From Coprococcus comes ATCC 27758 (GTDB lineage: Bacteria > Bacillota > Clostridia > Lachnospirales > Lachnospiraceae): DNA of 64,000 nt. The DNA is taken from assembly GCF_025149785.1 (NCBI RefSeq), contig NZ_CP102277.1, positions 3,224,001 through 3,288,000 of the forward strand. The letters run 5' to 3'. The notes below the pieces were generated by a model, which was not told the origin of the DNA, searched no databases, and saw nothing but the letters and a program-made list of their open reading frames with translations. Both the position numbers and the translations under genes were made by a program. Shown piece by piece: positions 1-64,000 of the stretch (position 1 is the stretch's first letter; each line of letters starts with the position of its first letter).

Positions 1-1
1 A

Positions 2-802
2 TCGGAGATCCGAGGGGAACACATTCAGAAATTATATAATGATATGGTAAAAGAAGGGTATGCTATTTCAAGTATTAAGATCGTATCAGCAATTTTAAAC
101 GGCTGTCTTCAACAAGCTATGAAGAATGGCTTAATAGAAAGAAATCCTGTTAAATTGGCTGAATTGCCCCGCCAAACAGGAACGAAGAAAGAGCGAACAG
201 CTATGACAAAAGAGCAACAGGATTTATTTATGAAATATGCAGAAGAAAGCTATTTATACCACTTTTTTTCTGTAATGCTTCGGACTGGTATGCGAAAAGG
301 TGAAATGCAAGGTCTTAAATATTCTGACATAGATAAGAAACAAAATGTAATTCATGTTCGTAGAACTTTAAAATACATCGAGGGAAAAGGATATTTTGAG
401 GATACACCAAAGACAAGAACTTCTACCAGAGACATTCCGTTGACTGCTGCCATTACGGAACATATAGAAGCTCAGCGGAAATATTGGGGATTTAAGGTTG
501 TAAGAATGGATCAGTATTTATTTTGTAATGAAAACGGCGATCCAATCAGCCGGGAACGGATCCAAGGTGAAATTGACAGAATCATAAAGAGAATAAAAAG
601 TGACGGATATGATTTCCCACGGATCACAAGTCATGTATTCCGACATACTTTTGCAACAAGAGCAATTGAAGCCGGAATGCCACCGCAGGTACTTAAAACC
701 ATTTTGGGACACAGTTCTTTAGCGATGACAATGGATTTATACAGTCATGTTTTGCCAGACACTAAAGCAGACGAAATGCAGAAGATAGCAAATGTATTTT
801 AG
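2..802 (+). CDS. Tyrosine site-specific integrase, 5' end cut by window edge
   Basis: C-terminal part of a phage/ICE tyrosine recombinase. The frame is open from base 2, before the first in-window ATG at 44, so the gene begins outside the window. The catalytic domain is visible: first arginine in the LRTGMRKGEM box, then HVFRHTF (His and Arg of the second box), LGHSS, and the nucleophile Tyr in MDLYSH near the C-terminus. The stop overlaps the first base pairs of an intrinsic terminator. An integrase reading outward at the end of a block suggests that an integrated element lies to the left and that its attachment site lies between here and the tRNA-Gly gene, but no direct repeat can be confirmed without the other end. 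Confidence 0.9.
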   Translation, partial: SEIRGEHIQKLYNDMVKEGYAISSIKIVSAILNGCLQQAMKNGLIERNPVKLAELPRQTGTKKERTAMTKEQQDLFMKYAEESYLYHFFSVMLRTGMRKGEMQGLKYSDIDKKQNVIHVRRTLKYIEGKGYFEDTPKTRTSTRDIPLTAAITEHIEAQRKYWGFKVVRMDQYLFCNENGDPISRERIQGEIDRIIKRIKSDGYDFPRITSHVFRHTFATRAIEAGMPPQVLKTILGHSSLAMTMDLYSHVLPDTKADEMQKIANVF

Positions 803-826
803 AGGGGTTCGCCCCTCTTCTTTTTT
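801..826 (+). terminator. Intrinsic terminator of the left-edge integrase
   Basis: AGAGGGG-TTCG-CCCCTCT hairpin followed by TCTTTTTT. Its left arm begins inside the integrase stop codon. Confidence 0.85.
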
Positions 827-962
827 GTCCAAAATTTGTCCAAAACTGCATAAACGATAATAAACAATGATAAACAGAAAAAGCCTGAAAACACGCTGTT
901 TTCAAGGCTCTGTAAACGTAGATAACACTCTATAAACTTATTATAAAAGAAGTTTTGTTTTA

Positions 963-1128
963 CGAGTGGAAGGTCACGAACACTCGATTCATTTTCGCGC
1001 AGCAATGAGTCTGGCGGCCATGCTTGCATGGACATCTGACGAATGCCGCGGAAGGCATATACTGTAAGTATATGACCTTACGCCGGAAATCGGCGAAACC
1101 CTTGTAAGACCTTGTTTTTAGGGGTTTT
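963..1128. other. Structured non-coding stretch with a series of small hairpins
   Basis: No convincing gene between the integrase and tRNA-Gly. The stretch carries several inverted repeats in a row: CGAGTG/CACTCG (963-986), CCATGC-TT-GCATGG (1018-1031), ATATACT/AGTATAT (about 1056-1074), CGCCG-GAAAT-CGGCG (about 1081-1095), then an AACCC/GGGGTT pair. It could be a non-coding RNA, an attachment or transfer region of the neighbouring element, or a REP-like repeat. Short open frames here lack ribosome sites and look like chance. Confidence 0.4.
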
Positions 1129-1272
1129 GTAACGGGTGTTAGTATAGCATGGTGGAGATGAAAAATCAAGGTAAGTACCAAAAAATTTACGACACTGGTA
1201 AACATTTCGTTCACCCTTATAATCGAGCCGACATTTTAACGTACCAGTCAAAAATGACTAAATTTTTCTCTA

Positions 1273-1319
1273 TAAATCAGGAGCCCGGTCACCACTTTGG
1301 CGACCGGGCTCCTGATTTA
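1273..1319 (-). terminator. Strong hairpin downstream of tRNA-Gly
   Basis: Perfect 18-bp stem (arms 1273-1290 and 1302-1319) built around GGAGCCCGGTC/GACCGGGCTCC, just past the 3' end of the minus-strand tRNA-Gly. On the minus strand it is followed by a short AT-rich tract, so it probably ends the tRNA transcript. Confidence 0.7.
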
Positions 1320-1331
1320 AAACATAACAAA

Positions 1332-1402
1332 AGCGGGTGATGGGAATCGAACCCACGTATCCAGCTTGGAAGGCTGGTGTTCTACCATTGAACTACACCC
1401 GC
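1332..1402 (-). tRNA. tRNA-Gly (anticodon UCC)
   Basis: 71-nt cloverleaf on the minus strand. Acceptor stem GCGGGTG/CACCCGC with discriminator T, GGTTCGATTCC T-arm, and anticodon loop CTTCCAA giving UCC. CCA is not encoded. A strong hairpin follows it. Confidence 0.95.
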
Positions 1403-1498
1403 ATGACTCTTATTATTATATTCATCATTCAACTGTTTGTCAACAATTTTTTTATTTTTTTTATTTTTCCACTTTTTCTTTCCCTTACTTCATTCTGA

Positions 1499-1507
1499 TG
1501 TTATAAT
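1499..1507 (+). promoter_or_regulatory. Extended -10 promoter of the iminopeptidase gene
   Basis: TG-T-TATAAT about 35 nt upstream of the ATG. No good -35 box sits 17 nt upstream, which fits an extended -10 promoter. Confidence 0.45.
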
Positions 1508-1542
1508 GAAGAGACTCAGTATACTGATAGGAGGGATTAAAT

Positions 1543-2424
1543 ATGAAAATTACAGAAGGCTACATGCCTTATCTTGGATACAAAACCTACTACCGTATTG
1601 CAGGCGAATGCTCCGGCAATAAAAAACCACTCATTCTGCTTCACGGAGGACCTGGTTCTACACATAACTACTTTGAAGTACTTGACCGGCTTGCTGATGA
1701 AGGTCGTGCAATTATTTCCTACGACCAGCTCGGCTGCGGTAATTCTTATGTAGAAGGACATTCAGAACTCTGGTGTTCTAAAACATGGATGAATGAACTG
1801 ATCGAACTCAGAAAATATCTCGGACTTAATGAACTTCATCTTCTCGGACAGTCCTGGGGCGGAATGCTCTCAATCGAATACTTATGCGATCACAAACCAG
1901 AAGGGATCAAATCCGTTATTCTTTCCAGCACCCACCCATCTTCCAAATTATGGGCCCATGAACAACACCGTATGATCAAATTCATGTCCCAGGAAGATCA
2001 GGACGCCATTGCCAAAGCTGAAGCAACCGGCAATTTTGACGATCCGGCATATCTCGCAGCCAATGAACGCTTTATGCTTCTTCATGCCGCCGGCGTACCA
2101 AAAGACACCGATCCTGAATGCCTGCGCCGTCCAAAAAAAATTGGAACAGACTCTTATATCACCGCGTGGGGACCAAATGAATACACGCCAATCGGAAATC
2201 TCAGCAACTATGAGTACCGTGACAAACTGAAAAATATCAAAGAACCGGCACTTATCATCAACGGAACCAACGATCTGTGCACTCCACTGGTTGCAAAGAC
2301 CATGTATGACAGTATCCCGAATTCACGCTGGGAACTTTTTGATGACTGCCGTCATGTATGCTTCGTTGAAGATACCGACCGCTATTGCAGGCTTTTAAAT
2401 GAATGGATGGAGCAAAACGACTAA
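1543..2424 (+). CDS. pip: Proline iminopeptidase (alpha/beta hydrolase)
   Basis: Cytoplasmic serine peptidase that removes N-terminal proline from peptides, of the 290-300 aa proline iminopeptidase type (293 aa here). The oxyanion motif HGGPG is at about residues 34-38, the nucleophile elbow GQSWGG carries the catalytic Ser, the acid is probably in NGTNDLCTP and the histidine in CRHVCF near the C-terminus. The start ATG is preceded by AGGAGGG with good spacing. It stands alone: a promoter upstream, two hairpins downstream, and the convergent xpt gene beyond. No signal peptide. The family also contains related peptide or ester hydrolases, so exact substrate is inferred. Confidence 0.88.
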   Translation: MKITEGYMPYLGYKTYYRIAGECSGNKKPLILLHGGPGSTHNYFEVLDRLADEGRAIISYDQLGCGNSYVEGHSELWCSKTWMNELIELRKYLGLNELHLLGQSWGGMLSIEYLCDHKPEGIKSVILSSTHPSSKLWAHEQHRMIKFMSQEDQDAIAKAEATGNFDDPAYLAANERFMLLHAAGVPKDTDPECLRRPKKIGTDSYITAWGPNEYTPIGNLSNYEYRDKLKNIKEPALIINGTNDLCTPLVAKTMYDSIPNSRWELFDDCRHVCFVEDTDRYCRLLNEWMEQND

Positions 2425-2538
2425 ACCTGCTCAGCGTGATTGGATATATTGTTATCTTTGGCTCTTCACTTTCCATGTTTTTCTATAACCGCTCGTGGGC
2501 CAGCTAAAACAAATATCACTCTCTTTTTGTATATCAAA

Positions 2539-2574
2539 AAGTGCAGATCCCTGTGAAAATACAAATCTGCACTT
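2539..2574 (+). repeat. Hairpin downstream of pip, member of a dispersed hairpin family
   Basis: AAGTGCAGAT / ATCTGCACTT inverted repeat, followed by TCATCATATACGC. A related hairpin at 20068-20107 has the same loop region and right flank with a compensating change in the stem (G-C replaced by A-T). It may also act as pip's terminator. Confidence 0.5.
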
Positions 2575-2590
2575 AGTTCATCATATACGC

Positions 2591-2640
2591 AAAAGACGCA
2601 TATTCCCGACAAAATTTTTGTTCAGGCATATGCGTCTTTT
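2591..2640. terminator. Bidirectional terminator between convergent pip and xpt
   Basis: 13-bp stem AAAAGACGCATAT / ATATGCGTCTTTT. The terminal A and T runs let it work in both directions, ending xpt on the minus strand. Confidence 0.75.
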
Positions 2641-2648
2641 TGCACTTT

Positions 2649-3230
2649 TTACTGCTCTCTGAAAGTGATCTCACCCGTCTCACTGTCCATAGCTTCTACA
2701 ATCGCAAGTGATTCCAGCGGATATCCAAGGTTGCGGATGATTCTTCCGCCGGACTGGAATCCTTTTTCGATCACAATTCCAATTCCCTCTACCGTTGCAC
2801 CTGCCTCTGTAACCAGCTGAATCAGCCCCTGCAGCGCACATCCATTCGCAAGGAAATCATCAATAATGAGCACATGATCTTCCTCTGAAAGAAATTTCTT
2901 TGCTACAATTACCTGGTTCTTGCATTTATGGGTAAATGATTCGACTTCTGCTACATACATCTCCCCTTCCAGATTGATGCTCTGTGTCTTTTTTGCAAAT
3001 ACAACCGGCACATGAAAATGCTTGGCTACAATACAGGCAATCCCGATACCAGAAGCTTCGATTGTCAGGATCTTGTTGATATTCTTATCTGCAAATCTCT
3101 TCTTGAATTCCGCTCCGATCTGGTCAAATAATTCAATATCCATCTGATGATTCAGAAAACTGTCCACCTTAAGAACATTTCCCTCTTTCACGATTCCATC
3201 TTTGACAATACGTTCTTCCAAAAAGTTCAT
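2649..3230 (-). CDS. xpt: Xanthine phosphoribosyltransferase
   Basis: Purine salvage enzyme that joins xanthine to PRPP to give XMP. 193 aa, the usual length for Xpt. The PRPP-binding loop [11 protein letters not shown] lies around residues 120-130, the [12 protein letters not shown] segment earlier matches the base-binding half of type I phosphoribosyltransferases, and FAKKTQ follows the family pattern. The start at 3230 has a GAGGAGA ribosome site. The upstream 80 bp show no purine-riboswitch core, although xpt genes in Bacilli often have one. It lies between the pip terminator and an epimerase gene on the same strand about 80 bp upstream. Confidence 0.93.
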
Positions 3231-3310
3231 CTTACGTTCTCCTCTTCCTTTAATATTCCATGTATTTTTTTCATTGTATCAGTCTGAGCCATGAAACGCA
3301 ACCCTCTGCG

Positions 3311-4189
3311 CTATTTTACCAGAATCTTATAATCCTTTTCAAAAATATCGCCCGGTTTCAGTTCATTCCCCCACTCCCTGTTTTCCAGAATATGGTCAAA
3401 ATCTTCTCTGTCACTTCTTCCATACCATGGCTCAATGCATACGAAAGGTGCGTGTTTTTTTGCCGGAGACCAGATTCCAAAAAGCGGTGCATCAAATTCT
3501 ACTTCCAGATAAACCTTTCCATCTGCATCCGCAAGACCGATCCTCTGTGCCTGATGATTTTCAATAATAAGTGCATCCTCATCAAATAAATGTTCCTCAA
3601 GCTTCAGACATTTTCCGAAAAGATTTAAGATTTTTGTCCGTGGACAAAGTGCACCTTCTTCATTCAGGATGCTGCTCGTGAGCGGTCCTTCTGTATCAAA
3701 TATCAACTGACAATCCTCCTGCTTTTCTCCTTCTTTCAAAGGACAGTTAAATGCCGGATGCCCTCCGATCGAAAAATACATCTTCTTATCATTTGGATTT
3801 TCTACTTTCCACATTACTTCCACCTGACGTCCGGAGAGTCTGTATCCTACTTTCAGAATAAAATGAAATGGATATTTTTCCAAAGTACTTTCTGTATCTT
3901 TCAGTACAAACCAAATCTCTTCTTCTGTCTGGCTCTCCAGATCAAATTCCATGTCTCTTGCAAAACCATGCTGTGACAGCGTATATGTTTTTCCTTCGTA
4001 TACCGACTGCTTCTGCACATAATTTCCTACGATTGGGAAAAGAACCGGTGATGTTCTTCCCCAGAACTTTGGATCTGCCTGCCACAGATATTCCTGCTCT
4101 GTCTTATTGTCTTTTAGCGATTTCATTTCTGCACCTGCTGAAATAACAGTCAGTGTAAGTTCTTCATTTTTCAGTTGATATGCTCCCAT
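3311..4189 (-). CDS. Aldose 1-epimerase family protein (galactose mutarotase-like)
   Basis: 292-aa beta-sandwich mutarotase homologue. The start chosen is the ATG of MGAYQLKNEE at 4189, which has a GGAGG site 8 nt upstream; the frame extends further to 4300 but without a ribosome site. Family features: the early SAGAEMKSL segment, WGRTSPVLFPIVG (substrate-binding Arg), SQHGFARD (catalytic His region), SIGGHPAFNCP (second His) and VCIEPWYG close to the C-terminus with the conserved Glu. This subgroup acts on hexoses or hexose-6-phosphates; the actual sugar cannot be read from the sequence. No signal peptide. Confidence 0.85.
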   Translation of the reverse strand: MGAYQLKNEELTLTVISAGAEMKSLKDNKTEQEYLWQADPKFWGRTSPVLFPIVGNYVQKQSVYEGKTYTLSQHGFARDMEFDLESQTEEEIWFVLKDTESTLEKYPFHFILKVGYRLSGRQVEVMWKVENPNDKKMYFSIGGHPAFNCPLKEGEKQEDCQLIFDTEGPLTSSILNEEGALCPRTKILNLFGKCLKLEEHLFDEDALIIENHQAQRIGLADADGKVYLEVEFDAPLFGIWSPAKKHAPFVCIEPWYGRSDREDFDHILENREWGNELKPGDIFEKDYKILVK

Positions 4190-4280
4190 TTTTATGCCTC
4201 CATTCCTTTCTGTATCTACTTTTCTGCCTCTACGCCTGCAAATTGCGTATTTAACAGAATCCCGGTTAAACAAAAAGCAG

Positions 4281-4346
4281 GAGAAATGCTGTAAATTCAA
4301 CGTTTCTCCTGCTTTTCAAACACTGCCGCAGACCGGAATCGAACCG
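4281..4346. repeat. Left attachment site of the tRNA-Leu element (attL)
   Basis: Two blocks match the native tRNA-Leu 3' region at 12010-12074: the terminator hairpin GAGAAAYG..CGTTTCTC (4281-4309 versus 12010-12038, one difference in 29) and 23 identical bases of the tRNA-Leu 3' end (4324-4346 versus 12052-12074). Similarity stops abruptly after 4346. This is the pattern left when an element integrates into a tRNA 3' end and restores the gene. Confidence 0.88.
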
Positions 4347-4452
4347 TTTTACTTAATCTCAAATACTGATAGAAAGGGGCTTTGAAGACTTCATCACGGT
4401 TGCGGTGTTCAAAAAGTGTTCAAACGTTTGTCGCATACAAACTAAAAAGTTG

Positions 4453-4785
4453 TTACTTTCTGCATAGTGTATTTCCTAAAATGATAATTACTACGACATC
4501 AACCAAAATAATCCCCAATGCAATATATACAAAAAATGCAGGCAAAATATTTTCAAGCAAGCCCATTGTCAATGCAAGAATTGCTATAATAGACATTCCA
4601 ATTCCCATTGTTCTGCATAACTTCTTTTCATCATATTTTTCCTTTTCTTCTTTTGAAGCCGTATTATATCCGGAAATAAACCAACTCCCGTGTCCAGAAA
4701 GTAAAATAATAGAAAATACAGCAAATATCACAAAGACAATCCACACTATCCAATCAGAACCTGTTGCTAAATCTACTAATTTCAT
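4453..4785 (-). CDS. DUF3784-like small membrane protein
   Basis: 110 aa with three predicted membrane helices: near residues 12-30, 55-75 and 80-105. Between the first two is the segment SGHGSWFISGYNTASKEEKEKYDEK, the signature of DUF3784 proteins common in Firmicutes mobile DNA. Excellent ribosome site AAGGAGGTG. Function unknown. It was probably next to the SF0329-like gene (10914-11405, same strand) before the inner element inserted between them, about 40 bp upstream of this start. Confidence 0.75.
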   Translation of the reverse strand: MKLVDLATGSDWIVWIVFVIFAVFSIILLSGHGSWFISGYNTASKEEKEKYDEKKLCRTMGIGMSIIAILALTMGLLENILPAFFVYIALGIILVDVVVIIILGNTLCRK

Positions 4786-4822
4786 TTATAAGCACCTCCT
4801 TAAATTCCGTTTTTCTTAATTC

Positions 4823-4837
4823 GATAAACTTGAATTT
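4823..4837 (+). repeat. Left core direct repeat of the inner element
   Basis: GATAAACTTGAATTT, matching GATAAACTGGAATTT at 10901-10915 with one difference, as expected for recombination sites with a variable overlap. Confidence 0.65.
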
Positions 4838-4900
4838 GAAAACCACAATTTTATAAGTGGTTATTAACCCTCACAGGGTTTTAATAAAATCCTCCAAAAG

Positions 4901-5007
4901 CCTTGAAAATTAAGGGTTTATAGCAAAATGCTCACCTTAACTTATTATACGATTTCACACTGTTTTATTCTTCCCTTGGAAGCTGATAAGGGCAAACACA
5001 AGGGCAA
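4901..5007 (+). repeat. Left-end integrase arm-site repeats
   Basis: Two motifs, at 4901-4919 and 4971-5007, recur in the same orientation at the right end (10867-10886 and 10794-10830). They probably bind the integrase N-terminal domain. Confidence 0.6.
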
Positions 5008-5094
5008 GAAAATCTGATAACAAGATATAACAGAATGTGGCAATCGGAGAACTGCGACGTATGTGCGAATATATTATACTGGAGGATTTATTAT

Positions 5095-5472
5095 ATGGAC
5101 AAGTACATTTTTGATAAAAGCAACGGTTTGTGGTATGAATTGCAGGGTGATTATTATATCCCTTGTCTGATACTTGCCGAAGAAGAAACACAGCCTATCG
5201 GCTTATGGGGACAACGCCACAAGCAGTATCTGAAAGAGCATAGGCACATTGTTTACACCACGATGCTGATTGATGGGACACTTAACCGCTATCTTGCAGA
5301 TATTAACCAACAGGCGGAGCAAATGTTCCACAGATTGATTGAGGAAATGGTTCAAAAGCAGGGTGTGACAGAACAGTTAAAAGCAGAACAGCCTATGGAA
5401 TGGATAGGATTGATGAATAACATACAAGCTTATGCAAGAGAAATTGTGAATAATGAAATAATTTTTTCATAG
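5095..5472 (+). CDS. tnpV: TnpV-like transposon-encoded protein
   Basis: 125 aa from the ATG at 5095 (MDKYIFDKSNG), which has GGAGG upstream; the open frame begins earlier but without a site. The family core is clear: LGQGDYYIPxL-like start, then RHKQYLKEHRHIVYTTMLIDGTLNRYLADINQQA, and the end PMEWIGLMNNIQAYAREIVNNEI. TnpV proteins are found in many clostridial mobile elements (first named in Tn4451-type elements); the role is not established. No catalytic motif is seen. Here it is the first gene inside the left end of the inner element and points inward. Confidence 0.8.
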   Translation: MDKYIFDKSNGLWYELQGDYYIPCLILAEEETQPIGLWGQRHKQYLKEHRHIVYTTMLIDGTLNRYLADINQQAEQMFHRLIEEMVQKQGVTEQLKAEQPMEWIGLMNNIQAYAREIVNNEIIFS

Positions 5473-5538
5473 GATTAACGATACGAGGGCGAAGATGCTT
5501 CTACACATCTTCGCCCTTGGTTTTTTTATAGTCAATTT

Positions 5539-6303
5539 TTATTTCGCTTTGCGCAATACCAATAAAAATCGATGAATTTTTCCTTCAATACAACCGTTTT
5601 GCTCTAAAATTTGTTGTGCATACAGTAATCTGTTCTTGCAATTATCTACAGAGAAATTAGGAAATTCCCACTCTATAATATGCGCAAACCAAACAAGTGC
5701 ACCTATATCAAAAAATTTGATTGGTCTGAAGCATTCCTGTGCATCCAAAATGTCAAAACCTACATCACAAAAACGTTTTTTAACTATATCAAGATACTGT
5801 TCTGGAAATGGAAGTTCAGTTTTTCCTAAGAGAAGCTCCACCAATTCACGGTCATTTTCAGCCCCAACCTGTTCAGTGATAAAAATTCCTCCACATTTCA
5901 AAACACGATGTATTTCTTTGGCATTAAAATCACCGTGACGATTAATGACAATATCAAATTCATAATCACCAAATGGCAACATATCCTTTCCATCACCTGC
6001 ACGAAAATCAATACCGAGAGGGAGCAAGGTTTCTCTGCATAGCTGAATATTTGGGGGATAGGCTTCGGTTGCACTTGTCTTTACATAAGGATGGCGGAGA
6101 GATAACAAGAATTCACCACCACCAGTATCTATATCCAGCAGTTTCATTTCTGGGTTTAAGTAATCCAGTATGATGTGTTGATAATTCCAAGGCAAGTCCG
6201 TTTCTTCCGTATATCTTCCCTCAATGTGAGAAAAATCCCATCCATGGATATGTGCAACACTTTCTTCTTTTTTCCAAATGTCTATCAATTCTTTTTCTTT
6301 CAT
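5539..6303 (-). CDS. Class I SAM-dependent methyltransferase (IME cargo)
   Basis: 254 aa from the ATG of MKEKELIDIW at 6303 (GGAG upstream; the longer 6345 start lacks a site). The Rossmann methyltransferase motif I is LLDIDTGGGEFLL at about residues 55-67, a later acidic strand is FDIVINRHGDF (motif IV region) and VLKCGGIFITEQVG follows the post-motif pattern. The HGWDF and EETDLPWNY segments near the N-terminus fit a clostridial subfamily of free-standing methyltransferases. Substrate unknown; nothing shows it to be an rRNA resistance enzyme or a DNA modification enzyme. It is opposite in strand to tnpV and followed by the relaxase gene on its own strand. Confidence 0.8.
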   Translation of the reverse strand: MKEKELIDIWKKEESVAHIHGWDFSHIEGRYTEETDLPWNYQHIILDYLNPEMKLLDIDTGGGEFLLSLRHPYVKTSATEAYPPNIQLCRETLLPLGIDFRAGDGKDMLPFGDYEFDIVINRHGDFNAKEIHRVLKCGGIFITEQVGAENDRELVELLLGKTELPFPEQYLDIVKKRFCDVGFDILDAQECFRPIKFFDIGALVWFAHIIEWEFPNFSVDNCKNRLLYAQQILEQNGCIEGKIHRFLLVLRKAK

Positions 6304-6625
6304 CGTAACTACTCCTATTTTGAATATTTTTGTTTTGTACATCAATTATAGGTGCAGCCAACTGACAACATCATAAAATAAGCTCGATACAATCTGTTGC
6401 CAGATTTACAACTGCACCGAGTAGTTACCTCGAATAAATCTCATTGTGTGAGTTCACCGCCTTTCGAATTGCCTTGTATCAGTGTATCACTTTTTGAACA
6501 AAAAAGAAAGTATCCTTAAAATGATATATTTCAAAACATAATTCTTGCCATTGGTTTTCAGTCAAATTTGTCTATGTAAGACCGCAAGGCAGGTTGCCCT
6601 GCGGTGTTGATTTCCTATGTCGTGA

Positions 6626-8101
6626 TTATCTGTCCCTGTCTTGGGATTTCTTTCTCTGCTTCGGCTGAGCGTTCTGTTTGCCCTCTTCCTGAAGCTGTCT
6701 GAGCTTGTTACGCACACTTTGTCTTTCGGGCGGTCTGTGCTGTTTCTCGGCAGGTTTCCGTCCGTTCTTGACTGCCTGCTCCCATTCTGCAAGATCTTGG
6801 TTATACTGTGTCACAATAGCCTCTGCTTTGCGGTAAGTTTTCATAAACGCCTGTACATCAGGATAACCGTCATCTTTTAGAATATCGGGGATTTTATCCA
6901 GTTTTTCAGCAAGTTCGGTTTCAGTCTGCTGTATCTGCTTTTCCAGAGCCTTACGATCCTTGCCCTTGAAGATACCCGTTGTTTCTGCAAGCTGCTGTCG
7001 CAGATTCGGAAGTGTGACCTCCTGTATCTTCTTGATTGCTTTCGCCTGTTTCTGTACCTTTAGCATAAGGGTCTGCATTGTGCGGAACTCGTCCATATCC
7101 ATATTGAGGACTGGCTTGGGTGGCATATCCTTTTCACGGATGATGGCTTGCAGAAATTCCTTTGCCTTGCCTACGATACCTCGGAACAGGTTTGGAAGCC
7201 AACCGTTTTCACGGATGGACTGACCGGCTTTGTCGTGGATTTCGGTCTGCTTGATTTCCAGTATCTTTGCTTCTTCAATGCCCGATACAAGAGCCAAATC
7301 CGCTGTTCTGTTCCATTCCTGCCTTGCGGTGTTATCTGCTTCGATTTCGGTAGCCTTGGGATTATTCTTACCTATCTTTTTTGTGGGGAGATACACGCTG
7401 TTCTTATCAAACACTTTCAATCGCTGTTCGGGATCTGAAATGTGGGAATTGATAAGCTCCGTGTAAACCTCTTTTGCTTCTGCTATGAACGCTTCTGTTT
7501 TGAAACGCTCGTCTTTGGTTGTGAATAAATGGCTTTCGTAAACTTCCCCCTTTTTGATAACGGTACAGCCTTTTCGGACTTGACCGTTCTCGTCTGTGAT
7601 TTCTTTCTTGGTTCGTACCCTTTTTCCTGTTTCGTCATAAAATACGCTTCTGGTGGCAATCTTGATGTCAGGTTCGGGAAGCAGTTTCCTTTCACTGAAT
7701 ATGAGGTGGATGTGGTAATTGGTCTTGCGTTTGTTATGATGCAGAGCCGATACACATTCCACTCCGTACTGCTGTCTGAATTTGTTCGTAAATTCTTCAA
7801 GCACCTGCTGCGGGTCAAAGGTGGTGTAAATCTCTGGCAGGGCAATGATTAACTCCCTTGCTTCAATACCCTTTCCTGTTGTTCCGCTTCGTAGGAACTC
7901 CTGCTGGCTTTCCCTGGCGAGATTGTTCCAAAAGGTATTGTCGGCGGTACGATAGGTGGCATAAAGGTTTTCCTGTTTGGCGTGGCTCGTGATATATGAG
8001 ATTCTTCCCTTGACATTGGGCAGCTTCGACATCTGAATGAACGAATGTCTTGCCAAGCTTTTGCTCCTTTCTTCGCTGAGAATACCGTACTCATTACGCA
8101 A
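6626..8101 (-). CDS. mobL: MobA/MobL-family relaxase
   Basis: 491 aa. Nicks one strand at oriT and leads the element into a recipient through a helper's secretion system. The N-terminal relaxase domain (about 1-230) contains the IELIIALP-like strand, YGVECVSALHHNKRKTNYHIH with the HxH metal-binding pair, and LIFSER. The middle and C-terminal parts are charged and helical, with coiled-coil stretches (about 320-430). The start is uncertain: neither the first ATG nor the MSKLPNVKG ATG at 8032 has a clear ribosome site. The similarity of the first 24 residues to relatives favours the long form. Upstream lies a long hairpin, likely oriT. Confidence 0.88.
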   Translation of the reverse strand: MRNEYGILSEERSKSLARHSFIQMSKLPNVKGRISYITSHAKQENLYATYRTADNTFWNNLARESQQEFLRSGTTGKGIEARELIIALPEIYTTFDPQQVLEEFTNKFRQQYGVECVSALHHNKRKTNYHIHLIFSERKLLPEPDIKIATRSVFYDETGKRVRTKKEITDENGQVRKGCTVIKKGEVYESHLFTTKDERFKTEAFIAEAKEVYTELINSHISDPEQRLKVFDKNSVYLPTKKIGKNNPKATEIEADNTARQEWNRTADLALVSGIEEAKILEIKQTEIHDKAGQSIRENGWLPNLFRGIVGKAKEFLQAIIREKDMPPKPVLNMDMDEFRTMQTLMLKVQKQAKAIKKIQEVTLPNLRQQLAETTGIFKGKDRKALEKQIQQTETELAEKLDKIPDILKDDGYPDVQAFMKTYRKAEAIVTQYNQDLAEWEQAVKNGRKPAEKQHRPPERQSVRNKLRQLQEEGKQNAQPKQRKKSQDRDR

Positions 8102-8232
8102 CCGACTTGTCGGGTGCGGCTGTCACAGCTATCGGTGATTGGTGGGACAGCAATGGAAATTGCGGTGCAATTTCCTCTGTATCATAGCTGAGGTGATGGT
8201 GTCCAAAGCTGTGATACAGGCTCCCCGCAGGG

Positions 8233-8283
8233 GCGAAATACCCAGAGTACAAATCGCAGATTTGTGCGAGGGGTGTATTTCGC
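8233..8283. other. Candidate oriT hairpin upstream of the relaxase gene
   Basis: Imperfect inverted repeat: GCGAAATAC (8233-8241) pairs with GTATTTCGC (8275-8283), and an inner ACAAATC/GATTTGT pair follows. It lies in a roughly 210-bp gap between the excisionase and relaxase genes, the usual oriT place in mobilizable elements. No nick site is known. Confidence 0.45.
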
Positions 8284-8312
8284 TCTCAAACGCCGAGGGC
8301 TTTGGAGAACGG

Positions 8313-8528
8313 TCATTCCACTTTTCGTACATCATTGGGATTTAGTAAATTCCTGCCCTGATTGACCGTCATAAAACGCTCCAGTGTATCCCTGCGGATA
8401 ATGGTCTTACGTCCGACTTTCAGAACAGGCAGTTTGCCCCAGTCCACCAGTTTTCGCATTGTGTTCCTACCGATACCTGTACATTCTGCTGCTTCCTCGA
8501 TAGTTAAACCCATTTTAATTGCTGTCAT
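8313..8528 (-). CDS. xis: Excisionase / helix-turn-helix DNA-binding protein
   Basis: 71 aa winged-helix protein of the AlpA/MerR-like excisionase type: TIEEAAECTGIGRNTMRKLVDWGKLPVLKVGRKTIIRRDTLERFM is a typical recognition helix plus wing. Such proteins bend DNA at the ends and tip integrase towards excision. Near-ideal ribosome site AAAGGAGGG and a consensus promoter (8577-8605). It is divergent from the regulator gene, and operator-like repeats sit in the shared promoter region. Confidence 0.87.
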   Translation of the reverse strand: MTAIKMGLTIEEAAECTGIGRNTMRKLVDWGKLPVLKVGRKTIIRRDTLERFMTVNQGRNLLNPNDVRKVE

Positions 8529-8554
8529 TATACATCCCTCCTTTCAAAATACTC

Positions 8555-8665
8555 ATTTTGCAACCCTGCGATTATCATTATACTTATTTTGCTATTTCTT
8601 GTCAACTTATTTTACAACCCATTAAGATTGTTTTTTAACTTTTATCGAGAAAGTAGTTGCAAAAT
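8555..8665. promoter_or_regulatory. Three operator-like repeats in the divergent xis/regulator region
   Basis: ATTTTGCAAC at 8555-8564, ATTTTACAAC at 8609-8618, and the inverted GTTGCAAAAT at 8656-8665. They flank or overlap both promoters, an arrangement expected for a repressor that sets the choice between maintenance and excision. Confidence 0.55.
8577..8605 (-). promoter_or_regulatory. Consensus promoter of xis and the mobilization genes
   Basis: TTGACA, 17-nt spacer, TATAAT on the minus strand: a perfect match to the sigma-A consensus, about 50 nt before the xis start. Confidence 0.85.
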
Positions 8666-8685
8666 AGGTTTTGATATGCTATACT
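8657..8685 (+). promoter_or_regulatory. Promoter of the XRE regulator
   Basis: TTGCAA, 17-nt spacer, TATACT. The -35 box lies inside one operator-like repeat, suggesting autoregulation. Confidence 0.75.
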
Positions 8686-8709
8686 TGTATTCGTCAGGAG
8701 GTGAAAACC

Positions 8710-9360
8710 TTGAAAAAAGAAATTACATTCACCGCAAAACAGGTTGGTGAACGAGTGAAAGAACGTCGAACAGAATTGAATCTTACAATGCCGGAACTCG
8801 GCAAGCGTATCGGAGTGAACAAGTCAACGATACAGAGATACGAAGCAGACGGCGTAGACCCAAAGAGAACAATGATTATCAATGGACTTGCAGAAGCACT
8901 GCTTACCACTCCTGAATGGCTCACAGGTCTTTCAGAAGATAAGGAATATGACAGCAGAACGCTTTGTGAAAAGGACTTGGAAGAACATATCAAGAAGTAC
9001 ATTGATATAGTGTCTACGGTTGTGAATGGCGAACCGCACCAACAGCTCCTTACCACATTTCTCGGAAAGATGATTGATTTGTATTCCGTTCTCTGCTACC
9101 ACTTCTCCGACGCTATGGCAGAGGTTGACCGTGTGGCAGAAGATGAAGGACTGAAACAGTCTCTCCGCAGATATGCGATTGAATCGGGAGCGATTACAGA
9201 GCGAGTTTACCATAAAGAAATGGAAGCACCGATTGAGGATATGAAACGATTCTTAGACGGAATTTTACATATCTACGATGAAGGACGCACCGCTGTAAAG
9301 ATGAGTGACCTTTTCGGGATAGTAGCGGAAGCCGAAGCAAGGCTTGCCGAAAAAGAATAA
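8710..9360 (+). CDS. XRE-family regulator of the inner element
   Basis: 216 aa. The start is taken as the TTG at 8710 because AGGAGG lies 8 nt before it; the ATG at 8671 overlaps the -10 box and cannot be transcribed. The N-terminal Cro/C1 helix-turn-helix (about residues 8-65) contains LTMPELGKRIGVNKSTIQRYEADG. The rest is helical and acidic with no catalytic motif. It most likely represses xis and the mobilization genes through the repeats at 8555-8665. After the stop, a GCCGATT/AATCGGC hairpin (9388-9407) precedes the integrase gene. Confidence 0.82.
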   Translation: MKKEITFTAKQVGERVKERRTELNLTMPELGKRIGVNKSTIQRYEADGVDPKRTMIINGLAEALLTTPEWLTGLSEDKEYDSRTLCEKDLEEHIKKYIDIVSTVVNGEPHQQLLTTFLGKMIDLYSVLCYHFSDAMAEVDRVAEDEGLKQSLRRYAIESGAITERVYHKEMEAPIEDMKRFLDGILHIYDEGRTAVKMSDLFGIVAEAEARLAEKE

Positions 9361-9485
9361 TTCCGTGGCTCTTTGACAATGAAAAAAGCCGATTAAGAAC
9401 AATCGGCGGATGTGACATTATTTACTTTACGCACACCATACGTCACAGTTCCGATTGCCACGGATAGAAAGGAGACTATTTATCA

Positions 9486-10784
9486 ATGGCAAAAGGATCT
9501 GTAAGAAAAAAGGGCAAGAAATGGTACTACCGCTTCTATGTAGAAGATGAAAGCGGAAAAATGGTACAGCGTGAATTTGCAGGCACAGAAAGCAAATCTG
9601 AAACAGAGAGTCTGCTCCGCAAGGCAATGGAGGACTACGAAGCGAAGAAGTTCGTGGCAAAGCCTGAGAACACCATTGTGGGTATGCTGCTTGATATGTG
9701 GGTGGAGGAAGAACTGAAACCCGGCAATCTGAGCAACGGTACAGTAATGGCATATATGGGAACAGTGAACAGGATAAAGAAATATCCTATCGGCGACAGA
9801 AAGCTGAAAACGGTCACTGCGGAACATTTACAGGCATTTATGGACTTCCTTACTTTCGGAGGACAAAACCCTGATGGAACGACAGCAAAGGCACTCAGCA
9901 AAGGGTATCTGAGGTTATTCTCAGCAGTATTGCAGGGAGCATTCCGATTTGCGGTATTCCCGAAGAAACTGATTTCCTTTAACCCTATGCAGTATGTGGT
10001 ATGGAGGGGAAAGAAAGAGGAATACGAACTGTTTGCAGACGAGGACGGCGAAGTTGACAATGCACCTACCATTGACCATCATCAGTTTTTAATGTTGGAG
10101 GACTTTCTGAAAAAGAAAGACAATCCTGCATTGCTCCCGATGCAGATAGCCTATTACACAGGACTTCGTATCGGAGAAGCGTGTGCTCTGACTTGGCAGG
10201 ATATCAACCTTGACGGACAGTACCTCACAGTGCGACGCAGTATGCGATACAACGGGCAAAGGCACAAGACAGAGATAGGTGCTACCAAACGCAAGAAAGT
10301 CCGCACCGTGGACTTCTGCGACACTCTGGCAGATATTCTCAGAAAGGCAAAGACGGAACAGCACAAGAACCGCTTCAAGTATGGCGAACTCTATCACCTC
10401 AATTACTACAAAGAGGTAAAAGAAAAAGGCCGTACTTACTATGAAGTCTACAGCCTGCCAAGAACGGAGGAAGTACCTGACGGATACAAGGAAATATCCT
10501 TTGTCTGCCTGAGACCTGACGGAGCATACGAGTCACCGAGTACGGTTGGTGTTATGACAAGGTCGGCAAAAAAGAAACTGGAAGGGTTTGAAGATTTCCA
10601 TTTTCATATGCTGAGACACACATTCACCAGCAATCTGCTCTCCAACGGTGCAGCACCAAAGGATGTGCAGGAACTGCTCGGACACGCTGACGTAAGTACC
10701 ACAATGAACATTTACGCTCACTCTAAGAGGGAAGCGAAACGAACTTCCGCAAGACTGCTTGATAAGGTGGTCGGGGAAACCTAA
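9486..10784 (+). CDS. int: Tn916-type tyrosine integrase of the inner element
   Basis: 432 aa with the three-part structure of ICE integrases: an N-terminal arm-binding domain ([20 protein letters not shown] start), a core-binding helical domain (about 60-170) and a catalytic domain. Catalytic residues seen: Arg228 (TGLRIGE), His374 and Arg377 (HMLRHTF), His400 (LLGH) and Tyr410 (NIYAHS). Ribosome site AAAGGAG. The gene ends about 120 bp from the right core repeat, with arm-site repeats in between. All key residues are present, so the inner element could still move. Confidence 0.95.
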
Positions 10785-10793
10785 ACAAAAAGT

Positions 10794-10915
10794 TTCCCTT
10801 GTTTCGGCTCATAAGGGCAAAAACAAGGGAAAATACATAAGGAACGAGTATTAAAATGCCGATTTTCCTTGAAAATACAAGGGTTTCGGAGGATTGATTA
10901 GATAAACTGGAATTT
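10794..10915 (+). repeat. Right-end arm sites and core repeat of the inner element
   Basis: Contains the second copies of the arm motifs (10794-10830, 10867-10886) and of the core repeat GATAAACTGGAATTT (10901-10915). Confidence 0.6.
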
Positions 10916-11405
10916 ATAACAGTCCTTCTGCTTTTACCCGAATTGCATAAAACTCTTGGAATGTATCTGGTTCGTCCATTATTGTTTCTTTCATAATTTT
11001 TAATCTCCGTTTACCAACTCGTCTATCCAATACAGCAAATATTTTTACGATTAAATTTTCACTTTTAAGGCTTGTTTCAATATCTTGATTATCAAACTCT
11101 GCAAATGCATTATAAAAACAGCGTTGGTCAAAAATTCCCAATTTTATAGCTACATCGTCCATATACGCATTTTCTACTTTTATGCGTTTCTCATATTTTT
11201 CGTCTTGGGGAAACATGCCTGCTTTCGACCAATTGTTCCAATAGCATCCTTTGATGATTTCTTTTCCATCATATCTTATTGCCGCCCGTCCCTCATGGTC
11301 GGGACTCTTACTATATGATGTTACATAATACTGAATATGACCTTGCAGACTTTGAGCCAGATATTCCGTTTCCAACTTTTTTCTTATACCACTCCATGTT
11401 GCCAT
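10914..11405 (-). CDS. SF0329-family protein of unknown function
   Basis: 163 aa. The opening WSGIRKKLETEYLAQSLQGHIQYYVTSY followed by HEGRAAIRYDGKEI matches the pattern of the small SF0329 family, recalled from knowledge of the family rather than searched. No membrane segment, signal or catalytic motif. GGGGAG ribosome site. Its TAA stop lies in the right core repeat of the inner element, so the inserted DNA supplies or preserves the stop and the protein is intact. Older cargo of the outer element, probably once co-transcribed with the DUF3784 gene. Confidence 0.6.
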   Translation of the reverse strand: MATWSGIRKKLETEYLAQSLQGHIQYYVTSYSKSPDHEGRAAIRYDGKEIIKGCYWNNWSKAGMFPQDEKYEKRIKVENAYMDDVAIKLGIFDQRCFYNAFAEFDNQDIETSLKSENLIVKIFAVLDRRVGKRRLKIMKETIMDEPDTFQEFYAIRVKAEGLL

Positions 11406-11529
11406 TCATTATTCTCCCCAAATACCGATTTGTCTGTTTCATGTTATACACAGTATAATTCCATTTTATAAAATATTCAATTAAAAAGGTATGCGAATAT
11501 TTTTTATTTTCGCATACCCTTTTATCACT

Positions 11530-11620
11530 TTATTCTTTTACATATCGAATTAACTCACCAATTTCACATTCAAAATAGTTGCATAGTTTACAGATTAAAT
11601 TTGCGTCCAGTCTTTGAAAT
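11530..11620 (-). pseudogene. C-terminal fragment of an HTH (XRE) regulator
   Basis: In-frame reading of the minus strand gives FQRLDANLICKLCNYFECEIGELIRYVKE then stop, the C-terminal end of a small Cro/C1-type repressor. The N-terminal half is missing: at about 11620 the sequence switches to an integrase fragment on the opposite strand, marking a deletion junction. Confidence 0.65.
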
Positions 11621-11968
11621 GGATTCCGTAAACAGTTCCTTACAGACGAAGCACTTAAAATTCTTCACAAAGCAAAGGAATTAAATCCAAATGGAATATA
11701 TGTCTTTGAACCCAACGGCGAGATTATGACAACAGACAGCTTTAATCGCCGTTTGAAGAAATATTGCAAAGAAGCCGGTGTTCCTTATCATTCCAGTCAT
11801 AAAATCCGCTTTTACAATGCTTCAACAGCTTTTGACGGAAATAATCTTACAACCCTTAGTTATTTAATGGGACATAGTGAGACAGCTACAACATTGCATT
11901 ACTTGCGGAATGTCAATAAGAGGAAGAATGACAGGCTTGCTTTTCAGAATCTTGGTATTTCATCATAA
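11621..11968 (+). pseudogene. C-terminal fragment of a tyrosine integrase
   Basis: About 115 codons open from 11621 (GFRKQFLTDEALKILHKAKEL...) to the stop at 11966. Visible are the degenerate second box HKIRFYNAS, LMGHSETATTLHYLRN with the His and the Tyr nucleophile, and a basic tail. The first two thirds, including the first catalytic Arg, are missing. Its place beside attR marks it as the original integrase of the outer element. Confidence 0.8.
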
Positions 11969-12009
11969 AGTGTTCAAAGGTGTTCAAACATTTTAAAACA
12001 AAAAAATAA

Positions 12010-12038
12010 GAGAAACGCTGTAAATTCAACGTTTCTCC
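12010..12038 (-). terminator. Terminator of tRNA-Leu
   Basis: GAGAAACG / CGTTTCTC stem with a CTGTAAATTCAA loop, about 14 nt past the tRNA-Leu 3' end. The minus strand continues into TTATTTTTT. A near-identical copy sits in attL (4281-4309). Confidence 0.75.
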
Positions 12039-12051
12039 CATTTTTAACTAA

Positions 12052-12137
12052 TGCCGCAGACCGGAATCGAACCGGTACGGGTATCACTACCCACGGGATT
12101 TTAAGTCCCGGGCGTCTGCCAGTTCCGCCACTGCGGC
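12052..12137 (-). tRNA. tRNA-Leu (anticodon UAA)
   Basis: 86-nt type II tRNA with a long variable arm. Acceptor GCCGCAG / CTGCGGC, anticodon loop CTTAAAA giving UAA, T-arm GGTTCGATTCC. Its 3' 23 bases are the crossover duplicate of the integrated element. CCA is not encoded. Confidence 0.95.
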
Positions 12138-12205
12138 AAGAGATGCTCATACGGTTTTTGCGAAAAGCATACGCGCTCTGCACTGTCTTTTCAACCTCGC
12201 ATCAA

Positions 12206-12287
12206 TGGGCGGAGGTGGATTCGAACCACCGAAGCAAATTGCAGCAGATTTACAGTCTGTCCCCTTTGGCCACTCGGGAATCCACCC
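12206..12287 (-). tRNA. tRNA-Tyr (anticodon GUA)
   Basis: 82-nt type II tRNA. Acceptor GGGTGGA / TCCGCCC (one G-U pair), anticodon loop CTGTAAA giving GUA, T-arm GGTTCGAATCC. About 70 bp upstream of tRNA-Leu on the same strand, probably one transcript. Confidence 0.94.
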
Positions 12288-12377
12288 ATTTTGTCTCTCG
12301 ACAATATCTATTTATATCATAAATAAAAGAAAAGCGCAAGGGAATTTGTCCAATTCTCCTGCACTTTTTCCAAATTT

Positions 12378-13367
12378 TTATACCCAGAATGACCACGCTG
12401 CATTCATCTGATTTATAATTGTATTCAGATCCCATTTCTTACGGCTGTTGATCTTACTGTTCGGATCATTGATCAGTACCTTGCCCTCCTCTGTCAACCC
12501 GGAAAGGACGATAAAATGTCCCTGGTTTGTAAAATCACCCGGTCCCATACTGCAGATGATCGGATGTCCTGCCGAAAGCTCGGATTTGAGAGTGTCTTCT
12601 GACCAGTTTGTAAGCTGTGCAGAATTTATTCCAAGTTCTGAAGCTCCTGCAGTCATAAGCGTCCAGTCTGTTCCGACTTCATCTACATAATATCCCATAT
12701 TGACACTCATATCTGCCACATACTTCGGTGTAAATGAAGTATTGCCTGTAAGTCCTGTCGCCACCATGGAAAGGCTGGTCGGTCCGCATCCACCCATTCC
12801 GATATTCTCGGAACCATAAGATGCATATCCCCATACTTCGCTCCACTGGAAATATACCGGAATATGGTTCTGGATTCTGTAATCTTTCAAATCTACCGCC
12901 TGAAGTCCCTGCGCACTGAGTTCTTCCTCTGATCGTGCTGACTGTTCCGGATAATCAATCACCCACTGCAGTGCTTCCTGATGATCAAACAGCCATGTCA
13001 GCAGATCATCGGAATACTTTTCTCTGTTCAGAATGATTTCCTTCGTCTCCGGGTTTTTCTTATATAATTCGCCCAGCTGGTCTTTATACTGGTCAGAATC
13101 CAGCACCTCCTGGACTTTCTCAGCTTCTATCTCTTCTGGTGTCTTTGTTTCTGTCTCTGTCTTTGTCTTGGCAGAGGATGTCTTTTTTGCAGATTTCTTT
13201 GCATTTCCACTTCCACAAAGCATCAGGATCACAGCCAACACGATAATTCCTGCTGCTGCAAGAATGCCTGCTTTATATAGCTTTCTTTTCATCCTTTGTA
13301 CTTCCCGCTTGCGCCTCGCTATTTTTTTCTGGCGCTGCTCCGCTCTTTTCCTGTCTTCTCTCATCAT
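12378..13367 (-). CDS. C39-like papain-fold cysteine peptidase, membrane anchored
   Basis: 329 aa. A very basic N-terminus (about 1-30) is followed by one membrane helix (about 32-52), so the rest is outside the cell. A Lys/Thr/Glu linker leads to a Peptidase_C39_2 domain (about 160-329): catalytic Cys in GMGGCGPTSLSMV, His in GHFIVLSG, and acidic/Asn partner in INDPNS. These stand-alone domains occur in many Firmicutes and probably cut peptides or the cell wall bridge; the substrate is unknown. Two adjacent ATG codons are possible starts. No operon partner. Confidence 0.82.
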   Translation of the reverse strand: MMREDRKRAEQRQKKIARRKREVQRMKRKLYKAGILAAAGIIVLAVILMLCGSGNAKKSAKKTSSAKTKTETETKTPEEIEAEKVQEVLDSDQYKDQLGELYKKNPETKEIILNREKYSDDLLTWLFDHQEALQWVIDYPEQSARSEEELSAQGLQAVDLKDYRIQNHIPVYFQWSEVWGYASYGSENIGMGGCGPTSLSMVATGLTGNTSFTPKYVADMSVNMGYYVDEVGTDWTLMTAGASELGINSAQLTNWSEDTLKSELSAGHPIICSMGPGDFTNQGHFIVLSGLTEEGKVLINDPNSKINSRKKWDLNTIINQMNAAWSFWV

Positions 13368-13501
13368 ATGTCTATGGTTCTTCCTTCCTTAAACGACATC
13401 TCGTTAATGTTTGTTCCTTTTTACGCATATTTCAGCCTTACTTTAACATATTTCTTCATGAGAAAACAGTCTTTTCCGACAAGTTTAGAATTTTTTAAGT
13501 T

Positions 13502-13653
13502 TAAAGCTCTGTATAATTACTCTCCAGAGTTACCTCGGTTTTGATCTCTGTGATCACCTTTCCAGCCTCATCTTTTACGGAAATCATAGTTCCACTTTCT
13601 ACCTGTGAATCCAGACTCTGACAGATAGACTCTTGGAACCGGATGGTAGAACT
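13502..13653 (-). pseudogene. Possible C-terminal gene remnant
   Basis: A 50-codon stop-free minus-strand frame that reads like protein (QVESGTMISVKDEAGKVITEIKTEV...), with an in-frame stop immediately upstream and no ribosome site for the inner ATG. It may be the end of a lost gene. It could also be chance. Confidence 0.3.
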
Positions 13654-13705
13654 TTATAAAATAATCGATTTTCCGGAAAATCTGTGAAAAAAAATGAAAC
13701 AAAAA

Positions 13706-13747
13706 AACCAGGCATTTGCTGCAAGTTCTGACAGCAAATGCCTGGTT
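13706..13747 (-). terminator. Terminator of tcdA
   Basis: 16-bp perfect stem AACCAGGCATTTGCTG / CAGCAAATGCCTGGTT followed on the minus strand by TTTTTGTTTCATTTTTTTT. Confidence 0.88.
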
Positions 13748-13779
13748 TTGATATGCGCCCCGCAGGGGCGCCCGCGATT

Positions 13780-14535
13780 TTATTTTGCACAGAGATCCTT
13801 CACTACTTCCCCTGCGATAATCAGTCCGACTACAGATGGCACAAATGCCACACTTCCCGGAATATCTCTTCTCTCCGTACATTTATGCTCTGCTCCTGGC
13901 GGACAGATACAATGGTTTCTGCAGCTGATTGCCATGTCCTCGATTGGTCTGGTCGGTTTCTCTTCTGAATAAACAACTTTCAACTTCTTAACATGACGCT
14001 TCTTTAACTCCCGGCGCATAACTTTTGCAAGCGGACACATCTGTGTCTTATAGATATCAGCCACTTTAAATGCACTTGCATCCAGCTTGTTTCCGGCTCC
14101 CATACTGCTGATGATCGGCACATTCATTGCCTGCGATTTCATGACAAGCTCAATCTTTGCAGTCACCGTATCAACTGCATCAACTACATAATCATACTCA
14201 TCAAACGGAAATTCATCTGCATTTTCCGGAAGGAAGAAGCATTTGTGGATCCGCACATTCACGTCCGGATTGATTTCCAGCATTCTCTCCTTCATAACAT
14301 CTACTTTGTATTTCCCTACCGTCTTTCTAGTTGCAATGATCTGACGGTTTAAGTTGGTAAGACATACCTTGTCATCATCGATCAGGTCAAATGCCCCGAT
14401 TCCGCTTCGTACCAGTGCCTCACATACATAACCGCCGACTCCGCCGATTCCAAATACGGCAACTCTTGAATTCTTCAGTTTATCCATCGCCTCTTTGCCA
14501 AGAAGCAGTTCTGTTCTCGAAAATTGTGTAAGCAT
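13780..14535 (-). CDS. tcdA: tRNA threonylcarbamoyladenosine dehydratase (ThiF/E1-like)
   Basis: 251 aa ATP-dependent enzyme that converts t6A37 in tRNAs to its cyclic form ct6A. Nucleotide-binding loop AVFGIGGVGGYVCEAL near residues 28-43, then DLIDDDKVCLTNLNRQ as in ThiF/MoeB/E1 enzymes. VVDAVDTVTAKIEL carries the conserved Asp, and GAGNKLD follows. A C-terminal segment CICPPG.EHKC holds paired cysteines. Ribosome site GAAGGAG. About 75 bp separate it from the upstream phosphopantetheinyl transferase gene on the same strand. Confidence 0.92.
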   Translation of the reverse strand: MLTQFSRTELLLGKEAMDKLKNSRVAVFGIGGVGGYVCEALVRSGIGAFDLIDDDKVCLTNLNRQIIATRKTVGKYKVDVMKERMLEINPDVNVRIHKCFFLPENADEFPFDEYDYVVDAVDTVTAKIELVMKSQAMNVPIISSMGAGNKLDASAFKVADIYKTQMCPLAKVMRRELKKRHVKKLKVVYSEEKPTRPIEDMAISCRNHCICPPGAEHKCTERRDIPGSVAFVPSVVGLIIAGEVVKDLCAK

Positions 14536-14609
14536 CTTCTTCTCCTTCTTCTCTCATAAAATACCTGTAAACTCTTAACCAATCCACTTCTTGTTTCATT
14601 GGCTTATTT

Positions 14610-15272
14610 TCAATCTTTAAGTTCCACAATCATTTCTCTTTTGTAAATATCTGTCATATCCAAAATATTTTCGTCAAAATTCGGATTCGTTGAGCACACC
14701 GCAATCCTTGCTCCATCTGTCTGATATTCTTTTAAATAATAAGCTTCCCGGATCTCTTCCGGCTGCCTTAAAAAAAACGGATCTCCCTGCTTCGGAATCT
14801 GGATCTCGCTGGTATTCAATCCCATCACAAGACCTTTGCGCGTCGCTTTTAAAAAGCTTTCTTTTAAAACCCAGTAGCGGTAAAACATTTCCGTCCGCTC
14901 TGCTTCATCTGCATTCCGGATTCTCTCATATTCAGAAGAACAAAAATATTTTTCTGCCAGCCTTTCATGATATTTCCGCATGTATTCGATGTCGCAGCCT
15001 ACCCTCTCTCCGGATACGCCTGCGCTGCACAGAACATATTTCCCAGAATGTGATAAATTAAAGGACTGCCCTGCATCTTGCGGTATTTTGTGTCTCTCCT
15101 GTATCTTCATCCAAAGATACCATGCACCCACGCTTTGAGCCTGATCCTCCCTGTGCTTCAGCCGGTCTGCTTTTTCCTGTCGGAACGCCGGAACTTTTTC
15201 ATAAATTTTTTGATAATTTTTCTCATTAAGCAGATCAGATATATCTGCCAAGAAAGTTTTTACCTTTTCCAT
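14610..15272 (-). CDS. 4'-phosphopantetheinyl transferase superfamily protein (Sfp type)
   Basis: 220 aa. Transfers the phosphopantetheine arm of CoA to a carrier protein. The magnesium-binding motif GCDIEY (about 112-117) and the second motif WVLKESFLKATRKGL (about 152-166) are both present, and FNLSHSGKYVLCS matches the substrate-contact region. Length and motifs fit Sfp-type rather than short AcpS enzymes. No synthase gene is seen in the window, so the carrier is unknown; AcpS-type fatty-acid carrier or a distant biosynthetic cluster are both possible. Confidence 0.88.
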   Translation of the reverse strand: MEKVKTFLADISDLLNEKNYQKIYEKVPAFRQEKADRLKHREDQAQSVGAWYLWMKIQERHKIPQDAGQSFNLSHSGKYVLCSAGVSGERVGCDIEYMRKYHERLAEKYFCSSEYERIRNADEAERTEMFYRYWVLKESFLKATRKGLVMGLNTSEIQIPKQGDPFFLRQPEEIREAYYLKEYQTDGARIAVCSTNPNFDENILDMTDIYKREMIVELKD

Positions 15273-15352
15273 TTCCCGGATTCCCCTTTTCTTTGCCGGC
15301 TTTTACGCATTTATCCGCATTTTTCACTATATAACACCTGTAAAAAATATGC

Positions 15353-15387
15353 AAGGAATATCCTACTGATTTTATTGGATATTCCTT
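15353..15387. terminator. Hairpin between divergent sfp-like gene and asnB
   Basis: AAGGAATATCC / GGATATTCCTT stem with downstream TTTCCGGTTTTTT on the plus strand. No plus-strand gene precedes it, so it may insulate asnB from read-through or belong to the leader region. Confidence 0.5.
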
Positions 15388-15403
15388 TCCGGTTTTTTAT
15401 CCC

Positions 15404-15433
15404 TTGTTAATCTTATATAGACTATGGTATAAT
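15404..15433 (+). promoter_or_regulatory. Promoter of asnB
   Basis: TTGTTA, 18-nt spacer, TATAAT, about 75 nt before the start codon. Confidence 0.7.
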
Positions 15434-15507
15434 GAATAAATCTACAGGCAAAATTAAGTTACTATAATATTTTTAATATGTATCAATTCAGAAAGGATGT
15501 GCAATTT

Positions 15508-17343
15508 ATGTGTGGATTTGCAGGCTATTATGGCGCCGGCGATTTTAATAGAGAAGAAGTCATCGACCAGATGGGTGAACGCATTGCCCACCGCGGACCT
15601 GACAGCAAGGGAAGCTTTGTTGATGACTATGTAGCCCTTGGCTTCCGCCGTCTGAGTATCATCGACCTTGAAGGCGGATCTCAGCCGATTCACAGTGCAG
15701 ATGGCAAACATGTCATTATTTTCAACGGAGAAATTTACAACTATCAGGAAATCCGTAAAGAACTGATTGAAAAACACGGATGTCAGTTCCAGACAAACTC
15801 CGATACAGAAGTTATTCTTCAGGGATACAAAACCTATGGCGAAAAAATTGCTTCTATGCTCCGCGGAATGTTCGCATTTGTAATTTACGATAAAGAAACT
15901 CACAACTTATTCGGGGCAAGAGACTACTTCGGAATCAAACCATTCTACTATGCACAGATGAATGGAAGCCTTTTATTTGGTTCTGAGATCAAGTCCTTCC
16001 TGGCTCACCCACATTTCCATAAAGAGGTCAACAAAGATGCCCTCAAGATGTACCTGATTTTCCAGTACACCCCACTTCTTGAAACCATGTTCAAAGGTGT
16101 ATTCAAACTAGAACCGGGAACATACTTCACTTATGATGGAAAAGAACTTAAGAAAACAAAATACTTCGATCCGACTTATGCAAAGAAAGACCGCAGCTTT
16201 GACGAGACAGTAAAACTCATCGGTGAGACAATTCAGGATTCTGTTGATTACCATCAGATTGCTGATGTAGAAGTAGGATCTTTCCTTTCAGGTGGTGTTG
16301 ATTCAAGCTACATCGCATCTACTGTAAAACCGATGAAGACCTATTCCGTAGGATTTGAAGTCGGCGGATTCGATGAGACAACCTTCTCCAAGGATCTGTG
16401 CGATATCCTTCATATGAGCAATGCAAAGAAAGAAATCTCTTCTGACGAATTTTTCGATGCTCTGCCGGAGGTTCAGTATCATTCCGATGAACCACATGCC
16501 AACCTTTCCGCTGTACCGCTGTACTATCTGTCACAGCTCGCAGCCAAAGATGTAAAAGTAGTCTTAAGTGGAGAAGGCGCAGATGAGATGTTCGGTGGAT
16601 ACGAGACATATATCCCAAGCAAATCCGGTGATATGTACCGCAAGATCGTACCGGCATCTATCCGTAAAAAACTCGGAGACTGGGCAAAACACCAGCCAGA
16701 CAAGAGAGGACTTAACTTCCTCAAGAGAAATGCAACTTCCGTAGAAGATTCCTACATCGGCCAGGCATTCATCATGGACAACGAAGAAGCAGATGAAGTA
16801 CTCTCTCCTGCATATAAGAGCAAGATGCGCTACCAGGACGTAACCAAACCGTACTTCGACCAGGTAAAAGATCAGGACGACCTTCATAAAAAGCTCTTCC
16901 TCGATATGCATCTGTGGCTGCCACACGACATCCTGCTCAAAGCAGATAAGATGACAATGGCACACTCCCTCGAACTGCGTGTACCATACCTCGACAAAAA
17001 AGTCTGGGAACTCGCCCGCAGCATCGACAGCAAATACTGCGTAGATGGCATGGAAACAAAAAAAGCATTCCGTACCTCCGCCCTCTCCCACATCCCAATG
17101 GACTGGGCAAAACGTAAAAAACTCGGATTCCTCGTACCATTCAGAGTATGGCTCCGAGAAGATAAATACTACAATAAAGTAAAAGAAATGTTCCAGAAAG
17201 ACTTCGTATCCGAATTCTTCAATCAGGAATTACTGCTGAAATGGCTGGAAGATCATAAGAATAAAGTCGGAAATTATCATAGAAAGATTTATACCGTATA
17301 TTCATTCTTACTGTGGTATGAACAGTACTTTGTCCTCAGATAG
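15508..17343 (+). CDS. asnB: Asparagine synthase (glutamine-hydrolysing)
   Basis: 611 aa, cytoplasmic. Makes asparagine from aspartate, ATP and glutamine. The start is the ATG of MCGFAGYYG at 15508 because the glutaminase nucleophile must be Cys2; the earlier ATG at 15478 would bury it. Class II glutaminase domain (about 1-210) with RRLSIIDL and FNGEIYNY; the synthetase domain has the PP-loop SGGVDSS (about 256-262) and SGEGADEMFGGY. The last third contains LRVPYLD and AKRKKLGF, as in AsnB. It has its own promoter and a strong terminator, so it is a single-gene unit. No T-box leader was seen. Confidence 0.95.
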   Translation: MCGFAGYYGAGDFNREEVIDQMGERIAHRGPDSKGSFVDDYVALGFRRLSIIDLEGGSQPIHSADGKHVIIFNGEIYNYQEIRKELIEKHGCQFQTNSDTEVILQGYKTYGEKIASMLRGMFAFVIYDKETHNLFGARDYFGIKPFYYAQMNGSLLFGSEIKSFLAHPHFHKEVNKDALKMYLIFQYTPLLETMFKGVFKLEPGTYFTYDGKELKKTKYFDPTYAKKDRSFDETVKLIGETIQDSVDYHQIADVEVGSFLSGGVDSSYIASTVKPMKTYSVGFEVGGFDETTFSKDLCDILHMSNAKKEISSDEFFDALPEVQYHSDEPHANLSAVPLYYLSQLAAKDVKVVLSGEGADEMFGGYETYIPSKSGDMYRKIVPASIRKKLGDWAKHQPDKRGLNFLKRNATSVEDSYIGQAFIMDNEEADEVLSPAYKSKMRYQDVTKPYFDQVKDQDDLHKKLFLDMHLWLPHDILLKADKMTMAHSLELRVPYLDKKVWELARSIDSKYCVDGMETKKAFRTSALSHIPMDWAKRKKLGFLVPFRVWLREDKYYNKVKEMFQKDFVSEFFNQELLLKWLEDHKNKVGNYHRKIYTVYSFLLWYEQYFVLR

Positions 17344-17362
17344 AGCAGTGCCAAAATAAAGG

Positions 17363-17409
17363 AATAGCCAAATTTCATGCTCGCATGAAAATTTGGCTAT
17401 TTTTTTATT
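17363..17409 (+). terminator. Terminator of asnB
   Basis: AATAGCCAAATTT..CATG-CTCG-CATG..AAATTTGGCTATT stem followed by TTTTTTATTTT. Confidence 0.9.
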
Positions 17410-17532
17410 TTGATAGAGCGATAGCTCGCACAGCGAATGAACCGCCAGGTTCACGAGCTGTGGTGCACTGCTCCTCCCCTAAATCATTCGACCAACAAAC
17501 TTTCTTATCTAAAACACACTACTCCCCAAGGG

Positions 17533-17596
17533 GAACAGCGCCAGCGCCTTCCCCGCCCCTGCACCATCCTCCCAAGCGAACAGCGCCAGCGCCTTC
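17533..17596 (+). repeat. GC-rich 19-bp direct repeat upstream of the peptide locus
   Basis: GAACAGCGCCAGCGCCTTC occurs at 17533-17551 and 17578-17596 in a cytosine-rich tract unlike its AT-rich surroundings. The 17410-17630 region also holds small palindromes such as TGAACC-GCC-AGGTTCA. No gene is supported here. Confidence 0.6.
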
Positions 17597-17631
17597 GCGC
17601 CCCTCCGCGCCAAAATCTCCCTTTTACACAA

Positions 17632-17660
17632 TTGCAACCTCCCCCACATACTGCTATACT
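17632..17660 (+). promoter_or_regulatory. Promoter of the candidate toxin mRNA
   Basis: TTGCAA, 17-nt spacer, TATACT; transcription would begin near 17667, just before the GGGTGCTACC segment that can pair with the mRNA 3' end. Confidence 0.7.
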
Positions 17661-17780
17661 CAACTCACGGGTGCTACCATAACGGTAGGCGGTTAGTCCT
17701 TCACCAGAGGGACTGTGGACTTCCCCCTCTGATTACATAGAAACCTGAAACGGAATCCACTGGAAAGGAGGGCTAAGCTA

Positions 17781-17879
17781 ATGAGTATTTTGGATTTCAT
17801 TGCAGTTGCAAGCTTTGGCATCAGCTGCTTTTGTGCCGGATACACATTCGGCAAAGATTATAATAAGTCACAAAAATAG
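17781..17879 (+). CDS. Candidate type I toxin: 32-aa hydrophobic peptide
   Basis: Translation: MSILDFIAVASFGISCFCAG followed by YTFGKDYNKSQK. One membrane helix (about residues 3-22) then a short charged tail, the build of small membrane toxins. AGGAGGG lies 8 nt before the ATG. A leader of about 114 nt starts with GGGTGCTACC..GGCGGTTAG (17669-17696), which is complementary to the transcript's own 3' end (17936-17958), and contains TTAGTCCTT, partly complementary to the ribosome site. A convergent antisense RNA covers the 3' part. Toxicity is inferred from layout only; I cannot name a known family. Alternatively it may be a regulatory or structural micropeptide. Confidence 0.65.
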   Translation: MSILDFIAVASFGISCFCAGYTFGKDYNKSQK

Positions 17880-17965
17880 CCGCCCCTGTCTGCAAACTAG
17901 GCGACTATCTTTGATATTCTAAATAGTTAAGCGGGCTAACCGTCTATCGGTATCACCCTTTTTCT
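17872..17965 (-). ncRNA. Candidate antisense antitoxin RNA
   Basis: Predicted about 93-nt RNA on the minus strand, starting roughly 7 nt after the -10 box at 17972-17977 and ending at the hairpin ATAGTCGCC..GGCGGCTAT followed by TTTTTG (about 17872-17910). It overlaps the toxin stop codon and whole 3' untranslated region, and its 5' end GGTGATACCGATAGACGGTTAG resembles the toxin leader, so both compete for the same mRNA 3' segment. Existence is inferred from promoter plus terminator. Confidence 0.55.
17933..17963 (+). terminator. Terminator of the candidate toxin mRNA
   Basis: GGG.TAACCG-TCTAT-CGGTATCACCC stem with an internal loop, followed by TTTTTC. The same bases are the ones complementary to the mRNA 5' end. 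Confidence 0.6.
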
Positions 17966-17971
17966 ATATTC

Positions 17972-18000
17972 ATACTATCACTCAATCATAAATATGTCAA
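17972..18000 (-). promoter_or_regulatory. Promoter of the candidate antisense RNA
   Basis: Minus strand TTGACA (perfect), 17-nt spacer, TAGTAT. Confidence 0.62.
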
Positions 18001-18012
18001 AATTTTTCCACT

Positions 18013-18957
18013 CTACACCAACCCAAACGACCTCAACACATCCAGCCACATCGTAAGCGTAAACGCACTCAACAACGTCGTCATCATAATCACCCCGGAA
18101 CTAAGCGTCCCCTCATGTCCCATATTCCTTGCCATAACAAAACAGCTGACCGTCGTAGCAGATCCAAGCATCACCAGAATCGCAATCATCTCTTCATTCC
18201 TAAATCCAAGAAGTGCCGCCATCGGCAAAAAAACCACACAAAATCCAACCAGCTTCATAAACACAGCAACAAGTGTAGGCTTCATCTTCGATGTTGCCTT
18301 CTTCATCTCAAAGGTTGCACCCATCGACATCAGTCCCATCGGCGTCGCTGTCGCACCGATACTTGATACCGTCTTATGTAAAATCGATGGCATCGGAAGC
18401 TTAAGTGCAGACCAGACAAATCCCGCCACAATTCCAATAATGATCGGATTCGTTGCAATCCCCTTCAGTGTTTTCTTTACCAGCGCCTTATCAAAAGAAT
18501 TATTCCCCGGTTTAAACACTGAAAGTACCACAACCGCCATAATATTATAAAGCGGCACACTGCCGATGATCATAAGCGGTGCCATTCCCGCAGTTCCGTA
18601 AATATTCTGGATAAAAGCAATTCCAAGAAGCGCCGCACTGCTCCGGTAAGTCGCCTGTATAAATTCGCCTTTAACGCTCCGGTCTTTCCACAGCAGTGAA
18701 ATCAAAGTTGATATCGTAATACTGATCGCCGTCACCACAAAACAAAAAAGAATAAACTTAATATCCCATACTTCCGAAAAATCCACAGTCGCCAGCTGTT
18801 CAAACAGCAACACCGGAAGCGGAACCAAAAATACAAACTTGTTCATCTTTGCTGCAAAGACTTCATCCATCCACCCCAGTTTTCTGAATAACATTCCAAG
18901 TAACATCATTAAAAATATCGGAATCGTTGCATTCAGACTGAAAATTAAATTTTCCAT
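18013..18957 (-). CDS. AEC-family transporter (auxin efflux carrier-like permease)
   Basis: 314 aa integral membrane protein with about ten helices in two five-helix halves, as in AEC/bile-acid-sodium-symporter-fold carriers. The N-terminal half has IPIFLMMLLGMLFRKLGW and NKFVFLVPLPVLLF, with the conserved proline-kinked helix; the second half includes ATPMGLMSMGATFE, typical of the family. Bacterial members move dicarboxylates such as malate or malonate; the substrate here is unknown. A single gene, ending 13 bp from the -35 box of the candidate antisense RNA. Ribosome site AGGAACG. Confidence 0.88.
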   Translation of the reverse strand: MENLIFSLNATIPIFLMMLLGMLFRKLGWMDEVFAAKMNKFVFLVPLPVLLFEQLATVDFSEVWDIKFILFCFVVTAISITISTLISLLWKDRSVKGEFIQATYRSSAALLGIAFIQNIYGTAGMAPLMIIGSVPLYNIMAVVVLSVFKPGNNSFDKALVKKTLKGIATNPIIIGIVAGFVWSALKLPMPSILHKTVSSIGATATPMGLMSMGATFEMKKATSKMKPTLVAVFMKLVGFCVVFLPMAALLGFRNEEMIAILVMLGSATTVSCFVMARNMGHEGTLSSGVIMMTTLLSAFTLTMWLDVLRSFGLV

Positions 18958-19094
18958 AATCGTTCCTCATCCTACTCATTTATACTTGCATATCGTTATT
19001 TTGAACTCTTTCCAGAAACCTGTCAACAGTACTTTCTCACATCAAAAGAATGATTGAGATTTAACACAATTTATACTATAATAAAATAACACTT

Positions 19095-19169
19095 CGGGGT
19101 ATGGCTCAGCTTGGTCAGAGCGCACGGCTGGGGGCCGTGAGGTCGCAGGTTCGAATCCTGTTACCCCGA
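19095..19169 (+). tRNA. tRNA-Pro (anticodon GGG)
   Basis: 75 nt. Acceptor CGGGGTA / TACCCCG with discriminator A, anticodon stem CACGG/CCGTG and loop CTGGGGG giving GGG, T-arm AGGTTCGAATCCT. Confidence 0.93.
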
Positions 19170-19283
19170 TTTATAAGTGAATTTTTACTTATCATATATA
19201 GAAAATAAGCCTGGACATTCGCCCCGGCTCAGCATGAATATGCAGTATTACATTTCCAATGCAACTATTATGAAAATTTTTTA

Positions 19284-19877
19284 TTAGTCTTTCTGTTTGC
19301 TTTCTTCAATCTTCCGCTTGGAATCTTTCCTCACTTCATCCCGAAGCCTTTGGATATATTCCGTAAACTTACATTCTTCATTCCCATACGTCATCTGAAG
19401 ATCATACTCCAACGGAATCCATGTCGAGATATCCGCCTCATTATGCTGGATCAACGCCTCCAGCTTATCCAGTGATTTATAAAGCCTCGCCTCCTGTGTC
19501 TCCATCGCTTCCATCTCTTCAAATAATGCCTTCCATTCTGCACGGACCGGTTCTGGAAGTATATCCGTCAGCTGCTCCACCTTTTTATTCTCAACCTTTC
19601 GGTCTTTATCCGTCTTTTCAAATGCCGGAATATCTCCGGTGATCGCCTCACCCATATCATGGATCAGACACATTTTTATCATCTTATCCATATCCATCTC
19701 CGGAAATTCATCCCCAACCAGCATTGCCATCAACGCCAGCCGCCAACTGTGCTCTGCCACACTCTCCAACCTGCCACTTGAAGTATACGAATGTCTGGTG
19801 TTACATTTCAGTTGTTCCGCTGTCTTTAAAAAATCCAGTAATCTTCTTATTTCCATAATTTTCTTCCGTTCCTCCAT
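19284..19877 (-). CDS. HD-domain phosphohydrolase (YfbR/HDDC2-like)
   Basis: 197 aa. HD-superfamily metal-dependent hydrolase related to 5'-deoxynucleotidases. Metal ligands visible: His in VAEHSWRLALMA (about 40-43), the His-Asp pair in CLIHDMGEAITGDIP (about 73-74), and an Asp further on in KLDKLEALIQHNE. The C-terminus is charged and helical. The starting Met has a following Met (MEIRRLLDFLK at residue 8) that aligns better with shorter relatives, so the true start may be 19856. Substrate inferred only at family level. Confidence 0.83.
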   Translation of the reverse strand: MEERKKIMEIRRLLDFLKTAEQLKCNTRHSYTSSGRLESVAEHSWRLALMAMLVGDEFPEMDMDKMIKMCLIHDMGEAITGDIPAFEKTDKDRKVENKKVEQLTDILPEPVRAEWKALFEEMEAMETQEARLYKSLDKLEALIQHNEADISTWIPLEYDLQMTYGNEECKFTEYIQRLRDEVRKDSKRKIEESKQKD

Positions 19878-19884
19878 AATTTAA

Positions 19885-19953
19885 GATACCAGGGTCAAAA
19901 GGTCAGAAAGCTGATGCAAGCTTGCTTGCAAAAGGATTTTTGACCTCTTGACC
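19885..19953. repeat. Dispersed palindromic repeat, copy 1
   Basis: 69 bp, starting GATACCAGGGTCAAAAGG and ending GGATTTTTGACCTCTTGACC; the outer GGTCAAAAGGTCA / TGACCTCTTGACC arms pair with one mismatch and GCAAGCTTGCTTGC lies in the middle. A second copy at 62859-62927 differs at only two positions. Both sit in intergenic DNA and both lie near ACCCCAACATC. This looks like a REP/MITE-type element. Confidence 0.85.
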
Positions 19954-20067
19954 CCAACATCTAATTTAATTTTCCATCATAAAATAAGACAATCGAGTAG
20001 GCTGACTCCTACTCGATTCGTATACTTTGTACACTATCTCGCTTAACAGCTCGATGATGTACATTCG

Positions 20068-20107
20068 CCAAGTACAGATTCTTGTGCAAGCACAAATCTG
20101 TACTTGG
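20068..20107. repeat. Dispersed hairpin family, copy 2
   Basis: CCAAGTACAGATT / AATCTGTACTTGG stem, then CTCATCGTATACAC. Same architecture as 2539-2574, with a covarying base pair in the stem. Confidence 0.5.
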
Positions 20108-20125
20108 CTCATCGTATACACAAAA

Positions 20126-20169
20126 TCCCTGGGATGCTACCTGCCTCTTTGCAAATAGCATCCCAGGGA
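20126..20169 (-). terminator. Terminator downstream of the Rep gene
   Basis: 13-bp perfect stem TCCCTGGGATGCT / AGCATCCCAGGGA; the minus strand continues TTTTGTGT. About 65 bp past the Rep stop codon. Confidence 0.72.
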
Positions 20170-20232
20170 CACATTCTTCCACTTAACTTGTGTACCATTT
20201 AGGTAATAACTCTGCTTTTCGCAGAAAATACC

Positions 20233-21465
20233 CTACTCTTTTTTCACTTTTTCGCGCTCTTCTATGTATTCCTGATAAAGATCCAGTGTCATCTGCGCTT
20301 CTTCCAGCGTCTTTCCTTTGAACTTGGATACTTTTTCGTTCTCATACCACTTTTCTTCGATACATTTTCTGAGCCATCCGACCAGATTATTGATGTATGC
20401 CTGCTCCTGTGACAGCTTAAAAGCTTTCCGGATCACATCCGGCTGGTTATCGGATACCTGAAGCAGCACCTTAATCTCCTGAATCGTGATCGGTTCATTT
20501 CCAAAAATATCAGCAACTTCTAAAATCAGTTTTTCATTAACCGGAGTTTTCTTTGCAGCCAGTACATTTGGCGCAATCTCTTCGCCCTCTTCTTCTCCGG
20601 ATGGCATACGCTGAAGATCTGAATGATGGATACACTTCGGATTCTTCTTCACAAAGAAACGGATTCCTGTAACCTTTCCGCCCTTCCCGCTCTTAACCGG
20701 CTCATAATCAAAGCAGATCTCGGAATACTCGGATTCTTCCAGCTCTTTTTTCGCAACTTCAAGTACTTTTCTACGGAAATTACGCCAATCTTCAAACGGT
20801 GCATCCTTAATCTCTGCAAGCGCTTCTTCAAAACGTCCCTGCTCAACAAGACGTTTTACTGCTTTAGATGCATTTGCATCCACTACATTCAGTGTAAATT
20901 TAAGCTCTGCGATCGTGTATGGATTCTTCGGCGGTCTCGGTACGATCAGCTGGTCACACTGTTCCCTGTCAAAACGATAATACTGGGTTCTCAGGATTTC
21001 GTAAACACGGGTTGTGAACAGGGATTTAAAAGAGCACAATACATCAAGACTCATACGGGTATAGTCTTTTTTCAGGTTATAGATATGAGGTTTCATCTCT
21101 TTAGTAAATCTGGTTGTAAACACGCCATCTCTATATTCACATTTATTCACTACATTGAACATGATGAAGTTCTCTTTTTCGTCGTCCTCGATACTTACTA
21201 CATGTCCCAATGTTTCTTTTGATACTTCTTTCAGACGAGAATAGATGGAGTTTCCTGTTATATGAAGATAATTCTTAACATCCTTGGTGGAAACCTTTGC
21301 GATCAGCTCACCGTCTTCTACATATGCTTTTGCGATTGCAATATTAAGAAGCTTTCTTTCAAATAATGATGTACTGGATTTACTTTCGATCAGCACATTG
21401 GACCGGGAGACCGTATCATGATCCAGCAGTTGTTTCTCTTTTGGTTTTTTCTGTGTTTCCTTCAT
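20233..21465 (-). CDS. Rep_3-family replication initiator (RepB/RepA-like), chromosomal
   Basis: 410 aa. Plasmid-type initiators of this family bind iterons through two winged helices. Winged-helix 1 (about 20-150) begins LIESKSSTSLFERKLLNIAIAKA and includes DVKNYLHITGNSIYSRLKEVSKETLG; the second (about 155-290) has FKSLFTTRVYEILRTQYYRFD, the RVYEIL segment being typical. The C-terminal 120 residues are an extra helical region (EITIQEIKVLLQV...) not needed in small plasmid Reps. Directly upstream lies an 800-bp region with iterons and DnaA boxes, the expected target. No partition or mobilization genes are nearby, so it is either a domesticated plasmid origin or an integrated replicon. Start supported by AAGGGG. 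Confidence 0.82.
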   Translation of the reverse strand: MKETQKKPKEKQLLDHDTVSRSNVLIESKSSTSLFERKLLNIAIAKAYVEDGELIAKVSTKDVKNYLHITGNSIYSRLKEVSKETLGHVVSIEDDEKENFIMFNVVNKCEYRDGVFTTRFTKEMKPHIYNLKKDYTRMSLDVLCSFKSLFTTRVYEILRTQYYRFDREQCDQLIVPRPPKNPYTIAELKFTLNVVDANASKAVKRLVEQGRFEEALAEIKDAPFEDWRNFRRKVLEVAKKELEESEYSEICFDYEPVKSGKGGKVTGIRFFVKKNPKCIHHSDLQRMPSGEEEGEEIAPNVLAAKKTPVNEKLILEVADIFGNEPITIQEIKVLLQVSDNQPDVIRKAFKLSQEQAYINNLVGWLRKCIEEKWYENEKVSKFKGKTLEEAQMTLDLYQEYIEEREKVKKE

Positions 21466-21500
21466 CGCTCATACCCCTTAATTGTTTTCTTCTGTATTAT

Positions 21501-22092
21501 TGTGTACTTTTGAGGTGTATTAAAATCCCCTCTACACCCCATATAATCCCTTATTGTGTACCATTCGGGGTAACCAACCCCTTTATATTGGGGATTTGTG
21601 TACCAAAAAGGAACACCCTCCCCTAAAAAGTACCCCATAAAATGGGGTTTCTGTCTTTTTTTACGTTTTGTGTACGTTTAAGGTGTGTATTGTTCTTTTC
21701 GTGTACCATTAAGGTACCTTTTTTGATAAAAATTGTGTACCAAAACGGTACGTCTAGGTTGATTATATACAAGAACCCCCCTCTTGTAAAGCCTTTTTTT
21801 AAATTTTTTCGACACTTGTGTACAGAAAAGGTAAAATCGCCAACCCTTCAAGTACACTGCGTAACCCCGCAAAGTAAACAACAACCCCCATATATGTACA
21901 CCTCTTTGCCCTCTGAAGTAAACAACCTCCCCCGTTTCCGTACACAAAATATACCCCGAAATGCGTCAACCACGGGCTTTTTCAGCCCTCTTAATATAAA
22001 CAAAGGAATTTTAATAAGCTGTTGTTATCTTTAATATATATATACATGCAAATTTTCACCCCAAAAGGTACACATCTGGCGATTTCGTGTAC
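21501..22092. repeat. Iteron array (YGTGTACNNWWWRGGK) upstream of rep
   Basis: Direct copies begin at 21501, 21555, 21597, 21669, 21700, 21734, 21817 and 22086; inverted copies or cores are near 21852, 21895, 21939 and 22068. The best are CGTGTACCATTAAGGTAC (21700) and TGTGTACCAAAACGGTAC (21734). Spacing is irregular. AT-rich tracts (about 21790-21810 and 22030-22046) could be the unwinding element. Further copies lie at 23681 (inverted) and 24093. No coding sequence is supported in this gap. Confidence 0.85.
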
Positions 22093-22150
22093 TAAAAAGG
22101 GGAAAATTAAAATTATCAGGTAGCTTCGCCAATAAAAATATAAACAATCA

Positions 22151-22179
22151 TAGACAATTTCCCAGTAATTCAGTATAAT
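22151..22179 (+). promoter_or_regulatory. Promoter of the symporter gene
   Basis: TAGACA, 17-nt spacer, TATAAT. Transcription would start at about 22186, at the edge of the DnaA-box cluster. Confidence 0.72.
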
Positions 22180-22184
22180 TCCTC

Positions 22185-22262
22185 TGTGGATATTCTGAAA
22201 AAAAGTTATCCACAAGCTTGTCGAAAAATGTGGATAAGTATCATTTCGGCAAGTTATCCACA
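22185..22262. promoter_or_regulatory. Cluster of four DnaA boxes
   Basis: Perfect TTATCCACA at 22206-22214 and 22254-22262, perfect inverse TGTGGATAA at 22229-22237, and near-perfect TGTGGATAT at 22185-22193, all within 78 bp between the iterons and the symporter start. This density is typical of an origin or of DnaA-controlled promoters. Confidence 0.88.
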
Positions 22263-22287
22263 ATTTAATAGAATGAGAGGATTTTTT

Positions 22288-23655
22288 ATGCAACGAGAAA
22301 AATTTTCTTCAAGACTCGGATTCATCCTTATTTCTGCAGGATGTGCGATCGGTCTTGGTAATGTCTGGCGTTTTCCTTATATTGTAGGAAAATATGGTGG
22401 AGCAGCATTTGTTCTTATTTACCTTGCATTTTTACTGATTCTTGGACTTCCGATCATGGTAATGGAATTTTCTGTCGGAAGAGCCAGTAAAGTAAGTGCG
22501 GCGCTTTCCTTTGACCGGCTGGAGCCAAAAGGAACGAAATGGCATTGGTATAAGTATGGAGCTATGGCCGGAAACTATCTGCTGATGATGTTCTACACAA
22601 CAATTGCAGGCTGGATGGTCCAGTATTTCATCAAGATGATGACTGGTGAATTTGAGGGAAAGGATACTGCCGCTGTTGCAGGTGTGTTTTCCGATATGCT
22701 TGCAAAACCCGGAACAATGACTTTCTTTATGATCATTGTTGTTGTTGGATGTTTTGCAATTTGTGGAATGGGGCTTCAAAATGGAGTGGAAAAGATCACA
22801 AAGGTTATGATGCTGCTTCTGCTTGCACTGATGTTGATCCTTGCAGTACGTTCTGTAACGCTTGATGGGGCTTCTGAGGGGCTTCACTTCTATCTGGCAC
22901 CGGATTTCCACAAAGTCGTGGAATATGGCTTATTTGACACGATTTTTGCCGCTATGGGACAGGCTTTCTTCACATTAAGCCTTGGAATCGGCGCAATTGC
23001 TATTTTCGGAAGCTATATCGACAAATCCCGCAGTCTTACAGGAGAAGCAGTCCTGGTAACACTTCTGGATACCTTTGTTGCTTTGATCGCGGGTCTGATC
23101 ATTTTCCCGTCATGCTTCGCATATGGGGTGGATCCGGGAGAAGGTCCGAGTCTGATCTTTATCACACTTCCGAATGTATTTAATTCCATGGCAGGCGGAA
23201 GAATCTGGGGAGCCTTATTTTTCTTATTTATGATTTTTGCTGCGGTATCGACCGTAATCGCCGTTTTTGAGAACATTTTATCCTTTGCCATTGATTTGAC
23301 CGGATGCAGACGGAAAAAGGCTGTAATCGTCAATATCGTGGTTGTGGCGGTACTTTCCATGCCTTGTGTTCTCGGATTTAATGTATGGAGTGGATTTATG
23401 CCGTTCGGAAAAGGTTCCGGAGTACTGGATCTGGAGGATTTCCTGGTAAGTAACAACCTGCTTCCAATTGGAAGTCTGATCTATCTTCTGTTCTGTACAA
23501 GCCGTTATGGATGGGGATGGAAGAACTTCCTGAAAGAAGCGGATACCGGAGAAGGATTGAAATTCCCGAAATGGGCGAAATTTTATGTAAGCTATATCCT
23601 GCCGCTGATTGTATTATTTATCTTTGTACAGGGATATATCAGTAAATTTATGTAG
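22288..23655 (+). CDS. Neurotransmitter:sodium symporter family transporter
   Basis: 455 aa from the ATG of MQREKFSSRLG at 22288 (GAGAGGA upstream); the longer frame back to 22186 runs through DnaA boxes. LeuT-fold permease of the SNF family with 11-12 helices. The sodium/substrate site motif AIGLGNVWRFPYIVGKYGG is in helix 1, and the broken helix 6 region reads AAMGQAFFTLSLGIGAIAIFGSY. Bacterial relatives take up amino acids with sodium; substrate not determinable. It lies alone, with a promoter overlapping the DnaA cluster and a terminator that contains Rep-site-like sequence. Confidence 0.9.
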   Translation: MQREKFSSRLGFILISAGCAIGLGNVWRFPYIVGKYGGAAFVLIYLAFLLILGLPIMVMEFSVGRASKVSAALSFDRLEPKGTKWHWYKYGAMAGNYLLMMFYTTIAGWMVQYFIKMMTGEFEGKDTAAVAGVFSDMLAKPGTMTFFMIIVVVGCFAICGMGLQNGVEKITKVMMLLLLALMLILAVRSVTLDGASEGLHFYLAPDFHKVVEYGLFDTIFAAMGQAFFTLSLGIGAIAIFGSYIDKSRSLTGEAVLVTLLDTFVALIAGLIIFPSCFAYGVDPGEGPSLIFITLPNVFNSMAGGRIWGALFFLFMIFAAVSTVIAVFENILSFAIDLTGCRRKKAVIVNIVVVAVLSMPCVLGFNVWSGFMPFGKGSGVLDLEDFLVSNNLLPIGSLIYLLFCTSRYGWGWKNFLKEADTGEGLKFPKWAKFYVSYILPLIVLFIFVQGYISKFM

Positions 23656-23688
23656 GATAAGAAAAAAACCACCCTAAAAGGTACACAA

Positions 23689-23734
23689 AAAAGATCATGT
23701 GTTCGAATTTCGGACGGTACACATGATCTTTTTT
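23689..23734 (+). terminator. Terminator of the symporter gene, with embedded iteron cores
   Basis: AAAAGATCATGTGT / ACACATGATCTTTT stem followed by TTTTATATG. An iteron-like GGTACACA lies just before it (23680-23687) and another GGTACACA in its right half. Confidence 0.8.
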
Positions 23735-23870
23735 ATATGTGCTTTGGCACATTCTTTTTCAGCAAAAAAATCTATTTAAAAAAATTTTAAAATTTATGAA
23801 AAAAAAGCTTGCATTTTTTATAGCTGTCTTATATAATAAATCTTGCGTTACGGAAAACCGAATAATGTAT

Positions 23871-23943
23871 GCGCTTTTAGCTCAGTTGGTAGAGCAGTAG
23901 ACTCTTAATCTATTTGTCCAGGGTTCGAATCCCTGAAGGCGCA
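23871..23943 (+). tRNA. tRNA-Lys (anticodon CUU)
   Basis: 73 nt. Acceptor GCGCTTT / AAGGCGC (one G-T wobble), anticodon loop CTCTTAA giving CUU, T-arm CAGGGTTCGAATCCCTG. Confidence 0.94.
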
Positions 23944-23948
23944 GTATC

Positions 23949-23993
23949 AGCACTGTTTTTGATGAATTAGCATCGGGGACGGTGCTCTTTTTT
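23949..23993 (+). terminator. Terminator of tRNA-Lys
   Basis: AGCACTGT / ACGGTGCT stem (one mismatch) followed by CTTTTTTTGG. Confidence 0.75.
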
Positions 23994-24092
23994 TGGATCT
24001 GTTTCTACAGATGGAGACATATGTAAAAGTAATCGTTTATTTCATTTGTGGAAAGTTACTGGATCTGTGGAAAAATAAAGGAAAATCTATTT

Positions 24093-24126
24093 CGTGTACT
24101 AAAAAGGGGACTATTTTAGTCCCCTT
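24093..24126 (-). terminator. Terminator of the MecA-like gene, overlapping an iteron copy
   Basis: AAGGGGACTA / TAGTCCCCTT hairpin (24104-24126) followed on the minus strand by TTTTTAG. Its outer arm continues into CGTGTACTAAAAAGGGGA (24093-24110), identical over 18 bp to the iteron at 22086. Confidence 0.72.
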
Positions 24127-24129
24127 CTA

Positions 24130-24744
24130 CTACATCTTGCATAAAATATTGATTGCATCCTTGTTCAGGAGGCATTTTTCATGTTCATTCAGATAGGCTT
24201 CAGAAATTGCATCTTTTTCGACCATGCCACCGAATTCACCGGCGGATACGATGCGCTGAGCCTTTTTATTGCCGTCTTCTGTATTCGGGAAGTCTACCAT
24301 CAGGTAGTAGACACCGTCATCTTTATACAGACGGCTTTCTGATGCCTGGCCGTATCCAAGGATCTTGCAGAAGTCGATTGCATTATCCAGACTTGGAAAG
24401 AGAATCTGCCAGCGAACGGTCTCTTTTTCACTGCTGTCAGGCTCGATCAGCATACCGGAAGCTTCAGAACCATCTTTTTGGATGGATTCCAGAGAATTCT
24501 CAGCCTGGCAGGAGATCGACAGCATCAGGCTCCGGTCAGGAAGAAATGCACCGTAAAATCCCTGGATTCCATTGTCTGTGTTAAGCCCAAGAACTTCTTT
24601 CCCTTTCTTGAGAAGAAGATTCAAAAATTCTTCGGTACGCTCCCTGTCCTGTGTCAGATCTTCCAGTGAGTAGCCAAGTGCGGCAATCTCTGCTTCTGTG
24701 ATAAGGCAGTTCATTCTGGTGTCGGATACTTTCCAAAAAGTCAT
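24130..24744 (-). CDS. MecA-like adaptor protein
   Basis: 204 aa. MecA proteins deliver substrates (competence or other regulators) to the ClpC ATPase. The N-terminal part MNCLITEAEIAALGYSLEDLTQDRERTEEFLNLLLKKG fits the substrate-binding domain; the C-terminal half (about 115-204) with RWQILFPSLDNAIDFCKIL and LYKDDGVYYLMVDF is the ClpC-binding domain pattern. The middle (about 75-105) is polar. In clostridia such proteins are mostly uncharacterized. Alone on its strand between tRNA-Lys and the ATPase operon, with an iteron-bearing terminator. Confidence 0.75.
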   Translation of the reverse strand: MTFWKVSDTRMNCLITEAEIAALGYSLEDLTQDRERTEEFLNLLLKKGKEVLGLNTDNGIQGFYGAFLPDRSLMLSISCQAENSLESIQKDGSEASGMLIEPDSSEKETVRWQILFPSLDNAIDFCKILGYGQASESRLYKDDGVYYLMVDFPNTEDGNKKAQRIVSAGEFGGMVEKDAISEAYLNEHEKCLLNKDAINILCKM

Positions 24745-24865
24745 ATGCTCACCCCCTGATTTGTAAAATCTATTGCTTTTGTAATCTTATTTGTTCTATA
24801 AGTTATATAACAAAACGGGTATATTGTCAATATATTTTCTATATTTTATGATTTTTTCAGAAATA

Positions 24866-25483
24866 TTATTTGTTTTTCATTCGTTTGATTACTTTCAGTC
24901 GGGTAAATTCTTCCCGTTCCTTCTCTTCCAGTGCATTTGTAATCGTATATACGAGATTGTCATACATCGGAATCGTAATATTTTTCAGGGCATTTGCCCT
25001 TTTCTGTGTCTTTTTGATACTTGAAGCCAGCCGGTACGCTGCATTTTCTACCTCAGAAAGCTTGAGTGTCAGCTCCTTTACACGGCAGAATGCATCACGG
25101 GCGATATCGATGGATTCTCTGGAAGTACTGAATGCATAGGTTGGTCTGGTATTTTCTTTTTCGTACTTCACTTTCGGGATTTCTGTTCCCATAATGCTTC
25201 GCGTCTGGATGCGGATAGAATCCTCGATCGGAACTGTATAGGCAAGTTCTTCTACTGTACTGATCCCGTGCTCGATATTCGCCCTCTGAAGGCACTGATA
25301 GGCATAGGTGAAGGTTTTATCGATTTCTTCCTGAATATCCTTTGCTTCGTCGATTAAGCCCATCAGCTCGCGGATCAGAATGTTCCGCTTCTTGTCCATC
25401 AGCTCATATCCCTGTCTGGCAAGTGTCAGTGAATTTTTCGCAAGTATCAGATTTCCCTTGGTGGGAAATGAACGTGGATCCAT
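24866..25483 (-). CDS. ntpD: V-type ATP synthase subunit D
   Basis: 205 aa. Central rotor stalk subunit, equivalent to gamma of F-type enzymes. The N-terminal coiled coil opens with FPTKGNLILAKNSLTLARQGYELMDKKRNIL, the typical PTKxxLxxxKxxLxxAxxGxxLLKxKRdxL pattern, and a second long helix near the C-terminus (RLASSIKKTQKRANALKNI) completes it. AGGAGGGA ribosome site. Last gene of the nine-gene operon, 12 bp after subunit B. Confidence 0.95.
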   Translation of the reverse strand: MDPRSFPTKGNLILAKNSLTLARQGYELMDKKRNILIRELMGLIDEAKDIQEEIDKTFTYAYQCLQRANIEHGISTVEELAYTVPIEDSIRIQTRSIMGTEIPKVKYEKENTRPTYAFSTSRESIDIARDAFCRVKELTLKLSEVENAAYRLASSIKKTQKRANALKNITIPMYDNLVYTITNALEEKEREEFTRLKVIKRMKNK

Positions 25484-25495
25484 AGACTTCCCTCC

Positions 25496-26869
25496 TTAGC
25501 CTTTGTAGTATACGTCAAGAATCTTGGTATCGACACGGTCAAGTTCTTCTTTTGGAAGGATTCTAAGCAGTTCCCAGCCAAGATCCAGGGTTTCCTCGAT
25601 GGTACGGTTTTCATTCGGTCCCTGGCCGATATAACGCTCCTCGAATGCCTTTCCGAATTCCAGGTATTTCTTGTCAATCGGAGAAAGCTCGTCTTCTCCG
25701 ATAACGGAAGCAAGATTCCGAGCCTCTCCTACTTTAGCATATGCAGAGAAAAGCTGGTTTGCCAGATCCTGGTGGTCTTCCCGGGTATATCCTTTTCCGA
25801 TACCGTCTTTCATCAGACGGGACAGGGACGGAAGAACGCTGATCGGCGGGTAGATTGCCTGTCCGTGAAGATTCCGGTCAAGTACGATCTGTCCTTCGGT
25901 GATATAACCGGTCAGGTCAGGGATCGGGTGGGTAATGTCATCATTTGGCATGGTCAGGATCGGGAGCTGTGTGACAGAACCATTTACTCCTTCTACGATT
26001 CCTGCACGTTCATATAAGGTGGCAAGTTCACTGTACAGATATCCCGGATATCCTTTACGGCTTGGGATTTCTCCTTTGGAAGAAGAAACCTCACGCATGG
26101 CTTCGGCAAAGGAAGTCATATCGGTAAGAATGACCAGAATGTGCATATTTTTTTCAAATGCAAGGTATTCAGCGGCGGTCAGCGCAACCTTCGGGGTGAT
26201 CAGACGCTCGACGACAGGATCGTTGGCAAGGTTCAGGAACATTGCCACATGGTTTGCAACACCGCTCTCCTCAAAGGTTCTGCGGAAGAAATCAGCTACG
26301 TCATGCTTGACACCCATTGCGGCGAATACGATGGCGAAATCCTCATTCGTGCTGCCGCCCAGAGAAGCCTGCTTTACGATCTGTGCGGCAAGCTGGTCGT
26401 GCGGAAGACCGTTGCCGGAAAAGATCGGCAGCTTCTGTCCACGGATCAGTGTGGTCAGTCCGTCAATCGCAGAAATTCCGGTGCGGATATAGTTACGAGG
26501 GTATTCACGTCTGACCGGATTTAACGGAAGTCCGTTGACATCGCGCACCTCTTCAACCGTGATCGGTCCAAGGTCGTCGATCGGTTCGCCGATTCCGTTA
26601 AAGGTTCTTCCAAGCATTTCTTCGGACAGACCGATTTCCATCGGATGTCCGGTAAGTCTGGTGTGGGTATTGTTAAGAGACATATTTTCCGTGCCTTCAA
26701 ATACCTGGATGATTGCTTTGTCCTTGTAGACCTCCACAATACGTCCCATTTTGTGTTCTTTGCCGTTTACGACAAAATCTACGATTTCATCATAAAAAGC
26801 ATCCTGAACGCCTTCCAGCGCGATCAGAGGGCCGTTAATGCTGCTGAGGCCTAAATATTCAATTGCCAT
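25496..26869 (-). CDS. ntpB: V-type ATP synthase subunit B
   Basis: 457 aa. Non-catalytic subunit alternating with A in the head ring. No functional Walker A loop: the place reads [21 protein letters not shown], as usual for B subunits. The signature [12 protein letters not shown] and [16 protein letters not shown] follow. The N-terminal beta barrel spans about 1-75. 14 bp separate it from A; a GGAGG site precedes the ATG. Confidence 0.96.
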
Positions 26870-26883
26870 TTTATTTTCCCTCC

Positions 26884-28653
26884 TTACGCGTTCTTTTCCA
26901 TGATGTGGTCATGGAAAGCATCAATGTCTGCCAGATACTGGTCAAGAAGCTGAAGATTGTCATTTGGAACATCGTATTTGATCGCAATGACACGTTCAAA
27001 AATATTTTCCTCCTTGAGGACAGACATTGGCATATTCATGGCTACCAGTTCGCGGCAGCGTTTGTATAAATATAAAATGATTTCCATCATTTTGTACTGC
27101 TTCTGCAGAGAGACACAGGTATCATCCTTGTGGAATGCATTCTGCTGCAAAAATCCGAGACGGATGACTCTTGCGATTTCCAGAACCAGTTTCTGATCGT
27201 CCGGAAGTACATCACTTCCGATCAGCTTTACGATTTCCATCAGGCTGCTCTCCTGGTTCAGAAGTGCCATGATGCGGTTGCGGTAGTCAACGAATTTGGG
27301 TGATACATTGTCGTGGTACCAGGCGGCGAGATCGGTCAGATACTCGCTGTAGCTGGTCAGCCAGTGGATCGCCGGAAAATGTCTTGCGTAGGCAAGGCTC
27401 TTGTCCAGGCCCCAGAAGCAGCGGACGAAACGTTTTGTGTTCTGTGTGACCGGCTCGGAAAAATCGCCTCCCTGAGGCGATACGGCGCCGATAATGGTCA
27501 CGGATCCGTCACTGCCATTTAAGTTATGCATCATGCCTGCGCGCTCGTAGAAAGCAGACAGACGGCTGGCAAGGTAAGCCGGGAAACCTTCTTCTGCCGG
27601 CATCTCTTCCAGACGGCCGGAAAGCTCACGTAAGGCTTCCGCCCAGCGGGAAGTAGAGTCTGCCATGATCGCTACGTCATAGCCCATGTCACGGTAATAT
27701 TCAGCCAGGGTAAGCCCGGTATAAATACTTGCTTCACGGGCAGCTACCGGCATGTTGGAGGTATTGGCAATCAGAGTGGTTCTGTCCATCAGCGGATTGC
27801 CGCTCTTTGGGTCCACAAGCTCTGAAAACTCTTCCAGCACCTGTGTCATTTCATTTCCACGCTCGCCGCAGCCAATATAGATGATAATATCGGCATCAGA
27901 CCATTTGGCGATCTGGTGCTGGGTCATGGTTTTTCCGGTACCGAATCCGCCTGGGATTGCGGCAGTTCCACCCTTTGCGATCGGGAACATGGTATCCAGG
28001 ATCCGCTGTCCGGTGATCAGAGGGACACTTGCCGGGAAACGGTAGCTTGTCGGGCGCGCCTTACGGATCGGCCAGTGCTGTATCATGTTGAGCTGTTTTT
28101 CTGTTCCGTCGGAAAGCCGCAGAGTGACAAGTGTATCTTCAATCCGGTATTCTCCGTCCGACGCGCAGCAGATTACTTCACCTTCCACATCCGGCGGAAC
28201 CATACATTTGTGTACGATCGCACTGGTCTCCGGAACCTCCGCTATAATATCTCCGCCATGAAGGTAATCTCCTTTGGCCACGGTGATGTGGGTATCCCAT
28301 AATTTGTCGCGGTCAAGCGAATCAACGCTGACGCCGCGGGTGATAAATGCACCGTCGCCCACATTTGCGATCTGCTCAAGCGGGCGTTCGATTCCGTCAA
28401 AAATATTGTTCAGGATTCCAGGTGCCAGAGTTACAGATACCGGACTTCCGGAAGCCTCTACGATTTCTCCCGGTTTCAGCCCGGAAGTCTCTTCATAGAC
28501 CTGAACAGTCGTGATGTCTTTGTCCAGGGAAATGACTTCGCCAACCAGCTTTTCCTTTCCCACATAGACCATTTCCGACATCATGAATCCGGTGTCACCC
28601 TTCAGATAGATGACCGGACCGTTTATTCCATAAATAGTTGCTGTCTTATTCAA
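26884..28653 (-). CDS. ntpA: V-type ATP synthase subunit A (catalytic)
   Basis: 589 aa. Binds and converts ATP. Walker [14 protein letters not shown] (about 230-242), [13 protein letters not shown] with the catalytic Glu, [12 protein letters not shown], and the long non-homologous insert typical of A subunits. The start is set at the TTG at 28653 ([13 protein letters not shown]) because AGGAGG sits 8 nt before it and 589 aa is normal; the frame continues to 28674 without a site. It overlaps the end of subunit E by 8 bp, so translation is probably coupled. Sodium or proton preference is decided by the membrane part, not here. Confidence 0.95.
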
Positions 28654-29236
28654 TTCCTGCACCTCCTGCTGCAAAACTGAACTGATGATATTCGTAATCG
28701 ACTGCAGCCTGGAAGCTGTGATCGATCAGAATATTACGGCCTCGGATTACAGCACGCATACCGCCCATAAAATCATATTCACTGATGGTGATCGTCATGC
28801 CGGTACGTTTTTCCAGTTCTGTCTGTTTCTCCTTATCAGAAGGAGAAATATAAATGGTCATCTCCTCGCCATCTGCAAAGCGTGCGGCTTCGCGGATTTT
28901 GCTGCAGAGATAGTCCAGATATTCGTCTGTTTTTGTAAAGTCAGAAAGAAGCTCCTTTACTTCATCAAACAGCCTGACTTTTAATTCATTCTGTGTTTGG
29001 CCAAGAGCACGTTTCAGTTCGGTTTCGGCTTTTGCCGCAGCTTGATTTACCTGCCTTCTGGCTCTTAAGGTCTCGGATTTGATACGGACCTCAGACTGTG
29101 CGGTCGCTTCTTTTTTATGCTTTTCAAATAAAGATTCAAGCGCTTTTTTGTGATTGTCAATGATCGCATTTCCTTCAGAACGGGCTTCAGTCATGACCGT
29201 TTCCTGTAAATGCGCTATTTTCTCTTCAAGCGTCAT
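28646..29236 (-). CDS. ntpE: V-type ATP synthase subunit E
   Basis: 196 aa. Peripheral stalk subunit. N-terminal half is a long charged helix (EEKIAHLQETVMTEARSEGNAIIDNHKKA...) that pairs with the small coiled-coil subunit; the C-terminal globular half (about 105-196) ends with GGMRAVIRGRNILIDHSFQAAVD, close to the family pattern GGvil...g.i.vdnsl. Lies between F and A with short gaps. Confidence 0.9.
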   Translation of the reverse strand: MTLEEKIAHLQETVMTEARSEGNAIIDNHKKALESLFEKHKKEATAQSEVRIKSETLRARRQVNQAAAKAETELKRALGQTQNELKVRLFDEVKELLSDFTKTDEYLDYLCSKIREAARFADGEEMTIYISPSDKEKQTELEKRTGMTITISEYDFMGGMRAVIRGRNILIDHSFQAAVDYEYHQFSFAAGGAGIE

Positions 29237-29261
29237 TGTCTCACCTTCTATGCCTTTCTAG

Positions 29262-29570
29262 TTAAAGTTTCAGTCCAATCGCTTCATTGACGTATGAGGT
29301 AATGAAATCCTTTTTACGTCCTGTTCCGTGTCTGTCCGGAATTTCGATCAGAAGAGGCATCTTTCTTTTTAACTTGATCTCATCGATGAGATCCGGAAAT
29401 TCTCTTCCAAAGCGTTCCGTCAGAAGAATGATACCGATCGACTTGTCGTTCATGGCAGTTTCCAGCGCATCACGCAGCTCCTGCTTTTCATGAACTACGA
29501 CACCGTCCACGCCGGCAAGCCGCATTCCGGTATAAGTATCCACGTTGTCACTGATCAGATACATTTTCAT
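29262..29570 (-). CDS. ntpG: V-type ATP synthase subunit F
   Basis: 102 aa. Small rotor-stalk subunit with a Rossmann-like fold: MYLISDNVDTYTGMRLAGVDGVVV and GIILLTERFGREFPDLIDE match the family. The start is the ATG at 29570, two bases after the subunit K stop; the longer frame back to 29621 runs inside K. No strong ribosome site, so coupling to K translation is likely. Confidence 0.9.
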   Translation of the reverse strand: MKMYLISDNVDTYTGMRLAGVDGVVVHEKQELRDALETAMNDKSIGIILLTERFGREFPDLIDEIKLKRKMPLLIEIPDRHGTGRKKDFITSYVNEAIGLKL

Positions 29571-29572
29571 GA

Positions 29573-30007
29573 TTACAGTCTGCTGATGATCATGAAGGAG
29601 ATGATAAGACCGTACAGGCATACACCTTCTGCAAGACCTACGAAGATAAGGGATTTACCAAGGACGCTGGAATCCTCGCTGATAGCTCCAAGAGCTGCGC
29701 TTGCTGCACTTGCTACGGCAATACCGCCACCGATGCAGGAAAGACCGGTAACAAGAGCTGCTGCAATGTAACCAAGACCGGTTGCAAGGCCTGCGCCTGA
29801 GGCAGCGGCGTCTGCCGCATGTACCGGTACACTTCCAAAGAGCATGATCCCTGCTACAAGGAAGGTTCCAAAGTAAGAAAGAACATTGAAGGCAAGTGCA
29901 CATTTATAACGTCCTTTATTTTTTTCTCCGAGCAGGTAATATCCGAATGGAATGAAAATGCTTAAAACCAGTGCGGCAATGAGAATAAGTTTAGTTGCTA
30001 AAGTCAT
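29573..30007 (-). CDS. ntpK: V-type ATP synthase subunit K (proteolipid ring)
   Basis: 144 aa, four hydrophobic helices. The C-terminal pair (about 75-144) is a normal c-ring hairpin: glycine/alanine-rich LGYIAAALVTGLSCIGGGIAVASAASAALGAISED and a second helix with the ion-carrying Glu in VGLAEGVCLYGLI. The N-terminal pair (about 5-65, ending VPVHAADAAA) is not a clear repeat of it and has no acidic ion site, so each protein offers one carboxylate. Whether the first half stays or is trimmed cannot be told. Sodium versus proton use is unresolved. Confidence 0.92.
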   Translation of the reverse strand: MTLATKLILIAALVLSIFIPFGYYLLGEKNKGRYKCALAFNVLSYFGTFLVAGIMLFGSVPVHAADAAASGAGLATGLGYIAAALVTGLSCIGGGIAVASAASAALGAISEDSSVLGKSLIFVGLAEGVCLYGLIISFMIISRL

Positions 30008-30032
30008 GATAATTTCCTCCTAAAATGAAAAA

Positions 30033-31967
30033 CTAATTTTTTGCAGTACCTGTATAAGGTTTAAATTCGCGGCCGCTGCCTTTGTAGAAACGGCTGAACA
30101 TCTCGTAATAGACAAGTCTCAGGACCTGGATTCCAACGATCAGTCCTTCGAATCCACATACAAACAGGTTGCCGAGTACGATCACTACCCAGTTAATATG
30201 CCCGCTTTCGGCACCGGCAAGCATCAGTACAACCTCCATGATGGAAGCGTGGCTGACTGCGAATGCACCGATACGGATAAAGGAAAGCGTATTTGAAAAA
30301 TAGCTGAGCAGGGTTTCAAATAATTCAAAGAATGCCTGGGTGACAAACATTGCTTTGCTTTGTTCCATTTTTTCGGTTTTCTTTTTGATCTTGTTCGTCA
30401 GCGGCTCTTTCAGTGCGATCAGAAGAAGCGGTACTCCGAACATCACTGCAAGAACGATTCCACCCGGCAGAGAGTGACCTGTCATGAAAAGAACGATGCA
30501 GGTAACTGCTGCCCCGTAGAATATCAGCCCTGCCACGCCGTTTGCATCAAACCAGGTTGCTTCGGTATCTTTGGCACGGATGCCGTTGATAATATGGAAG
30601 ATCATAGAAATCAGGATGATTCCCATACCAAAAGCAATCGATACGATAAATACGGTATTCAGTTTTCCGATAAACGGTAAGGTGGTCATATGATTGATCG
30701 GTCGGATCCATTTGGCTTCTATAATGTCTTCAAATCCAAACACACTTCCAAACATAAATCCAAAGAAGGTGGAGAAGATTCCGGCAAGTGATACGATTCC
30801 GGCAAGGTTCATTTTCTTTGTGAAATACAGGATCGCACCGCCGATAAAGAGCAGCAGCCCCTGACCGACATCCCCGAACATGGCGCCGAAGATAAAGCTG
30901 TACATGATACCTACAAAAATGGTCGGATCCATCTCACCGCTCTTGGGAAGTCCGTACATCTTGATGAACATTTCAAATGGTTTGAAAAGCTTTGGATTCT
31001 CAAGCTTGGTAGGAGGTTCTCCAAAATACTGTTCCCGGTCCTCTTCTACTACGATATAAACCTTGTCATCTCCCTGTGCCTCTTTGATAAATGCATTTGC
31101 ATCTTCTTCGGACATCCAGCCGCAGAGGATGTAGTATTCTTCCTGTTCGTCTGTCTCGGTTCGTGCTGCAAATTTCCGGATATCAAAGTTATCGGAAAAA
31201 CGTTCCAGCTGAATTCTTGCACCGAGTAGTCTGGAAGCGTTCTTGCGGAACATCTCCTGACGTTTATCCTTCACTGCCTGGATTTCATCGGTCAGATTCT
31301 GGACTTCTTTATCCAGGCTCCGGTAAGCTTCCAGCGGGGTTCCGCCAAAGTCTTCCAGCAGATCGACTTTTTCAAAGTGGAGAGACCGCATGATCGAATC
31401 GACCTTTCCTGCATCAGCATCCGATACAAAATAAACGCCATAGACATAAGAGGCATCTCTGGAGCCTTCCAGAAATAATGCATCAATGTCTTCAAGAAGC
31501 GCTTTTTCCAGCCGGTGATAATAATCCACATTGATTTTTCCAAATTTTGTGCGGATGTATTTGTACTGCATGATCTCATGCAGGTCAAAATCCAGAGAAG
31601 TAAAAGGTTCCAGGACTTTCATACGTGCCTGGATATTCTCTCTCTTTTTTTTCAGTTCTTCTTTTTGCTGCTGCAGATCCATGTAGTCATGATTGATAGA
31701 ACGAATCATCTCAAGGATCTCGTCTTCGCTCTGATCAAAGGATGGCTCTGCTGGCATGTCTTTCATATATCCCAGAAACTGTGTCACTTTTGCGAGTGGA
31801 TCACGGTAAGGGTTCATTTCCAGAAATGGCATCAGATTATCTACTGTCTTGAGCTCCGTAAGTGCATTTTCAAGCTGCATCTCATATTTGGAAAGATACC
31901 GGTTTGTCATGCGGTCGATGTCGGCGCGTGGTCCGGTAATGCTCAGGAACTTCATCTTAACAATCAT
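30033..31967 (-). CDS. ntpI: V-type ATP synthase subunit I
   Basis: 644 aa, equivalent of eukaryotic subunit a. The N-terminal half (about 1-330) is cytoplasmic with coiled coils (LQQQKEELKKKRENIQARM); the C-terminal half has seven or eight helices, including the channel arginine region FSNTLSFIRIGAFAVSHASI, which contains the essential Arg. Overlaps the subunit C stop by 4 bp (ATGA), coupling translation. Confidence 0.94.
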   Translation of the reverse strand: MIVKMKFLSITGPRADIDRMTNRYLSKYEMQLENALTELKTVDNLMPFLEMNPYRDPLAKVTQFLGYMKDMPAEPSFDQSEDEILEMIRSINHDYMDLQQQKEELKKKRENIQARMKVLEPFTSLDFDLHEIMQYKYIRTKFGKINVDYYHRLEKALLEDIDALFLEGSRDASYVYGVYFVSDADAGKVDSIMRSLHFEKVDLLEDFGGTPLEAYRSLDKEVQNLTDEIQAVKDKRQEMFRKNASRLLGARIQLERFSDNFDIRKFAARTETDEQEEYYILCGWMSEEDANAFIKEAQGDDKVYIVVEEDREQYFGEPPTKLENPKLFKPFEMFIKMYGLPKSGEMDPTIFVGIMYSFIFGAMFGDVGQGLLLFIGGAILYFTKKMNLAGIVSLAGIFSTFFGFMFGSVFGFEDIIEAKWIRPINHMTTLPFIGKLNTVFIVSIAFGMGIILISMIFHIINGIRAKDTEATWFDANGVAGLIFYGAAVTCIVLFMTGHSLPGGIVLAVMFGVPLLLIALKEPLTNKIKKKTEKMEQSKAMFVTQAFFELFETLLSYFSNTLSFIRIGAFAVSHASIMEVVLMLAGAESGHINWVVIVLGNLFVCGFEGLIVGIQVLRLVYYEMFSRFYKGSGREFKPYTGTAKN

Positions 31968-33010
31968 TTCGCTGTTCCTCCTATATAAGTTAATGTCTCA
32001 CGTGCAGGAAGTCCGTAGCGAACACATTCGAGCACAGTTGTAAGCTTATCAAGCTCCTCCTCTTTCAGAAAAAGATAGGTATTCACGGTTGCGATGGAAT
32101 AAGGGTTACTTCTTCTGTCTGCCAGGTAGAGACGGTACAGGCAGTCTTTGTAAATCGTCTCGATGGACGCTGGTGTCTGAGTATCGGTGTGACGCAGATA
32201 AGGCGTTCTGGTAACCAGCTTTAAAAATTCATCGACAGACGGTGCTTCTACAAGATCCTTCAGCTGATCTACATGAATCCGGTAGTGTATCGGGATCAGC
32301 AGTGTGGAAATATCCGGCGGAAGCATGTTGTAATATTTTTTTGCACGGTAGATCCACTGCAGGTTCAGCAGGTCGATCTTTGCTCCGGCATCTCTGGTGA
32401 AAATTTCCAGTTCCTTATGCTTCAGAATCTTTTTGCGTTTCTTCCACATGGTTGTAAAATAGTACAGATTCAGTGCCAGATCGTAATCAAAAAGGGTAGG
32501 GTTCTCCGCATTTTCCAGACGTTTTAACGGCGCATAGTATTCTGTGCCCTTTAAATTTTCCACCAGCTCACCGATATTCCCCGAAGTGATCAGTTTATCG
32601 ATGGAGAGATCCGAATATTTGTCGAAGAATATTTTCTTATGATCCAGATCAAAAGGCTTCTGATAGTGGTTGAATACAATACGCAGACAATAGTTGATCA
32701 GATTCATCTCGTAGCGCTTCAGATAAAGCTCCAGGAATTTTTTCTGATCCATTCCGGAAAAACGGTACAGGCGTGTATAATCACTGTAAAGTGACTGCAC
32801 AAGAAGCTTCTCAATCTCACCGCGGTGAAGACGGTTTTCGTCCATATCTGCAAGGACATTCCGATATCCGGGATGTTCTTTGAGATAAGCAGCAACTTCG
32901 GTTACTGTATGAAATGCGGCGATATTCTGGAAATCTTCATCAGTGAGCAGTTTCGCCTGCATGGCGCGTACTTTTGTTACGATGCCACTGTATGCAAGTA
33001 AATTTCCCAT
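31964..33010 (-). CDS. ntpC: V-type ATP synthase subunit C
   Basis: 348 aa. Helical socket protein (subunit d family) joining the rotor stalk to the proteolipid ring. Opens with YSGIVTKVRAMQAKLLTDEDFQNI, contains three repeated helical bundles and a C-terminal IATVNTYLFLKEEELDKLTTVLE segment typical of AC39-like proteins. Four-base overlap with I and 3-bp gap to the upstream coiled-coil gene. Confidence 0.92.
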   Translation of the reverse strand: MGNLLAYSGIVTKVRAMQAKLLTDEDFQNIAAFHTVTEVAAYLKEHPGYRNVLADMDENRLHRGEIEKLLVQSLYSDYTRLYRFSGMDQKKFLELYLKRYEMNLINYCLRIVFNHYQKPFDLDHKKIFFDKYSDLSIDKLITSGNIGELVENLKGTEYYAPLKRLENAENPTLFDYDLALNLYYFTTMWKKRKKILKHKELEIFTRDAGAKIDLLNLQWIYRAKKYYNMLPPDISTLLIPIHYRIHVDQLKDLVEAPSVDEFLKLVTRTPYLRHTDTQTPASIETIYKDCLYRLYLADRRSNPYSIATVNTYLFLKEEELDKLTTVLECVRYGLPARETLTYIGGTAK

Positions 33011-33013
33011 ATG

Positions 33014-33325
33014 CTATCCCTCTATGATACGTCTGACAATTTTCTCGGCATATGCCGTATGCTTCTCTTCAAAATCTTTTTTAAGTTCTTCGATCGCTGT
33101 CTGGTTCTTACGGTTCTGCCTTGCAAGAATCTCATCCATCTGACGGTTTAATCCTTTGTGGATATCGTTCAGCTCCTTTTGGGTGTGATCTTCAAGTTGT
33201 TTGTCGAACTGATTGCGTTCATTTTGAATGCGTTCTTCCAGTTCTGATTTTTCCAGTTCCGCGTGTTCCACAACAGCTTCGGCTGCGTGTTCGATTTCGG
33301 AGAGCTTTTTAACAATATGATCCAT
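33014..33325 (-). CDS. V-type ATP synthase small stalk subunit (G/H type)
   Basis: 103 aa, almost entirely a charged coiled coil (EHAELEKSELEERIQNERNQFDKQLEDHTQKEL...) with no globular domain. It corresponds by place and form to NtpF of Enterococcus hirae, the partner of subunit E in the peripheral stalk. First gene of the operon; AAAGGAG ribosome site. The 215-bp gap upstream, shared with the divergent trmB, must hold the operon promoter, but no clear -35/-10 pair was found. Confidence 0.86.
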   Translation of the reverse strand: MDHIVKKLSEIEHAAEAVVEHAELEKSELEERIQNERNQFDKQLEDHTQKELNDIHKGLNRQMDEILARQNRKNQTAIEELKKDFEEKHTAYAEKIVRRIIEG

Positions 33326-33540
33326 TGTCCGACTCCTTTCTTAGAAATTATTTATACATTTTTAATAATGCATACATATTCTACTACTTTAAATTAGAAA
33401 AATCTACTAAATAATAAGAGAATATCATAAGAATATTTTATACAAAACTTATAAAATATATTTTTGGGTTTTCAAATATTTCAGAATAGTATAAAATAAA
33501 TAAGGTTATACATATTTTCACTAAAGGAAGAGAAAGATAT

Positions 33541-34197
33541 ATGAGGTTAAGAAATGTACCGGGAGCAGATGCTTATCTGACAGCTCATCCCCTTGTAATT
33601 AAAAATGAGACCAGATATCGCGGCACCTGGAAAGAGACTTTTCAGAATCCGGAGAATCCGATCCATATTGAGATCGGGATGGGAAAAGGACAGTTTCTTC
33701 TGACACTTGCAAAGGAGAATCCATCCATCAACTATATCGGTATCGAACGTTATTCAAGCGTACTGCTTCGGGCGCTGGAACGCTTTGACAATGACGAGGA
33801 ATACAAGGATGTCAACAATATTCGTTTTATCTGTATGGATGCGACAAATCTGCCGGAGGTTTTTGCTGTCGGAGAGATTGACAAGATTTATCTGAATTTT
33901 TCAGATCCGTGGCCGAAAGCACGTCATGCAAAGCGCAGACTTACTTCCAAGCAGTTTTTTGAGCGGTATGACAAGATCCTTGCCTTTGACGGAGTCGTTG
34001 AATTTAAGACAGACAACAGAGAGCTGTTTGACTTTTCACTGGAGCAGGTGGAGTTGGCAGGCTGGGTACTTCTGGCGAAGACCTATGATCTTCACAATGA
34101 TCCGACACTCAGCAGAGGGAATGTTATGACTGAGTACGAGGAGAAATTTTCCGGGCAGGGACATCCGATCCATAAACTGATCGCAATGCGCCAGTAA
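33541..34197 (+). CDS. trmB: tRNA (guanine-N7-)-methyltransferase
   Basis: 218 aa. Methylates G46 in the variable loop of tRNAs using SAM. Motif I HIEIGMGKGQFLLTLA (about 39-54), IGIERYSSVLLRALE, and the family signature NFSDPWPKARHAKRRLT (about 120-136) with the catalytic Asp. EFKTDNRELFDFS also fits. TATAAA-like -10 element about 45 nt upstream and a GGAAGAG site. Divergent from the ATPase operon. Confidence 0.96.
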   Translation: MRLRNVPGADAYLTAHPLVIKNETRYRGTWKETFQNPENPIHIEIGMGKGQFLLTLAKENPSINYIGIERYSSVLLRALERFDNDEEYKDVNNIRFICMDATNLPEVFAVGEIDKIYLNFSDPWPKARHAKRRLTSKQFFERYDKILAFDGVVEFKTDNRELFDFSLEQVELAGWVLLAKTYDLHNDPTLSRGNVMTEYEEKFSGQGHPIHKLIAMRQ

Positions 34198-34269
34198 GAC
34201 AATTGAATAAAATGCAACAGGCAGATCATAAAGGCGCTGAGTGCGTAAGATGATTCCTGGCAATATAAG

Positions 34270-34312
34270 AGACAGCAGATACGGAGCAATCCGCACATCG
34301 GCTGTCTTTTTG
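34270..34312 (+). terminator. Terminator of trmB
   Basis: AGACAGC / GCTGTCT outer stem with an inner CGGA-GCAA-TCCG stem, then TTTTGC. Confidence 0.72.
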
Positions 34313-34350
34313 CATATATTGTAGAAAGAGGAAGTCAGGAAGGAACAGAT

Positions 34351-34491
34351 ATGCGGAAAAAGCATCATTTTCAGAATTGTATGCGGGGGTTTTGCTATAA
34401 GAATCCAAGATTTAATAAAAAGCTGATCTGTTTCAGAAATTCTTTTCAGGAAGTCTATAAAATCTTAAACCCGAAATGTGGATGCCACTAA
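34351..34491 (+). CDS. Small Cys-containing protein, unknown
   Basis: 46-aa open frame from MRKKHHFQNCMRGFCYKNPR to ...LNPKCGCH, with five cysteines and a strongly basic character. AGGAAGG lies about 7 nt before the ATG, which is what separates it from chance. The C-terminal CGCH plus earlier Cys residues could bind a metal. It lies 47 bp upstream of the thioredoxin-like gene in the same direction, possibly one transcript. Family not recognised. Confidence 0.5.
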   Translation: MRKKHHFQNCMRGFCYKNPRFNKKLICFRNSFQEVYKILNPKCGCH

Positions 34492-34538
34492 TCCAGTCCT
34501 TTTTACATAGCCTGAGATGGCAGAAATGAGGAAAGTGT

Positions 34539-34862
34539 ATGGGTATCGCATTGATCACGAAGGATTATGAAAATACAGTCGGAAAGCAGAGGATGCCGGT
34601 AATTGTGGAGTTTTACGCATCATGGTGTCCAAAGTGCGGAATGATGTATCCTGTTGTGGAAAGGATTGCCAGCCGGTATCAGGGAAAATGGATTTTTTAT
34701 AAGATTGATATTGATATATCGAAAGAGATTGCAGAGTATATAGGCATTGAGATCGTACCGACGTTTGTGGTGTACAGAGATGGAAAAATCTGTGGATATA
34801 CAACCGGAGTTCTTCCAGAAGAAACTCTGGAAGAACGAATCCGGGAAATGTTAAGAAAATAA
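34539..34862 (+). CDS. Thioredoxin-family protein
   Basis: 107 aa, single thioredoxin fold. Active site WCPKC (about residues 30-34) in the place of the usual WCGPC, cis-proline in EIVPTF (about 75-80), and the closing helix EETLEERIREML. The WCPKC variant suggests a redox potential different from a main thioredoxin; partner unknown. GAGGAAAG ribosome site. A weak AATAATTG/CAATTATT hairpin follows the stop and is shared with the convergent glgB. Confidence 0.87.
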   Translation: MGIALITKDYENTVGKQRMPVIVEFYASWCPKCGMMYPVVERIASRYQGKWIFYKIDIDISKEIAEYIGIEIVPTFVVYRDGKICGYTTGVLPEETLEERIREMLRK

Positions 34863-34922
34863 TTGGTGGAATCAATTATTCGTATGATGAATATTTTGCG
34901 CAGATTGCATTGACTTGCTATG

Positions 34923-36968
34923 TTAAAATTCGAATACAGCAACACCGTATGGCGGAAGATCGTAACCAAATGAATATGGTCTTCCATCACATTCCTGTTT
35001 CTTTGCTTTATATACTGCCGGGCGGGCTTTTCCGCTTCCGCCATACTGCAATTCATCACTGTTCAGTACCAGGCGGTACTGTTTGCCGCGCGGTACACCG
35101 ACACGGTACTCCGGTCGTTCGATCGGTGTGAAGTTACATACGAATAAAAGGTTCTTTTTTGCGCCCTTTGAATGACGGATGAAGCTGTAAATACTTCGTG
35201 AGCTGTCATCTGCATTGACCCATTCAAAGCCTTCCATGCAGGTATCCTGTTCATACATGGCTTTGTTGTGTGTGTAAAGATGCAGCAGGTCACGGTAGAA
35301 ATTCTGGAGTGCCTGATGCTCCGGCTCTGCAAGGAGATACCAGTCAAGCTCACGCGCCTCGCTCCACTCGCGGAGCTGTCCGAAATCCTGTCCCATGAAG
35401 AGAAGTTTCTTTCCAGGATGTCCCATCATGAAAGCATAACCGACCTTCAGGTTGGCGAATTTCTCAAATCCAAGACCAGGCATCTTATTGAGCATAGAGC
35501 ATTTTAGATGTACCACTTCATCATGTGATAATACAAGAATATAATTCTCGCTGTATGCATAGGTTAAGGCAAATGTCATACCGTAGTGGTCGCCTTTGCG
35601 GAAATATGGATCCAGCTTCATGTATTCGGTAAAGTCATGCATCCATCCCATGTTCCACTTCAGGCTGAATCCAAGACCATCATCTTCCGGTTTTCCTGTT
35701 ACTTTTGGCCATGCAGTGGATTCTTCTGCGATCATCAGTGCGCCAGGGTTACGTCCGGTAGTAACGGAATTCAGATGCTTGAAAAATTCGATTGCTTCCA
35801 GATTCTCATTGCTGCCGTATTTGTTGGCGATCCACTGACCGTCTTCTTTACCGTAATCAAGATACAGCATGGAAGCAACAGCATCTACGCGGAGACCATC
35901 GATGTGATAATGTTCGATCCAGAACAGTGCGTTGGCGATCAGGAAGTTCTTAACTTCTGATTTACCATAATCGAAGATCTTGGTTCCCCAGTCCGGATGT
36001 TCCCCCTTCTTAGGATCTGCATATTCAAAGGTAGCTGTGCCGTCAAAGTCAGCGAGTCCGTGTGCATCGCGTGGAAAATGTGCCGGTACCCAGTCAAGGA
36101 TTACGCCAATCTTATTCTTATGGAAGTAATTGATCATATATGCGAAATCTTCCGGCGTACCATAACGGGAGGTCGGAGCATAATATCCGGTCACCTGATA
36201 TCCCCAGGAGCCGTCAAATGGGTATTCTGAAATTCCCATCAGTTCGATATGAGTATACCCCATCTTTTTTATGTAGTCTGTAGCTGCATGCGCAAATTCA
36301 CGGTAGCTGTAGAACCCATCATCTTCACGTCCCGGATGGCGCATCCAGGAACCGATATGTGCTTCATAAATGGAAATCGGTGAGGAATGGAAATCCCATT
36401 CTGCCCGGTGCTTCATCCAGACACTGTCACTCCATTTTAAATGGGAGATATCAGCAATCCTTGAGGCAGTTCCCGGTCTCAACTCTGCACTGTTCGCAAA
36501 TGGATCAGCTTTGTAAAGCTTATCTCCGGTCTGTGTCTCGATACAGTACTTGTAAAGCTGTCCGAGCTGTGCTTCCGGAACAAATGCGGTATAGATTCCA
36601 AGTGGTTCCTGACGCTTCATAACGTTTGCATCTTCACTCCAGCCGTTGAATTCACCGACTACGGCAACTGATCTGGCGTGTGGAGCCCATACTGCGAAAT
36701 ATACGCCGGTTTTTTTTCCATCTTTTACAAAATGTGCACCCATTTTTTTATAGATTTCATAATGGGTTCCCTGTCCGAATAAATATTGATCTAATTCGCC
36801 GATTCTATAATCAGCGGGTTTATCTTTTGTTACAGTTTTTACAGACTTTTTAGCTGTAGACTTTTTAGCAGCAGTTTTAGCAGCTGCCGGTTTTTTTACA
36901 GTAGATTTTTTTACGGCCGTCTTGCGGGTCGTGTTGGTCTGTTGTGCTGTTGTTTTTTTTACTGCCAT
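34923..36968 (-). CDS. glgB: 1,4-alpha-glucan branching enzyme with a histone-H1-like tail
   Basis: 681 aa from the ATG at 36968 (GAAGGTG upstream; the GTG at 36977 overlaps this site). Makes alpha-1,6 branches in glycogen. CBM48 domain about 60-170 (GVYFAVWAPHARSVAVVGEFNGW); GH13 domain with DWVPAHFP, GLRVDAVASMLYLDY (nucleophile Asp), IAEESTAWP (acid/base Glu) and VLSHDEVVH. The first 50 residues are an unusual Lys/Ala/Thr-rich stretch (KKTTAQQ...AAKKSTAKKSVKT) like histone H1 tails. No other glycogen genes are nearby. Confidence 0.94.
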   Translation of the reverse strand: MAVKKTTAQQTNTTRKTAVKKSTVKKPAAAKTAAKKSTAKKSVKTVTKDKPADYRIGELDQYLFGQGTHYEIYKKMGAHFVKDGKKTGVYFAVWAPHARSVAVVGEFNGWSEDANVMKRQEPLGIYTAFVPEAQLGQLYKYCIETQTGDKLYKADPFANSAELRPGTASRIADISHLKWSDSVWMKHRAEWDFHSSPISIYEAHIGSWMRHPGREDDGFYSYREFAHAATDYIKKMGYTHIELMGISEYPFDGSWGYQVTGYYAPTSRYGTPEDFAYMINYFHKNKIGVILDWVPAHFPRDAHGLADFDGTATFEYADPKKGEHPDWGTKIFDYGKSEVKNFLIANALFWIEHYHIDGLRVDAVASMLYLDYGKEDGQWIANKYGSNENLEAIEFFKHLNSVTTGRNPGALMIAEESTAWPKVTGKPEDDGLGFSLKWNMGWMHDFTEYMKLDPYFRKGDHYGMTFALTYAYSENYILVLSHDEVVHLKCSMLNKMPGLGFEKFANLKVGYAFMMGHPGKKLLFMGQDFGQLREWSEARELDWYLLAEPEHQALQNFYRDLLHLYTHNKAMYEQDTCMEGFEWVNADDSSRSIYSFIRHSKGAKKNLLFVCNFTPIERPEYRVGVPRGKQYRLVLNSDELQYGGSGKARPAVYKAKKQECDGRPYSFGYDLPPYGVAVFEF

Positions 36969-37027
36969 CCCATTCACCTTCTATCAAAGATATTTAGGAA
37001 TATTATACTAGAAATAGCGATAAAAAG

Positions 37028-37080
37028 AAAGAGTTTTGGACAACTTATACACTTCTTATGTAAGATGTCTAAAACTCTTT
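37028..37080. terminator. Hairpin between glgB and the acidic-repeat gene
   Basis: AAAGAGTTTT / AAAACTCTTT arms plus inner GGACA..TGTCT pairs. Lies upstream of glgB and downstream of the other gene; role uncertain. Confidence 0.45.
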
Positions 37081-37112
37081 GTTTATAGTTATCGGTTTTG
37101 TCTGCATATATA

Positions 37113-37139
37113 AAAGAACGCGCCGGAAGCGCGTTCTTT
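37113..37139 (-). terminator. Terminator of the acidic-repeat gene
   Basis: AAAGAACGCG / CGCGTTCTTT stem, 10 bp past the end of the gene, then TTATATATG on the minus strand. Confidence 0.78.
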
Positions 37140-37148
37140 GTAGAAATC

Positions 37149-40100
37149 TTATGCTTTAAAATCTTCTTCTTTCAGGATGATGTGGTCTGAATTATCAGTG
37201 CTTCTTCCAAATACCCGTTTCACAAGATGTTTTACATTTGCTTTCTGGGAATGTGAAATTGCTTCATCCATGATCTCTTTTACTTCTGCAACAGTAACCG
37301 CATGATCTTCTCTCTGCATCATATCAATCCGGCTGTATAATGCAAGGATTCCCATTTCATCGATACGGTATCCGTTTTCCTTAGCATAGGTCTGACCGAA
37401 TGTAACCAGTTCATCATTGATGAATACCGGAAGCTCCAGTCTGGAAGTAAATTTACGTTTGAATTCGCGATGGGATGCAAACATTCTTTCCAGCGGTTTC
37501 TTCTGGTCTTCCAGAAGGAAGAGAAGTTCGCCGGTCTGTTCATCCATCATGTCATTCAGTTCACGGATGGTTCTGTCATTCATCTTGGAAGCTTTTTCGA
37601 TGATCAGTGCGCCACCGTTCAGCTTATCGATGATACTTCCGATGTCCTTTTTGTTCAGAGAATCACCGGTTACGATTGCAACTTTACCCTGTTTGAGTCT
37701 GCGCTGTTTCTGGATTGCTTTTACAATATCAACTGCGAGGACTGTTTTTCCGCTTCCCTTGCGGCCAAGGATCAGGATGTTGCCTGTGCGGGAAGTTCCA
37801 TAACGGTTACGGCAACGTTTGTCGTTATCAAGGATTTCAACAAGCTGTTCACTGACACCACGGATCGGTACAAAGTAAGAGAACAGCTGTTTCTGCTCTT
37901 CAGTAAGTCCAAGCTTCAGTCCAATCTCACTTGTTGCACTCAGATCGTAACGACCCTGTACAACGAATCCGGTATCGAATTTACCCATGCGTTCGGTGAT
38001 TTCATCTTCTGACGGTTCTTCGATTTCAAGAACTTCGTCAATATCAGGAGTTTGCGCTGATTTTGAGGTTTCTTTCTCTGGCTCAGGAGCCGGTTTCTCG
38101 TCAAATTCAAGATCAAGATAATCATCACTGCTATCTAATTCTTCTTCATCTTCAAAGGAATCAAGGTCTGCAAAATCACCATCATCTTCGTCAGAATCAT
38201 GATCATCGATATCGAGAGCAGATTCTTTTTCAAAATCAAAATCCTCTTTATGATCTTCATCTAATTCATCATCGATCTGGTAGTCATCTTCGTCTTCATC
38301 CTCGTATTCTTCCTCATCGTCATACTCGGAATCATCTTCATCCTCGTATTCCTCGTCATCGTCATACTCGGAATCATCTTCATCCTCGTATTCCTCGTCG
38401 TCGTCATACTCGGAATCATCTTCATCTTCGTATTCCTCGTCGTCGCCATACTCGGAATCGTCTTCATCTTCGTATTCCTCGTCGTCGTCATACTCGGAAT
38501 CGTCTTCATCCTCGTATTCTTCGTCGTCGTCATACTCGGAATCATCCTCATCTTCGTATTCTTCCTCGTCATCATACTCGGAATCATCTTCATCCTCGTA
38601 TTCCTCGTCATCGTCATACTCGGAATCATCTTCATCCTCGTATTCCTCGTCGTCATCATACTCGGAATCATCTTCATCTTCGTATTCCTCGTCGTCGTCA
38701 TACTCGGAATCATCTTTATCTTCGTATTCCTCGTCGTCGTCATACTCGGAATCATCTTCATCCTCGTATTCCTCGTCGTCGTCATACTCGGAATCGTCTT
38801 CATCCTCGTATTCAGCTTCTTCATCGTAAACCGCATCCGATTCATCATCTTCTTCGGAGTCAACGATTTCTTCAAAATCATTTTCTTCCGGATCTTCCTC
38901 GTCAGTGTCTGAAGCTTCTTTGGATGAATCTTCCGGGCTTTCAGTCGCTTCATCCTCTTCATCATCAACGAAATCTTCAGCATCTTCATCGGTGATTTCA
39001 GGCTCTTCACCATTTTCAAGCTGTTCCATCAGTTTGCGGATATCATCAGAAAGGATTGGTTTTGTAGCTCCAAGAACTTCCTCTTCTTCTTCTTTCTTCT
39101 TTTCGCGCAGGGCTTTTTCTTTCTCAGCTTCCTCCTGGCTCTTTTCAAGAATCTTTGCATTTTCACGCTGAGTTGCTTCCCAGTTGGCAAGAATTTCTTC
39201 AATCTTCATCTTACCGGTCATCTGTGAATCGTCTGAAGCAGATTCAGGAGCAACTGCACCACTTGCAACGGCAACACCGGCTTTCAGAGCATCTGAAAGG
39301 GAAGCACCGGAAATAGTTGTGGAAATATCGGAAGTGCTTCGAATCCGGGTTTTTGGCTGTGACTCAGCTTCTGGTTCGGAAGCATGTGTCCGGGCCATTG
39401 GCTCTGGAAGATCCGGAAGATCAATACTGTCTGTGACATGTACATCTTTGCGGACCTTGTCTGCAATTCGTGGATTCGGTGCCGGACGTTCTTTGGATTT
39501 TCGGAAGGAAGGTTTTCTCTTGGAAGAATCCTTACGGCCGATACCATCATTTCGATGATCGTATTTTTCCTGCTGAAGTGGAGTCAGCGGTTTGTATTTC
39601 ATTTTAAGTTCCATTGCCTGGTATACATAAGTACCTTCGCTGAACCAGAGAATCAGATCATCACATTCATCAAGACATTCGGAAGTCATACCAGCTTCAG
39701 CGTATAATCTGGCAAGTTCATATGCCCATTTTTCAACGTATTCAGAATGCTTGAAATCTTCAAGAGCTTCAATCTGTTCTTTGACTGGCGCTTTCTGTGC
39801 TTTTAAGATCTTATACCGGAGAATGTACTGGTTTGGATCTTTCGGAGCAAGCTTGACAAATTCTTCGTAGCAATCAGCTGCTTCATCGAAATGTCCCAGC
39901 TTCAGAGAAATAATTCCCAGGCGGTATACAACCTTTCTGCTGGAAGGTGCTTTATCATACGCAATAAATAAGGTATCACGTGCTTTACCAAGTTCCCCCG
40001 CATTTTCATAGATTTCGCTTACGGTAGAGAGCATGGCGGTATTTTTTACTTTACGCCAGTCGATCGTATCTGCAATCGACATCGCTTTCTGGTAAGACTT

Positions 40101-40157
40101 CTGTTCGGCATACGCAAGCATCTGCTCTGTCTTTGCGCGATATTCATATTTATCCAA
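37149..40157 (-). CDS. Large TPR / acidic-repeat / AAA-like ATPase protein
   Basis: 1002 aa, cytoplasmic by absence of signal or membrane segments. Part 1 (about 1-190): tetratricopeptide helices (AGELGKARDTLFIAYDK..., LGHFDEAADCYEEFVKLAP). Part 2 (about 190-440): polar linker with a coiled coil (EEAEKEKALREKKKEEEEEVL). Part 3 (about 445-612): twelve 14-residue units of the type DDSEYDDDEEYEDE. Part 4 (about 720-1002): P-loop domain, Walker A GRKGSGKT at 798-805, degenerate Walker B ALIIEKA and a sensor-like stretch FLLEDQKKPLERMFASHREFKRKF, like SpoVK/CbbX-type AAA proteins. Function unknown; TPRs suggest a scaffold. Single gene. Confidence 0.8.
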   Translation of the reverse strand: MDKYEYRAKTEQMLAYAEQKSYQKAMSIADTIDWRKVKNTAMLSTVSEIYENAGELGKARDTLFIAYDKAPSSRKVVYRLGIISLKLGHFDEAADCYEEFVKLAPKDPNQYILRYKILKAQKAPVKEQIEALEDFKHSEYVEKWAYELARLYAEAGMTSECLDECDDLILWFSEGTYVYQAMELKMKYKPLTPLQQEKYDHRNDGIGRKDSSKRKPSFRKSKERPAPNPRIADKVRKDVHVTDSIDLPDLPEPMARTHASEPEAESQPKTRIRSTSDISTTISGASLSDALKAGVAVASGAVAPESASDDSQMTGKMKIEEILANWEATQRENAKILEKSQEEAEKEKALREKKKEEEEEVLGATKPILSDDIRKLMEQLENGEEPEITDEDAEDFVDDEEDEATESPEDSSKEASDTDEEDPEENDFEEIVDSEEDDESDAVYDEEAEYEDEDDSEYDDDEEYEDEDDSEYDDDEEYEDKDDSEYDDDEEYEDEDDSEYDDDEEYEDEDDSEYDDDEEYEDEDDSEYDDEEEYEDEDDSEYDDDEEYEDEDDSEYDDDEEYEDEDDSEYGDDEEYEDEDDSEYDDDEEYEDEDDSEYDDDEEYEDEDDSEYDDEEEYEDEDEDDYQIDDELDEDHKEDFDFEKESALDIDDHDSDEDDGDFADLDSFEDEEELDSSDDYLDLEFDEKPAPEPEKETSKSAQTPDIDEVLEIEEPSEDEITERMGKFDTGFVVQGRYDLSATSEIGLKLGLTEEQKQLFSYFVPIRGVSEQLVEILDNDKRCRNRYGTSRTGNILILGRKGSGKTVLAVDIVKAIQKQRRLKQGKVAIVTGDSLNKKDIGSIIDKLNGGALIIEKASKMNDRTIRELNDMMDEQTGELLFLLEDQKKPLERMFASHREFKRKFTSRLELPVFINDELVTFGQTYAKENGYRIDEMGILALYSRIDMMQREDHAVTVAEVKEIMDEAISHSQKANVKHLVKRVFGRSTDNSDHIILKEEDFKA
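38321..38824 (-). repeat. Coding tandem repeat, 12 units of 42 bp
   Basis: Each unit on the plus strand begins CATACTCGGAATC. Differences between units are nearly all at third codon positions (CTC/TTC, GTC/ATC), so the protein repeat is kept while the DNA drifts; copy number probably varies between strains. Confidence 0.93.
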
Positions 40158-40373
40158 CGTTTCTCACCTCATATGATTATTATTAATTATTTTACTTTTC
40201 CTCAGTAAGTCTGACTTTTGTACCAGAAACGGAAAACAAAAGTCTTATAATTTTACTTACTAAGTGTATCATAGAGCGTTGTCAATGTCAAAAATTACGG
40301 CTGATATTTTTCAGAAATGTTAAAAAAATATTACAAAAAATTCACAAATTGGGAGCTGGTAACAGAAAAAAAG

Positions 40374-40402
40374 GAGACAGCCATCTTTTGAATGGCTGTC
40401 TC
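40374..40402 (-). terminator. Strong minus-strand terminator at the end of a non-coding stretch
   Basis: GAGACAGCCAT / ATGGCTGTCTC stem, then CCTTTTTTTCTG on the minus strand. It points to a transcript coming from the right, although no intact gene is there. Confidence 0.72.
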
Positions 40403-41420
40403 GGAATATTCAATTGTAATTTTTATTTTTATATCGGAGGAATTAAGTAATTCTTATTCCTGTAAGTTCTTTGAGCATTTCATATGATATTCAGATTTTA
40501 TAAAATTTATAAAAATGAAATCATATGAATCGATTTTGATCAATTCTGATCGTTCGTTATTTTATATAATCAGGTAATCCAATTTTGGTATTTATCAGCT
40601 TTCTCGTCACTGTTAAATTTACTTATCAATGAATGTTTCTTTACACATTTTCTGATCTTGAATTACTGTGGTATTTACTTCAATATGTCAACAAATGCTG
40701 AATCTTTTTATATCTTATAATCGCTTCCGGTTTATCTACTACTCCGACCTTTTTTATCATTAACTTTTCTCTTACCGGATTATAATCTATGGTTAAGGCT
40801 CATCTCACAGGAATTTACATTTGCCATACCATTAACATATTGAGTTTTAGATGATGAAATATCCAACGGTCAAAGCCTCCTTCCTTTCGTTCTCGTTCCA
40901 AAATTTTATCCGGATATTCTTTTTCTCTTATACTTTTTTCTGTTCAGAAGTCAGATATCAATTTTCTCTTATTATTATAAATTATCAATTTTAAAAATTG
41001 TTCTCTACACACTCCACTTACAAAACGCTCATAACTAAAATGTATAGTTGCTTTTTAAAAACTTTCTAACCTTCAAATAACAATTATTCTTGTTACCCTT
41101 TTCTGATCTGGTTCTTCATCTTATACTCTTGGCGAGTATATATGAAACTATGTAACAGATTAAAAAATATCTTTTTGAAATTCCCTTTCTCGTCAGGAAC
41201 TTCTTTTCTTTTGGATTGACTTAATAATAACACCCAAATACTTATTTGTCAATATAATTTTAAAATAATTTTGTTAAAATTAGAAAGAATTGAAATTGTA
41301 ATATACATATCAGAAAATTCAAACAATTATAAATACGATTAGAAATAGTTATAGCCATTTGCAATATATTCGGGGTTTTGCTATTGTTTCCATCCATAAA
41401 TGCATGATACACTAAAAAAT
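40403..41420 (-). pseudogene. AT-rich stretch of about 1 kb with decayed coding remnants
   Basis: No intact gene. On the minus strand a good ribosome site GGAAGGAGG (about 40875-40883) precedes TTG and a 28-codon frame (LDISSSKTQYVNGMANVNSC...). Protein-like reading then continues in shifted frames: TIDYNPVREKLMIKKVGVVD..., EVNTTVIQDQKMCKETFIDK, and NLTVTRKLINTKIGLPDYIK before a stop near 40560. This is what a gene with several frameshifts looks like, but chance in AT-rich DNA is not excluded. The segment ends at a strong terminator on the same strand. Confidence 0.35.
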
Positions 41421-41472
41421 AGATGAAAAATACAGGCTATGGCATTGGGATAAAGAAAGGAGACCTACAGAT

Positions 41473-42882
41473 ATGGGAGGATTTTTTGGCGTTGCATCAA
41501 AAGAAGCATGTAATCTGGATCTTTTTTATGGAACAGATTATCATTCGCATCTTGGAACCCGCCGCGGAGGTATGGCTACTTACGGAAGTGATGGCTGGAA
41601 GAGAGCAATTCATAATATTGAAAATTCGCCGTTCCGTACAAAATTTGAAAAAGATGTTGATACAATGAAGGGAAATATTGGAATTGGATGTATTTCAGAT
41701 TATGATCCACAGCCAATTCTGATCCAGTCGCATCTGGGGTGCTTTGGAATTACGACAGTAGGTAAGATCAATAATGCGGATCAGCTGATCCGGAATCTTT
41801 ATGAAAATGGACATACACATTTTCAGTCTATGACCAATGGACAGATCAATTCTACAGAGCTGGTTGCGGCATTGATCTGTAAAAAGGATTCGTTTGTTGA
41901 GGGAATCCGTTATGTGCAGTCAGTAGTTGAAGGCTCGATGACGCTTCTGCTTCTGACAGAGAATGGAATTTATGCAGCCAGAGACCTTCTCGGACGTACA
42001 CCGGTTGTGATCGGAAAGAAAGAAAATGCATACTGCGTTTCCTTTGAAAGCTTTGCATATATCAACCTTGGATACACAGATTACAAAGAGCTGGGACCTG
42101 GGGAAATCGTCTACGTGACACCGGAATCTGTGGAGACTGTAAGTCCTGCATGTGAAAAGATGAGAATCTGTTCGTTCCTGTGGGTATACTATGGATATCC
42201 TACTTCTTCTTATGAAGGGGTTGGTGTAGAAGAAATGCGTTACAACTGTGGAAAGCTTTTAGCACAGAGAGATGACCATTCGATCGACGTGGATATTGTT
42301 GCAGGAGTTCCGGATTCGGGTATCGCTCATGCGATAGGCTATGCAAATGAATCAGGTATTCCGTATGCAAGACCATTTATCAAATATACTCCGACCTGGC
42401 CAAGATCCTTCATGCCGACAACACAGAGTCAGCGTAATCTGATCGCCAGAATGAAACTGATCCCGGTACATAGTCTGATCGAAGACAGGAGCCTGCTGCT
42501 GATCGATGATTCTATCGTGCGTGGCACACAGCTCCGTGAGACGACAGAGTTCCTGTATCAGAGTGGCGCAAAAGAAGTGCATGTCCGCCCGGCATGTCCA
42601 CCGCTTTTGTACGGATGCAAATATTTGAACTTCTCCCGTTCCAAATCAGATCTGGATTTGATCACAAGAAGGATCATCCGTGAGTGGGAAGGCGACAATG
42701 ATGTCAATGTACTGAGTGAATATGCGGATCCGAACAGTGACCGGTATGCAGCAATGCTGGAGGAAATCCGCAAGAGACAGAATTTCACTTCACTTCGTTA
42801 TCACAGACTGGATGATCTGATCAAATCAATCGGGATTGATGCATGCCAGGTATGTACCTACTGCTTTAACGGTGTGGAATAA
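41473..42882 (+). CDS. Amidophosphoribosyltransferase homologue without the glutaminase cysteine
   Basis: 469 aa PurF-like protein. The N-terminal glutamine amidotransferase fold is present (GTDYHSHLGTRRGGMATY, GNIGIGCISDYDP) but the residue after Met is Gly (MGGFFGVAS), where PurF has the nucleophilic Cys, and no propeptide precedes another Cys. The phosphoribosyltransferase part keeps the PRPP loop LLLIDDSIVRGTQL. Cysteines in RPACPPLLYGCKY and CQVCTYC near the end fit the iron-sulfur ligands of Bacillus-type PurF. It may use free ammonia or have another role. Ribosome site GGAG; own terminator. Confidence 0.85.
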   Translation: MGGFFGVASKEACNLDLFYGTDYHSHLGTRRGGMATYGSDGWKRAIHNIENSPFRTKFEKDVDTMKGNIGIGCISDYDPQPILIQSHLGCFGITTVGKINNADQLIRNLYENGHTHFQSMTNGQINSTELVAALICKKDSFVEGIRYVQSVVEGSMTLLLLTENGIYAARDLLGRTPVVIGKKENAYCVSFESFAYINLGYTDYKELGPGEIVYVTPESVETVSPACEKMRICSFLWVYYGYPTSSYEGVGVEEMRYNCGKLLAQRDDHSIDVDIVAGVPDSGIAHAIGYANESGIPYARPFIKYTPTWPRSFMPTTQSQRNLIARMKLIPVHSLIEDRSLLLIDDSIVRGTQLRETTEFLYQSGAKEVHVRPACPPLLYGCKYLNFSRSKSDLDLITRRIIREWEGDNDVNVLSEYADPNSDRYAAMLEEIRKRQNFTSLRYHRLDDLIKSIGIDACQVCTYCFNGVE

Positions 42883-42900
42883 CAGGTAAATGAAAATATA

Positions 42901-42957
42901 AAACAGGTGTCCACGTAAGTATATCTTAGTGATATATCCCCGTGGGCACCTGTTTTT
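42901..42957 (+). terminator. Terminator of the PurF-like gene
   Basis: AAACAGGTGTCCACG / CGTGGGCACCTGTTT long stem (one mismatch), then TTGTATATACG; convergent beta-propeller gene follows. Confidence 0.8.
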
Positions 42958-43038
42958 GTATATACGATTTTGGTGTATAAGGTGATGTGGAATGGTGTAC
43001 AAAGTATGCGGAGCGGCAGCTCCTTCTGCAAAGCTGCA

Positions 43039-45048
43039 CTATAGCAGCAGATCATCTATCTTCACATAGTCTCCCATCCGGTATGCTTCAATTGCATTTC
43101 CATTGATCACATAGAACTTTTCATTTGCATACACACCGCGGGTTCCAAGGTAAGAATTACCGTTGACTTCCTCCTGCATCTGTACCTGGAAGCCCTGATC
43201 TTTATCGTAAGAAAGGATCACATACTGGTTGGCAGATCCGGAAAGCGGAAAGCCGATCAGATTCTTTTCCGGATCAACCAGTGCTGCACGGTAGTCAGAA
43301 AAAACATCCGAGTAATAGTACTGATCCAGTGTGTACTTGCTGACTTCCTTCACATCCGAAGGATCACTGATATCAAACATGGAGATCTTTACCCCGTTTG
43401 TAATGCCATTTTCATCGGTATCCATACCGATGCCAAGAAGCAGGTTATCACTGTAAAAATGCAGGTATTCCGAAAAGCCGGGAATTTTCAGCTTGCCAAG
43501 GATCTTCGGATTCTCCGGATCGGAAAAGTCTACGGAGAATAAAGGATCTGTCTGTTCATAAGTTACAAAGTAACCGGTATCGCCCAAAAATCTTGCGGAA
43601 TAGACCTGTTCATTTTTGGCAAGATCCTCGATCTTACCGATTGTTTTCAAATCTGCATCCAGCACATAGACTGAATTGGACTGTGAAGAGTTTCCGACAT
43701 TATGCGTAACCGTTGTCACCAGCCGCAACGTATTGTCATACTCATCAATGCTGAAGGAATCGTTCAGATATCCTTTTACTTTGCCCTGGGCAGAGCCGGA
43801 AAGTTTTCCTTTATTGTAAGACAGCTTGCGGAGGATCGTCTGATTCTTTGCCGCAAGATTATCTGCGAGGATACTGCTGTTCGCATACTCGTAAATATAA
43901 ATGTTGTTCTCACTCACATAGACTTCGCCATTCTCAGACATGACTGCTTTCTGGTCTGCTGCCTTATCCGGACTGGAAGCGGAAACGGAGCTGACAACAA
44001 GGTACTGGTCTGCTGCATGGTTCGTCGGGAGATAGATATCCGACTGCTTCAGAAGATTGTCACCAACAAGCGGAACATAGGAAGGATAATCTTTTTTGGT
44101 GATCGTATCGTAAATATAATAGTCGCTGAATACATACAGATATCCGTCTTTAAAACGTGAAGTGCGGTAGTAACCACTCTGCTCCACGGTTCCGATGGAT
44201 TTCGGATTGTTGATATCTGCCAGATCATAAGTCTGGATACGGGTACAGCTGCCGCGGTACAAGGTTTTACTGTCAGAATCAACCTGCGTGTTCTGCATGT
44301 TGCCAAGGACAAAAAGCTTCTGGTCACTCAGGTAAAATTCGGATGCCTGAAAATTCTCATTCAGCGAAATAACGGAAACAACCTTCATCTGATCAGACCG
44401 GATATCTACAATGGAAATTTCCTGTGAGTTTGCTTTCAATGTATAAAGATAACTTCCATCCGTTTTTACAATGTCTGCTTCACCGACACCCTCTGTGCGG
44501 ACGTTGGTATCGGAAAATGAAGTATCCACAGCACGTGCAGAGGCTGTTGCCGAATCCGAAGAGGAACTGGAACTATCGGTGCGTGCACCACTGTCGGCTG
44601 TTTCAGTTGAATACATGACAATTCCGCTGTCGGTTGAACCGGTAACAGATGAAGAATCCAACTCATCCTGATAAGATTGCAGGTATGTGTAGACTTCATC
44701 ATAATCGGTTGCAGTCTCTAAAGTATCGGAAGAGGCAAGCTTACCGGAGGATGTACCGATTGAAGAACTGCCTTTTGTGGAAGAAGTGGCTGAGTCTGAA
44801 GAAAGATTCTGCTGGCGGATGTGGGCGCCAATGCCGACAACCAGTACCAGTGCGGCAGCGATAAGTCCTCCGCGCATCCGGTGGCCGCGGGAAAATCCAT
44901 GCTTTTTCGGGATATGTTCGGAAGCCTGAGTGCTGTTATGCTCTTCCAGCATTTTCATAATCTGATCCGGTGCAAGGCTTTCCGGAACAGGAGTTTTTTC
45001 CGTAGATTGTTTTATTTTATCCAGTATTTCTTTTTCGTGATCTGTCAT
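43039..45048 (-). CDS. Membrane-anchored beta-propeller protein, likely partner of the sigma factor
   Basis: 669 aa from the ATG at 45048 (MTDHEKEILDKIKQ), with GGAGG 10 nt upstream. Cytoplasmic head of about 60 residues, one membrane helix (about 65-85, GGLIAAALVLVVGIGAHI), a long Ser/Thr linker (to about 165), then an extracellular propeller of the secreted beta-propeller type (DIVKTDGSYLYTLKANSQEISIVDI, FKDGYLYVFSDYYIYD, LGDTGYFVTYEQTDPLFSVDFSDPENPKILG). The gene follows the ECF sigma gene by 28 bp, and the head-TM-sensor build is that of an anti-sigma factor, although no zinc motif HxxxCxxC is present. Confidence 0.78.
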   Translation of the reverse strand: MTDHEKEILDKIKQSTEKTPVPESLAPDQIMKMLEEHNSTQASEHIPKKHGFSRGHRMRGGLIAAALVLVVGIGAHIRQQNLSSDSATSSTKGSSSIGTSSGKLASSDTLETATDYDEVYTYLQSYQDELDSSSVTGSTDSGIVMYSTETADSGARTDSSSSSSDSATASARAVDTSFSDTNVRTEGVGEADIVKTDGSYLYTLKANSQEISIVDIRSDQMKVVSVISLNENFQASEFYLSDQKLFVLGNMQNTQVDSDSKTLYRGSCTRIQTYDLADINNPKSIGTVEQSGYYRTSRFKDGYLYVFSDYYIYDTITKKDYPSYVPLVGDNLLKQSDIYLPTNHAADQYLVVSSVSASSPDKAADQKAVMSENGEVYVSENNIYIYEYANSSILADNLAAKNQTILRKLSYNKGKLSGSAQGKVKGYLNDSFSIDEYDNTLRLVTTVTHNVGNSSQSNSVYVLDADLKTIGKIEDLAKNEQVYSARFLGDTGYFVTYEQTDPLFSVDFSDPENPKILGKLKIPGFSEYLHFYSDNLLLGIGMDTDENGITNGVKISMFDISDPSDVKEVSKYTLDQYYYSDVFSDYRAALVDPEKNLIGFPLSGSANQYVILSYDKDQGFQVQMQEEVNGNSYLGTRGVYANEKFYVINGNAIEAYRMGDYVKIDDLLL

Positions 45049-45076
45049 ATGAAACACCTCCTATTACTCTTTTATC

Positions 45077-45544
45077 CTACTCTTTCAGAAGCCAGCTCAT
45101 CTTTTCGAGGGCACGCTTTCTGCGGGAGCGGACTGTATTCGGGTTCAGCCTTAGCATTTTTCCGATCTCTTTACTGTTGTAACCGCCATAGACGGATAAG
45201 CCGATGATCAGCTGATCGTCTTCATCGAGAATAAGAAAAGCACGCTCGACATCTGTGCGGAGTCCGTCACAGTATGTGGCAGAAGCATGATCTTCTTTCA
45301 GCTCGGTCTCGGTCCGTTCACGGCTCTTTAACTTCCGGCGGCACACATTTGCCAGAATCTGAAAGATCCAGGAACGGAATGCTTCTTCTTTGCGTAATTT
45401 ATGTATGTTCTCATAGGCGGAAAGAACGGCTTCACTGACGGCGTCTTCTGCATCCTGCGGATGATGCATCATGCAGAGCGCAAAACGATACAGATCCTGA
45501 TAAACCGTCTTATATAATTCTTTAAATGCAATTGCATCGATCAT
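45077..45544 (-). CDS. ECF RNA polymerase sigma factor
   Basis: 155 aa, group 4 sigma factor. Region 2 (about 10-75): YKTVYQDLYRFALCMMHHPQDAEDAVSEAVLSAYENIHKLRKEEAFRSWIFQILAN; region 4 (about 100-150): LDEDDQLIIGLSVYGGYNSKEIGKMLRLNPNTVRSRRKRALEKM. Ribosome site GAGGAGGGA. A TTGCAA/TACTCT pair upstream, with the AAC core typical of ECF -35 boxes, may mean self-activation. It probably controls the downstream beta-propeller gene; further targets unknown. Confidence 0.92.
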   Translation of the reverse strand: MIDAIAFKELYKTVYQDLYRFALCMMHHPQDAEDAVSEAVLSAYENIHKLRKEEAFRSWIFQILANVCRRKLKSRERTETELKEDHASATYCDGLRTDVERAFLILDEDDQLIIGLSVYGGYNSKEIGKMLRLNPNTVRSRRKRALEKMSWLLKE

Positions 45545-45580
45545 AAAGTCCCTCCTCTCATAACAGGTTCTTTGTATATA

Positions 45581-45609
45581 AGAGTATAAAAAAGTCGGAA
45601 GTGTTGCAA
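45581..45609 (-). promoter_or_regulatory. Candidate promoter of the sigma factor operon
   Basis: TTGCAA, 17-nt spacer, TACTCT on the minus strand; the -35 continues as GCAAC, like an ECF site. Confidence 0.4.
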
Positions 45610-45638
45610 AAAGGGACAGAAAAATTTCCGTCCCTTTT
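45609..45638 (-). terminator. Terminator of the hydratase gene
   Basis: AAAAGGGAC / GTCCCTTTT stem 26 bp past the hydratase stop, then TTGCAAC. Confidence 0.78.
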
Positions 45639-45663
45639 AAATCATATCATTGTCTGAGAAAAA

Positions 45664-47955
45664 TTAACCTCTGTAATAATTGATCAGACATCCTTTGAGG
45701 ATGATCTCACGTTCTGCATCCGTCAGATCACCGAGCTTCAGATCAATCTCCTTCAGATCATCGCCTACGACATAAGCCTTGATCGTGGAAGCTTTATCTT
45801 CTACTGCTTTGCGGATATCCGGCACGAAGAGATAGTCACCGTTCCTGAAAGAAAGCTTTGTGTGTTCCTCTTCGGTAATAAACGGAAGCATGCCCCAGTT
45901 GATCAGGTTCGAGCGGTAACGTTTGGTTGCGTACTCATTCGCGATATTCGCCCAGCCGCCGAGAACCTTCTGGCAGGAAGCAGCCTGCTCACGGGCAGAA
46001 CCATCACCAGGTTTGACCGCGAAAATGGTACTTCCGACACCGATATTTCCTTTGCCGACTTCCGGATAAGACTTCTGGATTGCTGCCATCACCGGTTTTA
46101 ATTCATCCAGTACATCCAGTGGACAAGTACCTGCTTCAATCGCTTTCTGGGCTTTCTGGACTTCTTTCGCGCGTCCTACATAGGCAGGATCCTTTCGGGA
46201 AAGTGCAAATTCAGCAAGTCCAAGCGGGTTGGAACGATAAGAAGAAGTCTCGCCGGACGGGATCAGTTCGTCTGTCGTTGTAACCGGATCGTGGATCTCA
46301 GATACGACCTTCAGGATCAGATTCTCAGGAAGAGCGCTCATTGCCGGCCAGTCTTTGATGTTCGGTCCGAATTTGATCTCAACCGAAGGATCAGCAACGC
46401 CGTGGCTGTCAAATACACGGTTGGCGTAAATTCTGGAATCAAAGTGGTAGGTCGGGTTCTTGTATTCAATATCAAAATCTGTTGCCGGAGTAAGGAAACC
46501 TTTGTTCGCAGCAGTTGCGGCAATGGAACGTGCATCCATAAGGGCAACAGATGCGATCTGTCCACTCTGCAGCTTGCTTCCTTCACGGTTCGGGAAGTTA
46601 CGGGTAGAGTGACGGATGGAAAATGCATTGTTTGCCGGAGTATCCCCTGCACCGAAGCATGGTCCGCAGAAGGCAGTCTTCACGATCGTACCGGCTTCCA
46701 TCAGGTCAGCAACCGCACCATTTTTCACAAGCTCCATGTAGATCGGTGTACTTGCCGGGTAAACACTGAAGGTAAATTCATCTGATCCGATGTATTTGCC
46801 ACGGATGATGTCTGCGGCAGCACAGATATTTTCAAAACCGCCGCCGGCACAGCCTGCGATGATACCCTGATCGACATAAAGCTTACCATTTACGATCTTG
46901 TCCTGAAGAGAGTAATCCACAGCACCGTCCAGGCTTACCAGTGCGCGCTGCTCTACATCATGGAGAACATCTGCAAGGTTGGCATTGACATCCTCGATGG
47001 TGTAGACATTGGACGGATGGAACGGCATGGCGATCATAGGCTTGATCTCACTCAAATTGACGTATACAAGACCGTCATAGTAAGCGACTGCGCCAGGCTC
47101 CAGTTCCCTGAAGTCATCACTTCTTCCGTGGATATCGTAGAACTCTTTGATCTTGTCATCGGTTCTCCAGATAGAAGAAAGGCAGGTTGTCTCTGTCGTC
47201 ATAACATCGATTCCGATACGGAAGTCTGCACTTAATTTGCCAACGCCAGGTCCGACAAATTCCATGACCTTGTTATTGACATAGCCATTGCCGAAGGTTG
47301 CGCCGATGATCGCAAGGGCAACGTCCTGTGGTCCGACACCTTTTACCGGTTCGCCGTCCAGATAGATTCCGACAACGCCCGGCATCTTGATATCATAAGT
47401 CTTGTTCAGAAGCTGTTTTACAAGTTCCGGTCCGCCCTCTCCCATTGCCATGGTACCGAGTGCACCATAACGGGTGTGGCTGTCAGAACCAAGGATCATC
47501 TTGCCGCCGCCTGCGAGCATTTCACGGGCAAACTGGTGGATAACGGCCTGATGAGGCGGAACATAGACACCGCCGTACTTCTTCGCACAGGTCAGTCCAA
47601 ACATGTGGTCATCTTCATTGATCGTACCGCCGACTGCACACAGAGAGTTATGGCAGTTGGTCAGAACATAAGGGATCGGGAATTTCTCCAGTCCGGATGC
47701 TCTTGCAGTCTGGATGATTCCGACAAAGGTAATGTCGTGCGAAGTCAGCTTGTCAAATTTGATCTGAAGCTGCTGCATATTACCGGAAGTATTATGCGCA
47801 CTTAAGATCCCATAAGCCATTGTCTCTTTTGCAGCAGCTTCTTTTGTTGTCTCAATACCTGTCTTGCTTTTTACGGCAGCAAGTGCATCGGGTGCATCTG
47901 CAATTACCTCAGTACCGTGTAAAAGATAGGCACCGCCTTCGTATAATTTCACCAT
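45664..47955 (-). CDS. Aconitase-superfamily hydratase
   Basis: 763 aa with the four-domain aconitase fold in one chain. Iron-sulfur cluster ligands are likely in [16 protein letters not shown] (first Cys), [11 protein letters not shown] and [10 protein letters not shown] (the paired Cys). [22 protein letters not shown] is the conserved aconitase loop with catalytic His, and the C-terminal swivel contains [14 protein letters not shown], with the substrate-binding Arg/Ser loop. It belongs to the YbhJ-like group often labelled only hydratase. Substrate unknown; citrate is one option. Its upstream partner is a CdaR-like regulator 11 bp away on the same strand. Confidence 0.82.
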
Positions 47956-47966
47956 ATCATGTCCTC

Positions 47967-49070
47967 CTATTTTCTGTTTTCTATAAATTTCATGTGGTCT
48001 GCGACCATCAAAGCAATCTTAAATGTCAGGGCGTCCTCAAAGACTCTGACATCCAGCCCGGTCTGCTTCTGGATCTTCTCCAGCCGGTAGACGAGCGTAT
48101 TCCGGTGGACGAAAAGCTGTCTCGCTGTCTCCGAAATATTCAGGCTGTTTTCAAAAAATTTATCAACTGTGGATAAGGTTTCTTCGTCAAACTGATCAAC
48201 GGTATTTCCGGCAAATACTTCTTCCAGGAACATCTCGCATAAGGAAACGGGAAGCTGGTGGATCAGCCGTCCGATACCGAGTTCGCGGTAGGATAAAATA
48301 TTGCGTTCCGGATAGAAGATACGTCCCACATCCAGAGCCATGCCAGCTTCTTTGTAAGACTGTGAGACCTCTTTGAGTTCGGGAATGATGGTTCCGAAGG
48401 AAAGCCGGACATTGACCATAGCTTCGGTGTTGATCGCATTCACCAGCATATCAGCAGTCGAACGGATCGTATCATAATCATCCGTACTGTCAAGGGACTT
48501 GATCAGAATAATATGTCCCTCATCTACGGCAGTAACAAAATCACCGGTTCCCGAGGAATAAATCCCACGGATCATATCCAGGACGATCGTGTCATCCGGA
48601 TTCTTCGGTTCGATCAGATAGACGACTCTGCGCTGCTCAACTGTAATACCAAGCTTTTTCGCCTGATTGTAGATATCTACGAGGAGCAGGTTATCCAGGA
48701 GCAGGTTCTGGATAAAACGGTTACGGTCAAGACGTTCGCTTCCGGATCTTAAAAGGCTCTCCAGCTGGCAGACACTTAAGCGTCCGCTGGTATGCACATC
48801 AATCTCATTATTGTGCTCAATCACGAAAATATAAGTCAGTTCATCATCATCATAAACCGGGAACAGACCATAGCATTCATCCAGGTGCTCCTCCGCTACG
48901 CCGGTAATCTCCAGCTCTTTTAAAAATGAGCAGACAGCTTTTTTTACTGCAGGCTTCTCCTTACCTACAGCTGCAAGCATCACTCCGTCTGTGTTCCAGA
49001 TGGAACAGTTACACTCGATGATATCCCCTATTTCATTGATTGTTCTCTGTAAAATCTGGTTGGATAACAA
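47967..49070 (-). CDS. CdaR/PucR-type transcriptional regulator
   Basis: 367 aa from the TTG at 49070 ([25 protein letters not shown]), because GGAGAGGTG lies just upstream and the start matches CdaR relatives; the frame stays open to 49145. N-terminal sugar-diacid-recognition-like domain (about 1-130), a central GGDEF-like CdaR domain and a C-terminal PucR helix-turn-helix: [34 protein letters not shown]. Such regulators sense small acids and activate neighbouring catabolic genes. It lies directly before the hydratase, so an acid that this enzyme converts may be the signal. Confidence 0.85.
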
Positions 49071-49211
49071 TCCATTCACCTCTCCATTCTTTTCAATATA
49101 TGACAAATGGGAGAATTGTGAAATTCCCCCATCTTCTTCTGACAATACAATCTGATATTATTTTAGCAAATGTTTCACACTTTAGCAAGATAAAATGAAA
49201 AACGTTCTCGC

Positions 49212-49739
49212 TTATTCGTCTTCGTCATCGCGTCTGTCAAGCATGGCAGCAACGATTTCAAGAATCACAGCAAGACCGATGATGGATGCGGCGGCAATCT
49301 TTCCGGCAGTGCCGGTTGCAGCCTGTGCGATACCGCCGACAACCGGAACAGAAAGCTTTACTTTTCCGATGTAGTTGTTGTAAGGGATCGGATTCATATC
49401 TTTTTCCTCATTGGCATCCCCTTTGGTGATAAACTGTCCCATCGCCGGGCTGTTGGATACTACACGGTGGGTGATGATCGAGCCGTCTGCATTGTTGCTG
49501 TAAAAAGCAATGACATCATCTTTGACGATCGTGTCTGGTTCTTCATGCCGGACATAGACCAGGCTTCCCGTCGGGATCGCCGGTTCCATGCTCCCACTGA
49601 TCACGGTGTACATCTGAAAACCAAAAGCTTTCGGAAGCGTCAGCGGAATACAGGCAAGAATCAGTACTGTCAGTAAAACAGTGCCCAGTGCACTGCAAAA
49701 TGCAGCCACCGGGCTTTTCTTTTTCTTCGTTCTCTTCAA
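49212..49739 (-). CDS. sipW: SipW-type signal peptidase I
   Basis: 175 aa membrane protein. TTG start with AAGGAGAAG upstream. A membrane helix (about 12-35), the nucleophile Ser in VISGSMEPAIPTGSLV, and His rather than Lys in IITHRVV mark the ER/SipW type, followed by FITKGDANEEKD. C-terminal helix (about 145-165). In Bacillus subtilis SipW matures TasA and TapA of the biofilm matrix. Here it is the last gene of the surface operon and probably processes the SipW-type substrates encoded upstream (51569-52324, 52337-52837). Confidence 0.92.
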   Translation of the reverse strand: MKRTKKKKSPVAAFCSALGTVLLTVLILACIPLTLPKAFGFQMYTVISGSMEPAIPTGSLVYVRHEEPDTIVKDDVIAFYSNNADGSIITHRVVSNSPAMGQFITKGDANEEKDMNPIPYNNYIGKVKLSVPVVGGIAQAATGTAGKIAAASIIGLAVILEIVAAMLDRRDDEDE

Positions 49740-49769
49740 AAAAGACTTCTCCTTTAGTGCCGCGCTTTT

Positions 49770-50795
49770 TTATTTTGCACGTTTTTTCAAGAATACGATC
49801 AGTCCTACGAGAGCTGCTACCGCAACAACGATAATGCCGATTCCTGCTGCGATCGGAGTCTTGCTCGTCTTGTCTTTCGCATCGATATTTCCTTTTGGAG
49901 TGTCTTCATCATCCAGATCTACCAGAGATTTTGGTGTCTGTTCATCCTCAGATGTTGCAGTATCTTTATCTTTAGCTGTCGTATCCTGAGAATTGTTATC
50001 TGTCGTTGTACCATCGGTTGTACCGGTTGTGGTTCCGTCTGTTGTGCCACCGGTAGTTCCGGTTGTAGTGCCACTGGTAGTTCCGGTTGTAGTTCCACCG
50101 GTAGTTCCGGCAGTTCCACCGGTTGTGCCGCCTGTCGTGCCACCTGCTGTACCGACATTACCGGTACCTGTGCCAGGAGTTGCTGTACCAGGAACAGTCG
50201 TTGTGATGGTGGTTGTTGTTGTAACAACACGGTCTGTAGCACCCGGTTTGTAGGTAAACGTAAATACATTCTCAGATTCATTATTACTCAAAGTCTTGGT
50301 AAGTGCAAGAGCATCTGGAATATAATTTTCAACGTAACGGTAAGCAACGACCGGCTTGTCGCCGACGTTTCCGTAGAAGGTCTGGCTCTCTGCCAGTGAT
50401 TTACCGGATGCATCCTGATAATTTACGGTATAGGCAACCATATTGCCTTTGATTCCATAAGCGACTACATAGTCGGCATCACCTTTGACGATAAAGCCAG
50501 GAGTATTAAGTAGTTCTGAACTTGCATTGTCACGTCCGCTGAGACGGATTCCTTTGACATAATACTTGTCGTCTGTTACCTGGATGTCATTCAGATTGAA
50601 AGTAACGGTAGAATCGGGAGCAATGTTTGCCTGCTCGATCTTGTTCTGTCCGTTAATTGTTCCTTTGTTACCTGCGGATAATGTTACCTTGTAGGTATAC
50701 GGTGTAGTATCATCTGCCATAACGCTCATTGTGGATGCACCGAGTGTCATGGATACAGTCAGAAGAGAAACCAGTAATCTTTTCCATTTTTTCAT
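49770..50795 (-). CDS. Surface protein with MucBP-like domain and Thr/Gly repeat stalk
   Basis: 341 aa from the ATG of MKKWKRLL at 50795 (AAGGAGAG upstream). Signal peptide with likely cut at VMA-DDT (about residue 28). About 30-200: beta-rich domain ending in a MucBP-like unit (YTVNYQDASGKSLAESQTFYGNVGDKP...FTFTYKP). About 205-285: low-complexity Thr/Gly stalk with GGTTGGTT and GTTDGTTT units encoded by short tandem repeats (about 50020-50160). Then an acidic linker, a membrane helix and KKRAK. No LPXTG motif, so it is held by the helix, not by a sortase. Confidence 0.72.
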   Translation of the reverse strand: MKKWKRLLVSLLTVSMTLGASTMSVMADDTTPYTYKVTLSAGNKGTINGQNKIEQANIAPDSTVTFNLNDIQVTDDKYYVKGIRLSGRDNASSELLNTPGFIVKGDADYVVAYGIKGNMVAYTVNYQDASGKSLAESQTFYGNVGDKPVVAYRYVENYIPDALALTKTLSNNESENVFTFTYKPGATDRVVTTTTTITTTVPGTATPGTGTGNVGTAGGTTGGTTGGTAGTTGGTTTGTTSGTTTGTTGGTTDGTTTGTTDGTTTDNNSQDTTAKDKDTATSEDEQTPKSLVDLDDEDTPKGNIDAKDKTSKTPIAAGIGIIVVAVAALVGLIVFLKKRAK

Positions 50796-50799
50796 CTGC

Positions 50800-51555
50800 T
50801 TACTCTCCTTTCTGTCTGCGTCTTTTTGTGTTCTTATTGAGTGTGTAGATACCATATGCAAGAAGGATCAGTCCACTGATGAGTGCAAGCACACAGAAGA
50901 GAAGAATTCTTGCGGTATCACCGGTCTTAACGGTGTTGGTTGTCTTAACAATCTTATTCTTGGTGATGGTTTTGCCGGCTGAAACCTTTTCTACTGCAAA
51001 GTTCATGCGGAGCTTTGCGAGTGTGAGCTGATAACCGTTGCCCTGTGTCTCACCTTCAACACCGACGGTAAGGTGTACCGTTCCGGTATTATTGGAAGCA
51101 AGTCTTCCGAGGTAGAAATATTCCTGGGTTGAGTTATCAATCTGCTTCAGACCTTCTCCTGCTTTGGAAGCGCCTTCCCCTCCGACAGTTGAGCTGTCGT
51201 AGAGTACCTTTTCGGCATTGTCACTTCCAACATAGGTCAGCTTGTATTCGTAAGCACCACCTTCTGCGGAAGACTGTGCATCCTCCAGCGTCTGGATCAC
51301 TTCATTGGTCATGTACCAGTCGGTATCCGTACTGTCGGAGTTCTTAAGCTGAACCTTGAGTTCGATGCTGTCACCCGGCTGGATATTTGCCAGCTCGTCA
51401 GTAACATCGGAGCTTTTAAAATTACTGTCCATCTTGCCGCCGGTGAAATTAACCTGCCATCTGTCGGCTCCCTGAGAATCCTTTGCAAATGCAGTTGTGT
51501 GTACCCCTGCTGCCATTATCACTGTCATGGCGAGGCACAAAATTTTCTTTTTCAT
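50800..51555 (-). CDS. Secreted protein with C-terminal membrane helix
   Basis: 251 aa. Signal peptide cut near AFA-KDSQG (residue 24). The outer domain (about 28-185) contains IQPGDSIELKVQLKNSDSTDTDWYMTNEV and GRLASNNTGTVHLTVGVEG, which resemble the TasA-like/SipW-substrate beta domain. The end NTVKTGDTARILLFCVLALISGLILLAYG with a basic tail looks like a sorting signal in which LPxTG is reduced to VKTGD; processing by a sortase is uncertain. GGGAGGT ribosome site. 4 bp from the next gene, so tightly co-translated. Confidence 0.68.
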   Translation of the reverse strand: MKKKILCLAMTVIMAAGVHTTAFAKDSQGADRWQVNFTGGKMDSNFKSSDVTDELANIQPGDSIELKVQLKNSDSTDTDWYMTNEVIQTLEDAQSSAEGGAYEYKLTYVGSDNAEKVLYDSSTVGGEGASKAGEGLKQIDNSTQEYFYLGRLASNNTGTVHLTVGVEGETQGNGYQLTLAKLRMNFAVEKVSAGKTITKNKIVKTTNTVKTGDTARILLFCVLALISGLILLAYGIYTLNKNTKRRRQKGE

Positions 51556-51568
51556 ACTCTGTACCTCC

Positions 51569-52324
51569 CTACTGTAAGCTCATTGTTGTTTCGTCGTCTG
51601 ATACATTTACGTCCACGCCCCAGGCACTCTTGATCGCGTCCTTTGCGTTGTGTGTCTGAACTGCATCCACCTCTGCGTCAATGTGGAAGGTGTAGCCATT
51701 GTACTTGTAAGTATAAGTGATGGTTTTGCCATCCTCAGAGACATTTTGCTTTACATCCGATGCAATCGAAGGATTGATACGGAGTGTATCGGATAATGCC
51801 GGTGTCGGTTTACCCGCTTTGAGAGCTTTGGTATAATAAAGAACGGTACGCTCTCTCGTGGACTGTGCATCTGCAACCTGCCATCCGTTGTCTGTGAGGA
51901 AGTTCAGCTCGATCAGATCCGGTGAAAGGTTCGTGTTCTTATTGCCTTTTTCGTCCTGCCAGCTTTTTGTGATGATCACACGTACAAAGGTGTCGATCGT
52001 ACCGCTGTTCTTGACGCTGATTGCTTCGTTATATTTCTTGCCGGGTGTAAATGTCTCATCCTTTCCAAGAAGGTTTGTGAGAAGTGTACCCTCTGAGGTT
52101 CCCTTCCATTCATTGTTCGATACATAATCCCGGCTGCTGACTACTTTGTCATTTTCCAGAAGAGATACGCCGATACTCTGCATATTCATCTGTGCGGAAT
52201 AATTCTCACTGTAGTAAGTGAGTGCGGCGCGTGTACTGCCGACAGTGCTTCCAACCAGCAGGAGTGCTGCGGCTGTCAGGACCAGGGCAGGTTTCTTTGG
52301 AAATGATTTCTTTTTCTTTTTCAT
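51569..52324 (-). CDS. BsaA-like SipW-dependent biofilm matrix protein
   Basis: 251 aa; the ATG at 52324 is preferred over 52330 for spacing to GGAGG. Very basic start KKKKKSFPKK, hydrophobic core and GSTVGSTRAALTYYSENYSAQM, which is the SipW-substrate signal (small residues followed by AxxTYFS-like start). The mature part (TFTPGKKYNEAISVKNSGTIDTFVRVIITKSW) fits the TasA/BsaA beta-sandwich that makes matrix fibres in Bacillus and Clostridium perfringens. No membrane anchor, so free or polymerizing. Encoded in the same operon as SipW. Confidence 0.82.
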   Translation of the reverse strand: MKKKKKSFPKKPALVLTAAALLLVGSTVGSTRAALTYYSENYSAQMNMQSIGVSLLENDKVVSSRDYVSNNEWKGTSEGTLLTNLLGKDETFTPGKKYNEAISVKNSGTIDTFVRVIITKSWQDEKGNKNTNLSPDLIELNFLTDNGWQVADAQSTRERTVLYYTKALKAGKPTPALSDTLRINPSIASDVKQNVSEDGKTITYTYKYNGYTFHIDAEVDAVQTHNAKDAIKSAWGVDVNVSDDETTMSLQ

Positions 52325-52336
52325 TCTCATTACCTC

Positions 52337-52837
52337 CTACTCTGTCGTCTGTGTGCTGTCGTCTTTAAAATCATAGACTGGATTACCGTTCTCGTCGTAG
52401 AGAACCGGTGTGCATTCCTGGATGACTACGATGTTAAATTCTTCTGGTTTGTCATTTACTGACGGGAATGTGTATTTGATGTTGAGTTCCGTTTCCGTTT
52501 TCTTTCCTGCCGGAAGTACTTTATCGTAATACCAGTAGCCCTTATCACCTGCTGTCCATCCGCCGTTTGGTGCGTTATAAGTAAGCTCTACCGGTGCAAA
52601 TGCTTTGACTCTTACGAAACAGTCATAATCACCGGTATTTTCAATTGTAATGTGCTTCCCGTTTTCATCAACGTCTTCTTTCGGGACTGTCTCAGTAAAT
52701 CCCATATTCATTTTCACACCGCCACCGGCTGTCGAATAGGTTGTAAAATACGCCATCGCGCTTCCAACTGCCAGGGTTCCGGTAAGAGCAAGTGTTGCTG
52801 CTGCCATGATAAGTGGTTTCTTATGTAACTTTCTCAT
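52337..52837 (-). CDS. SipW-dependent TasA-like matrix protein, smaller paralogue
   Basis: 166 aa. The signal LALTGTLAVGSAMAYFTTYSTAGGGVKMNMGF is SipW-type. The mature part (HITIENTGDYDCFVRVKAFAPVELTYN...GYWYYDKVLPAGKKTETELNIKYTFP) shows the same pattern as the larger protein, ITI-x-NTG-x-x-x-x-FVRVK..., typical of TasA-family camelysin domains. No anchor. GAAGGGGGAG ribosome site; 12 bp to the next gene. The two could form a fibre pair such as TasA/TapA. Confidence 0.8.
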   Translation of the reverse strand: MRKLHKKPLIMAAATLALTGTLAVGSAMAYFTTYSTAGGGVKMNMGFTETVPKEDVDENGKHITIENTGDYDCFVRVKAFAPVELTYNAPNGGWTAGDKGYWYYDKVLPAGKKTETELNIKYTFPSVNDKPEEFNIVVIQECTPVLYDENGNPVYDFKDDSTQTTE

Positions 52838-52852
52838 TCCGACTCCCCCTTC

Positions 52853-53866
52853 CTAGTTCTTTTCTGCCGGTTCGGTGTACTGATACTGACCATTTTCGTC
52901 CAGTTTGAAATTATTTTTTACACCGTAGCCGCCATTGGTACGTCCATCGTGTTTGTTGATAAATGAAACCTCTGCCGGTTTGAATTCTACTTCGGTTTCT
53001 TTTTCAGGATTAGCAATGATGTCTGTTTCCTGACTTTTAGCAGAAGCGAGTTCATAGCTTGCACCGCTGTAAACCTCCGTTACCGTGACATGAGATCCAG
53101 CAGGAATTTTTTCAATCGTTACAGAATGGCTGCCTGCTGCATCGAAGGTAAGCTCTTCGATTCTGGTTTCTTTTTTATTATCCAGTGTTGTGATATCGAT
53201 CTGGAATACGAACGTTGCATTGTTACCGAAGGTAGCATTGTGATCTACCAGTTCCTTGTTGATCACCAGATTACCGTATCTTACGTGCTGTTCCGGTTTC
53301 AGACCAACTGCACTGTTGTGTTCTTTGGTCAGATCGTAGATCCAGTCATCACTTGCACCGTTACCACTGTAGTAATTATTGGTCGGAAGTGATACAAGGT
53401 AAGGAGTAAAAGTATAAGTGTAATTTGGTGTAATTACTTTTGGTGTATCTACAAGGTAAAGTCCTGTATCCAGTCCTGTTGCAGTACCTCTTCCCTGTGT
53501 CAGTGTGGTTGTAGTTGGCTCTGTGTCATCCTTCAGCAATTTCTTCGCTTCTGCTGCACGTTCTGCCCAGGTAGCAGCTGCCGCATCCAGGTTATCAGCA
53601 CTTACGGATGAAAGATCCAGTTTTGAAAATGCACCGATTCCGGTATAGTTGCCGGATTCATCAACCGAAGCAACTTTATACAGTTTTACCGGAATGCTTG
53701 CGCTTAGAAGTTCACTGCTGTTCCCACTAATGTCGAATTCGATAGAACACTTCTGTCCGGTATTGATCGCGCTTGCGGCTTTCGCACCCGGAAGAGTGAG
53801 CAGTGGAAATGTAAGAGCGACAGCTAAGAGAAAAGTACTTCCCTGTTTTAATCGTTTATTCATCAT
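52853..53866 (-). CDS. Minor pilin-like protein without sorting signal
   Basis: 337 aa. Signal peptide cut near AKA-ASAIN (about 31). N-terminal pilin domain (about 40-190): GLDTGLYLVDTPKVITPNYTYTFTPYLVSLP is the usual strand order of sortase pilins. Second domain (about 200-305): NLVINKELVDHNATFGNNATFVFQIDITT...HSVTIEKIPAGSHVTVTEVYSG, FctA/Spy0128-like with an isopeptide-capable Lys. The C-terminus ends NNFKLDENGQYQYTEPAEKN with no LPXTG or membrane helix, so it must be retained by other pilins. Possible basal or side subunit. Confidence 0.75.
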   Translation of the reverse strand: MMNKRLKQGSTFLLAVALTFPLLTLPGAKAASAINTGQKCSIEFDISGNSSELLSASIPVKLYKVASVDESGNYTGIGAFSKLDLSSVSADNLDAAAATWAERAAEAKKLLKDDTEPTTTTLTQGRGTATGLDTGLYLVDTPKVITPNYTYTFTPYLVSLPTNNYYSGNGASDDWIYDLTKEHNSAVGLKPEQHVRYGNLVINKELVDHNATFGNNATFVFQIDITTLDNKKETRIEELTFDAAGSHSVTIEKIPAGSHVTVTEVYSGASYELASAKSQETDIIANPEKETEVEFKPAEVSFINKHDGRTNGGYGVKNNFKLDENGQYQYTEPAEKN

Positions 53867-53895
53867 CGCCTCATGTCCTCCTTAAAAAATCTTGG

Positions 53896-54762
53896 TTATT
53901 CTTTGTGAGCTTTTCTCTTGGAAAGGAATCGCAAGAGAATGATCACAAGAATCGTGATTGAAAGTCCTAAAATTAAATAAAGCATATAATAATTCTGAAT
54001 GGCTTTTACCATAGAATCTGTAACTGATTCGGTAGCATCCTCTTCGCCGTTATATGGAACTCTGGTTCCTCTTACGAGAAGACGATGGGAGTTGACTCCA
54101 TATGGTGTACAGGTAAATAAAGTTACCTGGTCTTTTCCTTCTTCAATCTGGAGTGCTTTCTCCAGTGTTTCATGATCGTCTTTGTCTACCATCGGAAGAA
54201 TCTGGTCTACCTTGTAGGCAAGGACTTCATCCAGTACATGGATGTAAAATTTATCGCCAACTTCGAGCTGATCGATATCGGTAAAAAGCTTTGCGCTTGG
54301 AAGTCCACGGTGAGCTGCGAGAACACTGTGGGTACTCTCCCCTCCGATCGGAAGCTTTGTGCCGTTCAGATGTCCGACACCGGTCTGCAGATCCTTGTCA
54401 CCGGTACCATGGTAAATGGCAAGCTTGATGTTGATCTTCGGAATGGAAAGATATCCCATTACTCCGTCATCTGCAACGTTCAGGATCTTCCAGTATTCGG
54501 TGTCTTTGATGTCATTTTCATCTTCACCGAATACATCTCCGTAGAGGTTGTTCTGCTGAATGGTATCATTGAAAGCTTTTGCCTTTTCCCACTCAGAGGT
54601 GAAGTCCTCCGGTTCCATGTCCTGTATTGTATTGTCATAGCTGCTGATCAGCTGATTCTGTCTGTAGGTGTTCCACTGGTTGGATACCATCGGATAGATC
54701 AGAATCCCAAATCCTATCAAGAATAACAGACCGAAAAGGAAGGTTGAGATTTTTCTTTTCAT
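53896..54762 (-). CDS. srtC: Class C sortase (pilus polymerase), copy 1
   Basis: 288 aa from the ATG at 54762 (better spaced than 54768). N-terminal and C-terminal membrane helices (about 6-26 and 255-278), as in pilin-specific class C sortases. Catalytic His in VLAAHRGLPSA, Cys in TLFTCTPYGVN, Arg in RLLVRG. KAFNDTIQQNNLYGD lies where the lid of class C enzymes is found. Joins pilin subunits by isopeptide bonds at their sorting motifs. 29 bp separate it from copy 2. Confidence 0.93.
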   Translation of the reverse strand: MKRKISTFLFGLLFLIGFGILIYPMVSNQWNTYRQNQLISSYDNTIQDMEPEDFTSEWEKAKAFNDTIQQNNLYGDVFGEDENDIKDTEYWKILNVADDGVMGYLSIPKINIKLAIYHGTGDKDLQTGVGHLNGTKLPIGGESTHSVLAAHRGLPSAKLFTDIDQLEVGDKFYIHVLDEVLAYKVDQILPMVDKDDHETLEKALQIEEGKDQVTLFTCTPYGVNSHRLLVRGTRVPYNGEEDATESVTDSMVKAIQNYYMLYLILGLSITILVIILLRFLSKRKAHKE

Positions 54763-54795
54763 AGGCATATTCCCTTTCTCGTTCTTATTCTCTTT

Positions 54796-55665
54796 TTAAG
54801 AGGTCTCATTTTTCTCCTTTTGAAGCTTCTTCTCCTTTAAGTATAACACAAGGATGAAGATTGTGGTAATTACAAGACCAATAATTACCCATAAAAGATA
54901 ATTTGTATGAAGACTGATTCCGCTGAGCGGTGTCTTCTCATCGGCAACTTCCTGTTCCACATAAGGTACTCTGTGACCACGGACCAGAAGCCGCTCGGTA
55001 TTGACTCCGTATGGAGTACAGGTAAGAAGTGTTACAAGATCTTTTCCTTCTTCTACTGCAAGAGAGGAAGTTTCTTCCGGTTTTACTACGGAAATCTTGT
55101 CGACTTCATAACATAATGTTTCGTTTAATACATGGATCAGAAAATGATCGCCTTCTTCCAACTGATCCAGATCGGTAAAAAGAGACGCACTCGGAAGTCC
55201 ACGGTGTGCGGAGATAACGGCGTGTGTACTTTTACCGCCGATTGGAAGAGAGCTTCCTTCCAGATGTCCGGCTGCCTGTTTAAGAACATCTTCATCGGTA
55301 GTGTGGTAGATCGGAAGCTTGATGTCAATCTTCGGGATCTCCACGATTCCCATCATCTCGTCACCGGCAATATTCAGAGCATCCATGTAGGACTGGTCTT
55401 CTTTGTCACTGGCTGCGGCTACTGCAAATGAATCAGGAAGGATACTTGGAAGTAAGGCTTCATTGTAAGCTTCTGCTTTCTGCAGTTCTGCATCATAATC
55501 AATCTCATGTGCTGCATCCTTTTCCGATACAGTCTGTTCATAACTGCTGATCAATTGCTTCTGCCTGTAGTTATTCCACTGGTTTGCAACGAATGGATAC
55601 AGCAGTAAGGACAACCCGGCTAAAAATATGATGCCAATAATCAGTTTGTTTGTTTTGCGTTTCAT
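54796..55665 (-). CDS. srtC: Class C sortase (pilus polymerase), copy 2
   Basis: 289 aa with the same architecture: N-terminal helix (about 7-25), catalytic AHRG, TCTPYGVN, RLLVRGHRVPY, and a C-terminal helix. N-terminal region differs most from copy 1 (AAASDKEDQSYMD). AAGGAGAG ribosome site. Two sortases beside two different sorting motifs (LPSTG and LPSAG) suggest divided work: one for the shaft, the other for tip or minor subunits. Confidence 0.93.
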   Translation of the reverse strand: MKRKTNKLIIGIIFLAGLSLLLYPFVANQWNNYRQKQLISSYEQTVSEKDAAHEIDYDAELQKAEAYNEALLPSILPDSFAVAAASDKEDQSYMDALNIAGDEMMGIVEIPKIDIKLPIYHTTDEDVLKQAAGHLEGSSLPIGGKSTHAVISAHRGLPSASLFTDLDQLEEGDHFLIHVLNETLCYEVDKISVVKPEETSSLAVEEGKDLVTLLTCTPYGVNTERLLVRGHRVPYVEQEVADEKTPLSGISLHTNYLLWVIIGLVITTIFILVLYLKEKKLQKEKNETS

Positions 55666-55698
55666 CCGAACTCTCCTTGCTGTTGTATTATTTTTTAG

Positions 55699-55725
55699 GA
55701 ATCCGGGGCGACCTGCCCCGGATTC
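55699..55725. promoter_or_regulatory. Strong intergenic hairpin between major pilin and sortase genes
   Basis: Perfect 11-bp stem GAATCCGGGGC-GACCT-GCCCCGGATTC. On the transcribed minus strand it is followed by CTAAAAAATAAT rather than U-rich sequence, so it is not a simple terminator; it could stabilise the pilin mRNA end or reduce sortase expression. Confidence 0.6.
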
Positions 55726-55753
55726 AGTATCTGATTATAAATAATTATTGCAA

Positions 55754-57163
55754 TTATTTGTTGTCTGATTTCTTGCGGCTTGCGAAGAACAGACCAGCTG
55801 CTGCGATCATGATAACGCATCCAGCGATTGTGAAGATTGTTGTACCGATACCACCGGTTGATGGAAGAGCGGAAAGTTTTGTGTTGGTAATAGTTGTTAT
55901 ACCGCTTTCACCAAAGTCAGTGAAACTATAAGTTGTTGTAATAGTAGTTATCTTTGTTGCTGAATCTTTTACTGTATTAGTTGTTGGTTCATTAGCTGTA
56001 GCACCAGATAAATGATGTTCGATACCATCAATTTTATATCCGGAAGGAGCCTGTGTTTCAACAATATAGTAAGTAGTGTCCTGAGCATCAAGACCATTAA
56101 ATGTAGCAATACCGTTATCATCTGTGGTTGCAGTAGCAACTACCATATCGGTGCCATTTACAACTCTATGTAATGCAAATACAGCACCTTCAAGTGTAAT
56201 TGTAGAATCAGTGAGGTCAACTTTCTTGATTGTTGCTTTTACAGGAGTTGAAATAACAATGTATTCTGTTTTGGTAGGAGTACCATCATGAGTACTTGCA
56301 GTTTCTGAAGTAACCTTATTTTTCAGAGGAGACTCTGAAGACACAGATTCAGATACTTTTGCGTAATAAGTAATTTCAACAGTTGCGCCAGCTTTGTTGT
56401 AATCGTAGTTAAAATTAACTGTTAAAGTATCGGTTTCATTCGAATCAGAAACGGTGTAATCAGTACGTGCAGCAGGAGCACCATTAATAGTTACAGTTAC
56501 AGGATGAGTGGCATCGATTAAGAAGTTAGCATTTGTTAAAGTATCAGTTACTTTAAATAATACGTCTTCATAATTTGAAGAATAAAATGGATAGTTAGCA
56601 TTTACAGTATACTTTACAATATCTCCAGCAGCAACAGACTGACCATCAGCAGAAATTGCTTTTCTTACCTGATTTTCTTCACCTTTAGCAGTTACATTAA
56701 CATCTGTTGTAGAATCAACAGGAACATAAGCAAGCATTGGTGCGTAAGTCCAACCTTCTTTATCAGCGATGATTAAATATACACCACCTTTAGTAGCGGT
56801 AAACTGATTTCCAGTAATAGTAGTGGTAGCATTTAATCTAAGACTTTCTAAAAGAGCACTAAGCTTAGTATTGCTAGTGATTTTACCCTGAGCAGCATTT
56901 GTATCAGGTGTATTTTGGAGTAAATCTTTAATAGTTAATCCAGCGTCAGTAAAGGCTTTTTCAAAACCAGGAACTATTTTCCAACCATCTTCAGAACCTC
57001 TATCCGGTTCAACAATTTGTACATACGTCAGAGTAGCACCGTCAGCGCCGGAAATTTTTACAGTAGCATTTGTTGTTTCGTCAGCTGCAAATGAAGTCAT
57101 ACTCATTCCGAGTACCATTGCCAGTGTTAATAACACTGCAAATAATTTTTTCATCTTTTTCAT
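55754..57163 (-). CDS. Major pilin, SpaA/EbpC type with LPSTG
   Basis: 469 aa. Signal peptide cut near SFA-ADET (about 27). N-terminal domain (about 30-165) ending GVYLIIADKEGWTYAPMLAYVPV then VNVTAKGEENQVRK, where shaft pilins have the linking Lys. Middle Cna-B-like domain (about 170-320). Third domain SpaA type (about 325-415) with TIKKVD and the E-box YYIVETQAPSGYKIDG. Sorting signal LPSTG at 433, membrane helix and KKSDNK tail. Isopeptide bonds inside domains are expected. Directly before the sortases. Confidence 0.92.
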   Translation of the reverse strand: MKKMKKLFAVLLTLAMVLGMSMTSFAADETTNATVKISGADGATLTYVQIVEPDRGSEDGWKIVPGFEKAFTDAGLTIKDLLQNTPDTNAAQGKITSNTKLSALLESLRLNATTTITGNQFTATKGGVYLIIADKEGWTYAPMLAYVPVDSTTDVNVTAKGEENQVRKAISADGQSVAAGDIVKYTVNANYPFYSSNYEDVLFKVTDTLTNANFLIDATHPVTVTINGAPAARTDYTVSDSNETDTLTVNFNYDYNKAGATVEITYYAKVSESVSSESPLKNKVTSETASTHDGTPTKTEYIVISTPVKATIKKVDLTDSTITLEGAVFALHRVVNGTDMVVATATTDDNGIATFNGLDAQDTTYYIVETQAPSGYKIDGIEHHLSGATANEPTTNTVKDSATKITTITTTYSFTDFGESGITTITNTKLSALPSTGGIGTTIFTIAGCVIMIAAAGLFFASRKKSDNK

Positions 57164-57185
57164 ATTGTTGTCTCCTTTTCTTTTA

Positions 57186-57250
57186 GGGCTATGCCCGATT
57201 TATTGTCCCCTCATAAGGGAGAATAACGTTGTTTGTGGCTTGGGAGCCAC
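57186..57250. promoter_or_regulatory. Group of small hairpins between tip and major pilin genes
   Basis: GGGC-TAT-GCCC (57186-57196), CCCCTCATAAGGG (about 57207-57219), and GTGGCT-TGGG-AGCCAC (57235-57250). None has a U-run. They could be sites of RNA processing or attenuation that set different levels of tip and shaft protein. Confidence 0.5.
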
Positions 57251-57270
57251 TGAAAAGTAAATTGTTCAAA

Positions 57271-60200
57271 TTATCTTTCCAGCACCTCCCTGCATTTGTT
57301 TTTATATAAGATCCATGCGGCTGCGAACATAAGTAAGATACCGCCAATCATATACAGGTAAATTCCATTGCCTCCGGCTGATGGGAGGTCGTATAAAGGT
57401 GTGTTCTCAAACTGATATAAAGTAATTGTTGTTGTGCCAGCTGTTTGAGAATTTGTTTTTATAGTTGTTCCTGCGCTACTTGTAATACTCTTTAAAGAAC
57501 CATTCTTTTTAATAACTACAGTCCAGGTTTCTGTACTCTTTGCATAACCTACTGGAGCATATATTTCTTTTAAAGTATAGGTTCCAACTTGCATCTTTTC
57601 CATTAATGGAGTATTGGTATTTTCATCAGTATAAGATGTATACCAATTTACAAAACCATTTTGATTAGATACACCAATATAAGTATTGTTTGCAGATTTA
57701 AGCTCAAAACGAGCACCTTTAAGTTTTAAGTTACTGTTAGTTGAACTGGTCTTCTGAATTCCCCAATTACTAATTACATTTTCATTTGTGTAAGTTACAA
57801 CACCTAACTGTCCGGCACCGTCTGTTGAATCTTGCTTCCAAGTATGATTTTGATCGTCCTTTACAATAACATTTGTATTATTTGTATTATTACCCATAGT
57901 AAATGTTACTGTATCACCAGTTATGTTTTTGTTATTGCTCCAACAGTTTGTAGTATCGCCAATTACAACATTTTCTATAGCATAATCAGTTTGGTCATTT
58001 TCTGAAAGCTTATAGTTTCCGCGTGGCAAATTTTTAATTGCAATTTCACCAGATGACTTATTAGCAGATACAGTTACTGTAATTGTTGAAGTAGCTGTTC
58101 CATTGGTTATTTCATCAGCTGTTCCTGGACGATAAGCCTTTAAAGTAGCATCCCACAGTACTGGATAATCAGTATCATATTTCTTTAAAGTGAAAGTAAA
58201 TTGCCTATCTTCTGTACTTGATGTTGCTAATTGTTTAGTAAGCTTAATTTCACCTTTGATAACGTTAATTTTGTAAATACCATAATTTTTAGTATCATCA
58301 TTTTTATTTACAGCTACAGTACTATGAGTGCCGCCACCAGAAATGTATGTTATACTATCTTTTGTTGTATTTGCTTTACTTTCAGATGTAGGCTCATTGG
58401 TCTTATAAGTAACTTTTAAATAATAAGATGTTGTATCATCAGGTGTGATCTTTTCCATCTCATCTGGAGTAATTGAAGTAGTTAAATCTGACTTTGTAAA
58501 CCATTCTAATGTAAGTCTCTTATTATCTATAAGGTTCTTAAAATCTGTTTCACTTAAAGTACCATTCTCATATGAGGTAACATCTCCACCACCAAAAAGT
58601 TTTCCGAGAACATCTTTATCAGTAGGAATGGAATCTGCTTTGAAGATGGTTGCGGTATTGTTATCAACTTTTAATTGTGATTTTACGTTGACAGTTGGTT
58701 GTGGGAATAACTTAGTCGTGTAATCTGCTTTTGTGGTTACTTTATAAGTTATACCAGATTGTGCGCCATTTGTAGTTACGTTGTTATCACCGATAAATGT
58801 ATCTTTTGCTTTTACCTGGAATGTTTTAGTCCAAGTTGGTTTTCCATCAGTAGAATAGTTAATCGTCTGATTTTTCCAAGTGATATAATAACCAGACGTT
58901 TCATCACCAGCAATTGTTACATTTGAATCTTTGTTCAGTTCTTTTTTAGTTTCTTCGGTTAATTCAAATCTTGGATCAATATAATCTGTAATAGTAGCAT
59001 TTTCTACACTAAGTGGAGTATTACTATTTGTTGTCTGTCCAAGAATCTGAGTAAAGATTGTATTAAGGTGAGATGCATCATTAGCGTTATAAGCCATATT
59101 GTCATCTGCGTTTGCTTGCAGGTAATCCTTTGCGGCTTTAAGTCCCGTATTTGTTTCATCTAATCCTACTCCAACTGTAATTAATTTCGTATTTGTAGAT
59201 TTAATTTTATTTATTGAAGTAGTAATCTGATCATAGGTTACACCATTTGGACATCCATCTGTCAATAATACAACGTATCGTTTTAAATTAGATGTATTTT
59301 GATCATTGTTCAGAATCTTATACGCTCTATCAAGACCTTCATTTTGATGTGTTCCACCAGATGTTTCCATGGCATTGATTGTTTCGGTTATATATGCAGA
59401 GTCTTTACCTACATTTTTAAAATCGAACTGTTCTGTTGCAGTCTTATTGAATGTTACCAATGCAATCTCACTATTCGGTGAACTTTGTGCCAATTGAGTA
59501 GTAAAATTAGTAGCTGCTTGTTTTAAATAGTAGAATCTGTCATTTGCATCATTTGTTGTATAATACAAGCGCTCTTTGTTATCAGTTAATTTTTCACCTA
59601 GCCCTTCTTTACTATCATCAATATAATACCAATTTCCATCAGAGTATTTAACTCTATACATTGTCGCAGCATCTGTTGAAAGAACATAATAATAAGTTTC
59701 TTCTTTATCAAGAGCATCTGTAGTGCATGTCTTGTAAGGAACTAAAGAACTTCTAAAATGCATAGATCCAGATGTATCAAGTACAAATACAATTTTTACA
59801 GGTTCTGGTTCTTTGGATGTTATTTTTGTATAATTAGAAGATGCATTTAATGTAATGTTATAAGTTCTATCATCCCAATTATCAACTTTTGCTGTTTTAC
59901 TTGTCTGAAGATCACCTTCTATTAATTCTACATCAACTTGAATAACTGGTTTCTGATAATCTTCTGTTTGAGGTTCATTAGTTTTTGTATTAGTATAAGT
60001 TACTGATGAATTATGGTTTGTATTATCATTGGAAGGGAAACCTTTTTTACCAGAAGAAGAATCATTTGCATTTCCCATCGTTCCATAATTACCATCAGCT
60101 GAAGCATCCGTATTGGAATCTCCTGTATTAGTATAGGCTTTATCAGTTTTATATTTTTCTTCGGCTGATGTAGTAGGTTTTACGTCAGTTATTGTGATGT

Positions 60201-62496
60201 AGTAATAAATATCGTCTTTAAGTTCATAATTCTCACCCAAGCTCCAAGTTACCTGCTTTTTAGCTGAATCATATTTTACGGTTCCAAGGTTCTTTTCATT
60301 TATTGATACAGCTTTTCCATTTGTACTGATAAGGTCTTCATCGGTTAATGGAATTTCTTGCTTTCCTTGATTTTCGTAAGTATCGTGATCGTTCGCAGTT
60401 GTCTTTTTAACCATTCGGAGTTGTAATTTAGTATTAGCAGTCGTTTCAACATATTCACTTAAAGTATCCTTAATAGTAACATTTTTACAAGGAAACTTCT
60501 GAATGTCTGCTGCTATTTCGCTAAATTTCGTGGACAAGTTTGAACCAGAAGAATCTGAATTAAATACGGTGTCTTTGGTAGTTGCATTTACTTTATTCGC
60601 AACATTTTGTAAAAGAACAGTAGCTGAATCAGGAACCTTTTGCTGATCCGAGTAACTGTCGTAGGAATATTTTTCTACCGATTTTAACCCGATTCCTACA
60701 GGAATTATTCTGTCACATTTAAGTTTTGCAGCTGCGTCAAGTGCATGTTGATATACTCTATAACTAGTACTGCTACCAGGGCCAGCATAACTTGTGCCAG
60801 ATTTATAAAAAGTAGGTTGCCCATCAGTTAAAAATACTATAATTTTTTCGGCATCAGCCCGAGTACCACTTGATAAAGCTTCTTTTGTTTTTACTAAACC
60901 ATCTTCATAGTTTGTACCTTGGTCTTCTTTAATAGAATAATTAGATAAAGTTGATTTTACGGTTTCTCCGGTTGTCCAGTTAGTTTGTATTTGTGCAGTA
61001 GTTCCAAAAGTAACTAAACGGTAATTGACATCTACGGTTGTTTGACTGGAAAGAGTATCTATTAGTTTATTAACAGCAGTTTTACTATTTCTCCATTTAT
61101 TGTTATTACTCATGGAAGTAGAAGTATCCATTATTAGTACAATGTCAAATTTCTTTTTAGAACTAGTTGTTCCTTTTTTACTAGAAACATTCAACGTTAA
61201 ATCATAATTATTTCCATCTTTCTTTTTGATATATTTCTGATGGGAAAGCTGTGGTGCTGTATCCTCAATTGTTCCACTGCCAGTACTACCAGTAGATTTT
61301 GCGGTATAAACTAGATAAATATTTTTGGTGGTAGTAGAATAAGATAGAGTTTCAATCTTATTATCTTTTCCGTTATATAAAGTTAATTTAGCGCGCTTAC
61401 CAGAACTACCATTTGTAACAGCAGACGTAACAGTCTTTCCGGATATTTTATCTACCTTTGCATATTTATAATCATAATTATCAATTATTTCAACATAATC
61501 AGAAAAAGATATGTCAGAGTTATAATTAAGTGTTGCATCAGATGATAGAGTTGTTGGAAGTTCGTTACCTTTTTCATCAACATGATGAAGAGTCAGCTTA
61601 AAGTAAGTGGCGGAGTCTTTTTTCCATGTAATTGTAAAGGTTGAAAAACTATTTGTAACAAATGCTGCTTTTTCAACTTCTTTAGTTTCAGTTGTTTCTA
61701 CTGTTGCTTCTTTTGTCTCATCTGCAACCATATCAACAACTTCTTTAACCTCACCCTGTTCGTCTTCTTCCAGATGCATAACAGTTACATCAAGGTTCTG
61801 TTCATCGTTCTTTTCTTCAAGGGCTTTCTTTGCTTCTTCTGGGATTTCTGTCTTTTTATAATCCATGGAAATTTTCACATTTCCATTCGGCTCCATCTTG
61901 TTTCCATCTGCATCTACGAAAGTAATATCGTAAGCAAGGAAACCTGCGATATCGTAAGTTTCGTTTTCAGCTTTTTCATTCAGCTTTTTCTCTGTGTGAT
62001 CATACTGATCATTCAGTTCTTCAGCTTTTGCTTTTTCTTCATCACTCATGGAATCAGTGATTTCTTGTTTGATGACAGGAGTAACAGAAAGTGTTGCACC
62101 TTCCGGAATATTACCGGATTCAACAGCATCGACTGTTATCTTTACATTATCATCTTCATAAGTAAGCTGCTGAATCGGCTGTGCCTCTTCTGCTGCCGGC
62201 TGTTCAGCCGGTGCCTCAACTGTAGGAGCTTCTGTCTCAGGCTGCTGTTGTTCCGGTTGCTGCTCCTCTTGTTGTTGTTGTTCCGGTTGCTGCTCCTCTT
62301 GTTGCTGTTGCTCTGAGGAGTTCACCGCTGCCTCATCTCCTGTAGCCTCATCTGCCGCCGGTTCTGCTACTGCTTCGGTCTGACTCTGGCTGTCTGTGTT
62401 CTGTGGCTCATCAGCAAAAGCTGATGTTGCACTGCTAAGCACTAATACCATGCAAAGCATGAATGCTATTAAACGTTTCTTTGTATTACTTTTCAT
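57271..62496 (-). CDS. Giant pilus tip adhesin with two VWA domains
   Basis: 1741 aa. Signal peptide 1-28 (AFA-DEP). Gln/Glu/Pro-rich spacer about 60-110. First VWA domain about 450-670, MIDAS motif DTSTS at 457-461 and FLTDGQP; second VWA domain about 899-1155, MIDAS DTSGS at 907-911 and LLTDGCPNG. Later parts are Cna-B-like; a SpaA unit lies about 1590-1690 (NWGIQKTSS...TYTLKEIYAPVGYAK). Sorting motif LPSAG at 1704 instead of LPXTG, then helix and KCREVLER. Long VWA tip pilins bind host or partner surfaces by metal. GGAGGAC ribosome site. Confidence 0.92.
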   Translation of the reverse strand: MKSNTKKRLIAFMLCMVLVLSSATSAFADEPQNTDSQSQTEAVAEPAADEATGDEAAVNSSEQQQQEEQQPEQQQQEEQQPEQQQPETEAPTVEAPAEQPAAEEAQPIQQLTYEDDNVKITVDAVESGNIPEGATLSVTPVIKQEITDSMSDEEKAKAEELNDQYDHTEKKLNEKAENETYDIAGFLAYDITFVDADGNKMEPNGNVKISMDYKKTEIPEEAKKALEEKNDEQNLDVTVMHLEEDEQGEVKEVVDMVADETKEATVETTETKEVEKAAFVTNSFSTFTITWKKDSATYFKLTLHHVDEKGNELPTTLSSDATLNYNSDISFSDYVEIIDNYDYKYAKVDKISGKTVTSAVTNGSSGKRAKLTLYNGKDNKIETLSYSTTTKNIYLVYTAKSTGSTGSGTIEDTAPQLSHQKYIKKKDGNNYDLTLNVSSKKGTTSSKKKFDIVLIMDTSTSMSNNNKWRNSKTAVNKLIDTLSSQTTVDVNYRLVTFGTTAQIQTNWTTGETVKSTLSNYSIKEDQGTNYEDGLVKTKEALSSGTRADAEKIIVFLTDGQPTFYKSGTSYAGPGSSTSYRVYQHALDAAAKLKCDRIIPVGIGLKSVEKYSYDSYSDQQKVPDSATVLLQNVANKVNATTKDTVFNSDSSGSNLSTKFSEIAADIQKFPCKNVTIKDTLSEYVETTANTKLQLRMVKKTTANDHDTYENQGKQEIPLTDEDLISTNGKAVSINEKNLGTVKYDSAKKQVTWSLGENYELKDDIYYYITITDVKPTTSAEEKYKTDKAYTNTGDSNTDASADGNYGTMGNANDSSSGKKGFPSNDNTNHNSSVTYTNTKTNEPQTEDYQKPVIQVDVELIEGDLQTSKTAKVDNWDDRTYNITLNASSNYTKITSKEPEPVKIVFVLDTSGSMHFRSSLVPYKTCTTDALDKEETYYYVLSTDAATMYRVKYSDGNWYYIDDSKEGLGEKLTDNKERLYYTTNDANDRFYYLKQAATNFTTQLAQSSPNSEIALVTFNKTATEQFDFKNVGKDSAYITETINAMETSGGTHQNEGLDRAYKILNNDQNTSNLKRYVVLLTDGCPNGVTYDQITTSINKIKSTNTKLITVGVGLDETNTGLKAAKDYLQANADDNMAYNANDASHLNTIFTQILGQTTNSNTPLSVENATITDYIDPRFELTEETKKELNKDSNVTIAGDETSGYYITWKNQTINYSTDGKPTWTKTFQVKAKDTFIGDNNVTTNGAQSGITYKVTTKADYTTKLFPQPTVNVKSQLKVDNNTATIFKADSIPTDKDVLGKLFGGGDVTSYENGTLSETDFKNLIDNKRLTLEWFTKSDLTTSITPDEMEKITPDDTTSYYLKVTYKTNEPTSESKANTTKDSITYISGGGTHSTVAVNKNDDTKNYGIYKINVIKGEIKLTKQLATSSTEDRQFTFTLKKYDTDYPVLWDATLKAYRPGTADEITNGTATSTITVTVSANKSSGEIAIKNLPRGNYKLSENDQTDYAIENVVIGDTTNCWSNNKNITGDTVTFTMGNNTNNTNVIVKDDQNHTWKQDSTDGAGQLGVVTYTNENVISNWGIQKTSSTNSNLKLKGARFELKSANNTYIGVSNQNGFVNWYTSYTDENTNTPLMEKMQVGTYTLKEIYAPVGYAKSTETWTVVIKKNGSLKSITSSAGTTIKTNSQTAGTTTITLYQFENTPLYDLPSAGGNGIYLYMIGGILLMFAAAWILYKNKCREVLER
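62243..62310 (-). repeat. Coding tandem repeat in the tip protein spacer
   Basis: Two-plus units of about 30 bp (TTGTTCCGGTTGCTGCTCCT core) encoding QQQEEQQPEQ. Slippage here would change spacer length. Confidence 0.75.
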
Positions 62497-62508
62497 GGCG
62501 TCCTCCTT

Positions 62509-62709
62509 CTATTCCTCAATTCTGACTTCATAATTGTTATCAAGTGCTCCGTCTATCAGCTTCAATAATTCAAGGGCACTGCGGAAATGCTGCTCTCGCT
62601 GCTCTTCCACCCAGGTAACGCTGCCCTGCCAGGTACCGTTCTGCTGATCCATGATTTTTATTAAAAAAGTTCTTGTATTTTTTTGCTTTTTATTCATGTC
62701 AGTTTTCAT
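62509..62709 (-). CDS. Small conserved-looking protein at the head of the pilus operon
   Basis: 66 aa: KKQKNTRTFLIKIMDQQNGTWQGSVTWVEEQREQHFRSALELLKLIDGAL. No membrane segment or signal; probably cytoplasmic with a short beta-sheet then a helix. GGAAGGG lies 6 nt before the ATG, and its stop is 12 bp before the tip gene, so it shares the operon. I recognise the type as a short companion often seen before pilus genes, but know no function. May be regulatory. Confidence 0.68.
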   Translation of the reverse strand: MKTDMNKKQKNTRTFLIKIMDQQNGTWQGSVTWVEEQREQHFRSALELLKLIDGALDNNYEVRIEE

Positions 62710-62858
62710 CTGCCCTTCCTAATTATTTAGACTTTTTTATCTTATATAGGTATTGTATCTGACAAAGCATTACGTGAATCATTACCAATAACGAAAAATA
62801 TTAACTTTTTTAAGTTATAACAAGAAATAGTCATGTTTTTGTAATAATATAATGATTT

Positions 62859-62927
62859 GATACCAGGGTCAAAAGGTCAGAAAGCCGATGCAAGCTTGCT
62901 TGCAAGAGGATTTTTGACCTCTTGACC
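62859..62927. repeat. Dispersed palindromic repeat, copy 2
   Basis: Same 69-bp sequence as 19885-19953 with two differences. Here it is followed by about 95 bp, then CTGGTATC (about 63021-63028), the inverse of its own first eight bases GATACCAG, then GGGGTCAAAATACCTTTGAACCCC and CCCCAACATC, so this copy may be a longer version of the element. Confidence 0.85.
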
Positions 62928-63243
62928 AGCCAAAAACATGAGTAAGTAGCCTTTTTTCAAAGAAAAATGAGCGGATTACGAATGTTTTTGAGGATTGCGA
63001 GAGTGCAAAGCACGTAGCAATCTGGTATCAAAGGGGTCAAAATACCTTTGAACCCCAACATCATGATTTGTAGGAGTGCGTAATATTTGTGTCTGACTCT
63101 ACTATATGTATTGGGATATTAGAATAGAAGTAAAAGTGGGGAATAATGTGATGGAAGTGCAAAAAGTATAGATTGAGGGGAGCGCATAGAAAAGGAGTGA
63201 TCTGGTTATAGCGGCGAGGGAGAGGAATTTTCCGGACAAAAAG
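62928..63243. other. Intergenic stretch without a supported gene
   Basis: Holds the extended part of the repeat (to about 63060) and then about 180 bp of purine-rich sequence with no ribosome site or coding pattern on either strand. Confidence 0.55.
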
Positions 63244-63302
63244 ATCCCGTGACTGATATAGGGGAGATGCACTGCATCTTAGACGGTGATCAGTCACGGG
63301 AT
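63244..63302 (-). terminator. Terminator of the Rpn-family gene
   Basis: 14-bp stem ATCCCGTGACTGAT / ATCAGTCACGGGAT with an inner GATGC-ACT-GCATC hairpin, then CTTTTTGTCC on the minus strand. Confidence 0.85.
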
Positions 63303-63323
63303 GGGGTAAGGGTTATTTAGTTT

Positions 63324-64000
63324 TTATTCAATGCCAAATTCTTTTAATAATTTCTTTTGGTATTCAATGTCTTTTGCGGCATGTTCCAGATCGTTGTAGC
63401 GTTTGGCATTTAGAAGACATATGGTTAACTGGTTTAATTCTGCTCTGGTTTCAGCGCGTCCTTCCATAAGTCCTTCTTCTCTACCTTCTTCTCTGGCATC
63501 TTCCTTCAAGGTTTTCTCATATAAGTCTTTGTCATATGTCGTCAGGATCATATTTGTCACCTCCGCTCGATGTTTCTTGAGAAAATCTGCCAACACGTCC
63601 TGATTAATACAGGTATCAATTGCCTTTTCTAATGCATCTTCCACAGAAGGTTCCGATTGTATATATTCCCTGACACATTGGACGAATATGGAATATTCTT
63701 CAAGCCTTCTACAGTGCTTCATCAGTTCCTGATTGTGACCATAGTTGATGTTCAACATGGTTGCGGTGCATTCCAGGCAAGGTGCATCGTTATCTGTATT
63801 TTCAAAGCAGTCTGAAAGCCTTAACTCCATGGAATCTGGCTGATTTTTTGTACCATTGTAAAAGACAATATATTTCGGTTTTGGAAGCCGGACTCTTTTT
63901 TCATGGTAGATCATCAGATTATTATCTGCAACATACCCTTCATATAACCGGGAGAAATAAAAGACTCCGCGAAGCGGCATGTTTGGGTTAAAAGTGCTTA
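63324..64000 (-). CDS. Rpn-family (PD-(D/E)XK) nuclease/transposase-like protein, 5' end outside
   Basis: C-terminal 225 codons; the frame is open to the right edge (..STFNPNMPLRGVFYFSRLYEGYV), so the start is beyond the window. The segment STFNPNMPLRGVFYFSRLY matches the end of the nuclease core of Rpn/YhgA-like proteins, and the C-terminal tail has the usual charged coiled coil (EDAREEGREEGLMEGRAETRAELNQ). The catalytic Asp/Glu/Lys motifs would lie in the missing half. Such genes are frequent, fast-changing and multi-copy in Lachnospiraceae, often linked with recombination. Own terminator follows. Confidence 0.82.
   Translation of the reverse strand, partial: STFNPNMPLRGVFYFSRLYEGYVADNNLMIYHEKRVRLPKPKYIVFYNGTKNQPDSMELRLSDCFENTDNDAPCLECTATMLNINYGHNQELMKHCRRLEEYSIFVQCVREYIQSEPSVEDALEKAIDTCINQDVLADFLKKHRAEVTNMILTTYDKDLYEKTLKEDAREEGREEGLMEGRAETRAELNQLTICLLNAKRYNDLEHAAKDIEYQKKLLKEFGIE

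Follow-up and report, generated by a model that had tools for sequence, protein, structure and literature searches.

Layout of the locus and its peptide

The locus occupies positions 17632-18000 of the window, by which we mean the whole 64,000-nucleotide stretch of Coprococcus comes DNA that was analysed. The mRNA promoter, TTGCAA-17-TATACT (17632-17660, plus strand), was read from the sequence and is conserved in relatives; its position predicts an mRNA start at about 17667. It is followed by a structured leader of about 114 nt (17667-17780, plus strand; model R1), defined by alignments and covariation. On the same strand, the leader contains three elements. The first is the 5' arm of a long-distance 5'-3' pairing (LDI; 17669-17699), which is based on fold and pairing tests, with covariation for a rival helix. 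The second is the hairpin AGAGGG:CCCTCT (17705-17731), which covaries better than any other leader helix, and the third is the ribosome-binding site GGAGGG (17767-17772), read from the sequence. The 3' half of the 5' arm, GGTTAGTCCTTC, is also an alternative partner of the ribosome site. The gene itself (17781-17879, plus strand) encodes a hydrophobic peptide of 32 aa, MSILDFIAVASFGISCFCAGYTFGKDYNKSQK. A hairpin at the stop codon, T1 (17873-17915, assigned to neither strand), has a covarying stem and is supported by folds, while hairpin T2 with its U-tract (17933-17963, plus strand), supported by pairing tests and folds, includes the 3' arm of the LDI (17933-17958, plus strand; pairing tests). 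On the minus strand, the promoter TTGACA-17-TAGTAT (17972-18000), likewise read from the sequence and conserved in relatives, precedes a predicted antisense RNA of about 93 nt (17873-17965; model R2), which is based on models and conservation and runs from about 17965 down to 17873, covering only the 3' untranslated region and the extreme end of the gene. Both promoters, the leader and the 32-aa ORF had been proposed in a first-pass annotation of this DNA and were all located.

Judged from one sequence, the promoters are weak evidence (six promoter-like sites in the region against 2.2 +/- 1.3 expected); judged across loci, they are strong. The mRNA promoter scored at least 9/12 in 78/107 loci compared with 49/535 shuffles, and at least 10/12 in 40/107 loci compared with 11/535. 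For the antisense promoter, these counts were 86/108 loci versus 61/540 shuffles and 71/108 versus 5/540, respectively.

Terminators had been annotated as well; the hairpins T1 and T2 are present, but a simple terminator scan of the region called neither. T1 is more stable than T2 both in the window (-10.9 vs. -5.4) and in the median sense-direction fold over loci (-16.2 vs. -7.5), and a run of at least four T was found at T1 in 73/108 loci and at T2 in 53/108. Since T1 folds better and has a T-run more often, many mRNAs may stop short of the LDI partner; the LDI exists only if transcription reads through T1 as far as T2. It is possible that T1, as the 3' end of the antisense RNA, represents a bidirectional terminator. 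Upstream of the mRNA promoter lie short repeats (AACAGCGCCAGCGCCTTC, 17530-17605), and three similar units occur in the near-identical relative G002. Elsewhere in the window, a Clostridiales-1 RNA (Rfam RF01699, 135.2 bits) was found at 62858-63030.

The window peptide, with a hydropathy of 2.05, gave no match to Pfam up to an E-value of 10 and none to NCBIfam, PADLOC or PHROGs, in agreement with the earlier remark that it was not recognised. It is under purifying selection, with a pN/pS of 0.31 against its own clade and of 0.23 pooled over 34 sequences of that clade (uncorrected proportions). Across the family loci described below, peptides are mostly 25-36 aa long, hydrophobic in 139/142 loci and furnished with a basic C-terminal tail in 141/142, as is typical of type I toxins. 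They comprise 130 distinct peptides, with classes such as MSIVDFIAV..., MLTIEGLIAV..., MSDFEMLSI..., MVTYADLFQ... and MIVLEIIGA.... Because the peptides vary this widely while the RNA parts persist, one peptide seems to be replaceable by another within a constant RNA design. In 129/142 loci, stop codon and antisense 3' end are separated by the same distance; the ORF picker miscalled L132, and in L088 and L114 it continued past the usual stop. Profile scans of sister peptides returned only sub-cut-off matches, or unnamed or holin PHROGs. One sister peptide, MVTYDELFQLGLLIVAIIGLVYKLTKK, encoded on the same RNA design, reached 22.1 bits against Hol_Tox (PF16935; cut-off 23.3 bits), unlike the window peptide, which has no profile match, and it also matched a PHROGs holin family (E 6e-5).

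Copies, relatives and exceptions

The first-pass annotation left unseen that the locus is multi-copy and widespread. Its own genome carries four copies with leader and antisense element, the further ones at about 2.82, 2.81 and 0.106 Mb, and, at 2.28 Mb, one orphan leader. Next to the copies at 2.82 and 2.81 Mb are ORFs that read as recombinase/integrase and relaxase-like, and the leader of the latter copy contains an insertion. Each of the two copies next to mobilizable-element-like genes (L194, L195) also adjoins a near-identical membrane-protein-like ORF. The copy at about 106 kb (L202) is a weaker fourth one (leader 34.4 bits, antisense 60.1 bits), whose peptide belongs by eye to another class (MLTI...). 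In three genomes, the leaders of L003, L042 and L043 contain a similar insertion of about 50-60 nt with a hairpin of its own.

The window copy is flanked by what we take to be asparagine-synthetase-like and transporter-like genes, and the near-identical relative G002 has the locus at the same place. Six other stretches from the same genus (L337-L342) gave no match to R1 or R2 at E-values up to 1e-4. Five of these six (not L341) contain asnB-like sequence, and in L339, L340 and L342 this sequence is followed by a short spacer without the locus and then by the transporter gene. These empty sites point to a lineage-specific gain of the window copy, or to repeated loss.

BLASTN relatives were found in 23/98 genomes. 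The leader covariance model R1, built from 16 sequences, matched 125/397 genomes of the same family (own included), representing 118/334 genera; about one third of the sampled family genomes thus carry the leader, and the true share is probably higher, since scoring was confined to nine candidates per genome and used strict filters. In a phylum-wide sample, R1 matched 4/299 genomes, three of which belong to the same family, own included. Named carriers of both elements include Blautia luti, [Ruminococcus] torques, Dorea phocaeensis, Eubacterium ramulus and Fusicatenibacter saccharivorans. The named-genome scan yielded at least 119 stretches, of which 80 were among the matches listed and 40 of these were scored with the models. 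An extra pairing set of 60 loci (40 named, 13 viral, six same-genus and one other) had 44/52 leader matches paired with an antisense element; five of the eight unpaired leaders lie at a stretch end, the remaining ones being L205, L327 and L332, and 8/52 antisense matches had no leader match. Among mobile records, one weak phage match and 13 IMG/VR stretches with the leader motif were found; the plasmid records searched gave no match.

The antisense element was found downstream on the opposite strand for 145/157 leader matches, and with its conserved promoter this supports the convergent antisense RNA proposed at first; by conservation, an antisense RNA with its own promoter appears to face the mRNA of the presumed toxin, as in type I systems. 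The 145 matches correspond to 143 distinct loci, 142 with an ORF call (L185 was left out) and 108 once near-identical loci were removed. A search of Lachnospiraceae genomes for conserved promoters and covariation, suggested along with the first annotation, found both across loci.

Loci that keep the peptide and lose the antisense promoter or the end complementarity would have spoken against the original proposal. Mostly this is not the case, given the antisense element in 145/157 leader matches and the predicted end pairing in 107/108 loci. For the 12 leader matches without an antisense match, ten sequences and L005 were read by eye; a second L138 leader match on the opposite strand was taken as an artefact. 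Both L170 and L174, divergent loci of one genome, have by eye an antisense-like element whose altered 5' sequence finds its match in the leader, and the two 5' elements appear to have changed together. L180 is interrupted by an intron-like insertion, and in L043, L072 and L112 the peptide is broken or the 3' end replaced (all by eye). The leader of L005 is an orphan, L106 runs up to the end of its contig, and in L175 the ORF is still open while ribosome site and antisense element are gone. L022 and L172 retain leader and peptide but are interrupted by insertion-sequence-like DNA, with loss of the antisense region. In these two genomes, similar insertion-sequence-like ends (GAAGTGAACCCCTTT...) lie directly 3' of TAACCGCCC, after the stop codon, as if the insertions targeted the T1 hairpin. 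There are 15 antisense matches without a leader match in place, some cut by a stretch end. L027, L030 and L032 have both peptide and antisense element but gave no leader-model match; that they lack a recognisable leader goes against both the rule of the first annotation and our main reading.

The persistence of L022 and L172 without the antisense region also speaks against a toxin, which, if lethal, would not easily allow it. Together with the ordinary chromosomal genes around the window copy, these two loci would suit a small membrane regulator under antisense control that is no toxin. We regard such a role as unlikely in view of the hydrophobic core with its basic tail, the two own-genome copies beside mobilizable-element-like genes, the sister peptide close to Hol_Tox and the existence of decayed copies.

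Pairing of the mRNA ends and its competitors

The predicted mRNA (17667-17963) folds at -100.4 kcal/mol (z -4.82), and 0/200 shuffles were as low. Its ends, 17667-17702 and 17931-17963, pair with -41.0 kcal/mol, compared with -28.5 for the best of 4000 random pairs of equal spacing in the window. The folding check proposed with the first annotation recovered the LDI. An LDI with at least 10 expected pairs was predicted in 107 of the 108 non-redundant loci, and the 5'-3' complementarity claimed for the window is accompanied by locus-specific compensatory change, as in LDIs of the hok/AapA type. Cognate ends average -40.7 kcal/mol and swapped ends -32.0, with -33.6 as the best of 5000 permutations; on average, 10.7% of the 3' ends of other loci pair better than the own one. 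The proportion of LDI cells that are paired is 95.2% (permuted maximum 89.7%), and 137 doubly changed cells are still paired, against a maximum of 60 in 1000 permutations. In 49 disjoint sister pairs, 59 two-sided co-changes were counted where independence would give 19.3 and an off-register control gave a mean of 26.6 and a maximum of 37; the pair was kept in both sisters in 47/59. Mismatches in the LDI are more often G-U than A-C (101:28, ratio 3.61; permuted maximum 1.83), and this excess points to pairing in the sense RNA. From swapped ends, compensatory cells, wobble excess and sister pairs, it appears that selection acts on RNA pairing inside the sense mRNA.

These tests bear on the possibility that control resembles TxpA/RatA or BsrG/SR4, with a 3' duplex and RNase III only, and that the likeness of leader and antisense RNA stems from DNA exchange between inverted copies. 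The 3' overlap is indeed as in the B. subtilis systems, as far as the available part of the source describes them (PMC6562991), and T1 may end most mRNAs ahead of the LDI partner. However, the G-U excess is unexpected under DNA homogenisation of the two copies, which it disfavours, and the swapped-end and sister-pair tests also oppose this explanation; we hold it to be quite improbable.

The alignments used to count covariation had been fitted to models R1 and R2; 100 sources were supplied, 101 aligned and 98 paired, at least eight of the 108 loci being left out and L170 and L174 added. The shuffle controls ignore relatedness; within-genome, wobble and sister-pair tests were added for this reason, all of them tree-free. 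Covariation is strong in the leader hairpin AGAGGG:CCCUCU (z 5.4-26.9) and at the three best pairs of the T1 stem (z 13.7-17.9), and moderate (z up to 4.8) in the helix between the 5' GUCCUUC and the ribosome site, which was already built into model R1. Between leader and antisense columns, the four strongest pairs (z 7.8-10.8) are in-register identities, eight of which reach 5.2; two other column pairs reach 6.3. The earlier observation that the antisense RNA starts nearly like the mRNA leader extends across loci. Since the start of the antisense RNA corresponds, on the sense strand, to the 3' end of the mRNA, this identity means complementarity inside the mRNA. Within the 16 genomes with at least two loci, a leader matched its own antisense RNA better in 45 comparisons, equally in 11 and worse in six, and the match is for this reason locus-specific.

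Other targets were considered as well. Direct action of the antisense RNA on the ribosome site was rejected (cognate -12.40 vs. swapped -12.45; best site there in 17/108 loci), and pairing of its 5' end with the leader is unsupported (-19.74 vs. -19.23). A genome-wide factor reading both 5' ends is disfavoured by the locus-specific match within genomes.

We are fairly confident that the locus is type I toxin-antitoxin-like and works by the switch proposed here, with toxicity and regulation both presumed. An mRNA of about 297 nt would encode a small membrane peptide, the putative toxin, and the convergent antisense RNA of about 93 nt would be complementary to its entire 3' untranslated end. The best-supported step is the LDI, in which the first 30 nt or so of the mRNA would pair with about the last 30. 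Because the antisense RNA starts with nearly the mRNA's own start sequence, the leader in cis and the antisense RNA in trans would compete for one 3' end. Held by the LDI, the mRNA would be stable and closed. Once the antisense RNA paired with the 3' end, the 5' leader would be displaced and would then close the ribosome site, and the duplex would be exposed to RNase III. If the antisense RNA were lost, the peptide could be made.

The ribosome site had been overlooked as a rival partner of the mRNA 5' end in the first-pass annotation. Two alternative partners are predicted for the leader's GGUUAGUCCUUC, the mRNA 3' end and the ribosome site, and it cannot pair completely with the two at once. 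In predicted folds, the leader closes the ribosome site in the T1-ended form (2.7 expected pairs, compared with 0.6 at full length) and is held away from it in the LDI form, and we favour for this reason the direction in which the antisense RNA releases the leader. The opposite, hok-like direction is nearly as likely on these models, because the ribosome site is largely paired even in the LDI form, where its partners are the middle of the leader and the coding region. There, the LDI form would be a dead precursor that is activated by 3' removal until the antisense RNA destroys the mRNA; we give this a serious chance, though somewhat below an even one. The architecture is that of hok and AapA in the accessible portions of PMC6733600 and PMC8167048, and the LDI is conserved. 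The ribosome site is predicted to be poorly accessible in all forms (accessibility 0.26 to T2, 0.17 to T1, and 0.22 and 0.28 in 5'-trimmed forms), which counts against our main reading, and the 0.26 of the LDI form fits a closed precursor. On the other hand, 3' loss should close the site through the leader, the full-length form is predicted to be more accessible than the T1-ended one in 84/108 loci, and L022 and L172 persist although they lost the 3' end. The fold predictions thus lean away from activation by 3' processing.

Relation to known type I systems

Rfam gave no match at the gathering score at the locus (two sub-threshold matches, E 0.67 and 3.6), and no description of it was recognised among the literature matches listed, a search in which subscription papers were mostly outside the scope. 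The sequence comparisons indicate that the locus probably belongs to a new type I toxin-antitoxin family whose defining feature is its RNA and in which an LDI like that of hok and AapA is set in the 3'-overlap layout of Gram-positive systems. Beyond that, we lean towards a new superfamily centred on Lachnospiraceae, a family assignment taken from the named carriers, with several classes of dissimilar peptides, a defining RNA design and an antitoxin that copies the mRNA 5' end. If confirmed, this would bring a hok-type 5'-3' switch into Gram-positive 3'-overlap systems, provide natural compensatory variants for testing end pairing against antisense RNA competition, and offer a function for genes of about 30 codons that are mostly unnamed in the profile libraries searched.

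The available parts of the literature describe Gram-positive type I systems as overlapping at their 3' ends, the B. subtilis toxins as using local stems (PMC6563280; PMC8167048; PMC4147584; PMC6733600; PMC6562991), and LDIs for hok and AapA (PMC6733600; PMC8167048). The logic of hok/sok, AapA/IsoA and TxpA/RatA suggested at first holds for layout, LDI and 3' overlap; Fst/par-type direct repeats are absent. Fst/par of pAD1 is similar in its convergent RNAs, shared bidirectional terminator and repeats at both 5' ends, and in a peptide of about 33 aa that combines a transmembrane part with a charged tail, as far as these are covered in the accessible text of PMC8167048 and PMC4147584. It differs in that, by the same partial accounts, antitoxin and toxin mRNA pair through the direct repeats of par, whereas the window leader nearly repeats the start of the antisense RNA and has its partner in the 3' end of its own mRNA. 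No direct repeats at both 5' ends were found in 17550-18100, where the two RNAs share sense sequence instead, and the window peptide falls into no known Pfam family.

TxpA/RatA and BsrG/SR4 share the 3'-overlapping antisense RNA, and the convergent overlap of TxpA/RatA is found here. In the portions of the sources at hand, SR4 binding at the 3' end lengthens the fold at the ribosome site from 4 to 8 bp (PMC4147584; PMC6562991), and the ribosome sites of these systems are hidden in four or five GC pairs (PMC6562991); the window family, in contrast, has the conserved 5'-3' LDI. With hok/Sok and AapA/IsoA it has in common the LDI and alternative leader hairpins, as outlined in the accessible part of PMC6733600. 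Those systems are described in other phyla, the window peptide has no Pfam relation to them, and the window antisense RNA, unlike theirs, sits at the 3' end and itself contains the LDI partner. Relative to what the available portions of PMC6563280, PMC8167048, PMC4147584, PMC6733600 and PMC6562991 describe, the LDI switch would be new for Gram-positive toxins.
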